Assembly: GCF_036288925.1 (NCBI RefSeq)
Contig: NZ_CP127167.1
Location: 186,001 to 250,000, forward strand
Length of the DNA: 64,000 nt
DNA from: Haemophilus parainfluenzae
GTDB lineage: Bacteria; Pseudomonadota; Gammaproteobacteria; Enterobacterales; Pasteurellaceae
Direction: 5' to 3'
In this document: positions 1-64,000 of the stretch, one piece after another
How the letters are laid out: every line of letters starts with the position of its first letter
Numbering within the stretch: position 1 is the first letter of the stretch
Made by a program: the position numbers and the translations under genes
The notes under the pieces: model-generated
The model's database searches: none
Seen by the model: the letters and a program-made list of their open reading frames with translations, nothing else
What the model was told of the DNA's origin: nothing

Positions 1-1
1 A

Positions 2-160
2 TACAACAAAACCTTTAATGCGACCCGTTCACAATCTGGTGCATTTAATGCGAGCAATGATGAAATTCAAAAAGTGTTAGGCGAAACATTCAAAGATATT
101 GTTAATAATATTTATCAAGATCAAGAGGTTACTAACGCAATTAATCAATATACCAATTAA
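2..160 (+). CDS. yajG: YajG-family lipoprotein, C-terminal fragment
   Basis: Open at the left window edge; the last 52 codons are visible and end in TAA at 158-160. The tail, with [11 protein letters not shown] followed by a helix and ...INQYTN, resembles the C-terminus of E. coli YajG as I remember it (GAFQASNKNIADAVN...). YajG is a small outer-membrane-anchored lipoprotein of unknown function; the lipobox would lie outside this window. It may also be a related YajG-like paralogue. Confidence 0.6.
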
Positions 161-190
161 TTAAAAGTACCGTGTCCTTTTCAATAATAC

Positions 191-219
191 TTGACGAAAG
201 TGCCTTTCAAGCGTAACAT
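191..219 (+). promoter_or_regulatory. Sigma-70 promoter for corA
   Basis: TTGACG (191-196), a 17-bp spacer and TAACAT (214-219). It lies about 260 bases upstream of the corA start, so the transcript would carry a leader of roughly 250 nt. Seen in sequence; activity is inferred. Confidence 0.55.
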
Positions 220-225
220 TCGCCC

Positions 226-478
226 GATTTTTTAACGAGAAGGACACACACTTTGGACAGTCATAGTCGATACCGAATATCGCTTTAGACTCTCGCCTCT
301 TATCAGCGAGAGTTCGCTGGTAATCAACTTACCTTTCTTCGGCATCTTTTATCGAACGAAACCCATTTTTAAAATTTTAAAACATGAAAAATTTGACCGC
401 ACTTTTCCCTAGTGCTCATTTCGTTTGATCTTTTTTGTTCACAGTTAGATCTTCATAATCCCAAAAGGAGTATGACCA
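226..478 (+). ncRNA. Structured 5' leader of corA (candidate cis-regulatory RNA)
   Basis: The 318-base gap before corA holds a promoter and then a run of exact hairpins: CGATA/TATCG (268-272/278-282), ACTCTCGC/GCGAGAGT (289-296/306-313) and GGTAA/TTACC (319-323/329-333). GTTCG (312-316) can alternatively pair with CGAAC (353-357), competing with the 3' end of the second stem. At the DNA level GTGTCCTT (172-179) also matches AAGGACAC (240-247), but its left arm lies upstream of the predicted start. A 14-codon frame starts at 384. I do not recognise a known riboswitch consensus. Salmonella corA also has a regulatory leader with a short ORF, so a magnesium-related control is conceivable. Confidence 0.45.
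384..428 (+). CDS. Possible leader peptide upstream of corA
   Basis: ATG at 384 opens a 14-residue frame, MKNLTALFPSAHFV, ending TGA at 428, 50 bases before corA. There is no clear Shine-Dalgarno sequence and part of the frame is an uptake sequence (ACCGCACTT), so it could be chance. It is listed because corA leaders in enterobacteria contain a short translated frame (corL). Confidence 0.2.
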   Translation: MKNLTALFPSAHFV

Positions 479-1426
479 ATGATTAACGCTTTTGCCATTA
501 ACGATTCCCGCTTGCTTCGTATTGATGACGAGCCGGCCGACCTCAGTTCTGCCATTTGGTTGGATTTGCTTGAGCCATCAGGGGAAGAGCGTGAAATGTT
601 GCAAGAAGGCCTAGGCCAAAGTCTCGCCTCATTCCTCGAATTAGAAGACATCGAAGCATCGGCTCGTTTCTTTGAAGACGAGGATGGTTTACACTTGCAC
701 TCATTCTTCTATTGTGAAGACGAAGAAAATTACGCTGACCTCGCAAGCGTAGCGTTTACTATTCGTGATGGGCGCTTATTTACCCTACGTGATCGTGAAT
801 TACCGGCATTCCGTTTATATCGTATGCGTTCCCGTAGCCAGCGTTTATTAGAATGTAATGCATATGAAGTTTTGCTCGACTTATTTGAAACTAAAATTGA
901 GCAATTAGCGGATGTTATTGAAAACGTCTATGCAGATTTAGAAAAATTAAGTCGTGTGATTTTAAACGGCACACAAGATGAAGCTTTCGATGAAGCCTTA
1001 AATACGCTAACCGAACAAGAAGATACCAGTTCTAAAGTGCGTTTGTGTTTGATGGATACACAACGCGCATTGGGTTTTTTGGTGCGTAAAACTCGCTTGC
1101 CTCCAAATCAATTGGAACAAGCACGTGAAATCTTACGAGATATCGAATCCTTGCAACCGCACAATGAGTCTTTATTCCAAAAAGTAAACTTTTTAATGCA
1201 GGCGGCGATGGGTTATATTAATATCGAGCAGAATAAAATCATGAAATTCTTCTCGATAGTGTCGGTCATGTTCCTACCGGCAACCCTTGTGGCATCCACT
1301 TACGGGATGAACTTTGACTTTATGCCAGAGCTACATTTTAAATATGGCTATCTAATGGCTATCGGCTTAATGATTGGTGCGGCAATTACGCCTTATATCT
1401 ATTTTAAACGGAAAGGTTGGTTATAA
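479..1426 (+). CDS. corA: CorA magnesium/divalent cation channel
   Basis: CorA is the homopentameric inner-membrane Mg2+ channel, which can also pass Co2+ and Ni2+. The 315-residue product has the family length (E. coli CorA 316). It shows a long acidic cytoplasmic domain, the signature YGMNFDFMP with GMN at residues 276-278, two C-terminal membrane helices and the basic tail KRKGWL. ATG 479 sits behind a strong AAAAGGAG site. The downstream yggT start overlaps the stop, suggesting co-translation. A long structured leader precedes the gene. Confidence 0.95.
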
Positions 1427-1971
1427 TGGAGATTTCCCAAACTGCGTTATTTTTAGGATCGATTATCGATCTGTACTGTTTAGTGTTAATTTTACGCACA
1501 TGGCTGCCTTTAGCGAACGTGGATTATTACAATCCCATTTCTCAATTTACGCTGAAATTAACCCAGCCGGTTATTGCGCCATTGCGTAAAGTTTTTCCTG
1601 TGGTAAGAAAAGTGGAAACCGCTGCACTGGTTTTAGTCTTCTTGCTTTGCGGATTAAAATCAGTTCTATTTGGCGGATTAAATCTCAACTACTTCCTACT
1701 ATTGGGCATATTAGGGCTAATTAAAAATATCGGTATAGCCATTTTCTATGTGTTAATCGCAGGTGCAATTTTAAGTTGGTTTAATCGTGGCAATAACCCT
1801 GCATTCTATGCGTTATATCAGCTGACTGAGCCAGTATTAAAACCAATTAAACGCATTTTACCCACAGTAGGCATGATTGATTTTTCACCGATGGTTATCG
1901 CCATTGTTCTGTTATTTTTGAATAATCTCTTTTACGACTACTTCCAGGGTTTATGGGTAATCGCCGCTTAA
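1426..1971 (+). CDS. yggT: YggT family integral membrane protein
   Basis: The ~181-residue product contains two YggT repeats: hydrophobic pairs followed by NPISQFTLKLTQPVIAPLRK and by an equivalent YQLTEPVLKPIKRILPTVGMIDFSP. It is an inner-membrane protein of uncertain role; relatives are linked to osmotic adaptation and membrane organisation. I chose ATG 1426, which overlaps the corA stop (TAATG), over a TTG nine bases upstream. yggU follows, the usual pairing in gamma-proteobacteria. Confidence 0.85.
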   Translation: MEISQTALFLGSIIDLYCLVLILRTWLPLANVDYYNPISQFTLKLTQPVIAPLRKVFPVVRKVETAALVLVFLLCGLKSVLFGGLNLNYFLLLGILGLIKNIGIAIFYVLIAGAILSWFNRGNNPAFYALYQLTEPVLKPIKRILPTVGMIDFSPMVIAIVLLFLNNLFYDYFQGLWVIAA

Positions 1972-1999
1972 AGTGCGGTCAAAAATAACATTATTTTTC

Positions 2000-2024
2000 G
2001 GGCTGGATTTTCCAGCCCTTATTA
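2000..2024 (+). terminator. Hairpin after yggT
   Basis: GGGCTGG (2000-2006), a 5-base loop and CCAGCCC (2012-2018), followed by TTATTAT. The T-run is short, so this may only partly terminate or may protect the 3' end, leaving yggU expressed by readthrough. Confidence 0.45.
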
Positions 2025-2048
2025 TAAATGTGGTGAGTAAATTTAGTT

Positions 2049-2336
2049 ATGTCTGCAATCGAACAAACGCCTGAAGGGCTACGTCTTAAAATCATTTTGC
2101 AACCCAAAGCTAGCAAAGATCAAATCGTGGGATTACATGATGATGAACTCAAGATTATGATTACAGCTCCACCCGTTGATGGTCAAGCAAATGCTCATTT
2201 GCTGAAATTTTTGAGTAAAGCATTCAAAGTACCTAAGAGCTCAATAGTTCTTGAAAAAGGTGAATTAAACCGACATAAACAAGTTTGGATTCCTTCGCCC
2301 AAATTAATTCCATCTGAAATTCAAAATCTCTTATAA
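2049..2336 (+). CDS. yggU: YggU/DUF167 family protein
   Basis: The 95-residue protein shows the DUF167 pattern: [18 protein letters not shown] near the N-terminus, then the conserved [26 protein letters not shown] core and a later [11 protein letters not shown]. Family members are small alpha/beta proteins with no settled biochemical role. It lies 77 bases after yggT. The start ATG 2049 gives the usual family length. Confidence 0.85.
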
Positions 2337-2454
2337 AATCAGCAAAAAAATCACCGCACTTTCTACCAATTTTCCCTGTTTTACGCTATCCTATATCACA
2401 TTTTACAAAGCAAAATATGCCGCAAAGTGCGGTCAAAATTTAAGGTGATTTTCT

Positions 2455-5043
2455 ATGCAACAACATTACCGTCCTGATTTGATTGAACCCGCAGTTCAAC
2501 AATATTGGGCTGAAAATAAAGTCTTCAAAGCAATCAAAGATACGTCTAAAGAAAAATATTACTGCCTTTCAATGTTCCCTTACCCATCTGGTCGTTTACA
2601 CATGGGCCACGTGCGTAACTACACGATCGGTGATGTGGTTTCTCGTTATCAACGTATGAACGGCAAAAATGTGTTACAGCCAATTGGTTGGGATGCATTT
2701 GGTTTGCCGGCTGAAGGGGCTGCAATTAAAAATAAAACTGCACCCGCGAAATGGACTTACGAAAATATCGAATACATGAAAAACCAACTCAAAATGTTGG
2801 GCTTTGGTTATGACTGGGATCGCGAAATTGCTACCTGCCGTCCAGAATACTACAAGTGGGAACAATGGTTCTTCACTGAGCTTTACAAAAAAGGCTTAGT
2901 GTACAAAAAAAACTCAACCGTAAACTGGTGTCCGAACGATGTAACTGTGTTGGCGAACGAACAAGTGCACGACGGTTGCTGCTGGCGTTGTGATACTCCG
3001 GTAGAACAAAAAGAAATCCCACAATGGTTCATTAAAATCACCGACTATGCAGAGCAATTATTAGGTGGATTAGACCAACTGCCACAATGGCCAGATATGG
3101 TTAAAACTATGCAACGCAACTGGATCGGCCGTTCTGAAGGGGTGGAGATTACTTTTGATGTAGCGGATACCGCAGAAAAAGTTGCAGTTTATACGACCCG
3201 TCCAGATACCTTCTATGGTGTAAGCTATTTAGGTATCGCGGCAGCGCATCCATTAGCCGAATTAGCGGCAGAAAAAAATCCTCAATTAGCCGAATTCATC
3301 CGTGAAGCGAAAAATGCCAAAGTGGCCGAAGCAGACCTTGCCACGATGGAGAAAAAAGGGATGGCAACCGGCTTATTCGCCATTCATCCATTAACCGGTG
3401 AAAAATTACCGATTTGGGTCGCTAACTTTGTATTAATGCATTATGGTACTGGTGCAGTAATGGCGGTTCCAGCACACGACCAACGTGACTTTGAATTTGC
3501 TCAAAAATACGATTTACCAATTAAACAAGTAATCGCACCGCTTGCCGATGAAGAAATTGATTTAACTAAACAAGCTTTCGTTGAGCACGGTAAATTAGTA
3601 AACTCTGCTGAGTTTGATGGTTTAGATTTTGATGGCGCATTCAACGGTATCGCGGACAAATTAGAAAAATTAGGCGTGGGTAAACGCCAAGTTAACTATC
3701 GTTTACGTGACTGGGGCGTTTCGCGTCAACGTTATTGGGGGGCACCAATTCCAATGCTGACCTTGCCAAACGGTGAAACCGTACCGACACCAATCGAAGA
3801 TTTACCGATTATTCTACCGGAAGATGTGGTCATGGACGGTGTGAAAAGCCCAATTAAAGCCGATCCAAACTGGGCGAAAACTACCTTCAATGGTGAACCT
3901 GCGTTAAAAGAAACGGATACTTTTGACACCTTTATGGAATCATCTTGGTACTACGCACGCTACACCTCGCCAAGCTATGCGAAAGGTATGTTAGATAAAG
4001 ATGAAGCTAACTACTGGTTACCAGTGGATCAATATATCGGCGGTATTGAGCACGCGACCATGCACTTGCTCTACTTCCGTTTCTTCCACAAATTATTGCG
4101 TGATGCAGGTTTCGTCACGAGTGATGAGCCAGCACAAAAATTATTATGCCAAGGCATGGTGTTAGCCGATGCATTCTACTACACTAGCCCGACCAACGAG
4201 CGTATTTGGGTAAGCCCAACGCAAGTGACCCTTGAGCGTGATGAAAAAGGTCGTATCATCAAAGCCACCGATCCGGAAGGCCGTGAATTGGTGCATACCG
4301 GTATGACCAAAATGTCGAAATCCAAAAACAACGGTATCGACCCACAAGAGATGGTGGAAAAATACGGTGCAGATACTGTGCGTCTCTTCATGATGTTCGC
4401 ATCTCCTGCAGAAATGACACTTGAATGGCAAGAATCCGGTGTAGAAGGGGCAAAACGTTTCTTAGGTCGTGTATGGAATTTGGTGTATGAATACAGTCAA
4501 AATCCTGCAAAAACTGCTTTAGATGTGACCGCACTTTCTGCAGACCAAAAAGCGCTTCGCCGTGATGTGCATAAAACGATCGCGAAAGTGAGCGATGACA
4601 TTGGTCGCCGTCAGACTTTCAATACCGCTATCGCGGCAGTAATGGAGTTAATGAATAAATTAACCCGTGCGCCATTAGAAAGTGAACAAGATCGTGCTGT
4701 GATGGCAGAAGCATTAAGCGCAGTCGTGCGTATGCTTTATCCAATCACACCACATATCTGCTTTGAATTATGGAAAGCCTTAGGCAACGAAAGTAACATT
4801 GATCATGCCGAATGGGTGAAAGCTGACGAAGCAGCGATGGTCGAAGATGAAAAACTTATCGTGGTGCAAGTCAATGGTAAAGTTCGTGGTAAAGTCACCG
4901 TTGCAGCTGATGCGGATGAAGAAACCGTGAAAACGGTTGCATTTGCAGATGAAAATGTGAAGAAATTTACTGACAATACACAAATCGTGAAAGTGATTTA
5001 TGTACCAGGTAAATTGTTAAATGTGGTGGTTAAACCGCAATAA
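2455..5043 (+). CDS. leuS: Leucyl-tRNA synthetase
   Basis: Class Ia cytoplasmic synthetase charging tRNA-Leu. The 862-residue length matches bacterial LeuRS. The ATP-binding HIGH-type motif HMGH is at residues 49-52 and KMSKS at 619-623. An editing CP1 domain is recognisable around TTRPDTFYG and [16 protein letters not shown], and the [12 protein letters not shown] segment is present. The C-terminus [17 protein letters not shown] is typical. An uptake sequence lies inside the gene near 4527. lptE and holA follow on the same strand, the order also known in H. influenzae and E. coli. Confidence 0.97.
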
Positions 5044-5130
5044 TCCATAAAATAACCGCATTTTATTCTAAGTGTTGCATAAACAGCTCTTAAACAAAAT
5101 AAAGTGCGGTGAATTTTACAGGTAATTTTT

Positions 5131-5634
5131 ATGATGAAATCAATCAAAACGATCTGCTTTGTTGGGGCAACAGCCTTTTTAACTGCTTGTGGTTGGCACT
5201 TCGATAATGGTGCGGCTGTTCCTGCAGAATTAAAAACAATGGCTCTTGAAAGTAGCGACCCATACAGTGAAATGTCTATGGCAATGCGTAAGCAACTGCT
5301 TAGCAACAACGTGAACCTGGTTCCTGCAAAACAAGGTGTACCAGTGTTACGTTTAAATAAACAGACTTCAAGCGACAAAGTCGCATCAGTCTTTAAACAA
5401 GGCCGAGAAGCAGAAAAAGTATTAACCCTTGATGTTGAGGCTAGCGTGCGTTTAGCAAATGGGGAAACCTATCCAATCTCTGCAAAAATCAACCGCACTT
5501 TCTTTGATAACTCACGTGCTGCATTGGCAAAATCAGCTGAACGCGATGTGATTTGGAATGATATGCGCGAACAAGCGGCTCGCCAATTAATTAATAAAAT
5601 GGCTGCCTTGCAACATCAAGTTCAAGGAAAATAA
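5131..5634 (+). CDS. lptE: LPS-assembly lipoprotein LptE
   Basis: LptE plugs the LptD beta-barrel that inserts LPS in the outer leaflet. The 167-residue product starts with a lipoprotein signal ([20 protein letters not shown]) with lipobox LTAC-G, followed by GWHFDNG, the LptE-type mature N-terminus. A good AGGTAA site precedes ATG 5131. The stop overlaps the holA start by one base. Position between leuS and holA is diagnostic of lptE (formerly rlpB). Confidence 0.9.
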
Positions 5635-6671
5635 TGAACCGCATTTTTCCTGAGCAACTGGCCTCAAACCTGAACAACCATTTAGCGAAAGTCTATTTTT
5701 TGGTTGGGAGCGATCCCCTGTTGCTCAGTGAAAGTGAAGATCTGATTCATCAATCTGCTCTTCTTCAAGGTTTTGATGAAAAAAATCAAATCACTATAGA
5801 TACTAATACTGACTGGCCCGCATTAATCGAGACCAGCCAGTCTATGGGACTCTTCTTTAATAAGCAAATTTTCATTCTCAATTTACCCGAAAATTTGACC
5901 ACACTTTTACAGAAAAACCTTCTGCAATTTATCAGTGGATTAAATGAAGATAGCTTGCTTGTCCTCACCTTGCCTAAATTGTCTAAAGCAGCCGAAAAAC
6001 AAGAGTGGTTTATTCAGGCAAATCAACTTGAGCCACAAGCTGTTATCGTGAACTGCCAAACACCGAACTCAGAACAACTTTCTCGTTGGGTGAAGCATCG
6101 TACAAAAAATATGGGATTATCAGCTGATGAGGAAGCCATTCAACTACTTTGTTACAGCTATGAAAATAATCTACTGGCATTGAAACAAGCGTTACAGCTT
6201 TTAGATTTGCTTTACCCAGATCACAAACTTACGTATAACCGCGTTAAATCAGTGGTAGAGCAATCTTCTGTCTTTACCCCTTTCCAATGGATTGATGCCT
6301 TGTTAGCAGGCAAGGCAAATCGCTCAAAGCGAATTTTGCGAGGTTTACAAGCTGAAGATGTGCAACCTGTCATTTTATTGCGTACTTTACAGCGTGAACT
6401 ACTCACGTTGTTAGAATTAACCAAACCACAGCTGCGTAATCCCTCTCTTAACACGAGTTTGCCTACACAGACACTCAAAGCGGATTTTGACCGTCTCAAA
6501 ATTTGGCAGAGTCGTCGTCCTCTTTATACAACTGCGATACAACGACTTACCTATCAAAAGCTTTTTGAAATATTGCAAGAATTAGCAGATATTGAGCGCA
6601 CAGCCAAGCAAGAATATGGTCAAGACGTGTGGGTAAAATTGGCAGACTTATCGGTTAAAATTTGTTTATAA
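5634..6671 (+). CDS. holA: DNA polymerase III delta subunit
   Basis: HolA opens the beta clamp in the clamp-loader complex. The 345-residue product has the delta hallmarks: an N-terminal degenerate AAA+ fold beginning YFLVGSDPLLLSESEDLI, NLPENLTTL, then a helical C-terminal collar with SVFTPFQWIDALLAGK and ILLRTLQRELLTLLEL. It starts directly on the lptE stop (TAATG), so translation is coupled. A strong terminator follows at once. Confidence 0.93.
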   Translation: MNRIFPEQLASNLNNHLAKVYFLVGSDPLLLSESEDLIHQSALLQGFDEKNQITIDTNTDWPALIETSQSMGLFFNKQIFILNLPENLTTLLQKNLLQFISGLNEDSLLVLTLPKLSKAAEKQEWFIQANQLEPQAVIVNCQTPNSEQLSRWVKHRTKNMGLSADEEAIQLLCYSYENNLLALKQALQLLDLLYPDHKLTYNRVKSVVEQSSVFTPFQWIDALLAGKANRSKRILRGLQAEDVQPVILLRTLQRELLTLLELTKPQLRNPSLNTSLPTQTLKADFDRLKIWQSRRPLYTTAIQRLTYQKLFEILQELADIERTAKQEYGQDVWVKLADLSVKICL

Positions 6672-6701
6672 AAAATCTCGGCGTTAACCGAGATTTTTTA
6701 T
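6671..6701. terminator. Bidirectional terminator holA / 6701 gene
   Basis: An 11-bp perfect stem (6671-6681 with 6688-6698) around a six-base loop, with A and T tracts on both sides. It serves holA on the plus strand and the convergent membrane enzyme on the minus strand. Confidence 0.85.
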
Positions 6702-8365
6702 TATTGCGCAATTTTTAAATCTTGATACAGATAATTTCGATAGCTATTCACTAAATCCACATCCTCTGCATCTTCGAGCTTACCTTGGCTTAGCTGACGC
6801 ATAGCGATATTCGCTCGCATAAAGTCATCTTTCGGTGATAAACCTGCCACATCAAGTAATACACCACCAACAAAGGCTAAATCTAAGAAATCTTGCTGTT
6901 GAACAAAGTCAGTCCTACGATTAGTTCTAACCACAAATTGAGTCACATAATCTGGATTCGCAAAGTTACCTTTTTTCGGTGGGAGCTGATTATCAAAAGC
7001 GACTTGGTGATCACCAAAATAACCGAATACATAAGGTGTTTCTCGTGATTTCAAATAATCATTCAAGCCTTCGATTGCCTCATTAAGGCTAGCAATGCGA
7101 TCAATATAATCGTTCAAGCAAGAAATCGCTTTTCCCCCTAAGCGTTTACTCGCCAAATTAAAATGATTTGGCATATTCGTGTTGTAAGGGCCGTGCTCTT
7201 TCATCGTGAGCACATAAACAAACATGGGCTGTTGTACATTTTCCAATGATGGATGCTGTTTCTGCAAAATCAGTTTGGTGTAATACATCATCTCTTCGCT
7301 TGTAATATGCCAGAGATTTTTGCTGATTGATGCGGGATAGCCTAAATCTTGTGGTTGCAACATCAAATCAAAACCAAAGTGGTCATAAGCAGGTTTTGCG
7401 TTGTAGTTACCTTTCGTAAAAGGCGATAACGCTACGCAAAAATAGCCTTGCTCACGGAGATTTTTAATAAAACCCGTCTGTAAGTGTGGCACAACAGAAT
7501 AAAACACCCCACTTGCTAAAGCACCAAAATCGGTTGAAGGCACCCCTGCAAGGAAAGCAAATTCAGATTTCCACGTTGCACCGCCCACCGTATGTACACG
7601 CAATGGACTCATAAATACGGTATCTTCCTGCTTATTAAACATTGAAAATGGTGGGATGGTTTCTGCATCAAAATCAAATTGATGAGGATTCAAGGTTGAT
7701 TCTTGTAAACAAACCACAATGTCGGACTTTTCTGCACTTTCAGTTTTACTCTCAGCCTTTTCATTTAAAAGTGCGGTCATTTTTTCTTTAAATTTTTGGC
7801 TATTACCTTCAAATTCTGGCACTTTAAAAAATACGCCACGACAAGACATAGGCAGGTTTAAGAACACATCTCGACCATCATCCGGCAATGAGTCTAACCA
7901 GACTTTTGTCGCATCTGGATCTTTAGAATAATGCCATATTAAACCAAAACTCGTTGCTGCAAGTATTGCTGCAAATACGCGAAATCCAGTTGAGGCATTT
8001 TCTACATCTGACCAGCCAAAGACGGCATAACCCAATAGACCTAATAGCCCAAATACACCGAAAATCGCCCCTTTATAATGTAAAAGGGTTTCCCAATTTC
8101 GCCAGTCTGTCACAAGCCAAAAATCTGAAATGAGTAAAGGTTGTTTGTAGTAATGAATTTTCATTCGATGGAATAGCATCAACACCACAAAAAGCACGGA
8201 TGCAAAATTCAATCCGCGTTGCCATTGACCGGTTATTGCAAACATTGAGCTAAACAATAAAACGAATAATGCAATCGCAAAAAAATATGTCCAACGATAG
8301 TGCGAATTGACGATAAAAATCACCGTCGCAATAAAAAATAAACTCAGAAAAATACTTGGAATCAT
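6701..8365 (-). CDS. LTA-synthase-family membrane sulfatase/phosphotransferase
   Basis: The 554-residue protein has about five N-terminal membrane helices (residues 1-130) and a large periplasmic alkaline-phosphatase-superfamily domain. Metal and nucleophile motifs are visible: DIVVCLQESTLNP (conserved Glu), GGATWKSEFAFLAG (candidate Thr nucleophile), ALSPFTKGNYN, LTMKEHGPYNT and YFGDHQVAFD. This layout is shared by LtaS and by Gram-negative phosphoglycerol and phosphoethanolamine transferases. It probably modifies an envelope glycan or lipid; the substrate cannot be read from sequence. Its start is about 22 bases from the mutT stop, so the two may share a transcript. Confidence 0.75.
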   Translation of the reverse strand: MIPSIFLSLFFIATVIFIVNSHYRWTYFFAIALFVLLFSSMFAITGQWQRGLNFASVLFVVLMLFHRMKIHYYKQPLLISDFWLVTDWRNWETLLHYKGAIFGVFGLLGLLGYAVFGWSDVENASTGFRVFAAILAATSFGLIWHYSKDPDATKVWLDSLPDDGRDVFLNLPMSCRGVFFKVPEFEGNSQKFKEKMTALLNEKAESKTESAEKSDIVVCLQESTLNPHQFDFDAETIPPFSMFNKQEDTVFMSPLRVHTVGGATWKSEFAFLAGVPSTDFGALASGVFYSVVPHLQTGFIKNLREQGYFCVALSPFTKGNYNAKPAYDHFGFDLMLQPQDLGYPASISKNLWHITSEEMMYYTKLILQKQHPSLENVQQPMFVYVLTMKEHGPYNTNMPNHFNLASKRLGGKAISCLNDYIDRIASLNEAIEGLNDYLKSRETPYVFGYFGDHQVAFDNQLPPKKGNFANPDYVTQFVVRTNRRTDFVQQQDFLDLAFVGGVLLDVAGLSPKDDFMRANIAMRQLSQGKLEDAEDVDLVNSYRNYLYQDLKIAQ

Positions 8366-8387
8366 AATAAATAAATTTGATTAAATG

Positions 8388-8792
8388 TTATTTGACACTT
8401 TCAGCCACTAAACGCTGAATCAGCTTTAAATTGGCTGGCGGGAATTGTCCTGCATCAAGCTCACGTTGTTCAAGCCAAAAACCTTCCTGGCCTTCTCGTC
8501 CAAAAGGCTCGCCGATCCATTCAGTGACCAAATAAAAACTAAAATCTAAAATTTTGGTTGGATATTCAAATTGAAAACGTTCGTACAGTTCAGCATTTAA
8601 AATATGAATGCCAATCTCTTCTTCCAATTCTCTTTTTAAGGCTTCTTCAGGGGTTTCACCTGCATCAACTTTACCGCCTGGAAATTCTAATGCCTGTGCA
8701 AAATCTTGTCCTTCTAAACGCTGGGTCAAATATAGCTGCCCAAATTCATTACGAATAATCCCTGCCGCAACTTGAATGATAGGCTTACTCAT
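8388..8792 (-). CDS. mutT: 8-oxo-dGTP diphosphatase MutT
   Basis: Nudix hydrolase that removes 8-oxo-dGTP from the nucleotide pool. The 134 residues include a complete Nudix box, GGKVDAGETPEEALKRELEE followed by EIGI (about residues 38-61). The N-terminus IQVAAGIIRNEFGQLYLTQR is MutT-like. Placement downstream of secA on the same strand matches E. coli and H. influenzae. A large hairpin separates it from secA, so it may have only partial readthrough from secA. Confidence 0.92.
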   Translation of the reverse strand: MSKPIIQVAAGIIRNEFGQLYLTQRLEGQDFAQALEFPGGKVDAGETPEEALKRELEEEIGIHILNAELYERFQFEYPTKILDFSFYLVTEWIGEPFGREGQEGFWLEQRELDAGQFPPANLKLIQRLVAESVK

Positions 8793-8816
8793 CGTTTTTC
8801 CTTATCTCAAAAGTAG

Positions 8817-8872
8817 AAAGAGCGGTTATTTTTAGCGGTGTTTTAAAACACGCAAAAATTTAACCGCTCTTT
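8817..8872. terminator. Long hairpin between secA and mutT
   Basis: The outer stem AAAGAGCGGTTA (8817-8828) pairs with TAACCGCTCTTT (8861-8872). The inner part continues as TTTTT/AAAAA and GTGTTTT/AAAACAC with a small bulge, giving more than 20 pairs in total. The outer arms are inverted copies of AAGAGCGGT, one base away from the uptake core. It lies eight bases after the secA stop on the minus strand with a T-run, so it should terminate or attenuate secA transcription. Confidence 0.75.
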
Positions 8873-8879
8873 TCCTTAA

Positions 8880-11576
8880 CTAAGCATATCGGGCTTTACT
8901 GCCGTGACAATGCTTGTATTTTTTACCTGATCCACAAGGACAAGGTTCATTACGTCCAATATGGCGATCTGAATAGTCCTCGCTTTGAGCTTGCTCTGTG
9001 TTTTCACCTACAGGATGATGCATTTGAGCTTCACGCTCAGCCATTGCTTGACGTGCTCGCTCTGCCTCTTCTATCTCTTCCTGCGTACGAACTTTCACAC
9101 GAGTAAGTGTCATAATCACATGATGTTTTAAAGAATCTAACATTTCAGTAAACATACGGAAAGATTCTTTTTTGTACTCTTGTTTTGGATCTTTTTGCGC
9201 ATAACCACGTAAATGGATACCTTGACGTAAATAATCCATTGCAGCCAAGTGCTCTTTCCAAAGCTCATCAAGGGTTTGTAACATCACGCCTTTTTCGAAA
9301 TGACGCATGGTTTCTTCACCCGCAAGCGCTTCTTTCGCTTTGTATTCATCTTCCGCTTCTTGAATAATGCGCTCACGCAAGTTTTCTTCGTGAAGATTAT
9401 TATTTTCTTCTAACCAATGTTCAATTGGTAACTCAAGGCCAAACTCTTGCGCTAAACGCTCTTCTAAACCTTTAATATCCCATTGTTCTTCTAACGATTG
9501 TGGTGGAATATATTGGTCAATCACATCATTAAATACATCGCTGCGGATTGCTTTAATAGTCTCTGAAATATCATCATTATCGAGCAAGTAATTACGTTGT
9601 TCGTAAATCGCATGACGTTGGTCGTTCGCCACATCATCATATTCAAGCAAGTTTTTACGACCGTCAAAGTGGAAGGCTTCTACTTTTGCTTGCGCTGATG
9701 CAATCACTTTAGCAAGCAGTTTAGATTCCATCGCTTCGCCTGGTTGAGTGAAGGCTTTACGCATCATATTTAATTTACCTTCATTCAGATAAATACGCAT
9801 TAAGCCATCTTCTAAAGAAAGGTAGAAACGTGAAGAACCTGGGTCACCTTGACGACCAGAACGACCACGTAACTGGTTATCAATACGACGTGATTCGTGA
9901 CGTTCTGTCCCGATAATATGTAAACCACCGGCTTGCATCACGATCTCATGATTTTTCTCCCACTCAGCTTTAAGTGCCTCGATTTGCTCTGGGGTTGGGT
10001 TATCCAATTTTGCAGCTTTTGCTTTCCAGTTACCACCCAGGATAATATCGGTACCACGACCGGCCATATTGGTTGCAATGGTTACTGCACCTGGCGCCCC
10101 TGCTTCAGCAACGATTTCCGCTTCTTGTGCGTGGAATTTTGCATTCAATACATTGTGTTTGATGCCCGCTTTATCTAACGCTTGAGAAAGCATTTCAGAT
10201 TTTTCAACTGATACGGTACCCACAAGAACTGGTTGATTGCGAGCAACGCAGTCTTTGATATCTTCAATAATCGCATTGAATTTGTATTCTTCATTCTCAA
10301 ACATGACGTCCGTACGGTCATCACGAATCATTGGACGATTTGTTGGAATGACGACAGTTTCTAAACCATAAATTTGTTGAAATTCAAAGGCTTCGGTATC
10401 TGCTGTACCTGTCATACCCGCTAATTTGTCATAAAGACGGAAGTAGTTTTGGTAAGAAATAGAGGCAACCGTTTGGTTTTCGCTCTTAATCTCTACCCCT
10501 TCTTTCGCTTCGATCGCTTGGTGTAAACCATCAGACCAACGACGACCCGCCATAGTACGACCAGTGTGTTCATCGACGATTACGATCTCGCCATCTTTCA
10601 CGATATAGTCTACATCGCGCTCAAATAAGGTGTTTGCACGTAATGCCGCCATAACGTGGTGTAACAATACAATACGCGCAGGTGAATAAAGGGAATCACC
10701 TTCTGGCATTAAACCTTGTGCGATTAACCACTCTTCTACTTTTTCTTGACCGCGCTCAGTCAAATACGCCTGTTTGGTTTTAAGATCTAAGGTGTAATCG
10801 CCTTCACCGGTATATTCTTCCGTATCTTCTTTTTCTTGCTTAATTAAATTCGGAATTAATTTATTTACCGCAATATAAAGCTCAGAACTGTCTTCCGCTT
10901 GACCTGAAATAATCAACGGCGTACGTGCTTCATCGATTAAGATAGAGTCCACCTCATCCACTAAGGCATAGCCTAAATGACGTTGGAAACGCTCTTCTTT
11001 AGAATGCGCTAAGTTATCACGAAGGTAATCAAAACCTAATTCGCTGTTTGTCGCATATGTAATATCTGCCGCATAAGCTTCACGTTTTGCTTCAGGCGGT
11101 AAGCCTGGGATATTCACGCCAACAGTCATACCTAAGAATTCAAATAATGGACGGTTGGTATCCGCGTCACGACGAGCTAAGTAATCATTCACTGTCACAA
11201 CATGTACGCCTTTACCTTCTAACGCCATCAAATAACAAGGCAAGGTTGCAGTTAAGGTTTTACCTTCACCCGTACGCATCTCAGCGATACAACGGTTTGT
11301 TAACACCATACCACCGATTAATTGCACATCGAAATGACGCATACCGAGTACACGTTTACCCGCTTCACGCACGGTAGCAAACGCTTCAGGTAAAAGTTGT
11401 TGTAAGGTTTCACCGTTAGCTAAACGGCTACGGAACTCGTCAGTTTTTGCTCTTAATTCATCATCACTTAATGCTTCAAAAGCCGGCTCCATTTTGTTGA
11501 TTTTCGCAACTTGTTTTCTTAATCTGCGTAAAATACGTTCGTTACGGCTGCCAAAAATTTTTGTTAAAAAACTCAT
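8880..11576 (-). CDS. secA: Preprotein translocase ATPase SecA
   Basis: Motor ATPase driving export through SecYEG. The 898 residues show Walker A in [17 protein letters not shown], the DEAD-like [51 protein letters not shown] and the C-terminal zinc/SecB-binding motif [17 protein letters not shown] at 11576 is preceded by AAAGAGA. secM lies 73 bases upstream on the same strand, and the intergenic RNA can fold over the ribosome site, implying secretion-responsive translation control. Confidence 0.98.
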
Positions 11577-11652
11577 AATTTCTCTTTCAAATAAAAAATA
11601 AAAAGGATCATCCGATTAAAAAATCGGTTCGTTCAAAGATAAAAGAAAATTA
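11577..11652 (-). promoter_or_regulatory. secM-secA intergenic RNA switch
   Basis: Read on the minus strand, a perfect hairpin CCGATT-TTTT-AATCGG occupies 11612-11627. Outside it, the U-rich stretch right after the secM stop (11641-11649) can pair with the secA ribosome site GAAAGAGAAA (about 11579-11588) through roughly nine pairs with one bulged G. A ribosome stalled at the end of secM would cover the upstream arm and free the secA site, as in E. coli. The hairpin is seen; the switch is inferred and the outer helix is AT-rich and weak. Confidence 0.5.
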
Positions 11653-11967
11653 AATGATGGCTGGGCCGGCACGAATAGGGGCAAAAACAGGGAATTCTGC
11701 CGCAATAAAGTGCGGTTGAATTTTTTCGTGTTTTTGATTGGAATGGGTTTTGTGATTTGTTGGCTGAGGTTGAACCTGCAATGCTTGACGAATTTCACGC
11801 ACCGCAATCAATATATGTTGTTCAGATGATGTTTGGTAATTTTCACCGCTCATATTTGATGAAGGCTGAGCCTCCAGTCCCTGAGCAACAGGTAAAGCAA
11901 AAATCGCAATCATGCTTAACAGCAACTGCGACCAGAAATTTGTTTTACCTTTGTTTGATTTCATCAT
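11650..11967 (-). CDS. secM: SecM-like secretion monitor with divergent arrest peptide
   Basis: The 105-residue product has a basic N-terminus and a hydrophobic signal segment (SQLLLSMIAIFALPVAQG, about residues 13-30). After a polar linker it ends with FPVFAPIRAGPAII, where IRAGP (residues 98-102) equals the end of the E. coli arrest sequence FXXXXWIXXXXGIRAGP. The upstream Phe/Trp-Ile pattern is replaced by FPVF-AP. The gene sits directly before secA. SecM is a regulatory nascent chain that stalls its ribosome until pulled by SecA, raising secA translation. Either ATG at 11967 or 11964 could be the start. Confidence 0.85.
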   Translation of the reverse strand: MMKSNKGKTNFWSQLLLSMIAIFALPVAQGLEAQPSSNMSGENYQTSSEQHILIAVREIRQALQVQPQPTNHKTHSNQKHEKIQPHFIAAEFPVFAPIRAGPAII

Positions 11968-11995
11968 CTTATTGTCTCTGACAAAATTTGTGTGT

Positions 11996-12023
11996 ATTGT
12001 ATCGGAAATTCAACGTAAAGTCA
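11996..12023 (-). promoter_or_regulatory. Candidate promoter for secM-secA
   Basis: On the minus strand TGACTT (12018-12023), a 16-bp spacer and TACAAT (11996-12001) stand about 30 bases before secM, in the 72-base gap shared with divergent dciA. Only a moderate match to sigma-70. Confidence 0.35.
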
Positions 12024-12039
12024 TTATTGGGGTATTTTT

Positions 12040-12360
12040 GTGGAAAACAAGCATGAGCGTTATCAAAAAGCCATGAATATTATTGATGTGCTAGAAGGAT
12101 CACAATTTGCCAAAATCATGCAGAAAGGGTTAATGTTGAATGAACTAAACCAAAACATCAGTCGCCTTTTTCCTCAAGAATTTAAAGGACTTTTTCGGTT
12201 AGGCTCCATCACAAATGGGAAACTCTTTATCGAAGTCAAAAGTGCGGTCGTTCGCCAAGGGATTTTATTTCGCCAAAACGAATTACTCACTGTAATTCAA
12301 CCGACTTATCCCGAAGTAAAAGACTTTGAGATTAAAATCAATCCAGAATTAACCTGCTAA
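12040..12360 (+). CDS. dciA: DUF721 protein, DciA-type helicase operator
   Basis: The 106-residue protein fits the DUF721/DciA family: an N-terminal LEGSQFAKIMQKGLMLNELNQNISRLFPQEFKGLFRLGSI segment and a KH-like domain with GKLFIEVKSAVVRQGILFRQNELL. DciA helps load the DnaB helicase in bacteria lacking DnaC/DnaI. Its location next to secM-secA is the family's common context. GTG 12040 is the start, with GGGG about eight bases upstream; the next in-frame ATG (12073) would remove conserved residues. It ends one base before the convergent dam stop. Confidence 0.75.
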   Translation: MENKHERYQKAMNIIDVLEGSQFAKIMQKGLMLNELNQNISRLFPQEFKGLFRLGSITNGKLFIEVKSAVVRQGILFRQNELLTVIQPTYPEVKDFEIKINPELTC

Positions 12361-12361
12361 A

Positions 12362-13216
12362 CTAACCTTTAAAAATAGCGATTAATTCTTTTACCTTAAC
12401 TCGTTTCTCTGAAGATTGACTGATTGAGCGCTGTACTTTAACGCGTTTAAATTTTGCCCCTTTGTAAATCTCACGTGTGAATTTTGTATCGTGGTTAGAA
12501 ATCACGACAGAAATTTGCTTTTCTTTTTGGGCTTTCTTTGCACATTCCGCTAAATTCTTTTGATGCTCAAGCCCAAAAGCATTCCCCGCATAGCCAGTAA
12601 AATTAGTATCTTGCGGAAGCGGTGCATAAGGCGGATCACAATAGATCACGCTGTGTTTATCCGCTAATTCAAATGTCTGTTGAAAATCAGCACATAAAAA
12701 GACCGCACTTTGTGCCTTATGAGCAAAATAGCGTAATTCATCTTCAGGGAAATAATGGGTTTTATAAGCGCCAAAGGGCACATTAAACTCATTTTTACTG
12801 TTATAACGGCACAAGCCATTAAACCCAAAGCGGTTCAAATAAAGGAATAACACCGAACGCACGAAAGGATCGGTGGATTGATTAAAGGCGTCTCGCTGTG
12901 CGTAATAATACTCGGCTGTATTCGCATTTTCAGCGAAGAAAATTGGCTTACAAGCCTCAATATAGGCATCCACATTGTCTTTGACGATATTAAACAAGTT
13001 AATCAAATCGGGATTAATATCCGCCAAAATATAACGTTCAAAATGAGAATTTAAAAAAACAGCACCCGCGCCCACAAAAGGTTCGATTAAACACTGTTTT
13101 CTTTTTGGAAAGACTCGGTTGAGATCGTCCGTTAAACGAAATTTACCGCCCGCCCATTTCAAAAACGGGCGGTGTTTAATTCGAGGTTTCGTTTTGTTAT
13201 TTTTCGGACGCAACAT
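12362..13216 (-). CDS. dam: DNA adenine methyltransferase (GATC)
   Basis: Methylates adenine in GATC, supporting mismatch repair and replication control. The 284-residue protein shows the class D12 motifs: FLKWAGGKFRL (AdoMet site), EPFVGAGAVFLN, ILADINPDLINLF, FNGLCRYNSKNEFNVPFG and the catalytic DPPY in VIYCDPPYAPL. It is followed 14 bases after aroB on the same strand; aroK-aroB-dam is the H. influenzae arrangement. An uptake sequence lies within it. Confidence 0.93.
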   Translation of the reverse strand: MLRPKNNKTKPRIKHRPFLKWAGGKFRLTDDLNRVFPKRKQCLIEPFVGAGAVFLNSHFERYILADINPDLINLFNIVKDNVDAYIEACKPIFFAENANTAEYYYAQRDAFNQSTDPFVRSVLFLYLNRFGFNGLCRYNSKNEFNVPFGAYKTHYFPEDELRYFAHKAQSAVFLCADFQQTFELADKHSVIYCDPPYAPLPQDTNFTGYAGNAFGLEHQKNLAECAKKAQKEKQISVVISNHDTKFTREIYKGAKFKRVKVQRSISQSSEKRVKVKELIAIFKG

Positions 13217-13230
13217 GAGAGCAACGACAG

Positions 13231-14319
13231 TTAGTCATGTTGTGTGCAACGCTCAATGGCGTTTAGCACAAGAGATTTGTCAGTATCAGTCGCCACATAG
13301 GCTTGACCAAGGGCTTTTAGCAATACAAGACGCAACTTACCTGCGAGCACTTTTTTATCACGCATCATGTGCGGTAAATAATCATCTGGTTGCATGCTAT
13401 CAGGCGAAACAGTCGGCAAATTAGCACGCGCTAAAAGTTTTTCTAAACGTGCAACATCTTCAAAAGAAAGATCGCCTAATTGTTCAGATAACACCGCAGC
13501 CATCATAGTTCCTGCTGCAACAGCTTCACCATGTAACCAGTTTCCGTAGCCTAGATGCGTTTCGATCGCATGCCCAAAAGTATGACCGAGATTTAATAAT
13601 GCACGATCACCTTTTTCAGTTTCATCGCGCGCAACAACATCCGCTTTGATTTGGCAACAACGCGCAATGCAATGTTGGAGTGACTGTTGATTTAACGCGA
13701 CTAATTCATCAATATGTGCTTCAAGCCATTCAAAAAAGGCATAATCTAAAATCGCCCCATATTTAATGACTTCTGCAAGTCCCGCATTCACTTCACGTTT
13801 TGGCAAGGTATTGAGTGTAAGGGTGTCAATGATCACCGTAGAAGGTTGATAAAACGCCCCAACCATATTTTTGCCTAACTCATGATTAACGGCTGTTTTG
13901 CCACCGACAGAAGAATCCACTTGAGCTAATAATGTGGTAGGAATCTGAATAAAACGCACGCCACGCTGATAACTTGCGGCGGCAAAACCTGCCACATCCC
14001 CAATCACACCACCACCTAATGCAATAATGGTGGTATCTCGCCCATGATTATGTTTTAAAAGTGCGGTAAAAATAAGGTTTAAAGAATCGAGCGTTTTGTA
14101 TTTTTCGCCATCAGGCAATAATACTGATTCAACCTGACAGCCGATTTTTTCTAAAGTTTGTGTAACGGTTTCAAAATAATATTGTGCGATGGTTGGATTA
14201 GTCACGATCATCACTTTATCCCCTTTCTTCAGCGGATAACAGGTTTCATCTTTAAGCAACCCTTCGCCAATATAAATGGGATAACGACGTTCTCTTAATT
14301 CAACATTTACGCACAACAT
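13231..14319 (-). CDS. aroB: 3-dehydroquinate synthase
   Basis: Second shikimate-pathway enzyme, converting DAHP to 3-dehydroquinate with NAD and a divalent metal. The 362 residues match the family, with [32 protein letters not shown] (nucleotide binding), [23 protein letters not shown] and the metal histidines in [12 protein letters not shown] and WLHGEAVA. It lies nine bases after aroK, so the two are an operon. Confidence 0.96.
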
Positions 14320-14328
14320 TTTTAATCC

Positions 14329-14871
14329 TTAGAATGAACCGTTTAATCCGTTTAGATTATCAATTAAATCAACGATTTGATTAACCATTACTTTGGCATT
14401 TTGCTCATCTGTTGGTAAAGTAATATCCGCAATTTCTTCGTATAACGGATTACGCACTTTAGCTAAATCTTCAAGCACTTGGCGCGGGTCATCAGCCCCT
14501 TGTAATAATGGGCGCTTTTTATCACGTTGTGTACGTTGATATTGCTTATCTACCGTGGTTTCTAAATAAATGACAATACCACGAGCAGAAAGATAATTAC
14601 GACTCTCTTTTGACATCACTGCGCCACCACCAGTAGAAAGCACGACGCCCTGTAATTGAGTCAATTCATTGATAATACGTTCTTCACGCTTACGAAAGCC
14701 TTCTTCACCTTCTAAATCAAAAATCCAGCTAATGTCTGCTCCCGCACGTTCCTCAATTACGGCATCTGAATCGACAAAATCCATATTCAATTGTTGCGCA
14801 AGCTGACGGCCAATGGTGCTTTTACCCGCACCCATGGGACCTACTAAAAAAATATTACGTTTTTCAGCCAT
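14329..14871 (-). CDS. aroK: Shikimate kinase I
   Basis: Phosphorylates shikimate with ATP. The 180-residue protein begins with the P-loop [15 protein letters not shown] and has the shikimate-binding [28 protein letters not shown] and the STGGGAVM motif. The RPLL lid segment is present. It opens the aroK-aroB-dam transcript. Confidence 0.96.
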
Positions 14872-15128
14872 TGTTATTCTTCTAACTTAAATAATGTTCA
14901 AATTAATCTTTCCTAATAAAAACTGGCCACCTGAAAAAATGGCAGCCGAAAGATCACCCAAAAAATAATGAAAATTATCGCAATAAATCCCCCTATGTTT
15001 CAACCTTTAGCGGGAATTTATTTTAAGAAGCGCAAAAGTGCGGTCAGTTTTTTAGGGATTTTAATGAATGATAAAGTCAAATAGAGCATCGAGATAAAAC
15101 ATCCTAAAATTCAACCGCACTTTAGAAA
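14872..15128. other. Non-coding gap between aroK and the Dcu gene
   Basis: I see no gene here. The stretch carries an uptake core near 15036 and an inverted one near 15114, and should hold the aroK promoter. The terminator at its left end is listed separately. Confidence 0.6.
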
Positions 15129-15131
15129 CAA

Positions 15132-15159
15132 AAAAGGCTATTCAAACGAATAGCCTTTT
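15132..15159 (-). terminator. Terminator of the Dcu transporter gene
   Basis: Twelve-bp perfect stem AAAAGGCTATTC / GAATAGCCTTTT (15132-15143 with 15148-15159) and an AAAC loop. On the minus strand it is followed by a T-run, 18 bases after the transporter stop. Confidence 0.85.
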
Positions 15160-15176
15160 CTTTTATCAGCAGTTAA

Positions 15177-16844
15177 TTATAGATAACCAAACAAGCTTGT
15201 GAAAATGTAACCAAAGATACATGAAGTGATTACACCGATTAAGCCCGGTAAAATAAAGCTGTGGTTAATTACAAACTTACCGATGTGGGTTGTACCTGAA
15301 CGGTCGAATTGGATTGCCGCAAGGTCGCTTGGGTAAGTTGGTAAAATGTAGTAACCGTAACAAGCTGAAGCAAAGGCTAAGATAACAGCTGGGTCAACTC
15401 CGATACCTAGAGCAAGTGGAACGAATGCAACTAATGCTGCCGCTTGTGAGTTGACGAATTTAGAAATTAATAACAACATCACGGCGTAAGTCCAAGGATG
15501 TGCTTTTACCACATCACCAAGTGCTGCTTTCATCATTGGCGTGTGAACAGTAAACATCGTTTCCGCCATCCAAGAAATCCCGAATACAGCGACTAACGCA
15601 ATCATACCTGAACGGAAAATTTCATTTTTACTGATTTTGCCTGCATCAGTTTTGGTAAAGATAACAATTAATGCACCCGCTAATAACATGAAGATTTGAA
15701 TAACGTGAACCATACTTAAATTGACTTTTTTCTTCGCGCTATCTTTCAATACAATTGCAGCGTTATCAATCGTTTCTGTTTTATCTCCCGCTGTAATTAC
15801 AACACCGTTATCTTGAGCGGTAATTGTTTGAGCAACTTCACCTTTATCGTTATAAATCGCAACGTTGTTATAGGCTGTTTTTGCTTTTGCTTTGCTGTCT
15901 TTAACATCAAGTACTAATGTACCGTCTTTTGCTAAAGCAACGATTTTACCGTCTTTAACATTAAAGGTTTTCACTGCTTTATCAGCAGAAACGATTTCAA
16001 CCACTTGAGCAGGTGCTGATTTTTCAAAGGCTGGACGTAAATCTTTAAAGTAACCTAATAGGGCAACCACTAAAATCGCACCAAAGAAGATCCACATCGC
16101 ATTCCAGCTAGATTGTGGTAATTTTTTGTCCAACAATGATGTGCTATCACCATAAACATATTTTTTGAATTCGGGATCTTTTAATTTCTCTTGGAATTCT
16201 GGGTCTTTATCTAAATCTTTACCACGGAACCAGCTGAAAATACCGATAGCTAACACACCACAAAGGGTTGAAGGCACGGTAATTTTTAATAAATCTAAAT
16301 AGCCATCAAAACCTGCTAATGGGGTTTTAGCATTCACTAAGAATGTGGTTAAAGTCACGACTGCCACCGAAACTGGTGACGCGATGATACCCAATTGAGA
16401 GGCAATTGAACTTGCCGCCATTGGACGTTCAGGACGAATGTCATTTTTGATCGCGATATCATAGATGATTGGTAACATGGTATAAACCACGTGTCCTGTA
16501 CCACATAAAATAGTTAAGAAACAAGTGACAAATGGTGCCAAAATACTGACATATTTCGGATTACGACGAAGCATTTTCTCCGCAATTTGTAACATGACAT
16601 CTAAACCACCACTGGCTTGCAATGTTGCCGATGTGACCACAACTGCAAGGATGGTCAACATTACATCGATAGCTGGCTTACCTGGTTCAATACCAAAGCC
16701 GAAAACAAGAACAATTAAGCCTACTCCACCGAGCATACCCAGTGCGATACCACCTTTTTTTGCCCCGTAAAATAAACAGATAAGAACAATAGCAAGCTGA
16801 ATCGCAAACTGGCTACCTTCACCTAGGTTCGTTAGAAAATCCAT
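15177..16844 (-). CDS. dcuB: Anaerobic C4-dicarboxylate transporter (DcuA/DcuB family) with inserted domain
   Basis: Dcu carriers exchange fumarate, malate or aspartate for succinate during anaerobic growth. Family signatures are [17 protein letters not shown] (about residues 115-131), [18 protein letters not shown] and the C-terminal [30 protein letters not shown]. At 555 residues it is about 110 longer than usual. The excess is a hydrophilic block at about 273-374, between KDLRPAF and the normal [15 protein letters not shown]. It is rich in K, D, V and T and looks beta-stranded ([35 protein letters not shown]). The frame is open throughout, so this is an insertion and not an error. DcuA versus DcuB cannot be settled from this. 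Confidence 0.85.
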
Positions 16845-16881
16845 AAGATACTCCGAATCATTTTATGGTTAATTAGAAAAA

Positions 16882-16910
16882 AATTTTGATCGAATACTAG
16901 CATCAAAATT
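16882..16910. repeat. 9-bp inverted repeat upstream of the Dcu gene
   Basis: AATTTTGAT (16882-16890) and ATCAAAATT (16902-16910) form a perfect inverted repeat with an 11-base spacer. It resembles an FNR half-site pair but the spacing is wrong for FNR (four bases). It could form a hairpin in the 5' untranslated RNA or bind another dimeric regulator. Confidence 0.4.
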
Positions 16911-16940
16911 AACTCATAATAAGTACTTTTAAGGTAAATC

Positions 16941-16954
16941 TTGTTTTAAATCAA
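16941..16954 (-). promoter_or_regulatory. Candidate FNR site for the Dcu gene
   Basis: TTGTTTTAAATCAA matches the FNR consensus TTGAT-N4-ATCAA at nine of ten positions. A possible -10 (TATTAT on the minus strand, 16916-16921) is centred about 29 bp downstream, close to the spacing of an FNR-activated promoter. Anaerobic induction would suit a Dcu carrier. Inference from sequence match. Confidence 0.5.
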
Positions 16955-17093
16955 AAAATAAAGGAAGCAAACAATAAAAGCAAATCTGAGAAAGATTAAA
17001 TAAAGGAAAGTGCGGTCGGAAATTTAAAAGATTGAGATGTATCTTGTTTTATTTGAAGATAAGTAATTTAGAAAGGAATTTAAAGAAAAAAAT

Positions 17094-17116
17094 TAGGCGA
17101 CCTAAAAGATCGCCCA
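17094..17116 (-). terminator. Terminator of acpP
   Basis: On the minus strand GGCGATC / GGTCGCC form a seven-bp stem (17096-17102 with 17108-17114, one G-T pair), followed by TAATTTTTTT. It begins about ten bases past the acpP stop. Confidence 0.8.
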
Positions 17117-17125
17117 ACTTAAAAA

Positions 17126-17356
17126 TTACTGATTGTTTTGAACGTAGTCAATCGCAGATTGAACAGTTGTGATTTTTTCAGCTTCTTCATCAGGAATTTC
17201 GATATCGAATTCTTCTTCTAAAGCCATTACTAATTCAACTGTATCTAAAGAGTCCGCACCTAAATCTTCAACGAAAGAAGCTTCTGGTTTTACGTCTTCT
17301 TCTTTAACACCTAATTGTTCAACGATGATTTTTTTCACGCGTTCTTCAATACTCAT
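17126..17356 (-). CDS. acpP: Acyl carrier protein
   Basis: Carries growing acyl chains on a phosphopantetheine arm. The 76 residues are nearly canonical: [17 protein letters not shown], then [20 protein letters not shown] with the modified Ser of DSL at residue 37, and [11 protein letters not shown]. It closes the yceD-rpmF-plsX-fabHDG-acpP block. A 217-base gap before it suggests its own promoter, matching the high demand for ACP. Confidence 0.98.
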
Positions 17357-17436
17357 TTGTTTTTCCTATTGTTGTTTTAACTCATTTAAGAGCGGTTAGT
17401 GTATGCATTTTTGATAAAGTTGCAACTATTTCTTAG

Positions 17437-17449
17437 GTGGTCGCACCAC
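17437..17449. repeat. Short palindrome upstream of acpP
   Basis: GTGGT-CGC-ACCAC is a perfect dyad in the 217-base fabG-acpP gap, 80 bases before acpP. It has no T-run in the direction of transcription, so it is not an intrinsic terminator for fabG. It may be an operator or a transcript hairpin. An AAGAGCGGT uptake-like variant lies nearby at about 17390. Confidence 0.35.
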
Positions 17450-17573
17450 AAAAAACAGGCAATGTAAAAACACATACAGAGAAAAAGTTACATTGCAGTT
17501 GGGATTTTATCATTAACAAAACGGCTTTGCTATATTTTATAGACAAAATCCCAGATATATCTCCCCTAAAGGG

Positions 17574-18302
17574 CTAGCTCATATATAAGCCACCATTCAC
17601 ATGCAATGTCGTACCCGTAATATAAGCTGCATCGTCAGAAGCTAAAAATGCCACTGCTTTTGCGATATCTTTTGGCTCACCTAAACGGCCAGCAGGAACA
17701 TTACCAAGAATACCGGCTTTTTGTTCTTCTGTAAGCACTTCGGTCATATCCGTTGCAATAAAGCCAGGAGCCACAACGTTTACAGTAATGCCACGTGATG
17801 CTACTTCTTTCGCTAAGCCTTTAGAGAAACCAATCAAACCCGCTTTTGCTGCACAATAGTTAGATTGTCCCGGGTTACCCATTGAGCCCACCACTGAGCC
17901 AATAGTAATGATACGACCGAAACGTTTTTTCATCATGGAACGTAACATCGCTTTAGAAAGATGGAATACAGAAGTTAAGTTGGTTTGCATAATATCAAAC
18001 CATTCTTCATCTTTCATACGCATTAATAAGTTATCACGTGTGATACCTGCGTTATTCACGAGAATATCAATATCGCCAAATTGTTCTTTAATTTGCTCTA
18101 ATACGGCATCAATACTTTCTTTGTCTGCCACATTTAATACGAAACCTTTACCTTTATCGCCAAGGTAAGCTGAAATTGTATCAGCACCTTTTTCAGAGGT
18201 TGCGGTACCAATTACAAATGCACCTTTTGATGCTAATTCTTCTGCAATTGCGCGGCCAATTCCGCGTGTTGCACCTGTCACTAATGCGATTTTATTTTGC
18301 AT
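17574..18302 (-). CDS. fabG: 3-oxoacyl-ACP reductase
   Basis: NADPH-dependent reductase of type II fatty-acid synthesis. The 242-residue SDR protein has the cofactor motif TGATRGIGRAIA (about residues 9-20), NNAG, and the catalytic Ser (GSVVGSMGNPGQ) with the SNYCAAKAG Tyr/Lys pair. The C-terminal ITGTTLHVNGGLYMS is standard FabG. A GGGGG site precedes ATG 18302, 14 bases after fabD. Confidence 0.97.
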   Translation of the reverse strand: MQNKIALVTGATRGIGRAIAEELASKGAFVIGTATSEKGADTISAYLGDKGKGFVLNVADKESIDAVLEQIKEQFGDIDILVNNAGITRDNLLMRMKDEEWFDIMQTNLTSVFHLSKAMLRSMMKKRFGRIITIGSVVGSMGNPGQSNYCAAKAGLIGFSKGLAKEVASRGITVNVVAPGFIATDMTEVLTEEQKAGILGNVPAGRLGEPKDIAKAVAFLASDDAAYITGTTLHVNGGLYMS

Positions 18303-18316
18303 TTTTAATCCCCCTT

Positions 18317-19255
18317 TTATGCTAATAATGCTTCAACAGCATCTAATGATGCCACATCGTTTACTGATGTTGCTTGTAATTCTGCCACGATACGTTTTGT
18401 TAAACCGTTTAAGACTTTACCTGGGCCGATTTCAACTAAAACTTCTACGCCATCTTGCGCCATTTTCTCAACAGTTTCAGTCCAACGAACAGGGCTATAT
18501 AATTGACGAATAAGTGCGGTACGAATTTCTGCACTTTCTGTTTCTGCTTTAACATCCACGTTGTTTAATACTGGTGTTGCGGGCGCATTAAGCGTAATGC
18601 CTTCAAGTGTTACGGCTAATTGTTCTGCTGCCGGTTTCATTAATGCGCAATGTGAAGGAACACTTACCGCTAATGGTAAAGCACGTTTTGCGCCCGCTTC
18701 TTTACATAATGCAGCCGCACGTTCTACCGCTTCTTTCGCTCCCGCAATGACTACTTGCCCTGGTGAGTTAAAGTTTACTGCAGATACTACTTCACCTTGC
18801 TCGGCTTGTTTACATGCATTGATAATCGCTTCATTGTCTAAACCAATAATCGCATACATTGCACCAGTACCTTCAGGTACCGCTTGCTGCATTAATTTAC
18901 CGCGTAATTCGACTAATTTAATCGCATCTTTAAAATCAATGACACCTGCACAAACTAATGCTGAATATTCACCTAAACTGTGACCAGCCATCACGCTTGG
19001 TTGTAATTGAGGGTATTTTTCTTGCCATACACGGAAGATCGCAACGGATGCCGCTAATAATGCCGGCTGAGTTTGCCAAGTTTTATTTAGTTCTTCTGCT
19101 GGACCTTGTTGAACTAAGTTCCATAAATCATAGTCAAGCGCTTCAGATGCTTGTTTAAAAGTCTCAGTGACTACCGGATATTCGTTAGCAAGATCAGCTA
19201 ACATGCCAACAGCTTGAGAACCTTGTCCTGGAAAAACCATTGCGAATTTTTTCAT
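18317..19255 (-). CDS. fabD: Malonyl-CoA:ACP transacylase
   Basis: Transfers malonyl from CoA to ACP. The 312 residues include FPGQGSQAVGML at the N-terminus, the nucleophile motif GHSLGEYSALV (Ser about residue 92), the Arg of VELRGKLMQ and the catalytic His in VSVPSHCALM. Uptake sequences occur inside the gene and upstream. An inverted uptake pair separates it from fabH. Confidence 0.97.
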   Translation of the reverse strand: MKKFAMVFPGQGSQAVGMLADLANEYPVVTETFKQASEALDYDLWNLVQQGPAEELNKTWQTQPALLAASVAIFRVWQEKYPQLQPSVMAGHSLGEYSALVCAGVIDFKDAIKLVELRGKLMQQAVPEGTGAMYAIIGLDNEAIINACKQAEQGEVVSAVNFNSPGQVVIAGAKEAVERAAALCKEAGAKRALPLAVSVPSHCALMKPAAEQLAVTLEGITLNAPATPVLNNVDVKAETESAEIRTALIRQLYSPVRWTETVEKMAQDGVEVLVEIGPGKVLNGLTKRIVAELQATSVNDVASLDAVEALLA

Positions 19256-19289
19256 GTTTTCTTCCTATTTCTTCATCGTTTAAATGTTG

Positions 19290-19317
19290 AAAGTGCGGTC
19301 AAATTTAACCGCACTTT
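19290..19317 (-). terminator. Inverted uptake-sequence hairpin between fabH and fabD
   Basis: AAGTGCGGT (19291-19299) and ACCGCACTT (19308-19316) face each other across eight bases with A/T flanks, forming a terminator-like hairpin 30 bases after fabH. Readthrough must occur or fabD has its own promoter. Confidence 0.6.
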
Positions 19318-19347
19318 TAAAATTCTGTTGGGATTCTAACAAATTAA

Positions 19348-20298
19348 TTAGAATCGCACCAATGCTGAACCCCAAGTCCAACCACCGCCAAAAGCTTCGA
19401 GTAAAAGCAATTGACCGCGTTGAATTCGGCCATCACGCACCGCTTCATCTAAAGCCGTTGGCACAGTCGCCGCACTGGTATTGGCTGTACGATCAAGTGT
19501 GACCACGACTTGCGACATATCCATCTCTAATTTTTTCGCTGTCGCCGTGATAATACGTAAATTCGCTTGATGTGGCACAAGCCAGTCGATATCTGTTTTT
19601 TGGAGATTATTAGCAGAAAGGGTTTCTTCCACGACATTAGAAAGCTCACGCACCGCTAATTTAAAGGTTTCATTACCTTGCATTTCAATATAGCCAGATT
19701 TCTCCACGCCACGTTCAGCTTGTGGAAGTAGTAATGCCGCATTGTTATCTGGCGACGCATGTAAATGCGTTGAAATAATGCCTTCTTGCTCTGATGCTTC
19801 TAAAATCACCGCACCGGCACCATCGCCAAATAACACAACAGTGCTACGATCGGTTTCATCTAATTTACGCGAGTTAAGATCTGCACCAATCACAAGGGCT
19901 TTTTTCACGCTACCTGAACGAATAAATTTATCCGCTACGCCTAAAGCATAAACAAAACCGGTACAAGCCGCCGCTAAATCAAAAGAAATCGCGTCTTCGA
20001 TGCCTAATAAACCTTGAACTTGGCAAGCTGAACTTGGATAAGCGTGAGAACCACTGGTTGTTGCAACGATGATCAACTCAATTTCTTGAGGATCAAGATT
20101 GGCCATTTCAAGTGCTTTTTTGGCTGCTTCATATCCCATTGTTGCAACGGTTTCATCTGCTGCAGCAATACGACGTTCACGAATGCCTGAACGTGTCACG
20201 ATCCATTCATCTGAAGTATCAACCATTTTTTCCAAATCCGCATTGGTACGAATATGGCTCGGCAAATAGCTACCGGTGGATAAAATTCTACTATTCAT
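19348..20298 (-). CDS. fabH: 3-oxoacyl-ACP synthase III
   Basis: Starts each fatty-acid chain by condensing acetyl-CoA with malonyl-ACP. The 316 residues carry the catalytic Cys in [13 protein letters not shown] (about residue 112), the His in [11 protein letters not shown] and the Asn in [18 protein letters not shown]. The N-terminus [21 protein letters not shown] is typical. It follows plsX by 18 bases. Confidence 0.97.
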
Positions 20299-20316
20299 AA
20301 TATCAAAACTTATTAA

Positions 20317-21336
20317 TTAATAACGTTGTAAACCCGCCAAGATTTTTTGTGGAATTTGCAAACGAGCTTGTAAAGCTGCATCCGCAATTGCACGAGCAAA
20401 TGCATCCACATTTGCGCTGCCATGGCTTTTCACCACAACAGCCGTTAATCCGAGTAAAGACGCCCCATTATATTCATCTGGGTTAATGCGTTTCAAGCGA
20501 TGATAAGCATCCTTAAAGAAAAAACGCAGAATAAATTTGGCAAATGATTTAAAAATAGGCTGTTTTTCTTTTCCTTTCAGAAGGGATACCAGATTCTTAG
20601 CTGCCCCTTCAAGGGTTTTTAATGCAATATTTCCCGAAAACCCATCACTCACGATCACATCAGCCACACCATTTAATAAAAAGTTACCTTCAATAAAGCC
20701 GGTATAATTAAGTGCGGTCGATTTTTCTAATAAATTCGCGGCTTCACGAATGGATTGATGTCCTTTAATTTCTTCCACACCAATATTGAGTAAAGCAATA
20801 CGTGGATAAACTAAGTTCAATCGGTTTTCGGCAAAGATCGAGCCCATGACGGCAAATTCATAAAGATTTTGAGCAGAACATTCTACGTTTGCGCCTAAAT
20901 CTAACATCACGGTTTTATCACCCGTCATCGACGGTAATAAGGATACCAACGCTGGGCGTTGAATCCCCTCTAAAGGCTGTAAGAGTACCTTTGACAATCC
21001 CATCAATGCCCCCGTATTTCCTGCACTCACGCAACCTTGCGCCTCGCCTTTCTGAACCATTTCAATCGCTAAACGCATCGACGTACCTTTGCTATGACGC
21101 AATGCATGGGAAATACCTTGATTGTTATCAATAGTCTTAGTGCAATGATAAATTTGAATACGTTCTAAAAGAGAAGAAGGTGTATTTTCTAGCAAGGGGG
21201 AAATTTGTTGGCTATCGCCAAACAGCACTAAAGAGAGCATTGGATCTGCTTCCAACGCTGAAAGAGATGCGGGGATAGTAATACGGGGACCAATGTCCCC
21301 GCCCATCACATCTAACGCTAAGGTTAGACGGTTCAA
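20317..21336 (-). CDS. plsX: Phosphate acyltransferase PlsX
   Basis: Makes acyl-phosphate from acyl-ACP for phospholipid synthesis. The 339-residue protein starts NRLTLALDVMGGDIGP and has SAGNTGALMGLSKV, MLDLGANVECSAQNLYEFA, VSDGFSGNIALKTLEG and NPDEYNGASLLGL. The start is TTG 21336, preceded by AAGGT. It is 21 bases downstream of rpmF on the same strand, the normal gamma-proteobacterial order. Confidence 0.95.
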   Translation of the reverse strand: MNRLTLALDVMGGDIGPRITIPASLSALEADPMLSLVLFGDSQQISPLLENTPSSLLERIQIYHCTKTIDNNQGISHALRHSKGTSMRLAIEMVQKGEAQGCVSAGNTGALMGLSKVLLQPLEGIQRPALVSLLPSMTGDKTVMLDLGANVECSAQNLYEFAVMGSIFAENRLNLVYPRIALLNIGVEEIKGHQSIREAANLLEKSTALNYTGFIEGNFLLNGVADVIVSDGFSGNIALKTLEGAAKNLVSLLKGKEKQPIFKSFAKFILRFFFKDAYHRLKRINPDEYNGASLLGLTAVVVKSHGSANVDAFARAIADAALQARLQIPQKILAGLQRY

Positions 21337-21357
21337 GTGAATACCTTATAAGTAAAA

Positions 21358-21528
21358 TTACTTATTGATCACTTTGCGACCACGGTAGTAACCGTCAGCA
21401 GTTACGTGGTGGCGTAAGTGAGTTTCACCGCTTGCTTTATCCACTGATACTGCAGCAGTAGTTAATGCATCGTGTGAACGACGCATATCACGACGTGAAC
21501 GAGATTTTTTGTTTTGTTGAACAGCCAT
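21358..21528 (-). CDS. rpmF: 50S ribosomal protein L32
   Basis: A 56-residue frame: [20 protein letters not shown] at the N-terminus and [10 protein letters not shown] at the C-terminus, matching bacterial L32. It lacks the four-cysteine zinc motif of some L32 proteins, as in other gamma-proteobacteria. AGGAG lies eight bases before ATG. It sits between yceD and plsX, as in E. coli. Confidence 0.97.
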
Positions 21529-21550
21529 TGGCTATACTCCTAAATTTAAT

Positions 21551-22075
21551 TTACTTTTGCTTTAAATTAGCTAATACAGCGAACGGGTTCGGTTTTTTTG
21601 CCAATTCTTCAGGCAATTCGCCAAAAACCTGTTCGTGCGCGGACACTTCACAGTGTTCAGATGAATGCATTGGAACAAGCGGTAGAGCTAAAATAAGTTC
21701 GTCTTCCACTGCACCAACTAAATCTATTTCACCAAACTCATTAAATTCGATTGGCTCATAAATTTCCGGCAAGTCATCAGCCTGATCCCAATTAGCCACT
21801 GGACTATACATAAAATGACATTCCAATGTTTGTTTGAATGGTTCGCCACAACGTTGACAGTCTAATTCGACATCAACTTGTACTTGCCCTTTCATCACCA
21901 CTAATTTTTGTGGATCAATATAAAACGATAATGTTACCTGTGCATCGCTGAGCACTTTCCCCGTAGATTCAGCTAAACGCACTAACTGACTAGCGGTATA
22001 ATAACCATCATAATCAATTCTTTGTTGAGCGTCTTTAACCGGATCAACGGTTAGGGGTAGTTTTACCTTTTGCAT
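21551..22075 (-). CDS. yceD: YceD/DUF177 ribosome-associated protein
   Basis: The 174-residue protein shows DUF177 features: [22 protein letters not shown] at the start, [25 protein letters not shown] with a CxxC pair, and an acidic [37 protein letters not shown]. Relatives are needed for normal 23S rRNA accumulation. It leads the yceD-rpmF-plsX-fab transcript. Confidence 0.9.
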
Positions 22076-22208
22076 AGGGTGCGAATATTACCTGTTGTCA
22101 ATAAAATAGTCAAAGGAAATTCGCACTAATTATGAGAAAAGTTCAATCTCTATCTAAACTCTCTCAAGATTTACACCTTTGCAAAGTGCGGTCATTTTTT
22201 CCTGTGTT

Positions 22209-24053
22209 TTACTCAGCATGCTCACTCAAGAAGCCGCCACTTTGATGTTTCCAAAGGCGAGCATAAAGGCCATTTTGTTCAAGCAATTCTGCATGAGTCC
22301 CTTGCTCGACAATTTGCCCTTTATCTAACACGATTAAACGATCCATTGCTGCAATAGTGGATAAACGGTGAGCGATGGCAATAACCGTTTTATTTTCCAT
22401 CATCTTGTCGAGACTTTCCTGGATCGCCACTTCCACTTCGGAGTCTAGCGCACTGGTCGCTTCATCCAACAGTAAAATTGGCGCATCTTTTAACATGACA
22501 CGCGCAATCGCAATACGTTGGCGTTGGCCACCTGACAGTTTCACCCCACGTTCACCAACATGAGCATCATAGCCTTTTCTACCTTGCGCATCGCTGAGAT
22601 AAGGGATGAAATCAGCTGCTTCCGCACGTTTAGCCGCATTGAGCATTTCTTCATCGGTCGCTGTTGGGCGACCATAAATGATGTTATCGCGAACAGAACG
22701 GTGTAAAAGCGAGGTATCTTGTGTTACAAGACCAATCTGACTACGAAGGCTTTCTTGGCTTACATCTAAAACATTTTGACCATCAATGGTAATTGAACCT
22801 TCTTGCGCTTCGTAGAAACGTAGAAGTAAATTCACAATGGTTGATTTGCCCGCACCAGAACGACCAATTAAGCCCACTTTTTCACCCGGTTTGATGGTGA
22901 GATTAAAATGGTTAAGTAACGGTTTATTCGGATCATAGGCAAACGAAACATTATTAAATTTGATCTCACCTTGTTTTACTTCTAATGCAACACAATTTGG
23001 CTTATCAACAATGGTATGCGGTTTGGTTAGTGTTGCCATACCATCATTCACTGTCCCGATATTTTCAAATAAACGAGCTGATTCCCACATAATCCAACGA
23101 GAAAGACCATTTACACGTAACGCCATCGCGGTTGCTGTAGCTACTGCTCCCACACCGACTTGACCGTTTTGCCACAACACCACGCCTAAAATCGCGGTGC
23201 TTAACGTTAAGAAAATATTGGTTGCATAAGTTAAGGTATCTAATGAACTCCCCAAACGCATCTGTGCATGCACGGTGACCATAAATTCTTCCATGGAACG
23301 TTTTGCATAATTGGCTTCTCTAGCATCATGTGAAAATAGTTTTACCGTTGCAATATTTGAGTAAGCATCTGTAATACGCCCTGTCATTAAAGATCGCGCA
23401 TCAGCTTGTCGTTGTGCAGTTTTCGCTAAACGAGGAATAAGCAAACGTAAAATAGTCAAAAATGCCACAATCCATAAGAAAAACGGCACTAAAAACCAGG
23501 TATCTAAAGCCGCAAGCACTAAGCCGGAGGTGATAAAATATACGGCAACATACACCAGCATATCCGCAATGGTCATGACGGTATCACGCACCGCAAGCGC
23601 AGTTTGCATCACTTTCGCCGATACACGACCTGCAAATTCATCTTGGTAGAAACTTAAGCTTTGCCCCAGCATCAAACGGTGGAAATTCCAACGCAAACGC
23701 ATTGGGAATACCCCTTGTAACGTTTGTAAGCGTACATTCACGCCCACAAATGACCATACAATACTGAAAATGAGCAAAGCTGCCATACCGGCAAGCAAAT
23801 GCCCTTTTTCTTGCCAAAGTGTGGTTGGTGAATAAGCGCCGAGCCAATCTACTAATAATCCCATAAATTGGAAAAGTAAGGCTTCCATCACCCCAGTACC
23901 GACCGTCAATACCGCGAGTAAAAAGATCCAGCCCTTCATGCCATCAATGCTTGACCAAATAAAACGGAACAAGCCTTTTTCAGGCGTCGTTGGATTGCTT
24001 TCCGGATAAGGATTTAAACGGTTTTCAAACCATGAAAATATTTTATTAAACAT
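22209..24053 (-). CDS. ABC exporter, fused permease and ATPase
   Basis: The 614-residue half-transporter has an N-terminal type-1 exporter membrane domain with about six helices (residues 40-320) and a C-terminal ATPase. The ATPase has Walker A GRSGAGKST, the Q-loop GLVTQDTSLLHRSVRDNI, signature LSGGQRQRIAIARV, Walker B ILLLDEATSALD and the H-loop AHRLSTI. It should act as a dimer exporting a lipid, peptide or drug; the substrate is unknown. The sequence is MsbA/YddA-like but not diagnostic of MsbA. An uptake core lies in each flank. Confidence 0.85.
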   Translation of the reverse strand: MFNKIFSWFENRLNPYPESNPTTPEKGLFRFIWSSIDGMKGWIFLLAVLTVGTGVMEALLFQFMGLLVDWLGAYSPTTLWQEKGHLLAGMAALLIFSIVWSFVGVNVRLQTLQGVFPMRLRWNFHRLMLGQSLSFYQDEFAGRVSAKVMQTALAVRDTVMTIADMLVYVAVYFITSGLVLAALDTWFLVPFFLWIVAFLTILRLLIPRLAKTAQRQADARSLMTGRITDAYSNIATVKLFSHDAREANYAKRSMEEFMVTVHAQMRLGSSLDTLTYATNIFLTLSTAILGVVLWQNGQVGVGAVATATAMALRVNGLSRWIMWESARLFENIGTVNDGMATLTKPHTIVDKPNCVALEVKQGEIKFNNVSFAYDPNKPLLNHFNLTIKPGEKVGLIGRSGAGKSTIVNLLLRFYEAQEGSITIDGQNVLDVSQESLRSQIGLVTQDTSLLHRSVRDNIIYGRPTATDEEMLNAAKRAEAADFIPYLSDAQGRKGYDAHVGERGVKLSGGQRQRIAIARVMLKDAPILLLDEATSALDSEVEVAIQESLDKMMENKTVIAIAHRLSTIAAMDRLIVLDKGQIVEQGTHAELLEQNGLYARLWKHQSGGFLSEHAE

Positions 24054-24128
24054 AATAATACCCTAAAAATACAAGGCGACAGTGCCGCCTAAAGTGCGGT
24101 CATTATAGCGTAAGTTTTGAACGATGGG

Positions 24129-25022
24129 CTACGCTTTACGAAACTGACTCGGTGAAAGCCCATAAATTGCCTTAAATGCTTTACTAAAATGTGCTTCTGA
24201 TTGATACCCCACTTCAAGGGTGATTGCCAAAATAGTCTTTTGCGTATTTTTCAATAAAACAGCCGCCATTTCTAACCGCACTTGTGTGAGAAATTTTCCT
24301 GGTGGCATCCCGAGTTGCTGTTGAAATATCCGCATAAACGTTGCACGAGACATAGATGCCAACTCGGCTAATTGCTCAATATTCCAATCTAATTGAGGTG
24401 AAAACAGGATTTTTTCAAGGACTTGATTCAGTCTTTTATCCTGCAACGCGGCTAATAAACCCTGATTGAGTAAACCTATTTGCTGAGCATGACGCAAAAT
24501 ATAAATAAACAACACATTTGATAGCGCGTCTATCACGGATTTTGTGCCTTGCTCCGGTTTCTCAGCTTCTTGTAAAAAAAGTGAAACCAAAGGCTGCACA
24601 GGCGTATTTTGTAGCGAAAGATGTAAATGATCAGGTAACGAATCAATTAATAAAGACGGTTTTTGATAATAAAACGTCCCACAAAACATCTTCAGATCAG
24701 GCGTACCTGCTCCTATTTGATGGACATTAAAAAGTGCGTTTGATTGCTCTCTCTGTAGGCTATTCTCTCTTTTTTGTTGAGAACTGCCCAAAAAGTGTGG
24801 TCGATTTTGAGGGAGAAAAAAGAGATCGCCTTTTTTTAAATGAAATTGTTTTCCCGTCAAGGTTACCCAACACTCACCTTGCTCGATTAAATGAAATAAA
24901 CCTTGATATTCCGCTGCATCAGGCTGATTTTCAACTTGCCAATCCCCTTGAAACAAGCAGCGAATATTGATTTCCCCGCGCACTTGTGCCAGTTGCGTTA
25001 ATTTATCTAAATAATCCATCAT
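24129..25022 (-). CDS. AraC-family transcriptional regulator
   Basis: The 297-residue protein has an N-terminal cupin sensor (QGDWQVENQPDAAEYQGLFHLIEQGECWVTL...LKKGDLFFLPQNRPH) and a C-terminal double helix-turn-helix: LAELASMSRATFMRIFQQQLGMPPGKFLTQVRLEMAAVLL, then ILAITLEVGYQSEAHFSKAFKAIYGLSPSQFRKA. It is divergent from the AhpD-like gene 100 bases away and is the likely controller of it. The same pair occurs in H. influenzae (HI1052/HI1053 as I recall). Confidence 0.88.
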   Translation of the reverse strand: MMDYLDKLTQLAQVRGEINIRCLFQGDWQVENQPDAAEYQGLFHLIEQGECWVTLTGKQFHLKKGDLFFLPQNRPHFLGSSQQKRENSLQREQSNALFNVHQIGAGTPDLKMFCGTFYYQKPSLLIDSLPDHLHLSLQNTPVQPLVSLFLQEAEKPEQGTKSVIDALSNVLFIYILRHAQQIGLLNQGLLAALQDKRLNQVLEKILFSPQLDWNIEQLAELASMSRATFMRIFQQQLGMPPGKFLTQVRLEMAAVLLKNTQKTILAITLEVGYQSEAHFSKAFKAIYGLSPSQFRKA

Positions 25023-25051
25023 GAGATTTTCCGTCTAAAAGTTAAGACAAT

Positions 25052-25084
25052 TTGACAAGTATCATACGCTAATCTGCTTATAAT
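25052..25084 (+). promoter_or_regulatory. Promoter region of the AhpD-like gene
   Basis: TTGACA (25052-25057) and a perfect TATAAT (25079-25084) with a 21-bp gap, too long for efficient basal use. Such spacing fits a promoter that needs an activator, plausibly the divergent AraC protein. A strong AAGGAG site follows before ATG 25123. Confidence 0.45.
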
Positions 25085-25122
25085 TTCTCTCGAAATTTGT
25101 ACTAAATTTAAGGAGAAAAACA

Positions 25123-25467
25123 ATGTTTGCAGATTGGAAAAATGATGTAGCACACGTTAAAAAATCATTCGGTGCATTAGGTAAAAAATACCCAAAAATG
25201 TTACAAGCTTACGGCGCATTAGGTGCGGCTGCAGCAGAAGGTAACGTATTAGATGCCAAAACCCGTGAATTAATTGCATTAGCGGTTGCCGTAACAACTC
25301 GTTGTGAAAGCTGCATTGGCGTGCATGCTGATGAAGCTGTGAAAGCAGGTGCAACTGAAGAAGAAGTGGCAGCAGCATTAGCGATGTCTATCGCATTAAA
25401 TGCAGGTGCAGCTTACACCTATTCTCTTCGTGCATTAGAAGCTTACAACGCACAAAAAGGCGAATAA
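25123..25467 (+). CDS. Carboxymuconolactone-decarboxylase/AhpD-like protein
   Basis: The 114-residue helical protein has the CMD-family redox motif RCESCIGVHADEAVKAGAT, with CxxC plus His (about residues 64-71) and an upstream Glu in DAKTRELIALAVAV. AhpD relatives act as alkylhydroperoxidase or disulfide reductants. With the neighbouring AraC regulator it probably forms a stress-responsive pair; the inducing signal is unknown. Strong ribosome site and terminator suggest high expression. Confidence 0.85.
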   Translation: MFADWKNDVAHVKKSFGALGKKYPKMLQAYGALGAAAAEGNVLDAKTRELIALAVAVTTRCESCIGVHADEAVKAGATEEEVAAALAMSIALNAGAAYTYSLRALEAYNAQKGE

Positions 25468-25493
25468 TTCGCAAGGAACTTTATGATTCTTTT

Positions 25494-25518
25494 AGCCCTC
25501 ATTTGAGGGCTTTTTTTA
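25494..25518 (+). terminator. Terminator of the AhpD-like gene
   Basis: AGCCCTC-ATTT-GAGGGCT followed by seven or more T residues, 27 bases after the stop codon. A textbook intrinsic terminator. Confidence 0.9.
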
Positions 25519-25538
25519 TCTCTAAAATTGACCGCACT

Positions 25539-26594
25539 TTAAAATAAATTCAATGCTCTCATCTGAGCCACTACTTGATCTACCTGAATTTCAGCCATTA
25601 AATTTTTGCCTTTTAATTTTGTCGCCCAAGGCAATTCACTTGAAGGTTTTCCTTGTTCTTTTTGCACATTTTCTTCATATACTGACACCACATTATCCAA
25701 ATTATGATAAGGCGCGGTGCGCAATGGATTGTGATAGGCATACAATCCAATGACAGGTGTTCCTTGCGTGGTAGCGATATGAGCTGGACCAGAATCAGGC
25801 GAGATGACTAAATTTGCTTGATGAATTAATGCAGCAAGTTGTTTCAAACTGGTTTTTCCAGATGCATCAACCGGTTCAAAATCACAAAGTGCGATAATTT
25901 TTTTCACCATTTCTAATTCGCGTTTTGCTGGCGAGCTACAAAAAATCACATTCACATGATGTTGATGAGCAATATTTGCCACTTCCGCATAACGCTCTAC
26001 CAACCAATCTTTCTCGGCTTTACTAGAACAAGGGGAAATAATCAGATTTTTACGTGTAGGATCAATGAACTGTTTGGCATATTCTCGATCTGAATCAGAA
26101 ATTGCCAATTGCCAAGAAAGCATTTCTGCTGGTGGTACACCAAGATAATCTGCAAAAGCCATGAAGCCGTCTAGCACATGAGGCGTTTTCGGATCTTGAA
26201 CTCGACGATTCACAAACAACCACTGTCCTTCTCGAGAACGTTTTTTGCCAAACCCAATTTTATATTTCGCTTGAATACCAAGAGAAATAATCGAAGCACG
26301 AAATGCTGTCTGCATATTCAAAAGCGCATCAAATTGATTGTTTTTCAAAAACATCCATAAATTCCACACGCCTTTCCAACCGCTCTTTTTATCGTAAGGG
26401 ACAAGCTCCACGCCTTCAATACCAGAAAGCAAGCCCATTTCTGTTTTACCCACAATCCACGTTAATTTCGTTTGCGGCCAATGACGTTGAATATGCTGCA
26501 CTACAGCAAGTGCATGACAAACATCGCCCACCGCAGACAAACGCAAAATACAAAGTGATTTAGGGGGAGAGGTAAAAAGTGGAGAATGGGACAT
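25539..26594 (-). CDS. opsX: LPS heptosyltransferase I type (OpsX)
   Basis: Glycosyltransferase family 9 protein adding the first heptose to the Kdo of lipid A. The 351 residues begin ICILRLSAVGDVCHALAVVQ-like (CILRLSAVGDVCHALAVVQHI) and contain KIGFGKKRSREGQWLFVNRR, LIISPCSSKAEKDWLVERYAEVA and NLVISPDSGPAHIATTQGTPVIGLY. It diverges from kdkA, the H. influenzae opsX/kdkA arrangement. Where WaaC/OpsX/WaaF assignments overlap, the neighbour supports OpsX. Confidence 0.85.
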   Translation of the reverse strand: MSHSPLFTSPPKSLCILRLSAVGDVCHALAVVQHIQRHWPQTKLTWIVGKTEMGLLSGIEGVELVPYDKKSGWKGVWNLWMFLKNNQFDALLNMQTAFRASIISLGIQAKYKIGFGKKRSREGQWLFVNRRVQDPKTPHVLDGFMAFADYLGVPPAEMLSWQLAISDSDREYAKQFIDPTRKNLIISPCSSKAEKDWLVERYAEVANIAHQHHVNVIFCSSPAKRELEMVKKIIALCDFEPVDASGKTSLKQLAALIHQANLVISPDSGPAHIATTQGTPVIGLYAYHNPLRTAPYHNLDNVVSVYEENVQKEQGKPSSELPWATKLKGKNLMAEIQVDQVVAQMRALNLF

Positions 26595-26671
26595 TTGAGT
26601 TCCTCGCGCATTTAATTTCCGTCTATTTTAAAGTAGAATGAGGGCATTTTCTATTATTCGGTTCAACTAAA

Positions 26672-27406
26672 ATGCTTGAATTCCAACAAGATAATCAATT
26701 CTTTCTTTTTAATCTCACGGAAAAACCAACTGAACCCGCTTCATTTTTTGAATCGGCTTTTTGGGAAAAACAACAATGTATTACCGGTTCTGCCAAAGGA
26801 CGCGGCACAACCTACTTCCTCAATACAAAAGATCTGTTTGGTGTAAACACTGCCCTTCGTCATTATTATCGCGGTGGTTTATGGGGAAAATTCAACAAAG
26901 ATCGCTATCGTTTTCAATCATTTAGTGAAACTCGCAGCGTGGCGGAATTTCAGCTGTTAAATCAACTCCATCAAGCAGGTGTAGCCGTACCCAAACCGAT
27001 TGCTGCACGTGTTAAAAAAGGCAAACTAGGAATTTGCTACCAAGCGGATATCTTGAGTGAAAAGATCGAAAATGCCCAGGATCTGACCGCACTTTTACAA
27101 ACACAGCAACTGCCGAATGACATCTGGCAAGCCATTGGTAAATTAATTCGTCAGCTGCATGATTTACAAATTTGCCATACGGATCTCAATGCCCATAATA
27201 TTCTCGTTCAACAACTCGGAAATGAACAAAAATGTTGGCTCATTGATTTCGATAAGTGCAGTCAAAAATCAGGCGATTTTTGGAAACAAAGCAACCTAGA
27301 AAGATTACACCGCTCTTTTGTCAAAGAAGTCGGCAGAATGAATATTCAATTCAATGAAGAAAACTGGGCTGAGTTATTGAAAGGTTATAACACCCCAAAC
27401 GCCTAA
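26672..27406 (+). CDS. kdkA: 3-deoxy-D-manno-octulosonic acid (Kdo) kinase
   Basis: Phosphorylates the single Kdo of Haemophilus lipid A at O-4. The 244-residue protein has a protein-kinase-like fold: GRGTTYFL near the N-terminus, LRHYYRGGLWGKFNKDRYRF, the catalytic loop ICHTDLNAHNILVQ (about residues 169-182) and the metal-binding LIDFDKCSQK. Next to opsX it forms the inner-core LPS pair typical of Haemophilus. Confidence 0.92.
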   Translation: MLEFQQDNQFFLFNLTEKPTEPASFFESAFWEKQQCITGSAKGRGTTYFLNTKDLFGVNTALRHYYRGGLWGKFNKDRYRFQSFSETRSVAEFQLLNQLHQAGVAVPKPIAARVKKGKLGICYQADILSEKIENAQDLTALLQTQQLPNDIWQAIGKLIRQLHDLQICHTDLNAHNILVQQLGNEQKCWLIDFDKCSQKSGDFWKQSNLERLHRSFVKEVGRMNIQFNEENWAELLKGYNTPNA

Positions 27407-27448
27407 GAAAGGACAATAAAAAAGACCGCCTAATGCGATCTCAATAGA

Positions 27449-27525
27449 TGGTCCCCCTTGCCGGACTTGAACCAGCGACCAAGCGATTATGAGTCGCCTG
27501 CTCTAACCGACTGAGCTAAAGGGGG
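27449..27525 (-). tRNA. ileX: tRNA-Ile2, anticodon CAU
   Basis: A complete 77-nt cloverleaf with encoded CCA: acceptor CCCCCTT/AAGGGGG, D arm GCTC...GAGC, anticodon stem-loop with loop CTCATAA and T stem GCTGG/CCGGC. The CAT anticodon could mean Met, but the stem and variable region GGCGACTCATAATCGCTTGG equal E. coli ileX as I know it rather than the elongator tRNA-Met. It should be modified to lysidine by TilS to read AUA. Confidence 0.88.
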
Positions 27526-27571
27526 AAAGTGCGGGTGATTATAGAGAAATAATCCGTTGAAGTCTATATAC

Positions 27572-27606
27572 AAAAGGATGGTCGTTTGAAAATTGACCAT
27601 CCTTTT
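27572..27606. terminator. Terminator of glyS
   Basis: Twelve-bp perfect stem AAAAGGATGGTC / GACCATCCTTTT (27572-27583 with 27595-27606) just past the glyS stop, with T-runs in both directions. Confidence 0.85.
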
Positions 27607-27614
27607 TAGATCTA

Positions 27615-29681
27615 TTATTGCAATACCGAAATATCCGCCACTTGTAAGAACAGACCTTGTAACGTGTTTAAAATCGCTAAGCGGTTTTGGCGTAATGCTG
27701 GATCTTCAGCATTTACCATTACGTTATCAAAGAAACTGTCTACCGGTGCACGTAAGTTCGCTAATTTATCTAATACAGCCGTGTAATCACTTTGCGCGAT
27801 AAGCGGTTGTACTTCAGTGCGTAATACAAGTACCGCTTCAGCAAGGGCTTTTTCTGCTGGCTCTACGCAAGCGGTCAAATTGATCTCGCCAATTGCAGCA
27901 TCCGCTTTCGCTAAGATATTGCTTACACGTTTGTTTGCTGCTGCTAACGCTTCCGCTGAATCTAAAGTACGGAAGTGTGAAACCGCACGCACGCGCGCAT
28001 CAAAATCAGCAGGACGAGTTGGACGACGTGCCAATACTGCTTGAATCACATCCACCGCAATACCTTCATCTTGATACCATGCACGGAAACGACCGAGCAT
28101 GAAGTCCACCACATCAGTAACCACGTTTTGATTCGTGAGTTTATCACCGAAAAGTGCGGTGGATTTTTTCACTAAATCTTCCAAATCCAGAGGCAAGTTT
28201 TTCTCAACGATAATACGCAATGCACCTAATGCTGCACGGCGTAATGCGAACGGGTCTGCACTGCCTTTCGGAGCTTGCCCGATGCCGAAGATCCCCGTTA
28301 AGGTGTCAAATTTATCTGCTAAAGCGACCGCACTTGCCACCAAAGATTTAGGTAATTCATCACCCGCAAAGCGTGGCATATATTGCTCATTTAATGCTAC
28401 TGCCACTTCTTCATCTTCACCATCATGACGAGCGTAGTGCATACCCATTACACCTTGCGTATCGGTGAATTCAAATACCATGTTGGTCATCAAGTCACAT
28501 TTTGACAGTAAACCCGCACGTTTTGCTTTCGCTTCATCTGCACCGATTTGTTTTGCAATTTCGCCTGCAAGTTGTTCAATACGGTCAGTTTTGTCTTTCA
28601 ATGTACCGAGCTGTTGTTGGAACAACACAGTTTCTAAACGTGGTAAACGATCAACCAGTTTTTGTTTTAAGTCGGTTTTGAAGAAGAATTCCGCATCGGT
28701 TAAACGTGGGCGAACCACTTTTTCGTTCCCTTCGATAATCGCGGTTGGATCTTCTGGGTTGATGTTTGATACAAAAATAAAGTGCGGTAATAATTTGCCG
28801 TCTTTGTCATAAATCGGGAAATATTTTTGGTCGCCTTTCATGGTGTAAACCAAGGCTTCCGCAGGCACTTCTAAGAAACGCTCTTCAAATTTTGCCGCTA
28901 AAACATTTGGATATTCCACCAACGAAGTCACTTCTTCAAGTAAGCTTTCTTCAATGTCAGCCACGCCGCCAAGTGCGGTCGCTTTTGCTTGAGATTTTGC
29001 AAGAATTTCTGCTTTACGTTCATTGAAGTCTGCTACCACAGAACCTTTATCACGCAATAATTGTGGATATTGGTCTGCATGTTGAATTTCAAATTCTTTC
29101 TCGCCTAAGAAACGGTGACCGCGAATGGTGCGAGCACTTGCCACACCTAAAATTTCGCCTTCAATTAACTCATCACCTAACAACATAGTCACAGTATGAA
29201 CCGGACGAATAAACTGCACGGTTTTGTCTGCCCAACGCATTGGTTTTGGAATTGGCAATTTCGCCAAGGCATTAGCCACAATATCGTTCAGCAAGTTTTT
29301 GGTCGGTTGACCTTCAATTTTTGCACGGTGAACTAACCATTCACCTTTATCGGTCGCAATACGTTCTGCTTGATCAACGGTAATTCCACAACCACGCGCC
29401 CAGCCTTCTGCCGCTTTAGTTGGTTTACCTTCTGCATCAAAGGCAGCTGACACTGCCGGACCACGTTTTTCGATCTCTTTGCTCGGTTGCTGTGTTGCTA
29501 AGTTTAATACTTTCACCGCCAAACGACGCGGCGCCGCAAACCATTCGATTTTGTCGAATGATAAGCCCGCTTGGTTTAATTCCGCCTCAACGTTATCCGC
29601 AAAAGAGGTCGCTAATGTTTTGAGAGCTTTTGGTGGCAGCTCTTCTGTGCCGATTTCTACTAGGAAGTTTTGGGTTGTCAT
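27615..29681 (-). CDS. glyS: Glycyl-tRNA synthetase beta subunit
   Basis: Beta subunit of the alpha2-beta2 GlyRS. The 688 residues begin [20 protein letters not shown] and contain [25 protein letters not shown], the HD-type domain [30 protein letters not shown] and [14 protein letters not shown]. It is separated from glyQ by 3.3 kb containing five other genes, whereas the pair is adjacent in most gamma-proteobacteria. Four uptake cores lie inside the gene. Confidence 0.96.
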
Positions 29682-29737
29682 TTTGTTTCTCTTATTTAAA
29701 AATTCTGTAGATTTAAATTCTTATTTTCTTTGTTATT

Positions 29738-29946
29738 ACCTCTGCCAAATCTCCCCTAACCCCTCTTTGCTAAAGAGGGGATTGGATCTTTGGAGGGTTA
29801 AATATTTATGTTCTACTTTAACGTTTTTTGAAAGCAGATAATTTAATCTCTATTGAAATTAAAATGTAAATGAGTCAGTTACTATCAATTTACTCAATAA
29901 ATCCCCCTCTTTAGCAAAGAGGGGTTAGGGGAGATTTGGCAGAGGT
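29738..29946. mobile_element. 209-bp inverted-repeat element beside the DUF559 gene
   Basis: Two perfect 43-bp inverted ends (29738-29780 and 29904-29946) enclose 123 bp of AT-rich sequence without a gene. Each end also contains its own hairpin, CCCCTCTTT-GCT-AAAGAGGGG, preceded by an AAATCTCCCCTAA box. No target-site duplication is obvious. It lies between glyS and the DUF559 nuclease gene, 16 bases from the latter. A closely related pair of ends occurs at 36944-37243. It looks like a non-autonomous element or a paired repeat. Confidence 0.7.
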
Positions 29947-29962
29947 TAATCCAACCTCATAC

Positions 29963-30328
29963 TCAATCAGCCCTCACATTCTCCAAAAACAAATAAATCT
30001 GCTCTACTACACCTTCAATTTCACGCATGACTTCATCATTACTAAATCGCATCACCGTAAAACCAAGTGAATTTAATTCTGCATCTCGCAATGCGTCTTT
30101 TTCCTGATAATCAGGTTCATAGTGCTGACTACCATCTAATTCGATAATCAGCTTTGCTTTCGCACAATAAAAATCAACGATATAACTTAAAAGTGGCTTT
30201 TGTCGATTAAATCGAAATCCTAATAATTGATCTCGATTGATGCGTTGCCATAATTTTCTTTCCGCATCCGTTTGATCCACTCGCAATTTCTGCGAATTCT
30301 CTTTTAAGTATTTTTCATAGGGTTGCAT
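29963..30328 (-). CDS. DUF559 (Vsr-like) endonuclease-domain protein
   Basis: The 121-residue protein fits DUF559: RVDQTDAERKLWQRINRDQLLGFRFNRQKPLLSYIVDFYCAKAKLIIELDGSQHYE, then DAELNSLGFTVMRFSNDEVM. The D...ExDGxxH arrangement is a PD-(D/E)XK-type nuclease core related to Vsr repair nucleases. The cellular role of the family is unknown. It lies five bases after the acid phosphatase stop and next to a perfect inverted-repeat element, which may be its substrate or passenger. Confidence 0.8.
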   Translation of the reverse strand: MQPYEKYLKENSQKLRVDQTDAERKLWQRINRDQLLGFRFNRQKPLLSYIVDFYCAKAKLIIELDGSQHYEPDYQEKDALRDAELNSLGFTVMRFSNDEVMREIEGVVEQIYLFLENVRAD

Positions 30329-30333
30329 GAACG

Positions 30334-31599
30334 CTATTTCTTACCGTTCTTAATACTCTCACTCAACACCTGTTGAAAACGTTCGTAATCACAGAAGCCC
30401 TTTTCATCTTTTTCACAGCCTTTGAGAGTTAAGGCGGTTTGGTTTGGTGGTGTTGATAAACTTAATGGCGTGATATTAATCAGCTGTTCAGTGGTTTGAT
30501 AAACATAATCCAACTTAAATTTGAGCTTACCACTGGGTTTGTGTTTCCACACTTCAAATAGCAACTTGCCACCGATTGGGATATTTTCCAACGAATCATC
30601 CAACTCATAAGGCTCAACACCCAGTGCGGCAAGCAGAGCGACGATATTAGAATCGTGTCCAACCAACAAGTTAATTTTGTTTTCACTATTTAGCTGTTGC
30701 TGAATAAATGCCAATAGCGGGTATGATGCATTTTGTGCTAACGCTTCGTTATTTTTAAATAACGTGCGGTAATATTCATTTTTAATTTCGTTAATTGCAC
30801 GCCATTTTTCTTGGCTATCCACACGACCATTTGCAATTTCTGAATCAGGCTTACCCACATAATGCGCGAGCAATAATGCACTGACAATTTTCTTCCCGGT
30901 GCTGATAGAACCAGTAATTTTGACCGACTTGCCGTCTTCAATACTGTATTCACCGACTTTTCCACCTAAATCACATTCGCCTTTTTGCAAGCAGTTTGGT
31001 GAGTTTTTATAATCGATGATTTCACTCAATAGCGCATAATTTGGTGCTAATTTTTTCTGTAAAGCGGTTAAATCTACATTATTTTTTTCTGATTCGATCA
31101 AAGCTTTACTTGGATTGTGGACTTTTGTCGTAAAAATTGGATCTTTTTCTGAACCAATTTCACCGCGATGGTGTAATTGCACATTACATCCGGCAAAAGC
31201 CCCTGCCACAATCGCTTGCCCTGTTGCAACTGTGCGTTGTACTGCATTCGCATAAGTGAAAATACCTTCACCCGATGCACAACGTTCTGTTGTTAGTAAC
31301 CCTTTATCTGCAAGCCATTGACCTAAATACTGTCCGAAATAGGTTTCTAGCACCGTCCCTTTTGCAGTGAGATAGCCAGATGGTACATTCCATTTTGCCC
31401 ATTCATAAGGGGAATATTTCGCCATTTCTTGCGGATCTTTTTCCACTGGTGAACGCAATCCGTGTCGGCTGAAAATCAATACTTTCTCTAATTCATAATC
31501 AGAACTTGAGGAAGTTTGACCATTTTCTGTTGCAAACACACTACTTGCTAAAGCTGAGCCAAGCAAAAGTGCGGTGAATTTTAGGGTTATTTTTTTCAT
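30334..31599 (-). CDS. Secreted histidine acid phosphatase (AppA/Agp-like)
   Basis: The 421-residue product starts with a signal peptide (KITLKFTALLLGSALASSVFA). It has the catalytic motif LIFSRHGLRSPVEK, where RHGxRxP provides the phosphohistidine, and the distal proton-donor HD in NLLVGHDSNIVALLAALG. Cysteines at CASGEG, AGCNV, CLQKGEC and CEKDEKGFC suggest disulfides. It should be a periplasmic phosphomonoesterase, such as a glucose-1-phosphatase or phytase. An uptake core lies within the signal-peptide codons. Confidence 0.88.
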   Translation of the reverse strand: MKKITLKFTALLLGSALASSVFATENGQTSSSSDYELEKVLIFSRHGLRSPVEKDPQEMAKYSPYEWAKWNVPSGYLTAKGTVLETYFGQYLGQWLADKGLLTTERCASGEGIFTYANAVQRTVATGQAIVAGAFAGCNVQLHHRGEIGSEKDPIFTTKVHNPSKALIESEKNNVDLTALQKKLAPNYALLSEIIDYKNSPNCLQKGECDLGGKVGEYSIEDGKSVKITGSISTGKKIVSALLLAHYVGKPDSEIANGRVDSQEKWRAINEIKNEYYRTLFKNNEALAQNASYPLLAFIQQQLNSENKINLLVGHDSNIVALLAALGVEPYELDDSLENIPIGGKLLFEVWKHKPSGKLKFKLDYVYQTTEQLINITPLSLSTPPNQTALTLKGCEKDEKGFCDYERFQQVLSESIKNGKK

Positions 31600-31608
31600 A
31601 TTCGAGAT

Positions 31609-32055
31609 TTAATCATTTAATGTTGAAATTGAGCTATAAAAATTCAAGGCATATTTGGTGCCGTAAACTAACACCATAAATACTGCAACAATATTGACTA
31701 CCGCAAAAAAGATTAGTTGTTTACTGTTGCTCTCCACCCAGAGCATTTTAAATAATGCGAGCGTACCAATATTTTCATCAAGTTCGCTCTCTCCGCCTAG
31801 TGTTCTTAAGGTTTTCAGCATCTTGCGTACAAAAGCGACGGTATTTATTGCCATGACGCTGAGTGCAATAAATCCTGAAGCCAAACTTAAAAACAGCACG
31901 AGCACATTACTCCACGCCCAATGTGTCCAATTCAGCTCAGAATACATAAATAACGCGAGTGATAAAAACAACACAGCGGGTGTTAAATTTCGCAAAAACA
32001 TTAAATAGTCATCACCAATTCTAAATAAAAATTGCAAAAAACTGACTTTCTTCAT
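31609..32055 (-). CDS. Small integral membrane protein, unknown
   Basis: Not recognised. The 148 residues contain about four hydrophobic stretches (LTPAVLFLSLALFMYS, NVLVLFLSLASGFIALSVMAI, a weaker middle region and IFFAVVNIVAVFMVLVY) and a charged cytoplasmic loop KMLKTLRTLGGESELDENIG. It stands nine bases before the phosphatase and four after the glutaredoxin-like gene, so it belongs to the same transcript. Confidence 0.65.
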   Translation of the reverse strand: MKKVSFLQFLFRIGDDYLMFLRNLTPAVLFLSLALFMYSELNWTHWAWSNVLVLFLSLASGFIALSVMAINTVAFVRKMLKTLRTLGGESELDENIGTLALFKMLWVESNSKQLIFFAVVNIVAVFMVLVYGTKYALNFYSSISTLND

Positions 32056-32059
32056 TACT

Positions 32060-32317
32060 TTAAAAAATCTCTTTTAATTTGGATTCATCTAAAATAACAC
32101 GGTCATCATCTAACAATAATGCCGGAAAGCCCGCATAGCCTTGTGCTTTTGCATCATCAAATGCGGCATGACGATCACGCAAACGCAACCATTGTTTCAA
32201 GTTTGGAATGGAAGATAATACTTCCACTGCCTCATAATCCACGCCCAAGCGTTTTAACTCTGCCACAAATGGCGCAGTATCAGGGCAATCTGCTGCATAA
32301 TAAAGGATAGGTTTCAT
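32060..32317 (-). CDS. Glutaredoxin-related protein
   Basis: The 85-residue thioredoxin-fold protein begins MKPILYYAADCPDTAPFVAELKRLGVDYEAVEV, with a single-cysteine CPDT in place of CPYC, and has the cis-Pro region GYAGFPALLLDDD. It may act as a monothiol oxidoreductase or a redox-inactive adaptor. Its start overlaps the upstream gene's stop by one base, implying joint function with that protein. Confidence 0.7.
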   Translation of the reverse strand: MKPILYYAADCPDTAPFVAELKRLGVDYEAVEVLSSIPNLKQWLRLRDRHAAFDDAKAQGYAGFPALLLDDDRVILDESKLKEIF

Positions 32318-32970
32318 TATTCACCTCCTTGTTCTGCTGCCGCAGTTGGATTTAATTTCGGGTCAGCAATTTTCGTTAAACGGTTACGATCGCGATGTTC
32401 AAATGGCGCATCATAATTCGGGATAATCATGGTTGTGGTTTGATCGTATGACCAAGAGCCATCATCATGGAATTTTACCGTCATTTCAAAACTTTCCGTG
32501 GTAAATGAACGCTCTAAGAACGGATTAGAAATAATACCGTTTGTTAGTGAACCACGTACTGCTTTTACCGTAAACTCTTTCGCATCAGCCGGTGCATTAC
32601 CGACAGCAATAAACGTTTGGCCACGTGGAATGCTGCCTGTTAATAAAATATTGCCTGTTTCAGGTTCCCATAACCAATAACCCACTTGATCGTGGAACGT
32701 CTCCACTTCGCCTGGTTGTACAATATGGGTGTGATAGCGTAATCCATAATAGAGTTGCGGACCATTGGTTTGCGCATCCGTTGGATGGGCTTCGTAACGT
32801 TCGATATAAGGATCTTTTTCTGGCCCTTCTGCTTTTGGGTTGATATCCACACCGCGTTTACCTTCCCAAACACCCGCTAATTTTGCCAATGGGCCTAAAT
32901 TCGCGAGTGTATTAGGATCAGTTTCTGCTTCAGTATAAATATCGTCTGGGTATTGAAAATCTTTCATCAT
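32317..32970 (-). CDS. Heme-binding beta-barrel (FABP/nitrobindin-like) protein
   Basis: The 217-residue protein resembles fatty-acid-binding-like beta-barrel families: LAKLAGVWEGKRGVD (the G-x-W-xG start of the barrel), IERYEAHPTDA, LYYGLRYHTHI, FHDQVGYWLWEPETGNILLTGSIPRGQTFIAVG and DRNRLTKI near the end. There is no signal peptide. Ligand is unknown; heme or a lipid is possible. Coupling to the glutaredoxin-like protein suggests a redox role. Confidence 0.55.
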   Translation of the reverse strand: MMKDFQYPDDIYTEAETDPNTLANLGPLAKLAGVWEGKRGVDINPKAEGPEKDPYIERYEAHPTDAQTNGPQLYYGLRYHTHIVQPGEVETFHDQVGYWLWEPETGNILLTGSIPRGQTFIAVGNAPADAKEFTVKAVRGSLTNGIISNPFLERSFTTESFEMTVKFHDDGSWSYDQTTTMIIPNYDAPFEHRDRNRLTKIADPKLNPTAAAEQGGE

Positions 32971-33020
32971 GTTCTCCTTATATCGTTGTGTTAATGCTTA
33001 AAGTGCGGTCGTTTTTCGCC

Positions 33021-33929
33021 TTATTTTTTACAACCTGGGAAACCTAAGGCTTCACGGCTCGCATAGTACGCTTCCGCCACGCCTTTAGTTAATGCACGAA
33101 TGCGTAAAATATAGCGTTGACGCTCTGTGACCGAAATCGCTTTACGTGCATCTAACAAGTTGAAGCTGTGTGCCGCTTTTAAAATGCGCTCGTAAGCCGG
33201 TAATGGTAACGGACGTTCTAATTCTAATAAGCTTTTTGCTTCTTTTTCGTATTGATCAAAGCAGTAGAATAAGAAATCAGTATCCGCATATTCAAAGTTG
33301 TACGTGGATTGCTCGACTTCGTTTTGATGGAACACATCACCGTAAGTGGTTTTGCCTAATGGGCCGTCAGACCAAACTAGGTCATACACAGAATCTACGC
33401 CTTGAATGTACATGGCTAAACGCTCTAAACCGTAGGTCACTTCACCTGTTACCGGTTTACATTCTAAACCACCCACTTGTTGGAAATAAGTAAATTGGGT
33501 CACTTCCATACCATTTAACCACACTTCCCAGCCTAAACCCCAAGCACCCAAAGTTGGGTTTTCCCAGTTATCTTCCACGAAACGAATATCGTTCTGTGTT
33601 GGATCGAAACCGAGCATTTCAAGTGAACCTAAATAGAGTTCTTGAATGTTATCTGGAGAAGGTTTAATTACCACTTGGAATTGGTAGTAATGTTGTAAGC
33701 GGTTTGGGTTTTCGCCATAACGACCATCGGTCGGACGACGTGAAGGTTGCACATAAGCAAATGCCATTGGCTCAGGGCCTAATGCGCGTAATGCAGTCAT
33801 TGGGTGAGAAGTCCCTGCGCCCACTTCCATATCAAAAGGTTGAACAACGGTACAACCTTGATTTGCCCAATATTCTTGCAAGGCTAAAATCATGCCTTGG
33901 AATGTTTTTACGTTGAATTTTGTACTCAT
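33021..33929 (-). CDS. glyQ: Glycyl-tRNA synthetase alpha subunit
   Basis: Catalytic subunit of the bacterial alpha2-beta2 GlyRS. The 302 residues are canonical: [74 protein letters not shown] and [22 protein letters not shown]. It starts the minus-strand group that ends with glyS, but five unrelated genes lie in between. Confidence 0.97.
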
Positions 33930-34058
33930 AATTTTTTTAATAACAATGTGATGAAAAATACAGGCATTATACTTGAAACTATAAGGCGGATAAAGGCGAA
34001 AAAGTGCGGTCAGAAAAATCCTTAAATTTTTTATTTCTCTTAAATTTCATTCATTTTG

Positions 34059-34079
34059 ATGATGAGTTATTTTCATCAT
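34059..34079. repeat. Inverted repeat upstream of the TonB receptor
   Basis: ATGATGA and TCATCAT are separated by seven bases, 77 bp before the receptor start. It could be an operator. It is a poor match to the Fur box, and no cobalamin-riboswitch box is visible in the 227-base gap. Confidence 0.35.
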
Positions 34080-34156
34080 GAGAGATTTGCTTGCCAGGCC
34101 TCAAATGTGTAAACTGCTGGCGCTTTTATACAGACTTTTATCCTAGGGATTTTAAA

Positions 34157-36079
34157 ATGAAAAAAAATGTGATTACTTCAGCGATTTTATTAGCGATTCC
34201 AGCATTAGCTGCGGCTGAAGACGTGGCAAAATTAGATGTGATTAACGTCTATTCTGCATCAGCCACGCCAACTAGCCTTCATCAAACCGCCTCATCTGTT
34301 ACTGTTTTAACTGAAAAAGATTTTGCACAACGTGGTGCGACTTATGTCAGTGACGTATTGAAAACGGTACCGAGTTTAGCCGTGAGTACTTCAGGCGGTC
34401 GTGGCACATTAACTAATGTATTCTTACGTGGTGCGGATGCAAACCACACTGCAGTGATTATTGATGGCGTGAAAGTGAACCCAGTTTCTGGTTATGGCTT
34501 TGATTTCGGTGGCTTAGCATTAAGCAATATTGACCGCATCGAAGTATTGCGCGGCGAGCAATCAGCTCTTTGGGGAAGTGATGCGATGGGTGGTGTGATT
34601 TATATCACCACGAAGAAAGGCTTAGAAAAAGGCAAAACCTTCAACGTTGATTACGATTTCGGCACTGGCTCTAATCGTACAGTAGATGGTTCATTAACCC
34701 TTTCAGGCTCAAATAACGGCTTCTATTATGCTTTACACGGTGACAGCCACCATACCAAAGGCATTTCAGCACTCAGCAAAAACCGATTTAACTATACCGC
34801 GCAAGATGGCACAGCGGTAAGTACCGGTGGCTCAAACGAACGCGATAAATTCCATCGTGATAATGCCTCTCTTCGTTTTGGCTATGACGATAATCAAAAA
34901 GGTTTTGATTTCTTAACCTCTCACAGCAGCCAAACGGCTAACTTTGATAACAGCGCAACAGATGAAAAAGGCCACTACACTCGCACACGTGATACCTTAT
35001 TCAAATTAAGTGGCTTCTTAGGTAATGACGATCAATTGCTTAAACATAAGGTTGGTGTAAGCCATCTCAAAACTGACAGCGATACCGTTGGCTATACATC
35101 AGCTTATGATGCGAAAAAACTCAATGCAAACTATCAATTAGATGTCAATTTCGATCGTGAAGGCACTCTCACACAAGGTTTAAGCTTCTTAACTGACTAT
35201 CAAAAAACAGATTTCAACTCGTCTTATTTCAACAATGCTGGCAATAAAAAGCTTATTGAGAAAAGCTTAGCGGCAGAATATCGCTTATTACACGATGCAG
35301 ATCATAGCTTAAATATCAGTGGCCGTTACACTGACAGCTCTGAATATGAAAACTCATGGACTGGCCGCATCGCGGGCGCTTATCGTTTACATAATAACGT
35401 GAAAGCACACGCAAGTTTTGGTTCAGCGATTCAAAACCCAACGATCACTGAATATTACGGCTACAACGCGCGCTATATCGGCAACCCGAATTTACAACCT
35501 GAGAAAAGTTTAGGTGGCGATGTTGGTTTATTATTTGAAACCAATGATGGTCGTCATAGCTTTGATGTGACTTATTTCGCTCGTAATGTGAAAAATGCCA
35601 TTAGCAGCGAAGTAATCAACTTCACCACTTATGCAAGCCGTGCCGTAAACCTTGAAGGTAAGAGCAAAGTGAAAGGTGTTGAAGTGGCTTATAACGGTAA
35701 AATCACCGATGCATTAACAGCTTATGCGAACTATACCTACACACAAACCCGAGATAGCAAAGGTGCTGAATTAGCACGTCGTCCAAAACATTTAGCGAAT
35801 GCGGGCTTAGCATACCAAATCACTGAAAAGTTAGGTGCTGATGTGAATGTGTCTTATACCGGCAAACGCATGGATACCTACTATTCACCAACCTACAGCA
35901 CGCATAAAGTAAAATTGCCATCTTACACCTTGGCAAACTTAGGCGTAAATTATAAAGTGACGGATAGCTTGACGATTTATGCAAACCTTAACAACGTATT
36001 CAATAAAAAATACGAAAACGTACTGGGCTACGGCCAAGAAGGACGTAATGTTTACGTTGGGTTAAAAGGATCGTTCTAA
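34157..36079 (+). CDS. BtuB-like TonB-dependent outer-membrane receptor
   Basis: Energised uptake porin. From ATG 34157 the product is 640 residues with a signal peptide (KKNVITSAILLAIPALAAAED). It has a TonB box-like segment VINVYSAS, the plug (SSVTVLTEKDFAQRGATYVSDVLKTVP, NVFLRGADANHTAVIIDGVKVN, EVLRGEQSALWGSDAMGGVIYI), then a 22-strand barrel ending ENVLGYGQEGRNVYVGLKGSF with terminal Phe. A TTG 66 bases upstream would add residues before the signal peptide and was rejected. Similarity and the following BtuFCD-like genes suggest a corrinoid or related metal chelate as substrate. Confidence 0.85.
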   Translation: MKKNVITSAILLAIPALAAAEDVAKLDVINVYSASATPTSLHQTASSVTVLTEKDFAQRGATYVSDVLKTVPSLAVSTSGGRGTLTNVFLRGADANHTAVIIDGVKVNPVSGYGFDFGGLALSNIDRIEVLRGEQSALWGSDAMGGVIYITTKKGLEKGKTFNVDYDFGTGSNRTVDGSLTLSGSNNGFYYALHGDSHHTKGISALSKNRFNYTAQDGTAVSTGGSNERDKFHRDNASLRFGYDDNQKGFDFLTSHSSQTANFDNSATDEKGHYTRTRDTLFKLSGFLGNDDQLLKHKVGVSHLKTDSDTVGYTSAYDAKKLNANYQLDVNFDREGTLTQGLSFLTDYQKTDFNSSYFNNAGNKKLIEKSLAAEYRLLHDADHSLNISGRYTDSSEYENSWTGRIAGAYRLHNNVKAHASFGSAIQNPTITEYYGYNARYIGNPNLQPEKSLGGDVGLLFETNDGRHSFDVTYFARNVKNAISSEVINFTTYASRAVNLEGKSKVKGVEVAYNGKITDALTAYANYTYTQTRDSKGAELARRPKHLANAGLAYQITEKLGADVNVSYTGKRMDTYYSPTYSTHKVKLPSYTLANLGVNYKVTDSLTIYANLNNVFNKKYENVLGYGQEGRNVYVGLKGSF

Positions 36080-36095
36080 TTCTTCCTTACCTATA

Positions 36096-36119
36096 AGGGC
36101 GTGCTTAGCACGCCTTTTT
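36096..36119 (+). terminator. Terminator after the TonB receptor
   Basis: GGCGTGC-TTA-GCACGCC (36098-36114) followed by five T residues. It would reduce readthrough into the binding-protein gene, giving more receptor than transporter. Confidence 0.85.
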
Positions 36120-36152
36120 ACATTCTTGATGGCGTAGCGTATCATTATCTAT

Positions 36153-36938
36153 ATGCAAAAAACTCGCTTAATTTTAATCGCACTTTTTCTTCCGTTTACC
36201 GCTCAGGCTTCGGAACAATTTGTCTCACTTACGCTTTGCAGTGACAGACTGCTTATCGAACTGGCTGAGCCTTCGCAAATTGCTGCACAGTCACCTTATT
36301 CGAAAAATCCGTTGATGATGTTAGACAAAATCAATACCAACAAACCTGTGCTGGAACCGCAATTAACGGAATTATTGCCCTATTTAGATAAAACTATTCT
36401 GATTAATGAAACTTTTTATCCCCAATTAGTCGCAGAGCTGAAAAAACTCAACGCGAAGATTATCCCGATTAACGACAGTCCGCAGACACCAGATGAATTA
36501 TTTGCGCTGATTCTAGACTTAGGCAAACAACTTGGGAATGAGCAAAAGGCGGCAGATTTAGTAACAAAACTCAAATCACAAAACTTTCACTTAAATCGAC
36601 CGCTTACTGACACACTGATTTTGTCAGAGACAGGTGTGGTAGAGAGTTATTATCCGCAATATCCTGTGCTGTTAAACCTACTCGGATTAACACCGTTAAA
36701 AACGCCACTAACCGCACAAAACTTCTCGCTAGAAAAAGTGATTTTAAGCCAACCGAATGTGCTCATTTCTCTGTCTGATAAACAAGGTTACAATGCGCAA
36801 GCTGAATTACTGCACCACCCTATGTTGCAAGATTTTTTCAAAAACCAACCGCTTATCAGCATCCCGATGAAATATACCTATTGTTTCGATTACGGTGTGT
36901 GGCAAGGGGCGGAGAAGATTTATCAACAGTTAAAATAA
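36153..36938 (+). CDS. BtuF-like periplasmic binding protein
   Basis: The 261-residue protein has a signal peptide (MQKTRLILIALFLPFTAQA) and a type III binding-protein body: VSLTLCSDRLLIELAEPSQIAAQSPYS, then LLPYLDKTILINETFYPQLVAELKKLNAKIIPI, a long linker helix region, and LSQPNVLISLSDKQG. It should deliver ligand to the permease encoded downstream. The gap to the permease is occupied by a repeat element, but gene order receptor-binding protein-permease-ATPase remains intact. Confidence 0.78.
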   Translation: MQKTRLILIALFLPFTAQASEQFVSLTLCSDRLLIELAEPSQIAAQSPYSKNPLMMLDKINTNKPVLEPQLTELLPYLDKTILINETFYPQLVAELKKLNAKIIPINDSPQTPDELFALILDLGKQLGNEQKAADLVTKLKSQNFHLNRPLTDTLILSETGVVESYYPQYPVLLNLLGLTPLKTPLTAQNFSLEKVILSQPNVLISLSDKQGYNAQAELLHHPMLQDFFKNQPLISIPMKYTYCFDYGVWQGAEKIYQQLK

Positions 36939-36943
36939 TGTAG

Positions 36944-37243
36944 CTGACAAATCTCCCCTAACCCCTCTTTGCTAAAGAGGGGAATTTCATGATTAAATTA
37001 ACCCTAGATGACATATTTATATGTCTTTATGTATAAATGATTAGAATAAAGCATCAGAATTATAAATCTTGACACTATAATCCCACTCTCTCTACTAAAG
37101 AGAGAAATTGCATGATTAGATTAGCCCAAGATAATGTATTTACAGCTTTTATGTATAAATGATTAGAATAAAACATCAGAATTATAAATCCCGACACTAT
37201 AATTCCCCTCTTTAGCAAAGAGGGGTTAGTGGAGATTTGACAG
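36944..37243. mobile_element. 300-bp inverted-repeat element in the BtuFCD-like operon
   Basis: Ends at 36944-36986 and 37201-37243 are 43-bp inverted repeats with two mismatches, and share the CCCCTCTTTGCTAAAGAGGGG hairpin and AAATCTCC box with the element at 29738-29946. The interior differs: it is a tandem duplication of a ~120-bp unit (about 36962-37081 and 37082-37204), each starting with a hairpin, the second one degenerate (CTCTCTCTACTAAAGAGAG). No gene is present. It begins six bases after the binding-protein stop. Confidence 0.7.
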
Positions 37244-37288
37244 AATCAAATTAACAAATGATATTTGGATTACATAGGAAATTGATCA

Positions 37289-38266
37289 TTGACCAAAACA
37301 CTCAAATTAAATACCGCACTTTTCTTCGCGTTACTGTTGATTAGCGGATTTGCAGTTTATCATCAGCTCGGTGATTTCGCGCATCTCAAAAATGCGGATG
37401 GCGTACTCACCGATATGCGTTCAATGGTGCTGTGGGATATTCGTTTTCCGCGCATTGGTTTAGCTTTATTGACAGGCGCTAGCCTAGCAATAGCGGGCAA
37501 TGCGATGCAAGGTATTTTCCAAAACCCATTAGCGAGTCCAGGCTTACTCGGCAGTAGCGCTGGGGCAACAGCCGCTAGTGTATTTATCCTCTATTATTTT
37601 GCCGTGCCATTTTCACTGCTCTTAGCTGGAGGAGTAATTGGGGCGCTTTTAAGCTTTTTCATCGTGTATTTAATCGCCAAAAACTACGGCACTACGATGA
37701 TGATTCTAAGCGGGCTAGCGGTCAATATGTTACTTGGTTCAGCAATTGCATTACTGCTATCCAACGCAGAAAGCCCATGGGCATTAGCTGAACTTTATCG
37801 TTGGCTACAAGGCTCGTTGATGTGGGCGAAATTAGATACCCTGCTTATTTCACTCCCGATTGTTCTGGCAGGGGTTTTCTGCTTATACCACACTCGTCGA
37901 TACTTAGATTTACTCACCTTTGGTGAAGAAACTGCGAGCACCATGGGCGTAGATCCGAAACGTAGCTTTTTCATCAGCACCTTTGGTGTGGCCTTATTAG
38001 TCGGTGCAACCATTCCACAAACCGGTACCATCGGTTTTATCGGCTTAATCGCGCCACACTTCGCCCGTATTTTACTGAAAGCACGTCCATCGCAACTTTA
38101 CCTTACGAGTGCGTTAATCGGGGCATTATTGCTGTTACTGGCCGATTTAGCCATTTTATATATCCCGCTGTTCTCACATATTTACATCGGCACATTGACT
38201 GCACTTATCGGTGCACCTTGCTTGATTTGGATGTTATTAACGCAACAGAGAAAAATCTATGATTAG
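37289..38266 (+). CDS. FecCD/BtuC-type ABC permease
   Basis: The 325-residue multi-pass protein fits the FecCD family: VLWDIRFPRIGLALLTGASLAIAGNAMQGIFQNPLASPGLLGSSAGA (residues 46-93), LILSGLAVNMLLGSAIALL-like segment, LLTFGEETASTMGVDP, VGATIPQTGTIGFIGLIAPHFARILLKARPSQLYLTSALIGALLLLLAD and a final IGTLTALIGAPCLIWMLL. The start is TTG 37289 behind AGGAA; an in-frame stop six bases upstream excludes a longer protein. The ATPase gene overlaps its end by eight bases. Confidence 0.88.
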   Translation: MTKTLKLNTALFFALLLISGFAVYHQLGDFAHLKNADGVLTDMRSMVLWDIRFPRIGLALLTGASLAIAGNAMQGIFQNPLASPGLLGSSAGATAASVFILYYFAVPFSLLLAGGVIGALLSFFIVYLIAKNYGTTMMILSGLAVNMLLGSAIALLLSNAESPWALAELYRWLQGSLMWAKLDTLLISLPIVLAGVFCLYHTRRYLDLLTFGEETASTMGVDPKRSFFISTFGVALLVGATIPQTGTIGFIGLIAPHFARILLKARPSQLYLTSALIGALLLLLADLAILYIPLFSHIYIGTLTALIGAPCLIWMLLTQQRKIYD

Positions 38267-38990
38267 AATTGAAAAACTCACCCAATCTTATTGCTTAAAT
38301 GATATCTACTGTACGCTTCCATCAGGTAAATTGATTGGCATTATGGGTGCCAATGGGGCGGGAAAATCCACCTTATTGAAAACCATTGCGGGTATCCTGC
38401 CCCTCAAACAAGGGGAGGTTTGGTTTGATGATCAGCCATTAAGTAAGATGAACGCAACCGAAAAAAGCCAACACATTGCTTACCTTGCACAAAATACGCA
38501 AATTCATTGGGATTTATCCGTTTATGATGTGATTGCATTAGGTTTAGCTGCGACCTTACCAAAAGAAAAAGAGCGGTCAAAAATTCAAGCGTTTTCAGAA
38601 AAGTTTGCGGTAGCTCATTTGCTCGACAAACCTTTCCAACAACTTTCTGGAGGCGAAAAAGCGCGTGTACAACTCGCTCGTTGCTGTATTAAGGAATCAC
38701 CTGTTTTATTAGTCGATGAGCCGATTGCACCGCTCGACCCTTATTATCAAATTGATATGATGGAACAGCTTCAATCACTCACACCGGAACATACGTGTGT
38801 CGTCGCAATTCATCACCTTTCGTTGGCTTATCAATTTTGTGATGAAATTGTTCTATTAGATAAAGGAAAATTGTTAGCTGTAGGTGAGACGCAAGCCGTG
38901 TTAAATGCGGAGAATTTAGCGAAAGCCTTTCATATTCGAGCTGAAATTGATCCAATGAAAAAGACTATCTCAAAAATTGAAAAGCAATAA
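38259..38990 (+). CDS. BtuD/FecE-type ABC ATPase
   Basis: The 243-residue ATPase has Walker A GANGAGKST, a Q-loop IAYLAQNTQIHWDLSVYDVI, signature LSGGEKARVQLARC, Walker B VLLVDEPIAPLDPYYQ and the H-loop AIHHLSLAY. It overlaps the permease gene and completes the importer. Haemophilus also uses a BtuCD-like fold for molybdate (MolBC), so the substrate should not be assumed. Confidence 0.88.
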   Translation: MIRIEKLTQSYCLNDIYCTLPSGKLIGIMGANGAGKSTLLKTIAGILPLKQGEVWFDDQPLSKMNATEKSQHIAYLAQNTQIHWDLSVYDVIALGLAATLPKEKERSKIQAFSEKFAVAHLLDKPFQQLSGGEKARVQLARCCIKESPVLLVDEPIAPLDPYYQIDMMEQLQSLTPEHTCVVAIHHLSLAYQFCDEIVLLDKGKLLAVGETQAVLNAENLAKAFHIRAEIDPMKKTISKIEKQ

Positions 38991-38995
38991 AAATA

Positions 38996-39028
38996 AAAGC
39001 ACTTAGCGATTCACTAAGTGCTTTTTTA
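38996..39028. terminator. Bidirectional terminator between importer and ndk
   Basis: Eleven-bp perfect stem AAAGCACTTAG / CTAAGTGCTTT (38996-39006 with 39014-39024) plus T-run, serving the plus-strand importer and the minus-strand ndk. Confidence 0.85.
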
Positions 39029-39038
39029 TAGAAATGAA

Positions 39039-39458
39039 TTATGGTTGGATTTCTGAATCTACGAAGAAATAAGCAATTTCTCGTTTTGCGCTTTCAACAC
39101 TATCAGAACCATGGACAGAGTTTTCACGCTGACTTAACGCGAAGTCTTTGCGGATAGTGCCTTCTGCCGCCTCAGCTGGATTCGTTGCACCAATCAAAGT
39201 GCGGTAATCTTTCACGGCATTTCCTTTTTCCAACACAGAAACCACCATCGGTCCAGAGATCATATACTCCACCAACGGCTCAAAAAACGGTTTACCTTGA
39301 TGTTCTGCATAGAAACCTTCCGCTTGATCCTTGGTTAATTGCACCATTTTAAGGGCAACAACACGGAATCCTTGTGATTCAAAACGCCCTAAAATAGCAC
39401 CAATTAAATTACGCTTTACTGCATCTGGTTTGATAATTGAAAAAGTACGTTCTGTCAT
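39039..39458 (-). CDS. ndk: Nucleoside diphosphate kinase
   Basis: Transfers phosphate between nucleoside di- and triphosphates through a phosphohistidine. The 139 residues include [16 protein letters not shown], the active-site [10 protein letters not shown] (His about 117) and [18 protein letters not shown]. It follows pepB by ten bases on the same strand, the H. influenzae order. Confidence 0.97.
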
Positions 39459-39468
39459 AAAATCCTAC

Positions 39469-40770
39469 TTAACTTGCTTTCGTTACTAATAAATTTGCTA
39501 AAGTTTTCACACCGATTCCGGTTGCACCAACCGCCCATAAATCACTACCTGATTTACGATAAGTGGCCGAACAATCAATATGCAACCAACGTTGTTGATA
39601 GTTCTTCACAAAATACGATAAAAATGCCGTTGCAGTACTTGCACCAGCGACAACTGGCGCTGTGCCTGTATTTGCAATATCTGCAAAAGAAGACGTGATT
39701 TGGCTACGATGGAACGCTTCAAAAGGCAAACGCCAGAACGGTTCATTTTCTTCTTTCGCCGCTTGGAATAAGCTATTTACCAACGCATCATCCATAGAAA
39801 GCACACTGTGGTAATCATTACCGACCGCCACTTTCGCCGCACCGGTTAAGGTTGCACAATCGACAATAAATTGTGGGTTTTGACTATCGGCTTCAATTAA
39901 GCCATCCGCCAATACCAAACGGCCTTCCGCATCAGTATTTAAAATTTCCGCGGTTACACCATTTTTATATGTGATGATATCGCCCAATTTAAATGCATTA
40001 TCACTCACCAAGTTTTCCGCACAGCATAGATAGAGTTTTACACGTTGATTCAAACCGTGCGCAATCGCAAATCCTAATGCTCCCGTTAATAACGCAGCGC
40101 CGCCCATATCGGTACGCATGGTACTCATGCCATCACTTGGTTTGATGCTGTAACCGCCACTATCAAAAGTAATACCTTTACCGACCAAACATGCTAATAC
40201 TGGCGCATTTGGATCATTAGTCGGGTTAAAATCTAATTGCAGCATGGCTGGCGGATTAATAGACCCGCGACCCACAGTAAAGATCCCGTGGTAACCTTGC
40301 TCTTTTAACGCTTCACCAGAAATGATTTTAAAACTGACCGCACTTTTATCGGCATAACTTTCGGCTTGTTTAGAAATAAATTCAGCCGCACGTTCTGCTA
40401 ATTTAACCGGGGTAAGGGTTTGTGCCGGTTCATTAATAATGCCACGCACAAAATCACCACATTCAATACGAGCCAATAATTCATCTTGTGGCTCATCCTC
40501 TAAATGAGGAAACTCAATCGAATAATCTTGCTTCGCCGTGTAAAAACCTTGATAAAATGCCCAGCAATTTTCTAATTCCCATGCATCCCCTACAAGCTCA
40601 ACATCTTTAATACCTTGCCCACGTAATTTACGTGCCGCTTTTTGCACTAAAACAAGGTTCGATTTTTCATCATCTTTAAGATGAATAACGGCTTGATCTT
40701 GATTAAAACTTAAAATAGCATCTTTGCCCCAACTCTCCGAAGCGGGAGCCGTTGATAATGTAATTTGCAT
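39469..40770 (-). CDS. pepB: Peptidase B, M17 leucyl-aminopeptidase family
   Basis: Metal-dependent aminopeptidase. The 433 residues show the M17 core: [31 protein letters not shown] with the metal/catalytic Lys and Asp, [11 protein letters not shown] preceded by the signature NTDAEGRL, and the N-terminal GFYTAKQDY. It lies only 38 bases downstream of the last polysaccharide gene on the same strand with no terminator visible, so readthrough from the O-antigen operon is possible. Confidence 0.94.
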
Positions 40771-40808
40771 GTGGTTGTTCTCCTTTATTTATTGTATAAG
40801 TTACTTTG

Positions 40809-42227
40809 CTAATAAGCTCCGGTCTTCTTCCATACAACTTTAAATGTTTTAAATAGAATCACGATATCATTCCATAATGACCAGTTCTTTGCGTACCAAG
40901 TATCAAAATAGACACGAATATCATAACTTACATTATTTCGTCCGCTCACCTGCCATAAACCTGTCATTCCAGGTTTTGCCATAAGATAATAATCAACGTC
41001 CTCCTGATAATAAGGTAACTCCTCTTTTACTATTGGGCGAGGTCCCACTAAACTCATTTCACCTTTGAGAACATTCCAAAGCTGTGGCAATTCATCTAGA
41101 CTTCTCGCTCTTAGCCATCTTCCAATAGGTGTAATACGAGGATCATCTTTAAGTTTAAAGTCTTTCTCCCATTCTAAACGAGCATTTTCATCCGTTGCTA
41201 AAATTCTTTCTAAAACCTCATCAGAATTATTTACCATTGTTCTAAACTTCAAACATTTGAATTCTTTTTTATTCTGACCAATTCTTGAATGCTCATAAAT
41301 TAGTTTTCCACCATCTTTCTTAATAAGAAAATACAATGGGATACATAATGGAAATAAAAAAATCAAAAGAAAAGAGGCCCCCAATATATCAAAGACTCTT
41401 TTAATAAATCGAGAAGACCGTTTTGCTAAGTTATTATTTACTCGAAACAGTACCATTTCATGGCTAAACAGAAAAGACATATCCGTACCATAAAGCGGAA
41501 TACCTCGAAAATCAGGAATAACTGAGATAGAACGACAGCCTTTTCGAATTAAATAACGCAACCAGAAATCCTGCTTTACTTTATTTTCCTCATCTATAGC
41601 AAGAATAAACTGTGTAAATTCTGGAGATACCAGTTTGATCAGCAACTCAGGATTATGGCGCATAACTGGCACCCCTTCAATGAACTCTGATTTATATTCT
41701 TCAGTATTTATAAACAATTTAATATTAAACCCTAAATATGGCTCATTATTTAATGCATCAAATACTTCTTTCGCATTCTTACCATTGCCAATAATAATGG
41801 TTTCTTTCAAATACCATCCTAATTTGATAAGTAAATTTTTGATTAAAACTCGCCCCAAGGGCACTAAAGTAAAAACAAAAAGCCAAGTTATAGACCAAAA
41901 ATAACGAGAAACATAAAGACGGGAAAAAGCAACTATGGCTAGCTCAATAACAAAAATAATTAATAATGTTCTAAATATCTCTTTTAACTCAAACCAAAAT
42001 GGCTTGCGGTAGGTGTAATGACGCAAACGAATCCAAAACCAAATAACACAGCATCCTCCCATAAGGCTATGAATAAAAATAAAAGATGAAAGCTGCTCTA
42101 TGGGAAAATATTGACCATCCGCCCTACTAAATTTAAGTAAAACAAAGGAGGCTAAAAAAATAGAAATCCAAAAAGAAACAAAATCTACAGAAATTTGAAA
42201 AAACTTAATAAAATTGGCTCTATTCAT
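40809..42227 (-). CDS. WbaP-type undecaprenyl-phosphate sugar-phosphate transferase
   Basis: Initiates the O-unit by moving a sugar-1-phosphate to undecaprenyl phosphate. The 472-residue protein has four or five N-terminal membrane helices, a CoA-binding-like middle domain (ETIIIGNGKNAKEVFDAL) and a C-terminal sugar-transferase domain: KRVFDILGASFLLIFLFPL, EHSRIGQNKKEFKCLKFRTM, RSLDELPQLWNVLKGEMSLVGPRP and KPGMTGLWQVSGRN. Galactose-1-phosphate is the usual substrate of close relatives. Start overlaps the preceding gene's end by four bases. Confidence 0.88.
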   Translation of the reverse strand: MNRANFIKFFQISVDFVSFWISIFLASFVLLKFSRADGQYFPIEQLSSFIFIHSLMGGCCVIWFWIRLRHYTYRKPFWFELKEIFRTLLIIFVIELAIVAFSRLYVSRYFWSITWLFVFTLVPLGRVLIKNLLIKLGWYLKETIIIGNGKNAKEVFDALNNEPYLGFNIKLFINTEEYKSEFIEGVPVMRHNPELLIKLVSPEFTQFILAIDEENKVKQDFWLRYLIRKGCRSISVIPDFRGIPLYGTDMSFLFSHEMVLFRVNNNLAKRSSRFIKRVFDILGASFLLIFLFPLCIPLYFLIKKDGGKLIYEHSRIGQNKKEFKCLKFRTMVNNSDEVLERILATDENARLEWEKDFKLKDDPRITPIGRWLRARSLDELPQLWNVLKGEMSLVGPRPIVKEELPYYQEDVDYYLMAKPGMTGLWQVSGRNNVSYDIRVYFDTWYAKNWSLWNDIVILFKTFKVVWKKTGAY

Positions 42228-43153
42228 GTTACTTTATCCCAATATCCTTTATGCATACTAAAAGCCCTACACCACTTATAAGGTAATCTATAGTAATAAT
42301 AACCTAATTTAAAACCGAGCCACTTAACACATGTAGATAATATAGCTTTAGGAATTAAATACGGTGACTTTATGGATAAAAACTTTAATTCTGATAGTAC
42401 AAACCTTTTTCCCTCAGAAGCAGCACTACCAAATTTTTGTTGAATCCATTTCTGTTCTTGCTGAAATACACCTGTATCAAAATAACGTTGGAATTCTTGT
42501 TTTAGTGCATAGTTATGACTGTGAAACACTGTTGCCTCAGCGCAGTAAGCAACTTTATATCCCGATAAAATCATTTTTGCCGTTAAATACATATCTTCCG
42601 CTAAAATAGTGTTATCTGGAAACCCTCCTAATTTATCAAATACAGATAAGCGGTATGCAGCAAAAGAATTAGACATAAATGCTGTCTTGATACCTAACAC
42701 TGAAATATCAGCTAGAGTTCTCTCGCTAGACTCAGGCGGATAATTAAAATAACGAGCATGAGCTGCTAATGGTGTTGCTTCATGATGTGGCAACTGTCGT
42801 CCACAAACAGCAGCCACTTCAGGATCTACAAAAGGAGCGAGTAAATTTGCTAACGAATCTGGTGAAGCTAAAATTGCATCTTGAGTCATAAATACCACTA
42901 CATCAGCAAAACTTTTGGCAAATTCAACCGCTTGATTACGAGTTCTACCATGGTTAAAGACGGATTGCGGAATAGAATAGACTGAAAATCCTGCTTCTTC
43001 AGCTAATTTTACCGTACTATCAGAAGAAGAAGAATCAATCACAATTACTTTATCAGCTTTCAAGAGTTGAGATTGATAGGCTGTGATCCAATCTTGCCAT
43101 TTATTACCCGCGTTATAAGTTGGTACACATAATACAAATTGAAGAGCGGTCAT
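42224..43153 (-). CDS. Family 2 glycosyltransferase (rhamnosyltransferase-like)
   Basis: The 309-residue cytoplasmic GT-A enzyme starts VLCVPTYNAGNKWQDWITAYQSQ, with the first Asp pair in KVIVIDSSSSDSTVKLAEEAG, VVFMTQDAILASPDSLANLL and FPDNTILAEDMYLTAKMILSGYKVAYC. Sequence character is that of dTDP-rhamnosyltransferases of O-antigen loci, which fits the rfbBADC genes upstream. Acceptor is unknown. The first codons are preceded by an AAGAGCGGT uptake-like variant. Confidence 0.8.
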   Translation of the reverse strand: MTALQFVLCVPTYNAGNKWQDWITAYQSQLLKADKVIVIDSSSSDSTVKLAEEAGFSVYSIPQSVFNHGRTRNQAVEFAKSFADVVVFMTQDAILASPDSLANLLAPFVDPEVAAVCGRQLPHHEATPLAAHARYFNYPPESSERTLADISVLGIKTAFMSNSFAAYRLSVFDKLGGFPDNTILAEDMYLTAKMILSGYKVAYCAEATVFHSHNYALKQEFQRYFDTGVFQQEQKWIQQKFGSAASEGKRFVLSELKFLSIKSPYLIPKAILSTCVKWLGFKLGYYYYRLPYKWCRAFSMHKGYWDKVT

Positions 43154-43162
43154 TTTTCATCC

Positions 43163-44041
43163 TTATTTTACCAAAAGGGATAATAGCCACTGCTTTAATT
43201 TTGGCACACTTCGGTACTCTCTTTTTGAAGAGGGAGGTAAACAATGTGGTTTGCCATATTTTGTAGCAAATTGTTCAAACATTTTAACTTGCCGGATTGC
43301 CTGACGAATATTTTTCCAGTAAGACTTAAATCGAATAAAATAATAAAATAGACGCAATTTATGGTTAAACACCCCCACTTGATTTTGGCAATGTTGACGA
43401 TAATCTAGCAAAGGCTTATCTATAAATTGTGTTTCACCATAATAGCGCGCTAACAGTGCCAACCACCAATCGTGCATATAAAGTTCAGAAAGTTGAGTAT
43501 AAGATAAAGAATCTAGTGCTAGATTACGTAAGGCACGATTGAGCATACAGGCTGCGCCTTGCACACAATTTTTATATAAAATCGAATCATCGCTTAAGCA
43601 TTTCTCACTTAAAGCCTGATAAGCAAAAAAACTTGGGGCGATTTCTTGATTTTGTTCATCAATCAAACGAGCATCACTGAAAGTCAGAGTTGGGACATTA
43701 CTATTTTGTTTTTCAGCCATTTGAGCAAATTCTGTGATCTTGTCCAAGTGCCAAATATCATCTTGATCCGCTAAAAAAGTAAAATCTGCTTCACAATGCT
43801 TTAAGGCAGACAGAAAATTAGTGATTACGCCTTTTTTAGGGCCTTGTACAATTTGATAAGCCGCAAAGTTAGCCTGAGCAAAAATTTGCTGAACAATAGC
43901 AAGGGTTTCATCGCAAGAACCATCATCAGATATAATAATTTTTTGTGGCAGAATAGGCTGCGATAAAATGCTCTTTAGTTGTTCTGATATAAAAGATGCA
44001 CCGTTGAAGGTGCATACAATCACGGAATAATTTAAACTCAT
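43163..44041 (-). CDS. Family 2 glycosyltransferase
   Basis: The 292-residue protein has the GT2 start YSVIVCTFNGASFISEQLKSIL, IIISDDGSCDETLAIV, FTFLADQDDIWHLDKITEFAQ (metal-binding DQDD) and a C-terminal MHDWWLALLARYYGETQFIDKPLLDYRQHCQNQVG. The latter half is typical of rhamnosyl or glucosyl transferases of the RgpB type. It is nine bases from the next glycosyltransferase gene. Confidence 0.82.
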   Translation of the reverse strand: MSLNYSVIVCTFNGASFISEQLKSILSQPILPQKIIISDDGSCDETLAIVQQIFAQANFAAYQIVQGPKKGVITNFLSALKHCEADFTFLADQDDIWHLDKITEFAQMAEKQNSNVPTLTFSDARLIDEQNQEIAPSFFAYQALSEKCLSDDSILYKNCVQGAACMLNRALRNLALDSLSYTQLSELYMHDWWLALLARYYGETQFIDKPLLDYRQHCQNQVGVFNHKLRLFYYFIRFKSYWKNIRQAIRQVKMFEQFATKYGKPHCLPPSSKREYRSVPKLKQWLLSLLVK

Positions 44042-44053
44042 TTTATTATCTAT

Positions 44054-45583
44054 TTAAAAGTTAACAATAATAACATCATTTACTAATGCAATACTTCCTT
44101 TTGATGGCCAATGAGGCATATTCTCAGAGACTTTCGTAGCAATTTGTATTTGTTCACTAGATGGGAGATTATAGCTTGCACCTTGAGCCGCAAAAAAATG
44201 GTTCTTTACAAAAGTTCCATGCTCATTGCCAAAAGTTATTTCAAATAAAGAACGACCTGTAAGAGCTAATTTTTGGCTAGAATAACAACTATTATTACAT
44301 TTAACGCTATGTGAACCAATGAATGCAACGGGATAGGGAGGAAACTCACCATATCCAAGCTCACCTATTTTATTTTGGACGCTATAAACCAAATTAACGT
44401 CTTGCTGATACGTAATAGCCTCAGTATAAAATATTCTATTCACTACATAGCTTTGAGATAATCCAATAACAGACAGAATTAATACTAAAATACCCTTAAG
44501 GTATTTATGCTGTTTTTGAATGTGTTGATAAATATAAAATAGCATAAAACCCAAGGCAAATGGATGAGTCATTATTGTTCGTTCTGTAGTTCTATTACCT
44601 AGAATAATGCCCATCATAAATGGAGAGGCGATTATACAGATCGCAATCAATAAGTTATATATAGATTTTTTTTCATAAAATGTTTTAATTAACAGCAATA
44701 GGAAAAATACTATGGAAACAATTAGAAACCACTTAGTGAAGAATATACTATTCGAATAATATATTTCAATAAGATGATTTAAGAGATTGCTAAGGATAAT
44801 GTGAATATCATCCTTACCCCATCTTAGCTGCTCAGATATATATGGATGAGTGGATATATCAAAATACCATTGAGCTCCTTTATTAAAAATAGTATAAGCT
44901 AAATAAGATGCCACAAATACAAAAATATATCTAATTGTAAAAAATACAGTTTCCTTATTTAATCTATTATCATTTTCTATTTTCATAAAAACGATAAAGA
45001 AAGTTGCTACGATAAATATCGTCACCATAGCGAGATAAATAGAAAATGCAATAAAGCTAAAAATAATTGCAAATAAAAGCGCCATTCTTGATTTACTAAA
45101 AATCCAGTTCTGAGTACACATCAAACTTATAGCAATAAATATAAGAGCTAGAGCAACTTCCATCCCCATTAATAAAAATCCTAGCATTTCAGCAATAATA
45201 GGCGATGAAACAACTGGTATTGTAAAAAAAAGAAGAGAATGATTCTTTTTTACGCCTCCATTTAGTAAATAAGCCCATACCAATGCAGATAAGCCAATAA
45301 ATAAAACCATTAAAAAAGATGCTAATGCATTATTATACCAACCAATACCCATCAGATGTTTAAATAGCACAAGCCCAGTACGTCCTAATTCATGCCAAGC
45401 ACTATATTGAGAATCAGTAATAGAAATAATGGCCTCAGTATCGATTGAGAAACTTAGTGAAAATAGTTTTATCCCATATCCCAATAGCAGAAAGAAAACG
45501 GTAATATTAATAAGAAATAAATTATTTCTTAGAAAATCGATAAATTCATCAAAACTATATTTGCAATTAGACAAGAAATACAT
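44054..45583 (-). CDS. GtrII-like polytopic glucosyltransferase
   Basis: The 509-residue protein has about ten membrane helices and a periplasmic C-terminal domain of about 110 residues. It fits the GtrII family: an early acidic motif SIDTEAIISITDSQYSAWHELGRTGL in the first periplasmic loop, TTERTIMTHPFALGF, DVNLVYSVQNKIGEL with VAFIGSH, and the ending MPHWPSKGSIALVNDVIIVNF. GtrII enzymes take glucose from undecaprenyl-phosphate-glucose and add it to O-antigen in the periplasm. Together with GtrA and GtrB in this locus it would complete a modification set. A Wzy polymerase is the alternative. Confidence 0.65.
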   Translation of the reverse strand: MYFLSNCKYSFDEFIDFLRNNLFLINITVFFLLLGYGIKLFSLSFSIDTEAIISITDSQYSAWHELGRTGLVLFKHLMGIGWYNNALASFLMVLFIGLSALVWAYLLNGGVKKNHSLLFFTIPVVSSPIIAEMLGFLLMGMEVALALIFIAISLMCTQNWIFSKSRMALLFAIIFSFIAFSIYLAMVTIFIVATFFIVFMKIENDNRLNKETVFFTIRYIFVFVASYLAYTIFNKGAQWYFDISTHPYISEQLRWGKDDIHIILSNLLNHLIEIYYSNSIFFTKWFLIVSIVFFLLLLIKTFYEKKSIYNLLIAICIIASPFMMGIILGNRTTERTIMTHPFALGFMLFYIYQHIQKQHKYLKGILVLILSVIGLSQSYVVNRIFYTEAITYQQDVNLVYSVQNKIGELGYGEFPPYPVAFIGSHSVKCNNSCYSSQKLALTGRSLFEITFGNEHGTFVKNHFFAAQGASYNLPSSEQIQIATKVSENMPHWPSKGSIALVNDVIIVNF

Positions 45584-45601
45584 ACAAGGTTCCTATAAAA
45601 A

Positions 45602-46642
45602 TCACATCATTCTTTTGAAAAGAAACTTAGAAAAATTACTCACAACTGGATATATAATAATGGCATAAGAAAAGCTTATAACACAAACAGAAACCCAAAT
45701 ACTCAATTTGAAAGTAGAGTTCTCATTAGGTAGATTAGGTATCTCCTGAAAGAAATACAATAAAACCTGATGATGTATAAGGAATGCTAAAAAAGTATAT
45801 TGGGCCCAGTATGCTGTTTTATCTAATATTTTTGGGGTTAGATATTGACCAATCCCCCTAAAAATACATTCGAGAATCAAAAATAATGAAATTCCTGTTA
45901 AAATCATATGAAAATGATATGGAATATGTGCATGAGTGAAATCTGAAAATATCAAGTAAATTAAAGATAATATAGGCAATATCATTTTGCACATATTATT
46001 TTTAGACAAAAATGTAGTAAAAATTATTCCAAAGAAAAAATCAGGTAGCCTCATTATTGGATTAATCGTCTGAGGAATCTGAAATATTTCTGAATAAATA
46101 TTAAATACACATACAACAATAGCAATTATTATAATAAATGAGATAATTGGTTTCTTAGAAAAAAACATATACAATACCGGAAAGAACAGATAGGTTATCA
46201 GCATATACCCTGTATACCATTCACCAACTAGGTAATAGCTAGGAAATTTATATAAAAAGAAACCATCTAAACCAATAACTGTTAATATGATTTTCCAATA
46301 TTCTCCATCACCAAAAGGTTTATGCAGAATAATTAGAAAGACTAAAGCAACCAATATATAGGTAATCCAAAATGAAGGATAGATTGCTAAAAACCTTTTT
46401 TTAAAGAAACCTCTTATACTAAAATTTTCTCTGCTTGTTAATGCTAATGTTAATCCAGAAATAATAATAAACATTGATATCCAAAGATCACCAAAGCTAA
46501 CATTAAAATAAGTAAGAGAACCAATCAAAGAAGCGCTATTATTTGCATAAAATGCATGAACATTAAGATGAAATAGTATGATTGATATACAAGCTATAAT
46601 CTTAATGGCATCAACATAAAATAGATGTTGTTTCTCTTGCAT
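45602..46642 (-). CDS. Acyltransferase family 3 membrane protein
   Basis: The 346-residue protein has about ten helices and begins HLFYVDAIKIIACISIILFHLNVHA, the acyltransferase-3 pattern with the essential His. It then has the family Arg-rich loop FFKKRFLAIYPSFWITYI and AYWAQYTFLAFLIHHQVLLYFF. Such proteins O-acetylate sugar residues. The coding sequence is very AT-rich compared with the core genes. Its start is one base from the epimerase stop. Confidence 0.82.
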   Translation of the reverse strand: MQEKQHLFYVDAIKIIACISIILFHLNVHAFYANNSASLIGSLTYFNVSFGDLWISMFIIISGLTLALTSRENFSIRGFFKKRFLAIYPSFWITYILVALVFLIILHKPFGDGEYWKIILTVIGLDGFFLYKFPSYYLVGEWYTGYMLITYLFFPVLYMFFSKKPIISFIIIIAIVVCVFNIYSEIFQIPQTINPIMRLPDFFFGIIFTTFLSKNNMCKMILPILSLIYLIFSDFTHAHIPYHFHMILTGISLFLILECIFRGIGQYLTPKILDKTAYWAQYTFLAFLIHHQVLLYFFQEIPNLPNENSTFKLSIWVSVCVISFSYAIIIYPVVSNFSKFLFKRMM

Positions 46643-47455
46643 TTATCTTTTTCCCCAAGTAGCCATAGAATCATAAGTTCTTGCAGGAAAAACATTATAC
46701 TTAGGCTTAATTTTTAAGTTATGCTCAGTAATAAATTCTTCTACTGCTGTTCGCAAACTCTTTGGTTTACCTGAGCAACAGTTAAATACCCCAGATTGCT
46801 TACTTGAAATTCTTTCTTCTATTTGCGCTGAAAGTTCCTCAATATCAATAAAGTCATAAAGCATTTCACCACTGTTCAAAGGGAAAAACTCTTGTCCATC
46901 ATCTTCAGCCTTTAAGATCTTCGTAAAAATAGAATTACTAAAACGATCATCGCCTGTAATATAGTAAAAGCGTAACCACTGTAAATTTAATTCAGGCGTT
47001 ACACTAGCAAAATCAAACATTGCTTGGCGTAAGAAGTTTTTTGCAATTCCATAAGGATTTCGAGGATTACAAGGTGTATTTTCATCAATAGGTCCAACAA
47101 AGTATCCGACCTCATGCATCGTTCCTGCAACAGAGATATTTTTTATACCTAATTCAGCCATCGATGTGAGAAATTCATAATGTTTCATCACGTTAGCTAA
47201 ATGAGATGGGTCTCGATGATTAAACCCAGCCTGCCAAGCCAAATGTAATAAACATTCTGCATCTTTCACTAAATCACATTTCTTATCTTGAGATAAAGCG
47301 AAGATATTCCCATAAAATAAGCTTGCTCCCTCTAAAAAATGATGAGGTGTTTCTCCATCAAAAAGCATTGCTGTGACTTGATGTCCTTTATCTAATAAAC
47401 CTTTTACAACATTTCTACCGATATAACCATTGGCTCCCGTTACAATAATATTCAT
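46643..47455 (-). CDS. NAD-dependent sugar epimerase/reductase
   Basis: The 270-residue SDR protein has the Rossmann start NIIVTGANGYIGRNVVKGLLDKGH and an active-site region with NPYGIAKNFLRQAM (YxxxK). HHFLEGASLFYGNIFAL and LNLQWLRFYYITGDDRFSNSIFTKI resemble nucleotide-sugar reductases. It may make a deoxysugar from the dTDP-4-keto pathway or another nucleotide sugar. The product sugar cannot be predicted. It follows the RgpF-like gene by four bases. Confidence 0.72.
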   Translation of the reverse strand: MNIIVTGANGYIGRNVVKGLLDKGHQVTAMLFDGETPHHFLEGASLFYGNIFALSQDKKCDLVKDAECLLHLAWQAGFNHRDPSHLANVMKHYEFLTSMAELGIKNISVAGTMHEVGYFVGPIDENTPCNPRNPYGIAKNFLRQAMFDFASVTPELNLQWLRFYYITGDDRFSNSIFTKILKAEDDGQEFFPLNSGEMLYDFIDIEELSAQIEERISSKQSGVFNCCSGKPKSLRTAVEEFITEHNLKIKPKYNVFPARTYDSMATWGKR

Positions 47456-47459
47456 TGAA

Positions 47460-49358
47460 TTAATGTCCTCTAAATTTATGATAATAGTGTCTTAATTTTC
47501 TATATGGCATACGTGTTACTTTGGATAATTTAGGATAATTGCCTAATACATGATTTTTTAATAGGCGTACCACATTAATTATAAAATAACGGCTAACATT
47601 GGGATTTCCAGATGAAATTCCCAACATATATTTAGCATTATGAGCCAGACTAATTTGATATGAAATGTCTCCATTAGAAAGATTACTTACTAATCTCTGT
47701 ATTTTATATTCTAATTTAGTGTAATTAAGCTCCATCATTTCTGACGACATAATGTTACATGCTAAGTAACCAGCATCATGAGCAGCATAAGCTAATAAGC
47801 GCTCTAATACATGAGCCAACGAACCATCGTAATGCATTGGTTCTTTATTAAAATCTTCAAACTTCCAGTTATATTCAAAAAGCTTACGCAATGCTTTTGG
47901 TCTAAACCAGAACATGGTACCGTATGCAGCAAATGGAGATATATCGTCAAAAGGCACATTAATATTTAGTTTTTTTGCTATCTCTAAGCAAAGAGGTTTA
48001 TTACTATACCAAGCATGCCCAAGAGTTGGATATCCAATATGAACCATTGAAGGCATTGCAAAACCTATGTTTTTATTATTATCTAGATAATTAAGCAACT
48101 TAGATACATATGCTTTATCCTTCAATAAATTTAAATACATCATTTCCTTAAAATGTTTCGCCATGTTATAACCATTTTGAGGAGATTTTTTTGAATGTAA
48201 ACGACAGACCCAATCATAATCACTATTCATAATATCATCTTTACAACTAATAAATAGTGAAGACATATCTCGTCCTCTATTTTGCTCAGTTACAATCACC
48301 TTAATATTATTCGTATTTATTGTTTCCAATATAGGAGAAGATAAGATCTCTTCTCTTTGCTCTTTACTTGATGTCGTAATAAGCAAATCATATTTGCAAG
48401 GTATATTTTCGGTATAAAATAATATCTCTTCAAGCATATCTGCATAGAATATATGTGCAACCACAAGAATTTTCAAATTCTCTCTAAGTTTTACAGTATT
48501 TAAAGAATCAAATACTTTTAATAAAGTCATATTAGTTGCAATATCTTTAGGTTTTGATGTTCTTAAGATATTTTTGATTATCAGCTCTATCGGATATTCT
48601 GATTCTTCTTGAATGTATTCTATGGCTCTTCTTAAAAATAAGCATTCTCTATCATGATGTAATGGGTCATGAAAAAAAGGTCTTCTCTTTAAGATAGGAG
48701 AACGAGATTTACTAAATGTATCATCAATTTCATAGAATGTTGGATATTTACTACCAAAAACATCAGAATCTACATAAACAGCATAACTATACCCTTTAGA
48801 GTAGAAATGATGTGTAAATCTAGACTCATGCATTAACACTGAGTCTGTATATGAATGGATCATTGGCATATTTTTCCAATAATGCTCAAATTCATGTGAA
48901 TTTAACATATTCTTTCTGACTGCAATAAAATGCGATTGAATATGCTTATGTAAAACACCTGTACCGGTAAACGGATTAGGTTGGACCTTTCCATGATCCG
49001 ATATTCCCCAGAAATCAACATTTTGCTTTTCTGACCACTCAAATAATTCTGAGAATGGGAAAATAGGTGCAAAGAAAGTATAATTTAATAGAATAAGTTC
49101 ATCATATTCAGCTAGTTTATCAAAGCCAATTTTCTCAATTGCCTCTTTATATCCCCAAACATCAAATCCAATATTTTCTCGGCACATAATGTAATCTGTG
49201 CAATGTTGAATTTTTTTACGTGACTCAGCTGTTAAATCTGAATTTGAAACAAACCAGATGTCTTGGACAAACTCTTTTAGTTTTTCTAGTTTATACGGGA
49301 TATAATCATCTACGATTCCATCGTGATCATAGAATAAATAAATTGCTAATCTTTTCAT
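47460..49358 (-). CDS. Rhamnan synthesis protein F (RgpF) family
   Basis: The 632-residue soluble protein fits the RgpF family: RLAIYLFYDHDGIVDDYIPYKLEKLKEFV at the N-terminus, RENIGFDVWGYKEAIEKIG, a central NLKILVVAHIFYADMLEEILFYTENIP, VTEQNRGRDMSSLFISCKDDI and WVCRLHSKKSPQNGYNMAKHF. Such proteins are linked to assembly of rhamnose-containing polysaccharides. Position next to wzt and dTDP-rhamnose genes supports a rhamnose polymer or side chain. It is probably a two-domain glycosyltransferase. Confidence 0.82.
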   Translation of the reverse strand: MKRLAIYLFYDHDGIVDDYIPYKLEKLKEFVQDIWFVSNSDLTAESRKKIQHCTDYIMCRENIGFDVWGYKEAIEKIGFDKLAEYDELILLNYTFFAPIFPFSELFEWSEKQNVDFWGISDHGKVQPNPFTGTGVLHKHIQSHFIAVRKNMLNSHEFEHYWKNMPMIHSYTDSVLMHESRFTHHFYSKGYSYAVYVDSDVFGSKYPTFYEIDDTFSKSRSPILKRRPFFHDPLHHDRECLFLRRAIEYIQEESEYPIELIIKNILRTSKPKDIATNMTLLKVFDSLNTVKLRENLKILVVAHIFYADMLEEILFYTENIPCKYDLLITTSSKEQREEILSSPILETINTNNIKVIVTEQNRGRDMSSLFISCKDDIMNSDYDWVCRLHSKKSPQNGYNMAKHFKEMMYLNLLKDKAYVSKLLNYLDNNKNIGFAMPSMVHIGYPTLGHAWYSNKPLCLEIAKKLNINVPFDDISPFAAYGTMFWFRPKALRKLFEYNWKFEDFNKEPMHYDGSLAHVLERLLAYAAHDAGYLACNIMSSEMMELNYTKLEYKIQRLVSNLSNGDISYQISLAHNAKYMLGISSGNPNVSRYFIINVVRLLKNHVLGNYPKLSKVTRMPYRKLRHYYHKFRGH

Positions 49359-49372
49359 TTTTTTCCTTAGAT

Positions 49373-50116
49373 TTAGTTATTAACCATAGAAGATATATAT
49401 TCTTGAGAAACAGAACAAGTATCCCCTATAGCCCTTACTTCACCATTATCAATCCAGATAGCGCTAGAGCATAACTCTTTAACTTGCTCAATTGAATGAG
49501 ATACAAACAATAATGTTGTGCCATTGCTCAACAAATGTTCCATTCTCTCTTTACACTTTTGTTGAAAGGCAAAATCGCCTACGGCTAATACTTCATCAAC
49601 AATCAAAATATCGGGTTTCTGCACTGTTGCAATAGCAAATCCTAATCTAGCAGACATACCTGAAGAAAAATTCTTAATAGGAACATCAATAAAATCATTT
49701 AATTCTGCAAAGTCAACAATCTCTTGGAAATGAGATTCAATAAATCTTTTACTATAGCCTAATAATGCCCCATTAAGAAAAATATTCTCTCTTGCTGTCA
49801 ATTCCGGATCAAAGCCAGCTCCTAATTCAATTAATGGTGAAATAGAACCATTGACTGTTACATTTCCTTGGTAAGGTCTGATAATTCCTGAAATTAATTT
49901 AAGTAAAGTAGATTTTCCTGAACCATTCTTCCCAATTAATCCCCAAGACTCCCCTCGTTTTACAGTAAAATTAATATTTTTAAGTGCCAAGAACTCTTGA
50001 AACATTAGCTCTCTTTTTAACATCTTAATAATATATTCTTTTAAACCACTAATACTTTCAGCTGATTTATTAAATCTTACTGTAGCATTTTTTACTTCGA
50101 TCACTATATCATTCAT
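49373..50116 (-). CDS. wzt: O-antigen ABC exporter ATPase Wzt
   Basis: Powers export of the undecaprenyl-linked polymer. The 247 residues contain Walker A GKNGSGKSTLLKLI, the O-antigen-type PLIELGAGFDPELTARENIFLNG, signature FSSGMSARLGFA, Walker B ILIVDEVLAVGD and SHSIEQVKELC. It lacks the C-terminal carbohydrate-binding domain of long Wzt proteins, so chain length is probably not set by a terminal cap. A damaged second copy lies at 55730-56409. Confidence 0.88.
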   Translation of the reverse strand: MNDIVIEVKNATVRFNKSAESISGLKEYIIKMLKRELMFQEFLALKNINFTVKRGESWGLIGKNGSGKSTLLKLISGIIRPYQGNVTVNGSISPLIELGAGFDPELTARENIFLNGALLGYSKRFIESHFQEIVDFAELNDFIDVPIKNFSSGMSARLGFAIATVQKPDILIVDEVLAVGDFAFQQKCKERMEHLLSNGTTLLFVSHSIEQVKELCSSAIWIDNGEVRAIGDTCSVSQEYISSMVNN

Positions 50117-50122
50117 AATTAT

Positions 50123-50899
50123 TTAGATATAAAGTATAAATTCATTTTCTTTACGATTAAAAAACCAAATACCGACTAATAATAGAATTATCGATATAAT
50201 AAAACCTTGAGATAAAGACTCCATTGACAAACTCTGACCATTTAGAATTACATTTCTAAATTGCTCAACATAATTCACCATAGGATTAAGGTTATCATAC
50301 CACCAACGATATTCTTGAGAAATAATAGACACAGGATAAATTATAGGGGTTAAATACATCCAAATAGAAGTAAAAACACCCCATAAATATTGAATATCTC
50401 TAAAAAATACAGTTGAAGCTGATAAAATGAATCCTAATCCTAAACTAAAAATATAAAGCTCTAAGAAAATTATGGGAACCCATAAAACATTCAATGTAAT
50501 TTCTACTTGGGTAAAAATCATCACAAGAATTAGGGCTATCATTGCAAACAGCATATTAACTAATGAGCTTGTTATTTTAGATAAAACAAAAATATACTTT
50601 GGTACATATGTCTTTTTAATTAAAGAAGCATTATGAACAATAGCCGTGACTGAACTAGAAGTCGCTTCTGAGACAAAACCAAAAATTAATTGTCCTGTAA
50701 GCAGATAGGCTGAAAAATTAGGAATATCGAATTTAAATAAGTTTGAAAAAACCACTGTTAATACAATCATCATTAACAAAGGATTTAAAATACTCCAAAT
50801 ATAGCCTAAATAACTTCTTCTATATTTTAGTTTTATATCCTTAAGGACCAACTGCTTCAATAATTCGATATATTTAATTTGATTTACAAATGATTTCAT
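50123..50899 (-). CDS. wzm: O-antigen ABC exporter permease Wzm
   Basis: About 258 residues with six membrane helices, beginning FVNQIKYIELLKQLVLKDIKLKYRRSYLGYIWSILNPLLMMIVLTVVFSN, the hallmark of ABC-2 type polysaccharide permeases. The C-terminal IYPVSIISQEYRWWYDNLNPMVNYVEQFRNVILNG is typical. I prefer ATG 50899 over a TTG six bases upstream. Coupled to wzt six bases downstream. Confidence 0.87.
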   Translation of the reverse strand: MKSFVNQIKYIELLKQLVLKDIKLKYRRSYLGYIWSILNPLLMMIVLTVVFSNLFKFDIPNFSAYLLTGQLIFGFVSEATSSSVTAIVHNASLIKKTYVPKYIFVLSKITSSLVNMLFAMIALILVMIFTQVEITLNVLWVPIIFLELYIFSLGLGFILSASTVFFRDIQYLWGVFTSIWMYLTPIIYPVSIISQEYRWWYDNLNPMVNYVEQFRNVILNGQSLSMESLSQGFIISIILLLVGIWFFNRKENEFILYI

Positions 50900-50909
50900 A
50901 AGCAATATC

Positions 50910-51452
50910 TTATTTAAATTTCACAGCATCCTTTAAAATTTTTCCAGCTAAATCTTTTGCTGACAAACTCGGTTCGCCCTCTAAAGGCCATTCAATACCG
51001 ACGGCCTCATCATTCCAAATTAAAGAATGCTCTGCTTTAGGATTATAGTAATCAGTACATTTATAAGTAAATTCAGCTTCATCAGTTAAAACATAAAAGC
51101 CATGTGCAAACCCTTCAGGTACCCAAAGCTGACGTTTATTTTCAGCAGATAAAATTTCACCTACCCATTGTCCAAATGTAGGAGAGAATTCCCGCATATC
51201 AACGGCAACATCAAATACAGCTCCAGATACTACACGCACTAATTTACCTTGTGTATTTTCAGTTTGATAATGTAATCCACGTAATACTCCTTTTACCGAT
51301 TTTGAATGATTTTCTTGTACAAAAGTACGATCTGCTACATTTTGTTTAAACCATTCATCACGGAAGGTTTCCATAAAGAAACCACGTTCATCACCGAATA
51401 CTTGAGGTTCTAATAATTTTACATCGGGAATTTTAGTATCAATAACTTTCAT
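50910..51452 (-). CDS. rfbC: dTDP-4-dehydrorhamnose 3,5-epimerase
   Basis: Third step of dTDP-L-rhamnose synthesis. The 180-residue cupin has LEPQVFGDERGFFMETFRDEWF, FVQENHSKSVKGVLRGLHYQ with the catalytic His and LWVPEGFAHGFYVLTDEAEFTYKCTDYY. Operon order here is rfbB-rfbA-rfbD-rfbC. Confidence 0.95.
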   Translation of the reverse strand: MKVIDTKIPDVKLLEPQVFGDERGFFMETFRDEWFKQNVADRTFVQENHSKSVKGVLRGLHYQTENTQGKLVRVVSGAVFDVAVDMREFSPTFGQWVGEILSAENKRQLWVPEGFAHGFYVLTDEAEFTYKCTDYYNPKAEHSLIWNDEAVGIEWPLEGEPSLSAKDLAGKILKDAVKFK

Positions 51453-51471
51453 TATGAATCCTTATATTTTC

Positions 51472-52356
51472 TTATTCTGCATAAGCCTTAATATTTTTTA
51501 ATGCTTTTTGCCAATCACTTGGTTTAACTCCAAACGCTTGCTGAATTTTAGTTAAATCTAAGCAAGTATTGGCTGGACGTTTAGCCTGGGTTGGATAATC
51601 CGCAGTCGTAATCTCATTTACAAAAGGAACTTTCTCTAACACATTTTGCGAAACAGCCTCAGCCAAAATAGCTTTAGCAAAATCACACCAACTAACATAT
51701 GGCACTCCACTAAAATGATAAATGCCATATTCGATACTTTCGCCTCTAATAATTTTTTCGGCAATCTGAACTAATGTACTAGCAATATCTCCAGCATAAG
51801 TTGGCCCACCAATTTGATCCGCAACAACGTTTAATGTATCGTGTTTTTTGGCTAAGCGAAGCATAGTTTTCACAAAATTATTGCCATGTTCGCCAAAAAC
51901 CCAAGAAGTACGTAAAATGATCACTCTTGAAACAAGGGAAAGAAGCACCTTATCTCCCTCTGCCTTACTTTTGCCATAAGCACTTAAGGGACAAGTAATA
52001 TCGGTTTCTGTATATTTACCTTTTTTATATCCATCAAATACATAATCAGTAGATATATGCAAGATAGTTGCATTAACTCTATTTGCAGCCTCAGCTAAAT
52101 ATTTTAACCCTTTGACATTAACATCATGAACTAGTGACTCTTCAGTTTCAGCTCTATCCACATGAGTGTAAGCTGCCCCATTAATAATAATATTCGGCTT
52201 AAACGAATCAACCAAAGACAGTACAGCATTTTTATTCGTGATATCAAGCTCGTTATGTTTTAAAGCTAATATATCATGACCGTTTTCAAGCCTTAACCTT
52301 TGTGTCAAAGCAAAACCTATTTGTCCATTTGCCCCTGTGATTAGGAATTTTGCCAC
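51472..52356 (-). CDS. rfbD: dTDP-4-dehydrorhamnose reductase
   Basis: Final step giving dTDP-L-rhamnose. The 294-residue SDR protein begins KFLITGANGQIGFALTQRL, and has ILHISTDYVFDGYKKGKYTETD, PLSAYGKSKAEGDK (YxxxK), VILRTSWVFGEHGNNFVKTMLRLA and a C-terminal RPANTCLDLTKIQQAFG. It starts one base after the rfbA stop. Confidence 0.95.
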   Translation of the reverse strand: MAKFLITGANGQIGFALTQRLRLENGHDILALKHNELDITNKNAVLSLVDSFKPNIIINGAAYTHVDRAETEESLVHDVNVKGLKYLAEAANRVNATILHISTDYVFDGYKKGKYTETDITCPLSAYGKSKAEGDKVLLSLVSRVIILRTSWVFGEHGNNFVKTMLRLAKKHDTLNVVADQIGGPTYAGDIASTLVQIAEKIIRGESIEYGIYHFSGVPYVSWCDFAKAILAEAVSQNVLEKVPFVNEITTADYPTQAKRPANTCLDLTKIQQAFGVKPSDWQKALKNIKAYAE

Positions 52357-52357
52357 A

Positions 52358-53230
52358 CTATTTTTTTTCCTTAATTATTCTAAGCAAGTATTGACCATAC
52401 TCATTTTTTGCCATTGGTTTTGCTAATTTTTCCACCTGTTCAGAAGTGAGCCAACCATTACGCCATGCTATTTCTTCTAAACATGCTACTTGCAAACCTT
52501 GCACCTTTTCAATGGTACGAACAAATGAAGCCGCCTCATGTAAACTTTCGTGTGTACCAGTATCTAACCATGCAAAACCACGTCCGAGCAATTGCACGTT
52601 GAGTGAGCCATCGTTTAAATACATTTCGTTAAGAGTAGTAATCTCTAATTCTCCACGAGCAGAGGGCTTGACTTGTTTTGCAAATTCTACCACACGGTTA
52701 TCATAAAAATATAAACCTGTTACAGCATAGTTTGATTTTGGTTGAACTGGTTTTTCTTCAATCGAAACCGCTTTGAAGTTTTCATCAAATTCCACTACAC
52801 CAAAGCGCTCAGGATCTTTCACTAAATATCCAAACACTGTTGCACCGTGGGGCTGTTTAACTGCATCTTGCAACATTTGACTAAAGTGTTGACCGTAGAA
52901 AATGTTGTCGCCCAATACTAAGCAACAGCTATCACCATTGATAAACTCTTCACCAATAAGAAATGCTTGAGCTAAACCATCTGGGCTTGGTTGAATTGCG
53001 TACTGTAAATTTACACCAAAGTCTGAACCATCACCTAATAAGCGCTTGAAACTTTCATTATCTTCAGTGGTAGTAATAATAAGAACATCGCGAATACCCG
53101 CTAACATTAATACTGAAAGTGGATAGTAAATCATCGGTTTATCATAAACAGGCAAAAGCTGCTTAGAGACACCTCGAGTAATGGGATAGAGGCGAGTACC
53201 AGAACCGCCTGCAAGAATAATACCTTTCAT
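52358..53230 (-). CDS. rfbA: Glucose-1-phosphate thymidylyltransferase
   Basis: Makes dTDP-glucose, the entry point of the rhamnose pathway. The 290 residues start [45 protein letters not shown] and contain [30 protein letters not shown] and [18 protein letters not shown]. The nucleotidyl-binding GGSGTRL and Lys of [10 protein letters not shown] are present. Confidence 0.96.
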
Positions 53231-53308
53231 AAGGAGACCTTTAAAAGAGCGGATAGATTTTCTTAAATTTTTGCAAATTATTAGAAAAACTCCACCGCTT
53301 GTTAATAA

Positions 53309-54373
53309 TTAGTTACCTAAACGCTCACGGTTATAAGAGCCATCTAATACACGGCTCCACCATTTTTTGTTATTTAAATACCATTCTACCGTTTTGCGGA
53401 TACCTGATTCAAAAGTTTCTTGTGGCTTCCAACCTAATTCTCGACCAATTTTGGCTGCATCAATCGCATAGCGTACATCGTGACCTGGGCGATCTTTCAC
53501 ATAGGTAATAAGATCTTCATATTTTGCTACGCCTTCTGGTTTGTTTGGCACTAACTCTTCTAATAAACGACAAATAGTACGTACTACATCAATATTTGCT
53601 TTCTCGTTATGCCCACCAATGTTGTATGTTTCTCCTACTTCTCCTTCGGTTACTACTTTATATAATGCACGAGCATGATCTTCTACAAATAACCAGTCAC
53701 GAATTTGTTGACCATTTCCATAAACTGGTAATGGCTTTCCATCTAGTGCATTTAAAATCATTAGTGGAATAAGTTTTTCGGGAAAGTGGAATGGACCATA
53801 GTTATTTGAGCAGTTAGTCACAATCGTTGGTAAACCATAAGTACGCAGCCATGCACGCACTAAGTGATCGCTTGATGCTTTAGACGCTGAATAAGGGCTA
53901 CTTGGTGCATAAGGCGTGGTTTCGGTGAATAAATCATCCGTGCCTTCTAAATCACCGTAGACTTCATCGGTTGAAATATGGTGGAAACGGAATGCCACTT
54001 TTTTCTCGTTGCTTAATGTACTCCAATAAGCACGAGCCGCTTCTAATAGTGTGTAAGTTCCCACAATGTTAGTTTCAATAAAGGCAGCAGGACCATCAAT
54101 AGAACGGTCAACGTGGCTTTCTGCCGCTAAGTGCATCACCGCATCTGGTTGGTGTTGCTCAAACACACGAGAGAGTGCTTTCGCATCACAAATATCTACT
54201 TGCTCAAACACATAGCGTGGATGATTTTCTACCACTTCAAGGGATTCTAAATTACCTGCATAGGTCAATTTATCAACGTTTACTACGCTATCTTGCGTTT
54301 TTTCAATAATATGGCGAACCACTGCAGAGCCGATAAAGCCTGCACCGCCAGTGACGAGAATTTTCTTACTCAT
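53309..54373 (-). CDS. rfbB: dTDP-glucose 4,6-dehydratase
   Basis: Converts dTDP-glucose to the 4-keto-6-deoxy intermediate. The 354 residues show [45 protein letters not shown] with the catalytic [18 protein letters not shown] (YxxxK) and [24 protein letters not shown]. The 78-base gap to rfbA holds an AAGAGCGG uptake-like fragment. Confidence 0.96.
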
Positions 54374-54382
54374 AAGTCCTCT

Positions 54383-55384
54383 TTAATTGTCAGGATAAAA
54401 ATTCTTAGACATACTACATCTTTCAACAAAAAACTTTGGTCTATTCTTACTTTCAATATAGATCTTACCAACGTACTCACCAATTACACCAAGTGATAGC
54501 ATTTGAACCCCACCTAAGAAGAAAATTGCAATCATAAGTGATGTCCAACCTTCTACTGTGTGTCCTAATAGTTTATCCACTAAAACATAAACTCCTGCTA
54601 AAGCGGAAAATAAGCAAGTTAGAAAACCAATCACCGAGATTAAACGCAATGGGGTAATACTTAACGAAGTAATACCTTCTAATGCAAGAGCTAACATTTT
54701 CTTTAATGGATATTTAGACTCACCCGCAATACGTTCACTTCTTGTGTAATAGACTTTGTCGTTTTTAAAGCCTATTAATGGGATCATTCCACGTAGATAC
54801 ACATTTTGCTCTTTATATTGTTTTAATGCTTCTAATGCTTTAGAGCTCAGTAAACGATAATCTGCGTGATTTTCAGTTTGCTCAACACCTAATTTAGTCA
54901 TTAAGGTATAAAATAGTCCAGCTGTGCCGCGTTTAAATACCGTATCTGTTGTACGATCGTTGCGAACGCCATAAACAATTTCATTACCTTGCATATATTT
55001 ATCAAGCATTTCATAAATGCAATTGGTATCATCTTGCAAATCAGCATCAATACTTATACTCACATCAGTATCTACAGAATACAAACCTGCTAAGAGTGCA
55101 ATTTGGTGTCCTTTATTACGAGAGAGTTTTACTCCACGAATGAGATTGGATACGTTACTTGCTTGCTCGATTTGTTGCCAAGTGTCATCTTTGCTGCCAT
55201 CATCAACAAAAAGCACATAACTATTTGCTTTAATCTTATTCTTATTAATAAGATCTTTTAATATATCTGTTAGTACATTCAAGCAATAGCTAAAAACTTC
55301 ACTTTCGTTATAACAAGGAACAACGATCGCCAAAGATGGCTGTTCTGTTCTGTTCTGTTCTGTTGGCATTATTTCATCACCCAT
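54383..55384 (-). CDS. gtrB: GtrB-like bactoprenol glucosyltransferase with a 5' pentanucleotide repeat
   Basis: Moves glucose from UDP-glucose to undecaprenyl phosphate. The 333-residue protein has a cytoplasmic GT2 domain (LAIVVPCYNESEVFSYCLNVL, YVLFVDDGSKDDTW, SISIDADLQDD, GVRNDRTTDTVFKRGTAGLFYTL) and two C-terminal membrane helices ending LGVIGEYVGKIYIESKNRP. The codons after the start hold five tandem AACAG units (55340-55364). A change of one unit shifts the frame, so expression may be phase-variable. The gene overlaps gtrA by 16 bases. Start may be 55384 or 55369; both lie before the repeat. Confidence 0.87.
   Translation of the reverse strand: MGDEIMPTEQNRTEQPSLAIVVPCYNESEVFSYCLNVLTDILKDLINKNKIKANSYVLFVDDGSKDDTWQQIEQASNVSNLIRGVKLSRNKGHQIALLAGLYSVDTDVSISIDADLQDDTNCIYEMLDKYMQGNEIVYGVRNDRTTDTVFKRGTAGLFYTLMTKLGVEQTENHADYRLLSSKALEALKQYKEQNVYLRGMIPLIGFKNDKVYYTRSERIAGESKYPLKKMLALALEGITSLSITPLRLISVIGFLTCLFSALAGVYVLVDKLLGHTVEGWTSLMIAIFFLGGVQMLSLGVIGEYVGKIYIESKNRPKFFVERCSMSKNFYPDN
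55340..55364 (-). repeat. (AACAG)5 simple sequence repeat in gtrB
   Basis: Five perfect tandem copies of AACAG (CTGTT on the plus strand), 25 bp, right after the likely start codons. With five units the frame to the catalytic domain is open. Pentanucleotide units are not multiples of three, so slippage gives on/off switching. Confidence 0.9.
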
Positions 55385-55737
55385 AATTTATTTAAAATAA
55401 AACCTGAAACGGTATAAGCTCCCATACCGCATAATTGTGCAAAATAGATCCATTCATTATTAATGAATAAAACTAGATAAATTACAACTAAATTAACCAC
55501 ATAACAAATCCCACAGTTTATTATAAATTTTATAAATCTTTTCCATGTGAGTTTAGTTGAGAAAGTAAATAATGTATTGAAGATAAAGCTAACGATAATG
55601 CCAGCAACATAACCGAACGCATTAGAAGTATATACTCCTAATCCCAAATACATCAATAAAAGAATAAGTAGTGCTGTAATGGCGGTATTGATGATACCGA
55701 CTAGAATATATTTAGAAAACATATAAAAATCACACAT
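55369..55737 (-). CDS. gtrA: GtrA-like flippase
   Basis: The 122-residue protein has four membrane helices and the GtrA family pattern FSKYILVGIINTAITALLILLLMYLGLG, ASNAFGYVAGIIVSFIFNTLFTFSTK-type segment and SGFILNKLWVMK. It is thought to flip undecaprenyl-phosphate-glucose to the periplasmic side. It overlaps gtrB. Start may be ATG 55722 (MFSKY...) instead of 55737. Confidence 0.85.
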   Translation of the reverse strand: MCDFYMFSKYILVGIINTAITALLILLLMYLGLGVYTSNAFGYVAGIIVSFIFNTLFTFSTKLTWKRFIKFIINCGICYVVNLVVIYLVLFINNEWIYFAQLCGMGAYTVSGFILNKLWVMK

Positions 55738-56409
55738 CGTACAATGGGATTATATCTTCTGTTTTACCAGAAGCTTTTGCGATACCTTTATCAATCCAAA
55801 TCACATTCTGGCAAAGCTCTTTTACTTGCTCAATTGAGTGGGAAACAAACAATAATGTTGTGCCACCAGCAAGCACTTCATCTACAATGAGAATTTCAGG
55901 CTTAACAATCGTCGCTACTGCAAAACCAAGGCGTGCAGCCATACCAGATGAAAAGTTTTTAAGCGGCATATCCACAAAATCTTGAAGTTCCGCAAACTCA
56001 ATAATTTCATCAAAATACTGCTCCATAAAGGCTTTTTTATGACCCAATATTGCACCATTTAGATAAATATTTTCTCTTGCGGTTAGCTCTCCATCAAAAC
56101 CTACACCTAGCTCAATTAACAGTGCAATATTACTATGTACTTCTACCGTACCTTTATAGGGTTTTAGGATACCGCAAATCAATTTTAAAAGCGTTGACTT
56201 CCCCGAGGCATTGGTACCAATTAAGCCTCAAGACTCCCCTTTTCTGACTTCAAGATTCACATCTCTTAACGCTAAGAACTCCTGGAACATGAGTTCACCT
56301 TTTAGCATTTTAATCACATATTCTTTTAAGCCATTATATTGTTCAGTTGCTTTAAAAGTTCATCGAATGCAAAAAATCGACGAAACTTTCCTACAAATTT
56401 ACTTAGCAT
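55730..56409 (-). pseudogene. wzt: Degraded second copy of wzt
   Basis: The frame can be aligned to the intact wzt at 49373-50116 from YNGLKEYVIKMLKGELMFQEFLALRDV onward, but three lesions are visible. TGG for Trp in GESWGL has become TGA. Walker A reads GTNASGKST instead of GKNGSGKST. About 20 residues between the Walker B VDEVLA and GTTLLFVSHS are missing. The first codons (ATG 56409, MLSKFVGKFRRFFAFDELLK) are in another frame and do not look like Wzt. It is a recombination relic at the edge of the polysaccharide locus. Confidence 0.85.
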
Positions 56410-56438
56410 AATCTAGCCCTATCTATAATCGGATTTCG

Positions 56439-56444
56439 ATTATA
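56439..56444 (-). promoter_or_regulatory. -10 element at the head of the O-antigen locus
   Basis: TATAAT on the minus strand, 30 bases before the first codon of the wzt relic and after the glnA terminator. The -35 is weak. It is the only promoter-like candidate I see ahead of the 16-kb minus-strand block. Confidence 0.35.
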
Positions 56445-56473
56445 CACGAATTAAATACAATATACACATACAA

Positions 56474-56502
56474 AAAATGCGGTCCAAAACGACCGCACTT
56501 TT
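56474..56502 (-). terminator. Terminator of glnA
   Basis: On the minus strand GTGCGGTC-loop-GACCGC followed by ATTTTTTG: an uptake core paired with an imperfect inverted copy (56479-56484 with 56491-56496, extended by A/T pairs). It lies 35 bases after the glnA stop. Confidence 0.75.
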
Positions 56503-56535
56503 CTTGTTCAACAACTTGAATTCCGTTGTTTATCA

Positions 56536-57954
56536 TTATGCATAATACATCTCAAACTCAACTGGATGTGGTGTCATATTTAAACGTTCCACGTCTTTAC
56601 GTTTAACGCTAATAAATGCTTCGATAAAGTCTTTAGCAAATACGCCACCTTGAGTTAAGAACTCATAGTCTTTTTCTAATGAATTCAACGCTTCTTCTAG
56701 TGAGCTTGCAACTGCGGGAATATCTTTTAATTCTTCTGGTGGAAGATCATAAAGATTTTTATCCATTGCATCGCCTGGGTGGATTTTGTTTACTACACCG
56801 TCAAGGCCAGCCATCAATAATGCAGCGAATGCAAGATATGGGTTTGTCAATGGATCTGGGAAACGCGCTTCAATACGAATTGCTTTCGGGTTGGTTACTG
56901 CCGGGATACGAATTGATGCAGAACGGTTGCTTGCAGAGTAAGCCAACAATACTGGCGCTTCAAAACCTGGCACTAAACGTTTGTATGAGTTAGTACTTGG
57001 GTTAGTGAATGCATTTAATGCTTTAGCGTGCTTAATGATACCACCAATGTAATAAAGTGCGGTTTCAGAAAGACCTGCATATTTATCACCTTGGAAAATA
57101 TTTTTACCGTCTTTGCTTAATGACATATTACAGTGCATACCCGAACCATTATCACCTGTGATTGGTTTTGGCATAAAGCAAGCGGTTTTACCATGTTCTA
57201 ATGCAACGTTTTGCACCACATATTTATAGATTTGAGTTTCATCCGCTTTCAAGGTTAAGCTATTGAATTTCGTTGCAATTTCATTTTGACCTGCAGTTGC
57301 CACCTCATGGTGGTGAGCTTCTACTACTAAGCCCATTTCTTCTAAAATCAAACACATTTCAGAACGAATATCGTGTGCCGTATCAATTGGAGCAACCGCA
57401 CAGTAACCGCCTTTTTTCAATGGACGATAAGCGTTGTTACCACCTTCGTATTTTTTGTTGGTGTTCCAAGCAGCCTCAATATCATCAACGGCAAAAGAAG
57501 CACGGTTCATTGATACATCAAAACGTACATCATCAAATAAGAAGAACTCTGGTTCAGGACCAAAGAATGCTTGATCAGCAATACCGATTGAACGCATATA
57601 GTTTTCAGCACGAATAGCAATTGAACGCGGGTCACGATCATAGCTTTGCATAGTCGTTGGTTCATAAATGCTACAACGAATAGAGAGGGTTGGGATCTGC
57701 GCAAATGGATCGACTACCGCCGTCTCAGCGATTGGCATTAAAAGCATATCGGCTTTGTTAATGGTTTTCCAACCTTCAACAGAAGAGCCATCGAACATTT
57801 TGCCATCTTCAAACATATCTTCATCAACAAGGCTAACTGGAATAGAAACACCGTGTTCTTTCCCTTTAATGTCGGTAAAGCGAAGTAGTGCGAACTTAAT
57901 ATCGTTCTCTTCGATCAGTTTGAATACGTTGGCAATTGCATTTGCATTTGGCAT
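56536..57954 (-). CDS. glnA: Glutamine synthetase type I
   Basis: ATP-dependent ammonia assimilation. The 472-residue protein has all GS-I signatures: [92 protein letters not shown] and the C-terminal [10 protein letters not shown]. The adenylylation loop around NLYDLPPEE is present, so AMP regulation by GlnE is possible. It marks the right-hand border of the polysaccharide locus. Confidence 0.97.
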
Positions 57955-58108
57955 AAGGAGTCCTCTATTTTGCTATGTATATAATCTTTATAAAAATTAA
58001 AAGAGCATTATAACGCAACCGCTTACTTTTTTCATGGGATTTATTTTAAACACCAGCATAGCAGAATAACGAAATATCGTGTATAATCTTTGCCCTTTCG
58101 AGATTCTC

Positions 58109-58176
58109 GTAGGGTGAGTTTAACTCACCAATTTAAACTACTTGGACTATTTGGTGGCCTAAAAATTCCACCCTAC
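58109..58176. repeat. 68-bp palindromic repeat upstream of typA
   Basis: Ends GTAGGGTG (58109-58116) and CACCCTAC (58169-58176) are inverted. Inside are GGTGAGTTTAACTCACC, a 17-base perfect palindrome (58113-58129), and GGTGG/CCACC (58153-58157, 58168-58172). It resembles the REP-like palindromes common in Pasteurellaceae intergenic DNA and lies in the 249-base glnA-typA gap, where it would be in the typA 5' RNA. Confidence 0.6.
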
Positions 58177-58203
58177 AAAACTTAAACATTAAGAACGTAA
58201 TAA

Positions 58204-60054
58204 ATGAAAAACGACATTGATATTAATAAATTGCGCAATATTGCAATTATCGCTCACGTTGACCATGGTAAAACCACCCTCGTTGACAAACTCCTTCAAC
58301 AATCTGGTACATTTGAATCAACTCGTGGTGATGTTGATGAACGCGTAATGGACTCAAACGATCTTGAAAAAGAACGTGGTATTACCATTCTTGCAAAAAA
58401 TACCGCAATTAACTGGAATGGTTATCGCATTAACATCGTAGATACCCCAGGACACGCCGACTTCGGTGGTGAAGTAGAACGTGTACTTTCTATGGTGGAT
58501 TCTGTACTTTTAGTGGTAGATGCCTTTGACGGTCCAATGCCACAAACGCGTTTCGTAACCCAAAAAGCCTTTGCTCATGGTTTAAAACCAATTGTAGTTA
58601 TCAACAAGGTTGACCGTCCAGGCGCACGTCCTGATTGGGTGGTGGATCAAGTATTCGATTTATTCGTTAACCTTGGTGCAACCGATGAGCAATTAGACTT
58701 CCCTATTATCTATGCTTCAGCATTAAATGGTGTTGCAGGTCTTGAACACGAAGATTTAGCGGAAGACATGACCCCATTATTTGAAGCGATTGTTCAACAC
58801 GTTGAACCGCCAAAAGTGGAACTTGATGCCCCATTTCAAATGCAAATCTCACAATTAGACTATAACAGCTATGTGGGGGTTATTGGTATCGGTCGTATCA
58901 AACGTGGCTCAATCAAACCAAATCAACCTGTAACGATCATTGATGGTGAAGGTAAAACTCGCCAAGGTCGTGTGGGTCAAGTATTAGGTCACCTTGGTTT
59001 ACAACGTTATGAAGAAGATGTTGCTTACGCAGGCGATATCATCGCGATTACCGGTTTAGGTGAATTAAATATCTCGGATACTATTTGTGATATCAACGCC
59101 GTTGAAGCCTTACCATCATTAACTGTTGATGAACCGACTGTAACCATGTTCTTCTGTGTAAATACTTCACCGTTTGCGGGTCAAGAAGGTAAATATGTGA
59201 CTTCTCGTCAAATTCTTGAACGTTTAAACAAAGAGTTAGTTCACAACGTCGCATTACGCGTAGAAGAAACACCAAACCCAGATGAATTCCGTGTTTCTGG
59301 CCGTGGAGAATTACACCTTTCTGTATTAATTGAAAATATGCGTCGTGAAGGTTATGAGCTTGCGGTTTCTCGTCCTAAAGTAATCTACCGTGAAATCAAC
59401 GGCAAAAAACAAGAGCCTTATGAGCAAGTCACCATCGACGTAGAAGAACAACACCAAGGCTCTGTCATGGAAGCATTAGGTATCCGTAAAGGTGAAGTTC
59501 GCGACATGATGCCGGATGGCAAAGGTCGTGTACGTTTAGAATATATCATCCCGAGCCGTGGCTTGATCGGTTTCCGTGGTGAATTCATGACGATGACGTC
59601 TGGTACAGGTTTACTTTACTCTAGTTTCGATCACTACGATGACATCAAACCAGGTGAAATCGGCCAACGTAAAAACGGTGTATTAATTTCTAACGCAACC
59701 GGTAAAGCACTTGCTTATGCGCTATTTGGTTTACAAGAGCGTGGTAAATTAATGATCGAAGCTAACGTAGAAGTTTACGAAGGTCAAATCATTGGTATTC
59801 ACAGCCGTACAAACGACTTAACGGTTAACTGTTTACAAGGTAAAAAACTCACCAATATGCGTGCATCAGGTAAAGATGATGCCATCGTCTTAACCACACC
59901 GGTGAAATTCACCCTTGAACAAGCCATTGAGTTTATCGATGACGACGAGTTAGTGGAAGTCACACCTGAATCGATCCGTATCCGTAAAAAACTCTTAACG
60001 GAAAACGATCGTAAACGTGCAAACCGTACCACAACCAGTACAAGCACACACTAA
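58204..60054 (+). CDS. typA: Ribosome-associated GTPase TypA/BipA
   Basis: Translational GTPase involved in ribosome assembly at low temperature and stress. The 616 residues show G1 [16 protein letters not shown]2 [11 protein letters not shown]3 [15 protein letters not shown]4 [12 protein letters not shown] and SALNG, followed by EF-G-like domains and the BipA C-terminus ([43 protein letters not shown]). It diverges from glnA, the same pairing as in E. coli and H. influenzae. Confidence 0.97.
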
Positions 60055-60061
60055 TTAAAAA

Positions 60062-60123
60062 CGTGCGGAAATTTGACCGCACTTTTAAACAAACAAAAGG
60101 CGAACATCTCATGTTCGCCTTCT
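60062..60123 (+). terminator. Double terminator after typA
   Basis: First an uptake pair GTGCGG/CCGCAC (60063-60068 with 60077-60082) followed by TTTT, then an 11-bp stem AAGGCGAACAT / ATGTTCGCCTT (60097-60107 with 60111-60121) with a T-rich tail. The second also suits the convergent rdgC. Confidence 0.85.
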
Positions 60124-60141
60124 TTTATTTCATGATTAAAA

Positions 60142-61053
60142 CTAGCCTAACCTTACTTTCTCGCCACCGAATTCATCGAGTAAATTTTCGGTCAGTTTAG
60201 ATAAAATACCTGTCATTAATACAAAATCGGCATCAAAGCGTTGCGCATAGTCTTCTTTTAAAATATCGGCATTTTTCTCACGCACCGCATCAGCAAATTT
60301 TAAACGTTTGAGCGTGCAATCTTCATTAAATACAAAAGTCAGCGTATCTTCCCATTCCAATGCGAGCTTGCTCACCACTTTTTTGCCATCTTGTAAAAGC
60401 GCTAAGATCTCCTCATTTTCCAAAGGCTGTTTCTTACAACGGATCACACTGTCTTCTTGGCTTCCACGCAGTTCAGCCTCTTCTAACGCCACCAACCAAT
60501 GCGGAATTTTTTCCTGCACAATCCAATCCGTTAAAATGGTCGAAGGTTCATTCGCAAAAGCCAACGGCACAACCGGTAACGAACCAAGTGATTTACGTAA
60601 TAATGCTAAGGCATCTTCTGCACGTTTACTGGATGCCGCATCAACATGAACAAGGTTATTTTCGGTATCAATCCACACGGCAGTTTGCTGATTTTTACTG
60701 AACGCACGCGGCAATAAATTCATCACCACATCATCTTTTAACGTTTGTTTTTCCGTTTTCTTCAATTTACGGTTTTCTTTTTGCTCAAGGCTTTCAATGC
60801 GTTCATCTAATTCACGTTTCACCACATTCGCCGGCAACATTTTCTCTTCTTTTTTCGCAACCAATAAAATGTGTTTACCGACAGAAAAATGCAATAATTC
60901 GCTGCCTTTCAAGGGATTCGTCCAACCGAATTTGCTTTGATCTTGTGAGCCACAAGGATGAAATTCACAATCTGACAACTGGCGTTGCAATTCATTAAGA
61001 TCCCAATCTAGAGGCTTAGTCAGCCTATATGTCATTAAATTTTTAAACCACAT
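60142..61053 (-). CDS. rdgC: Recombination-associated protein RdgC
   Basis: Ring-shaped dimer that binds double-stranded DNA and modulates RecA. From ATG 61053, behind GGAAG, the product is 303 residues: MWFKNLMTYRLTKPLDWDLNELQRQLSDCEF, WTNPLKGSELLHFSVG, ILLVAKKEEKMLPANVVKRELDERIE and a C-terminal YAQRFDADFVLMTGILSKLTENLLDEFGG. A start 57 bases further upstream would add 19 residues unlike the family and was rejected. Confidence 0.95.
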   Translation of the reverse strand: MWFKNLMTYRLTKPLDWDLNELQRQLSDCEFHPCGSQDQSKFGWTNPLKGSELLHFSVGKHILLVAKKEEKMLPANVVKRELDERIESLEQKENRKLKKTEKQTLKDDVVMNLLPRAFSKNQQTAVWIDTENNLVHVDAASSKRAEDALALLRKSLGSLPVVPLAFANEPSTILTDWIVQEKIPHWLVALEEAELRGSQEDSVIRCKKQPLENEEILALLQDGKKVVSKLALEWEDTLTFVFNEDCTLKRLKFADAVREKNADILKEDYAQRFDADFVLMTGILSKLTENLLDEFGGEKVRLG

Positions 61054-61118
61054 CGTAACACTTCCTTCATAATAGGGTAAAATACACAGCATTGTAGCCC
61101 ATAAACTCACGGGAAAAA

Positions 61119-61937
61119 ATGATGCAACAGAAATTAATTGCCTTCATCGGCGGTGGCAATATGGCACAAGCCATTGTGTTAGGCCTATTAAAACAAGGTT
61201 ATCCAGCCGATAAAATTATCGTTAATGATCCTAATGAAGAAAAACGTGCTTTTTTTGCTCAATATGGCATTTCCGTTTCGACTGACAACGAGCAATCCAT
61301 CACACAATCTCAAGTAGTCTTATTTGCGGTTAAGCCACAAGTCCTCGCTGATGTTTGCAAGCCATTAAGTGCGGTTGATTTTTCTAACAAATTAATCATT
61401 TCTATTGCTGCGGGGATTTCGACCATCCGATTAGCCGAATTCATCCCAACAGCAAAATCCATTGTTCGTGTCATGCCAAACACGCCTGCATTAGTAGGTG
61501 AAGGAATGGCTGGCTTATTTGCCGATAAAAACACGCCTGAAACTGACCGCACTTTTGCGGAAGATTTGCTTTCTGCGGTCGGACAAACCACTTGGGTGGA
61601 GAATGAAGATCAAATGCATGCAGTCACTGCCGCATCTGGTAGTAGCCCTGCTTACTTCTTCCAATTTTTAGAGGCTATGCAACAAGGCTTAATAGAAATG
61701 GGCTTAGATGAAAAGCAAGCTCGTGAGTTGGTACAACAAGCCATGTTAGGCTCGGCGAAGTTGGTGATTGAAAATCCTCAAACTGCCCTTTCCACTTTAC
61801 GAGAAAATGTCACCTCAAAAGGCGGTACCACCGCAGCCGCATTAAATGTGTTCAATCAACATCAATTTAACGACATCATTAAACAAGCGATGCAAGCCTG
61901 CGTGGCACGCTCACAAGAAATGGAAAAATTATTCTAA
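61119..61937 (+). CDS. proC: Pyrroline-5-carboxylate reductase
   Basis: Last step of proline synthesis, NADPH dependent. The 272 residues include the Rossmann motif [45 protein letters not shown] and the C-terminal signature [19 protein letters not shown] with [16 protein letters not shown]. Two uptake cores are inside the gene. The stop overlaps the next start. Confidence 0.96.
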
Positions 61938-63097
61938 TGCAAGTTCGTCCTTTTACTTGGCTCACCCTGAGCTTTTTTGGTTACTATTGTGCCTACGGTG
62001 TGTTTCTTCCCCTTTTCCCTGCGTGGTTGAAAACACAATCTTATAGTGAAGAAAGCATCGGTTTATTGCTGGCCTGTGGTTATATTTTCCGTTTTAGTGG
62101 CAGTATTTTATTTTCTGGCTTGATAAAACGCGTTTCTCTTTTAGTGAATGGCTTACGTTACTTAGCTGTTGCCAGCGCTGTCACCATGGCGTTAATCGGG
62201 CTCATGTCGCATAATTTTTGGTTATTATTTATTGGACTTGCCTTGTATTCCATGGTGAATGCGGCTGGCATGCCGATTGGTGATAGCCTCGCTAGCACGT
62301 GGCAACAACAAATTCATTTAGATTACGGCAAAGTACGCTTAATTGGCTCCTTTGCATTTGTTGTTGGTGTGATGGTGTTTGGGTATTTAGCGGGGATGAT
62401 TGGTGAGCAATACATCACATGGATGATTACGGGAATCCTTATTTTCTATAGCATTGTGCAATTACTTCATCCCAATCCAATGCCACAAGATGAGCCACAA
62501 AGTGCGGTCGAAAATTCTGTTGGATTTTTAGGCTTACTCAAAAATAAAACGACACTTCGTTTATTTATCGCTATTGCACTGATTCAAGGATCACATGCCG
62601 CTTATTACTCATACAGCACTATCTTCTGGACAAGCCACGGTCATTCTGTTTCCGATGCGGGCTTATTTTGGGGAATTAGCGTATTAGTAGAAATTGTCGT
62701 CTTTTTCTTCTCCACCCGATTATTCAAAAATTGGAGCATTACGGCCCTTTTCTATCTCACTGGCATCGCTGCTATCGTACGTTGGCTTGCTTTCGGTTAT
62801 GCCGACACCTTTGTTGAAATCGTTCTATTGCAATGTTTTCACAGCCTCACTTATGTGGCGGGGCATTACGCAACAGTGCGTTATATCACGACTCAACCAC
62901 AAAACCATATTGCAAAATTACAAGGTTTATACAATGCTTTAGCGGGATGTGCAGCCATTGCTATTTTCACTGCACTTTCTGGCGTACTTTATCCAATTTC
63001 TCCAGTTTATGCTTTCAGCTTAATGGCTGCTTTTGCATTCATTGGTTTATTTATCACTCCGCGTGGCGTGAAAGCCTTTTTGGTACATAGAGTGTAA
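61937..63097 (+). CDS. MFS transporter, HcaT/phenylpropionate type
   Basis: The 386-residue protein has 12 predicted helices and fits the nucleoside/PPP MFS group: [91 protein letters not shown] and a central cytoplasmic loop with an uptake core. Substrate is unknown; E. coli HcaT has been assigned phenylpropionate by context only. Start overlaps the proC stop by one base. Confidence 0.85.
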
Positions 63098-63099
63098 AC

Positions 63100-63993
63100 A
63101 TGAATAATCTCACGCTAGTCGATTTATTCTTAAATGAATATTGGATCGAAAAAGGGTTGTCCGAAAACACTGTGCAGTCTTATCGTCTCGATTTGACCGC
63201 ACTTTGTGATTGGTTAGATAAACAAAATTTATCCCTCGAAACCCTTGAACCATTAGATCTGCAACAATTTCTAGGCAGCCGTTTAGAGCAAGGTTACAAA
63301 GCTACCAGTACTGCACGAATGTTGAGTGCGATGCGAAAATTGTTTCAATATTTATATCGTGAGAAATATCGTACGGATGATCCAAGTGCCGTACTGAGTT
63401 CGCCTAAACTACCAAGCCGTTTGCCTAAGTATTTAACCGAGCAACAAGTCACAGATTTATTAAATACGCCAGATGTAGAAATTCCGCTCGAGTTACGCGA
63501 TAAAGCCATGTTGGAATTGCTGTACGCCACAGGATTACGTGTCACGGAATTGGTCACGCTCACTATTGAGAATATGAACCTGCAACAAGGTGTCGTGCGA
63601 GTGATTGGTAAAGGTAACAAAGAACGCATTGTGCCAATGGGAGAAGAAGCCGCATTTTGGGTGCGACAATTCGTGCTTTACGGTCGTCCTATTTTGCTTA
63701 ATGGACAAAGCTCTGATGTGGTCTTTCCAAGTCAACGAGCTCAGCAAATGACTCGCCAAACCTTTTGGCATCGTATAAAACATTATGCGGTGTTAGCGGG
63801 AATCGATACGGATGCCCTTTCACCACATGTTCTTCGTCATGCCTTCGCGACGCATTTAGTGAATCACGGTGCGGATCTCCGTGTTGTGCAAATGCTCCTC
63901 GGACACAGCGATCTCTCCACTACGCAAATCTATACTCATGTGGCTAAAGAACGCTTGAAACACCTTCATGAAAGATTTCATCCGAGAGGATAA
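63100..63993 (+). CDS. xerD: Tyrosine recombinase XerD
   Basis: With XerC it resolves chromosome dimers at dif under FtsK control. The 297 residues have the SAM-like N-terminal DNA-binding domain (VDLFLNEYWIEKGLSENTVQSYRLDL) and the catalytic residues: Arg in YATGLRVTELV, Lys in IGKGNKERIVPM, HxxR in SPHVLRHAFATHL, His in LLGHSDLSTTQ and the Tyr nucleophile in IYTHVAKERLK. It ends seven bases before the window edge. Confidence 0.96.
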   Translation: MNNLTLVDLFLNEYWIEKGLSENTVQSYRLDLTALCDWLDKQNLSLETLEPLDLQQFLGSRLEQGYKATSTARMLSAMRKLFQYLYREKYRTDDPSAVLSSPKLPSRLPKYLTEQQVTDLLNTPDVEIPLELRDKAMLELLYATGLRVTELVTLTIENMNLQQGVVRVIGKGNKERIVPMGEEAAFWVRQFVLYGRPILLNGQSSDVVFPSQRAQQMTRQTFWHRIKHYAVLAGIDTDALSPHVLRHAFATHLVNHGADLRVVQMLLGHSDLSTTQIYTHVAKERLKHLHERFHPRG

Positions 63994-64000
63994 GATCAAA

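Follow-up and report, generated by a model that had tools for sequence, protein, structure and literature searches.

Hairpin repeats dispersed through the genome of Haemophilus parainfluenzae probably form a REPIN-like two-part system together with a DUF559 nuclease gene, in which units of the BoxC/PIT/triplex kind would be acted on at their hairpins by the DUF559 protein and not by a RAYT; this action we infer. The units have a defined anatomy, co-occur with the gene, are physically linked to it across phyla and turn over from one sister genome to another, the hairpin serving as the joint, and the gene itself is under purifying selection. The association of DUF559 with the BoxC/PIT/triplex repeat, as its companion, is new here, and the nuclease would cut and mobilise the hairpin.

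The hairpin pair and the DUF559 gene

The window, i.e., the whole stretch of DNA that was analyzed, comprises 64,000 nucleotides of the source genome, which is a single contig of 2.23 Mb. The following features were assigned in the window:

27615..29681, minus strand: glyS, the neighbour of this DUF559 subtype in the family, listed as context outside the element (ORF, locus comparison)
29738..29780, plus strand: distal REP-like unit, inverted partner of 29904-29946 (arm complementarity, fold)
29781..29903, no strand: AT-rich stretch separating the two REP-like units (recognisable at the site in 14 of 15 genomes)
29904..29946, minus strand: REP-like unit adjoining the DUF559 3' end (ACCTCTGCC/AAATCTCCCCTAA/CCCCTCTTTGCTAAAGAGGGG on the minus strand)
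29963..30328, minus strand: intact gene for a DUF559 (YcjD-like, Vsr-like PD-(D/E)XK) nuclease of 121 aa (PF04480 match)
36949..36982, plus strand: REP-like unit, left end of the second element (box match, sequence)
37082..37105, no strand: degenerate middle hairpin between the tandem interiors of the second element (interiors alike; four sister genomes have one interior)
37205..37238, minus strand: REP-like unit, right end of the second element (box match, sequence)

The original prediction was borne out: the inverted ends are perfect over 43 bp, each forms a hairpin, and a DUF559 gene lies 16 bases away. The 209-bp element at 29738-29946 has 43-nt arms (29738-29780 and 29904-29946) that are 100% complementary and separated by 123 nt, and 16 bases lie between the element and the 3' end of the DUF559 ORF. 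Each arm contains CCCCTCTTT-loop-AAAGAGGGG and is composed of an outer flank ACCTCTGCC, a C-rich tag AAATCTCCCCTAA and a hairpin CCCCTCTTTGCTAAAGAGGGG with a stem of 9 bp and a loop of 3 bases. In the window units, the tag and the first stem are mirror images, TCTCCCC-TAA-CCCCTCT, followed by ...AGAGGGG. When the isolated 34-nt strand of each arm was folded as DNA, the hairpin beat 200 of 200 shuffles. A 17-mer box (up to 3 mismatches) had four matches in the window, with 0.06 expected. A known RNA in the element was rejected: eight matches, six of them to miRNA precursor models and with E-values to 2e-14, were all far under the gathering scores, as would be expected of a long inverted repeat.

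The interior of the element was recognisably alike in 14 of 15 aligned genomes and shorter and divergent in the fifteenth. This alignment used 15 of the 20 loci with units, the five omitted ones bearing at least three units. The short spacer of the unit pair at the DUF559 locus varied between genomes and matched within the genome in 11 of 15 (4.7 expected, p=0.0007), the end types being read by eye from the 15-locus alignment.

The window protein is a full-length member of the DUF559/YcjD family and matched PF04480 with 153.1 bits (cut-off 20.6; 2.8e-45) over domain positions 2-108 of 109. Residues R16, E23, W27, D52, E63, D65, H69, D78 and R81 were invariant in an alignment of 34 sequences, and, judging from relatives, D52, E63, D65, H69 and D78 are candidate catalytic residues of the PD-(D/E)XK/EDxHD core. 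A profile from the same alignment matched PDB 3hrl ('Endonuclease-Like Protein') at 9e-37 and PDB 3r3p ('Mobile intron protein') at 2.2e-5; we take the latter to be I-Bth0305I, an EDxHD homing endonuclease. The gene is under purifying selection, with a dN/dS of 0.096 (91 pairs, 14 genomes), while that of glyS was 0.025 (36 pairs, 9 genomes). A search for close relatives of the protein on viral contigs gave none.

In published work YcjD is a PD-(D/E)XK member whose profile detects Vsr (PMC1189080), the EDxHD class of homing endonucleases has been described (PMC3943268), and a DUF559 gene inside an intein was assigned to it (PMC9403480). The Caulobacter DUF559 protein VsrA was responsible for SOS response in vivo and was interpreted as Vsr-like mismatch repair (PMC12907096), and in Legionella DUF559 lies within three copies of a larger, recombining, transposase-bearing segment (PMC12308824). 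In the parts of these last three papers that were consulted, a tie between DUF559 and short dispersed hairpins was not found.

Both the window DUF559 protein and GlyS were 99% identical to those on a named Haemophilus parainfluenzae contig. glyS adjoined DUF559 in 24 of 33 loci; of the nine loci where it did not, seven had a DUF559 of 42-48% identity and two were on short contigs. The congener G077 had neither the DUF559 gene nor the pair, and its site upstream of glyS is not a clean empty site because other DNA sits there. The spot is variable, as seven of 11 genus genomes carried 0.5-0.9 kb of extra DNA between glyS and the first repeat unit. The glyS alignment of the congener G079 (L235/L236) fell into two parts, between which lay about 115 bp in frame and free of stops; comparison ruled out that this piece is a copy of the repeat.

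The second element and turnover between sister genomes

A second element with the same ends, also part of the original prediction, is present at 36949-37238, and the genome's only DUF559 match is that at 29963-30328. The second element holds two interiors separated by a degenerate hairpin, which aligned with each other with a score of 122. Compared with the DUF559-side interior, neither showed similarity above chance: the real score was reached in 64 and 255 of 300 shuffles. The claim of near-identical ends with unrelated interiors therefore holds for the two window elements; at the DUF559 side, however, the interior can be recognised as one and the same in 14 of 15 genomes.

The second element occupied the same site in 10 of 11 genus genomes, the upstream DNA being different in the eleventh. 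Among these 10 genomes, a single forward interior was seen in four, a tandem double interior in two (the source genome and G076), inverted interiors in two, a collapsed site in one and an assembly gap in one. The inverted interiors scored 77 and 62 in inverted against 17 in forward orientation, with a shuffle maximum of 27, and the collapsed site consisted of a single hairpin with a tag on either side.

The other sites were compared using joined flanks as the query (9 of 14 sites), and the genomes aligned were chosen for contiguous-looking matches or to show filled sites. Upstream of ilvD, the site was filled in four and empty in two of six genomes aligned. The element there has an outer inverted repeat, TTTCTTCGT/ACGAAGAAA, and in the source genome a different interior lies between near-identical ends. 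The upstream flank of the source genome recurs in both empty genomes but in none of the three other filled ones. A possible 6-base repeat, GAATAA, was clear at this site in one genome only, and a consistent target-site duplication was not seen at the sites aligned. At the 1524.9 kb site, nine of ten other genomes matched across the junction without the element; a clean insertion was rejected there, as the flanks differed as well in the six genomes aligned.

At three sites with a tail-to-tail pair, one or two of the sister genomes compared had only a bare hairpin, and collapsed single-hairpin states occurred in genomes with and without DUF559. From the filled and empty, collapsed and inverted states, the hairpins were the usual change points in the sites aligned. 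Palindromes of 21-43 bp can undergo inversion, deletion and doubling by ordinary recombination, with no dedicated nuclease needed. The comparison of empty sites between strains, suggested earlier, revealed genomes with empty or altered sites, and the proposal of an active or recently maintained process finds support in the inversion, doubling, collapse and presence or absence in sisters and in the matching ends within an element.

Copies across the source genome

A genome-wide search for the box and its hairpin, as had been proposed, detected 14 places outside the window, consisting of eight pairs, four single units and two bare hairpins. The 16-base box (up to 2 mismatches) had 18 matches in the genome and its reversed control two; the 11-base hairpin core had 15 and its control none. 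Together with the window, the genome has 16 places: 10 inverted pairs (two in the window), four single units and two bare hairpins. The pairs were arranged either head-to-head, with the hairpins inside, or tail-to-tail, with the tags inside. DUF559 had one match in the whole source genome. The bare 21-bp hairpins at 1166.9 kb and 2127.6 kb (L028, L034) lack a tag and are followed by T-runs, and these two may act as transcription terminators.

Hairpins beside DUF559 genes across bacteria

In 20 of 30 family loci, at least two tag-hairpin units were located 3' of DUF559, with typical distances of about 46 and 235 bp. Two of the remaining loci had a different repeat on both sides, two were cut by contig ends, and six had other matches or none; the 30 loci were the best-scoring ones returned and not a random draw. 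A second DUF559 subtype of the family (L036, L038) was flanked on both sides by another repeat in direct orientation (ATATCCCCCTTC.GCCC..). At one locus, L047, with a DUF559 93% identical to that of the window and located beside glyS, no tag was found in the 1.5-kb flanks.

The original prediction also placed DUF559 genes of other bacteria near G-rich dyad repeats, and flank counts across phyla strongly support this. At 80 DUF559 loci from 71 Pseudomonadota genomes, the density of GGG/CCC hairpins was 4.35 per kb in the 300 bp next to the gene, compared with 0.44-0.67 per kb farther out, up to 6 kb. Apart from G000 and G119, 75 genomes had a match at E<=1e-20; the set was drawn from 71 of them, without G289, G357, G385 and G388. 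L112 and L119, whose DUF559 has an internal stop, were kept, with the stops entered as X in the distance matrix. At 80 named loci, the density of pyrimidine-arm hairpins fell from 3.14 per kb in the nearest 300 bp to 0.17-0.22 per kb between 300 bp and 1 kb and to 0.05-0.10 per kb at greater distances. The named loci were the best 80 of 577 relatives, ranked by similarity, from a scan of species genomes, and two loci were shared with the first set.

A pyrimidine-arm hairpin was present within 300 bp of DUF559 in 69 of 80 Pseudomonadota loci and 68 of 80 named loci; for the other genes of these loci the counts were 45 of 444 and 21 of 347, with genes less than 1.5 kb from DUF559 or up to 300 bp from the end of the locus omitted. 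For the control nuclease Vsr, a hairpin within 300 bp was found at 0 of 28 genes (28 of 30 loci used, two shorter than 2.6 kb being omitted), with distances measured from open-frame ends for Vsr and from domain ends for DUF559. Hairpins flanked DUF559 on both sides in 44 of 80 and 32 of 80 loci, respectively.

Beyond the Pseudomonadota, 24 of 32 DUF559 loci had a hairpin, the loci being classed by record labels, which can be wrong for MAGs. Those with a hairpin include Chlorobi, Bacteroidetes, Chloroflexi, Gracilibacteria, Planctomycetota, Spirochaetes, Omnitrophota and delta groups. Of the Clostridia/Bacillota loci, five of seven were without hairpins, and Clostridia account for five of the eight misses outside Pseudomonadota; one of these five is Onthovicinus, counted here among the Clostridia.

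Further, a mirror tag (at least 7/9) was located upstream of 29% of 346 hairpins around DUF559 genes, compared to 6% after shuffling. As just 29% carry it, triplex formation would not be general. Protein and repeat distances were correlated over 146 loci (Mantel r=0.289, or 0.265 given GC; p<=0.001, 999 permutations). These are the 146 of 160 loci with a usable hairpin, pairs more than 65% identical having been dropped (10450 of 10585 kept), and shared descent can contribute to the correlation. In Mesorhizobium and Phyllobacterium (L161, L177, L178, L182, L184, L191), the hairpin ATCTCCCCC adjoins the word GTCCGGCAGGACAG or close variants of it, and a mirror tag is absent.

Tandem arrays of units adjoined DUF559 in four loci, which had been picked because their hairpins looked regular. 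In another Pasteurellaceae genome (L051, 1841-2928), about 11.5 direct tag-hairpin copies with a period of 94 bp followed directly after DUF559. The arrays beside DUF559 at L122, L139 and L071 had units of 42 bp (4.6 copies), 57 bp (5.3 copies) and about 80 bp (9 copies), respectively. L139 contained two arrays of closely similar 57-bp hairpin units, at 754-1001 and 6430-6733, about 5.4 kb apart, only one of which lies beside DUF559.

Co-occurrence of gene and repeat

Enrichment of the repeats near DUF559 across genomes had been proposed as a check, and the repeats were not distributed independently of DUF559 in either Pasteurellaceae or Pseudomonadota. Among 140 Pasteurellaceae genomes, the box occurred in 55 of the 68 that have a strong DUF559 match (E<=1e-20) and in 21 of the 72 others (p=5.5e-10, uncorrected for phylogeny); the reversed box matched none of the 140. 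Counted by genera, the box occurred in 20 of 27 with DUF559 and 1 of 16 without (p=1.8e-5). Repeat presence follows phylogeny, and this genus-level count is the sole correction for kinship in the co-occurrence tests. Among 299 Pseudomonadota, the CCCTCTCCC hairpin was present in 55 of 77 genomes with DUF559 versus 30 of 222 (p=7.7e-21, uncorrected for phylogeny), with 2426 copies in the DUF559 genomes against 418, and the reversed control matched one genome. The 22 DUF559 genomes without this hairpin include lineages with other stems. Many Pseudomonadota genomes had several DUF559 matches, up to 10.

As a predictor of at least five hairpin copies in the 299 genomes, Vsr alone gave 17 of 67 with Vsr versus 35 of 232 others (p=0.07). 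When the two genes were separated, such copy numbers were found in 26 of 50 genomes with DUF559 only, 14 of 27 with DUF559 and Vsr, 3 of 40 with Vsr only, and 9 of 182 with neither. Y1 genes (PF01797) were present in 108 of 140 Pasteurellaceae, and the box was weakly linked to them (64 of 108 versus 12 of 32, p=0.04). In Pasteurellaceae without Y1, the box was found in 11 of 13 genomes with DUF559 versus 1 of 19 without; in those bearing Y1, it was found in 44 of 55 versus 20 of 53. Eight of the 11 genus genomes had no Y1 match, yet 6-18 boxes, and the source genome had one weak Y1 match (2e-10).

The box was present in 14 of 59 Pasteurellaceae without any DUF559 match, one of them with 28 copies, and absent in 13 of 68 with a strong one. 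Such mismatches are possibly relics, other repeat types or contig breaks; few of them were viewed. The congener G077, which has no DUF559, kept six boxes, and G001 had 30 boxes and one DUF559 match.

Relation to known repeats and nucleases

BoxC was first described in E. coli in the 1990s. In E. coli K-12, CCCCTCACCCTAACCCTCTCCCCAGAGGGG is located about 165 bp past the 3' end of ycjD and has the same plan as the window unit. ycjD was present in 3365 of 5426 complete E. coli genomes, and two strains without it were viewed. The BoxC 47-mer was found in 5375 of the 5426 genomes, with 1-32 copies and a median of 18. Among 60 records listed, 18 with a 47/47-identical BoxC copy had 16-23 copies and ten other chromosomes had 1-5, a contrast that is only suggestive with respect to ycjD. 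According to PMC12817139, phylogroups A, B1 and C and two further sequence types carry ycjD between fabI and sapF, where others have eefRABCD.

By its sequence, the window unit, a mirror-image tag with a pyrimidine-arm hairpin, matches the BoxC/PIT/intrastrand-triplex repeat. This G/C-rich intrastrand triplex motif was first known as BoxC in E. coli, was re-found as the PIT element in E. coli, Synechocystis and H. influenzae, and is now reported from more than 260 genomes (PMC4666352). Like the motif, the window unit has a C-rich block, a short loop and a mirror-related hairpin stem, and inverted pairs of two subtypes (A with B) and variability of sites from strain to strain are common to both. 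MG1655 has 23 copies, five times as an inverted pair of type A and type B (PMC4666352), and a count of 22 BoxC copies in E. coli is given in PMC2267715. For the published motif, sites vary more between strains than controls, triplex formation in vitro has been reported in E. coli, and a link to genome instability has been drawn; an earlier study cited in the same paper found neither promoter nor terminator activity (PMC4666352). According to the same source, no activity that could provide mobility was ever found near the sites, and its searched text mentions no nuclease, DUF or ycjD. That paper gives no linked mobility gene, whereas here a DUF559 partner was identified. Our literature search, in which most subscription journals were outside the scope, found no published cause for the spread of BoxC/PIT/triplex repeats.

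The window repeats resemble those of REPIN/RAYT systems (PMC3116915) in that they are tagged hairpins in inverted doublets, flank a single-copy gene that stays in place and is inherited vertically, and co-diverge with it. They differ in the partner, which is a PD-(D/E)XK/Vsr-like nuclease (PF04480) and not a Y1 tyrosine (HUH) transposase, in the tag, which is not GTAG, and in the stem, which is homopyrimidine/homopurine. As the defining transposase is absent, the window system is similar to REPIN/RAYT but not a member of it. Another REP class (CGTC) has no dedicated transposase (PMC3733652), and the consulted part of a REP survey (PMC12306157) mentions neither endonuclease, DUF nor boxC. The DUF559/YcjD literature covered (PMC1189080, PDB 3hrl) assigns the family no repeat partner. 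The catalytic domain of EDxHD homing endonucleases such as I-Bth0305I (PMC3943268) is related to DUF559, as indicated by the 3r3p profile match, but DUF559 here comes without an intron, an intein or an extra DNA-binding domain, and its putative target would be a repeat of the host genome.

Proposed mechanism and alternative explanations

The first part of the proposed system would be the dispersed units, each a C-rich tag (the mirror image of the stem in some lineages) with a homopyrimidine/homopurine hairpin, often in inverted pairs. The second would be the DUF559 gene, here single-copy and in one place, with its own form of the unit after it or on either side. The DUF559 protein, a putative PD-(D/E)XK enzyme of the Vsr/EDxHD-homing type, would recognise the extruded hairpin, or the hairpin with the folded-back tag, and would nick or break it, perhaps during replication. 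Repair from another copy could then cause units to spread or to be homogenised, inverted, doubled or removed. More broadly, and with slightly less than an even chance of being correct, DUF559 might be the missing engine of BoxC/PIT/triplex repeats across many phyla, recognising the homopurine hairpin of its own genome (as a triplex in some lineages) and driving its copying, flipping and loss via break and repair. This would make the system a second REPIN-like replicator, with an enzyme unrelated to RAYT.

The closest competitor would regard DUF559 with its flanking hairpins as a small mobile element or homing unit, the dispersed hairpins being its decayed, internally deleted, MITE-like remnants. 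The hairpins on both sides of DUF559 in 44 of 80 and 32 of 80 loci, the outer inverted repeat with presence and absence at ilvD, the up to 10 DUF559 matches per Pseudomonadota genome and the kinship to a mobile-intron endonuclease are consistent with it. We consider it rather unlikely, as the Pasteurellaceae subtype stays beside glyS, G001 has 30 boxes with one DUF559, and the units of 20 of 30 family loci do not surround the gene but are confined to its 3' side; because it overlaps with the preferred two-part system, the probabilities of the two need not sum to 1. DUF559 could also be a housekeeping or repair nuclease, SbcCD- or Vsr-like, that removes or resolves palindromes and is kept for protection without spreading them. 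Such a role would suit a gene that is single-copy here, is found next to glyS throughout the family and evolves under purifying selection (dN/dS 0.096), the reading of the Caulobacter protein as Vsr-like mismatch repair (PMC12907096) and the collapsed single-hairpin states in genomes with and without DUF559. A caretaker has no need to be bracketed by the repeats it polices, yet 69 of 80 and 68 of 80 genes have them within 300 bp; moreover, the repeat type co-varies with the protein and unit arrays adjoin DUF559 in the four loci examined, which makes this role improbable.

If the units were true REP/REPINs moved by a RAYT/Y1 transposase, with DUF559 a bystander that is often located among them, their tagged hairpins and inverted doublets (PMC3116915), the Y1 genes in 108 of 140 Pasteurellaceae with their weak association (p=0.04) and the weak Y1 match in the source genome would be expected. 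This is largely refuted and very improbable: eight of 11 genus genomes have 6-18 boxes without Y1, the box tracks DUF559 whether Y1 is present or not, and hairpins flank DUF559 across phyla. That the hairpins are transcription terminators or regulatory DNA, close to DUF559 by composition or chance, draws on the T-runs after two bare hairpins of the source genome. As an account of the association it is refuted and hardly credible, given the frequencies at other genes (45 of 444 and 21 of 347) and at Vsr (0 of 28) and the lack of promoter or terminator activity of the E. coli motif in the study cited in PMC4666352; termination is possible as a secondary use.

Implications for the repeat family

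The finding is larger than first stated, as it concerns a repeat family and a nuclease beyond one window locus. The BoxC/PIT repeat family, for which we know of no engine, gains a consistent nuclease companion as a candidate partner. With a candidate enzyme in K-12, YcjD, the origin and function of the repeat family become directly testable. If the proposed system is true, a widespread domain of unknown function would acquire a role, and the mutual maintenance of dispersed repeats and single-copy nuclease genes could be tested in a non-RAYT case.
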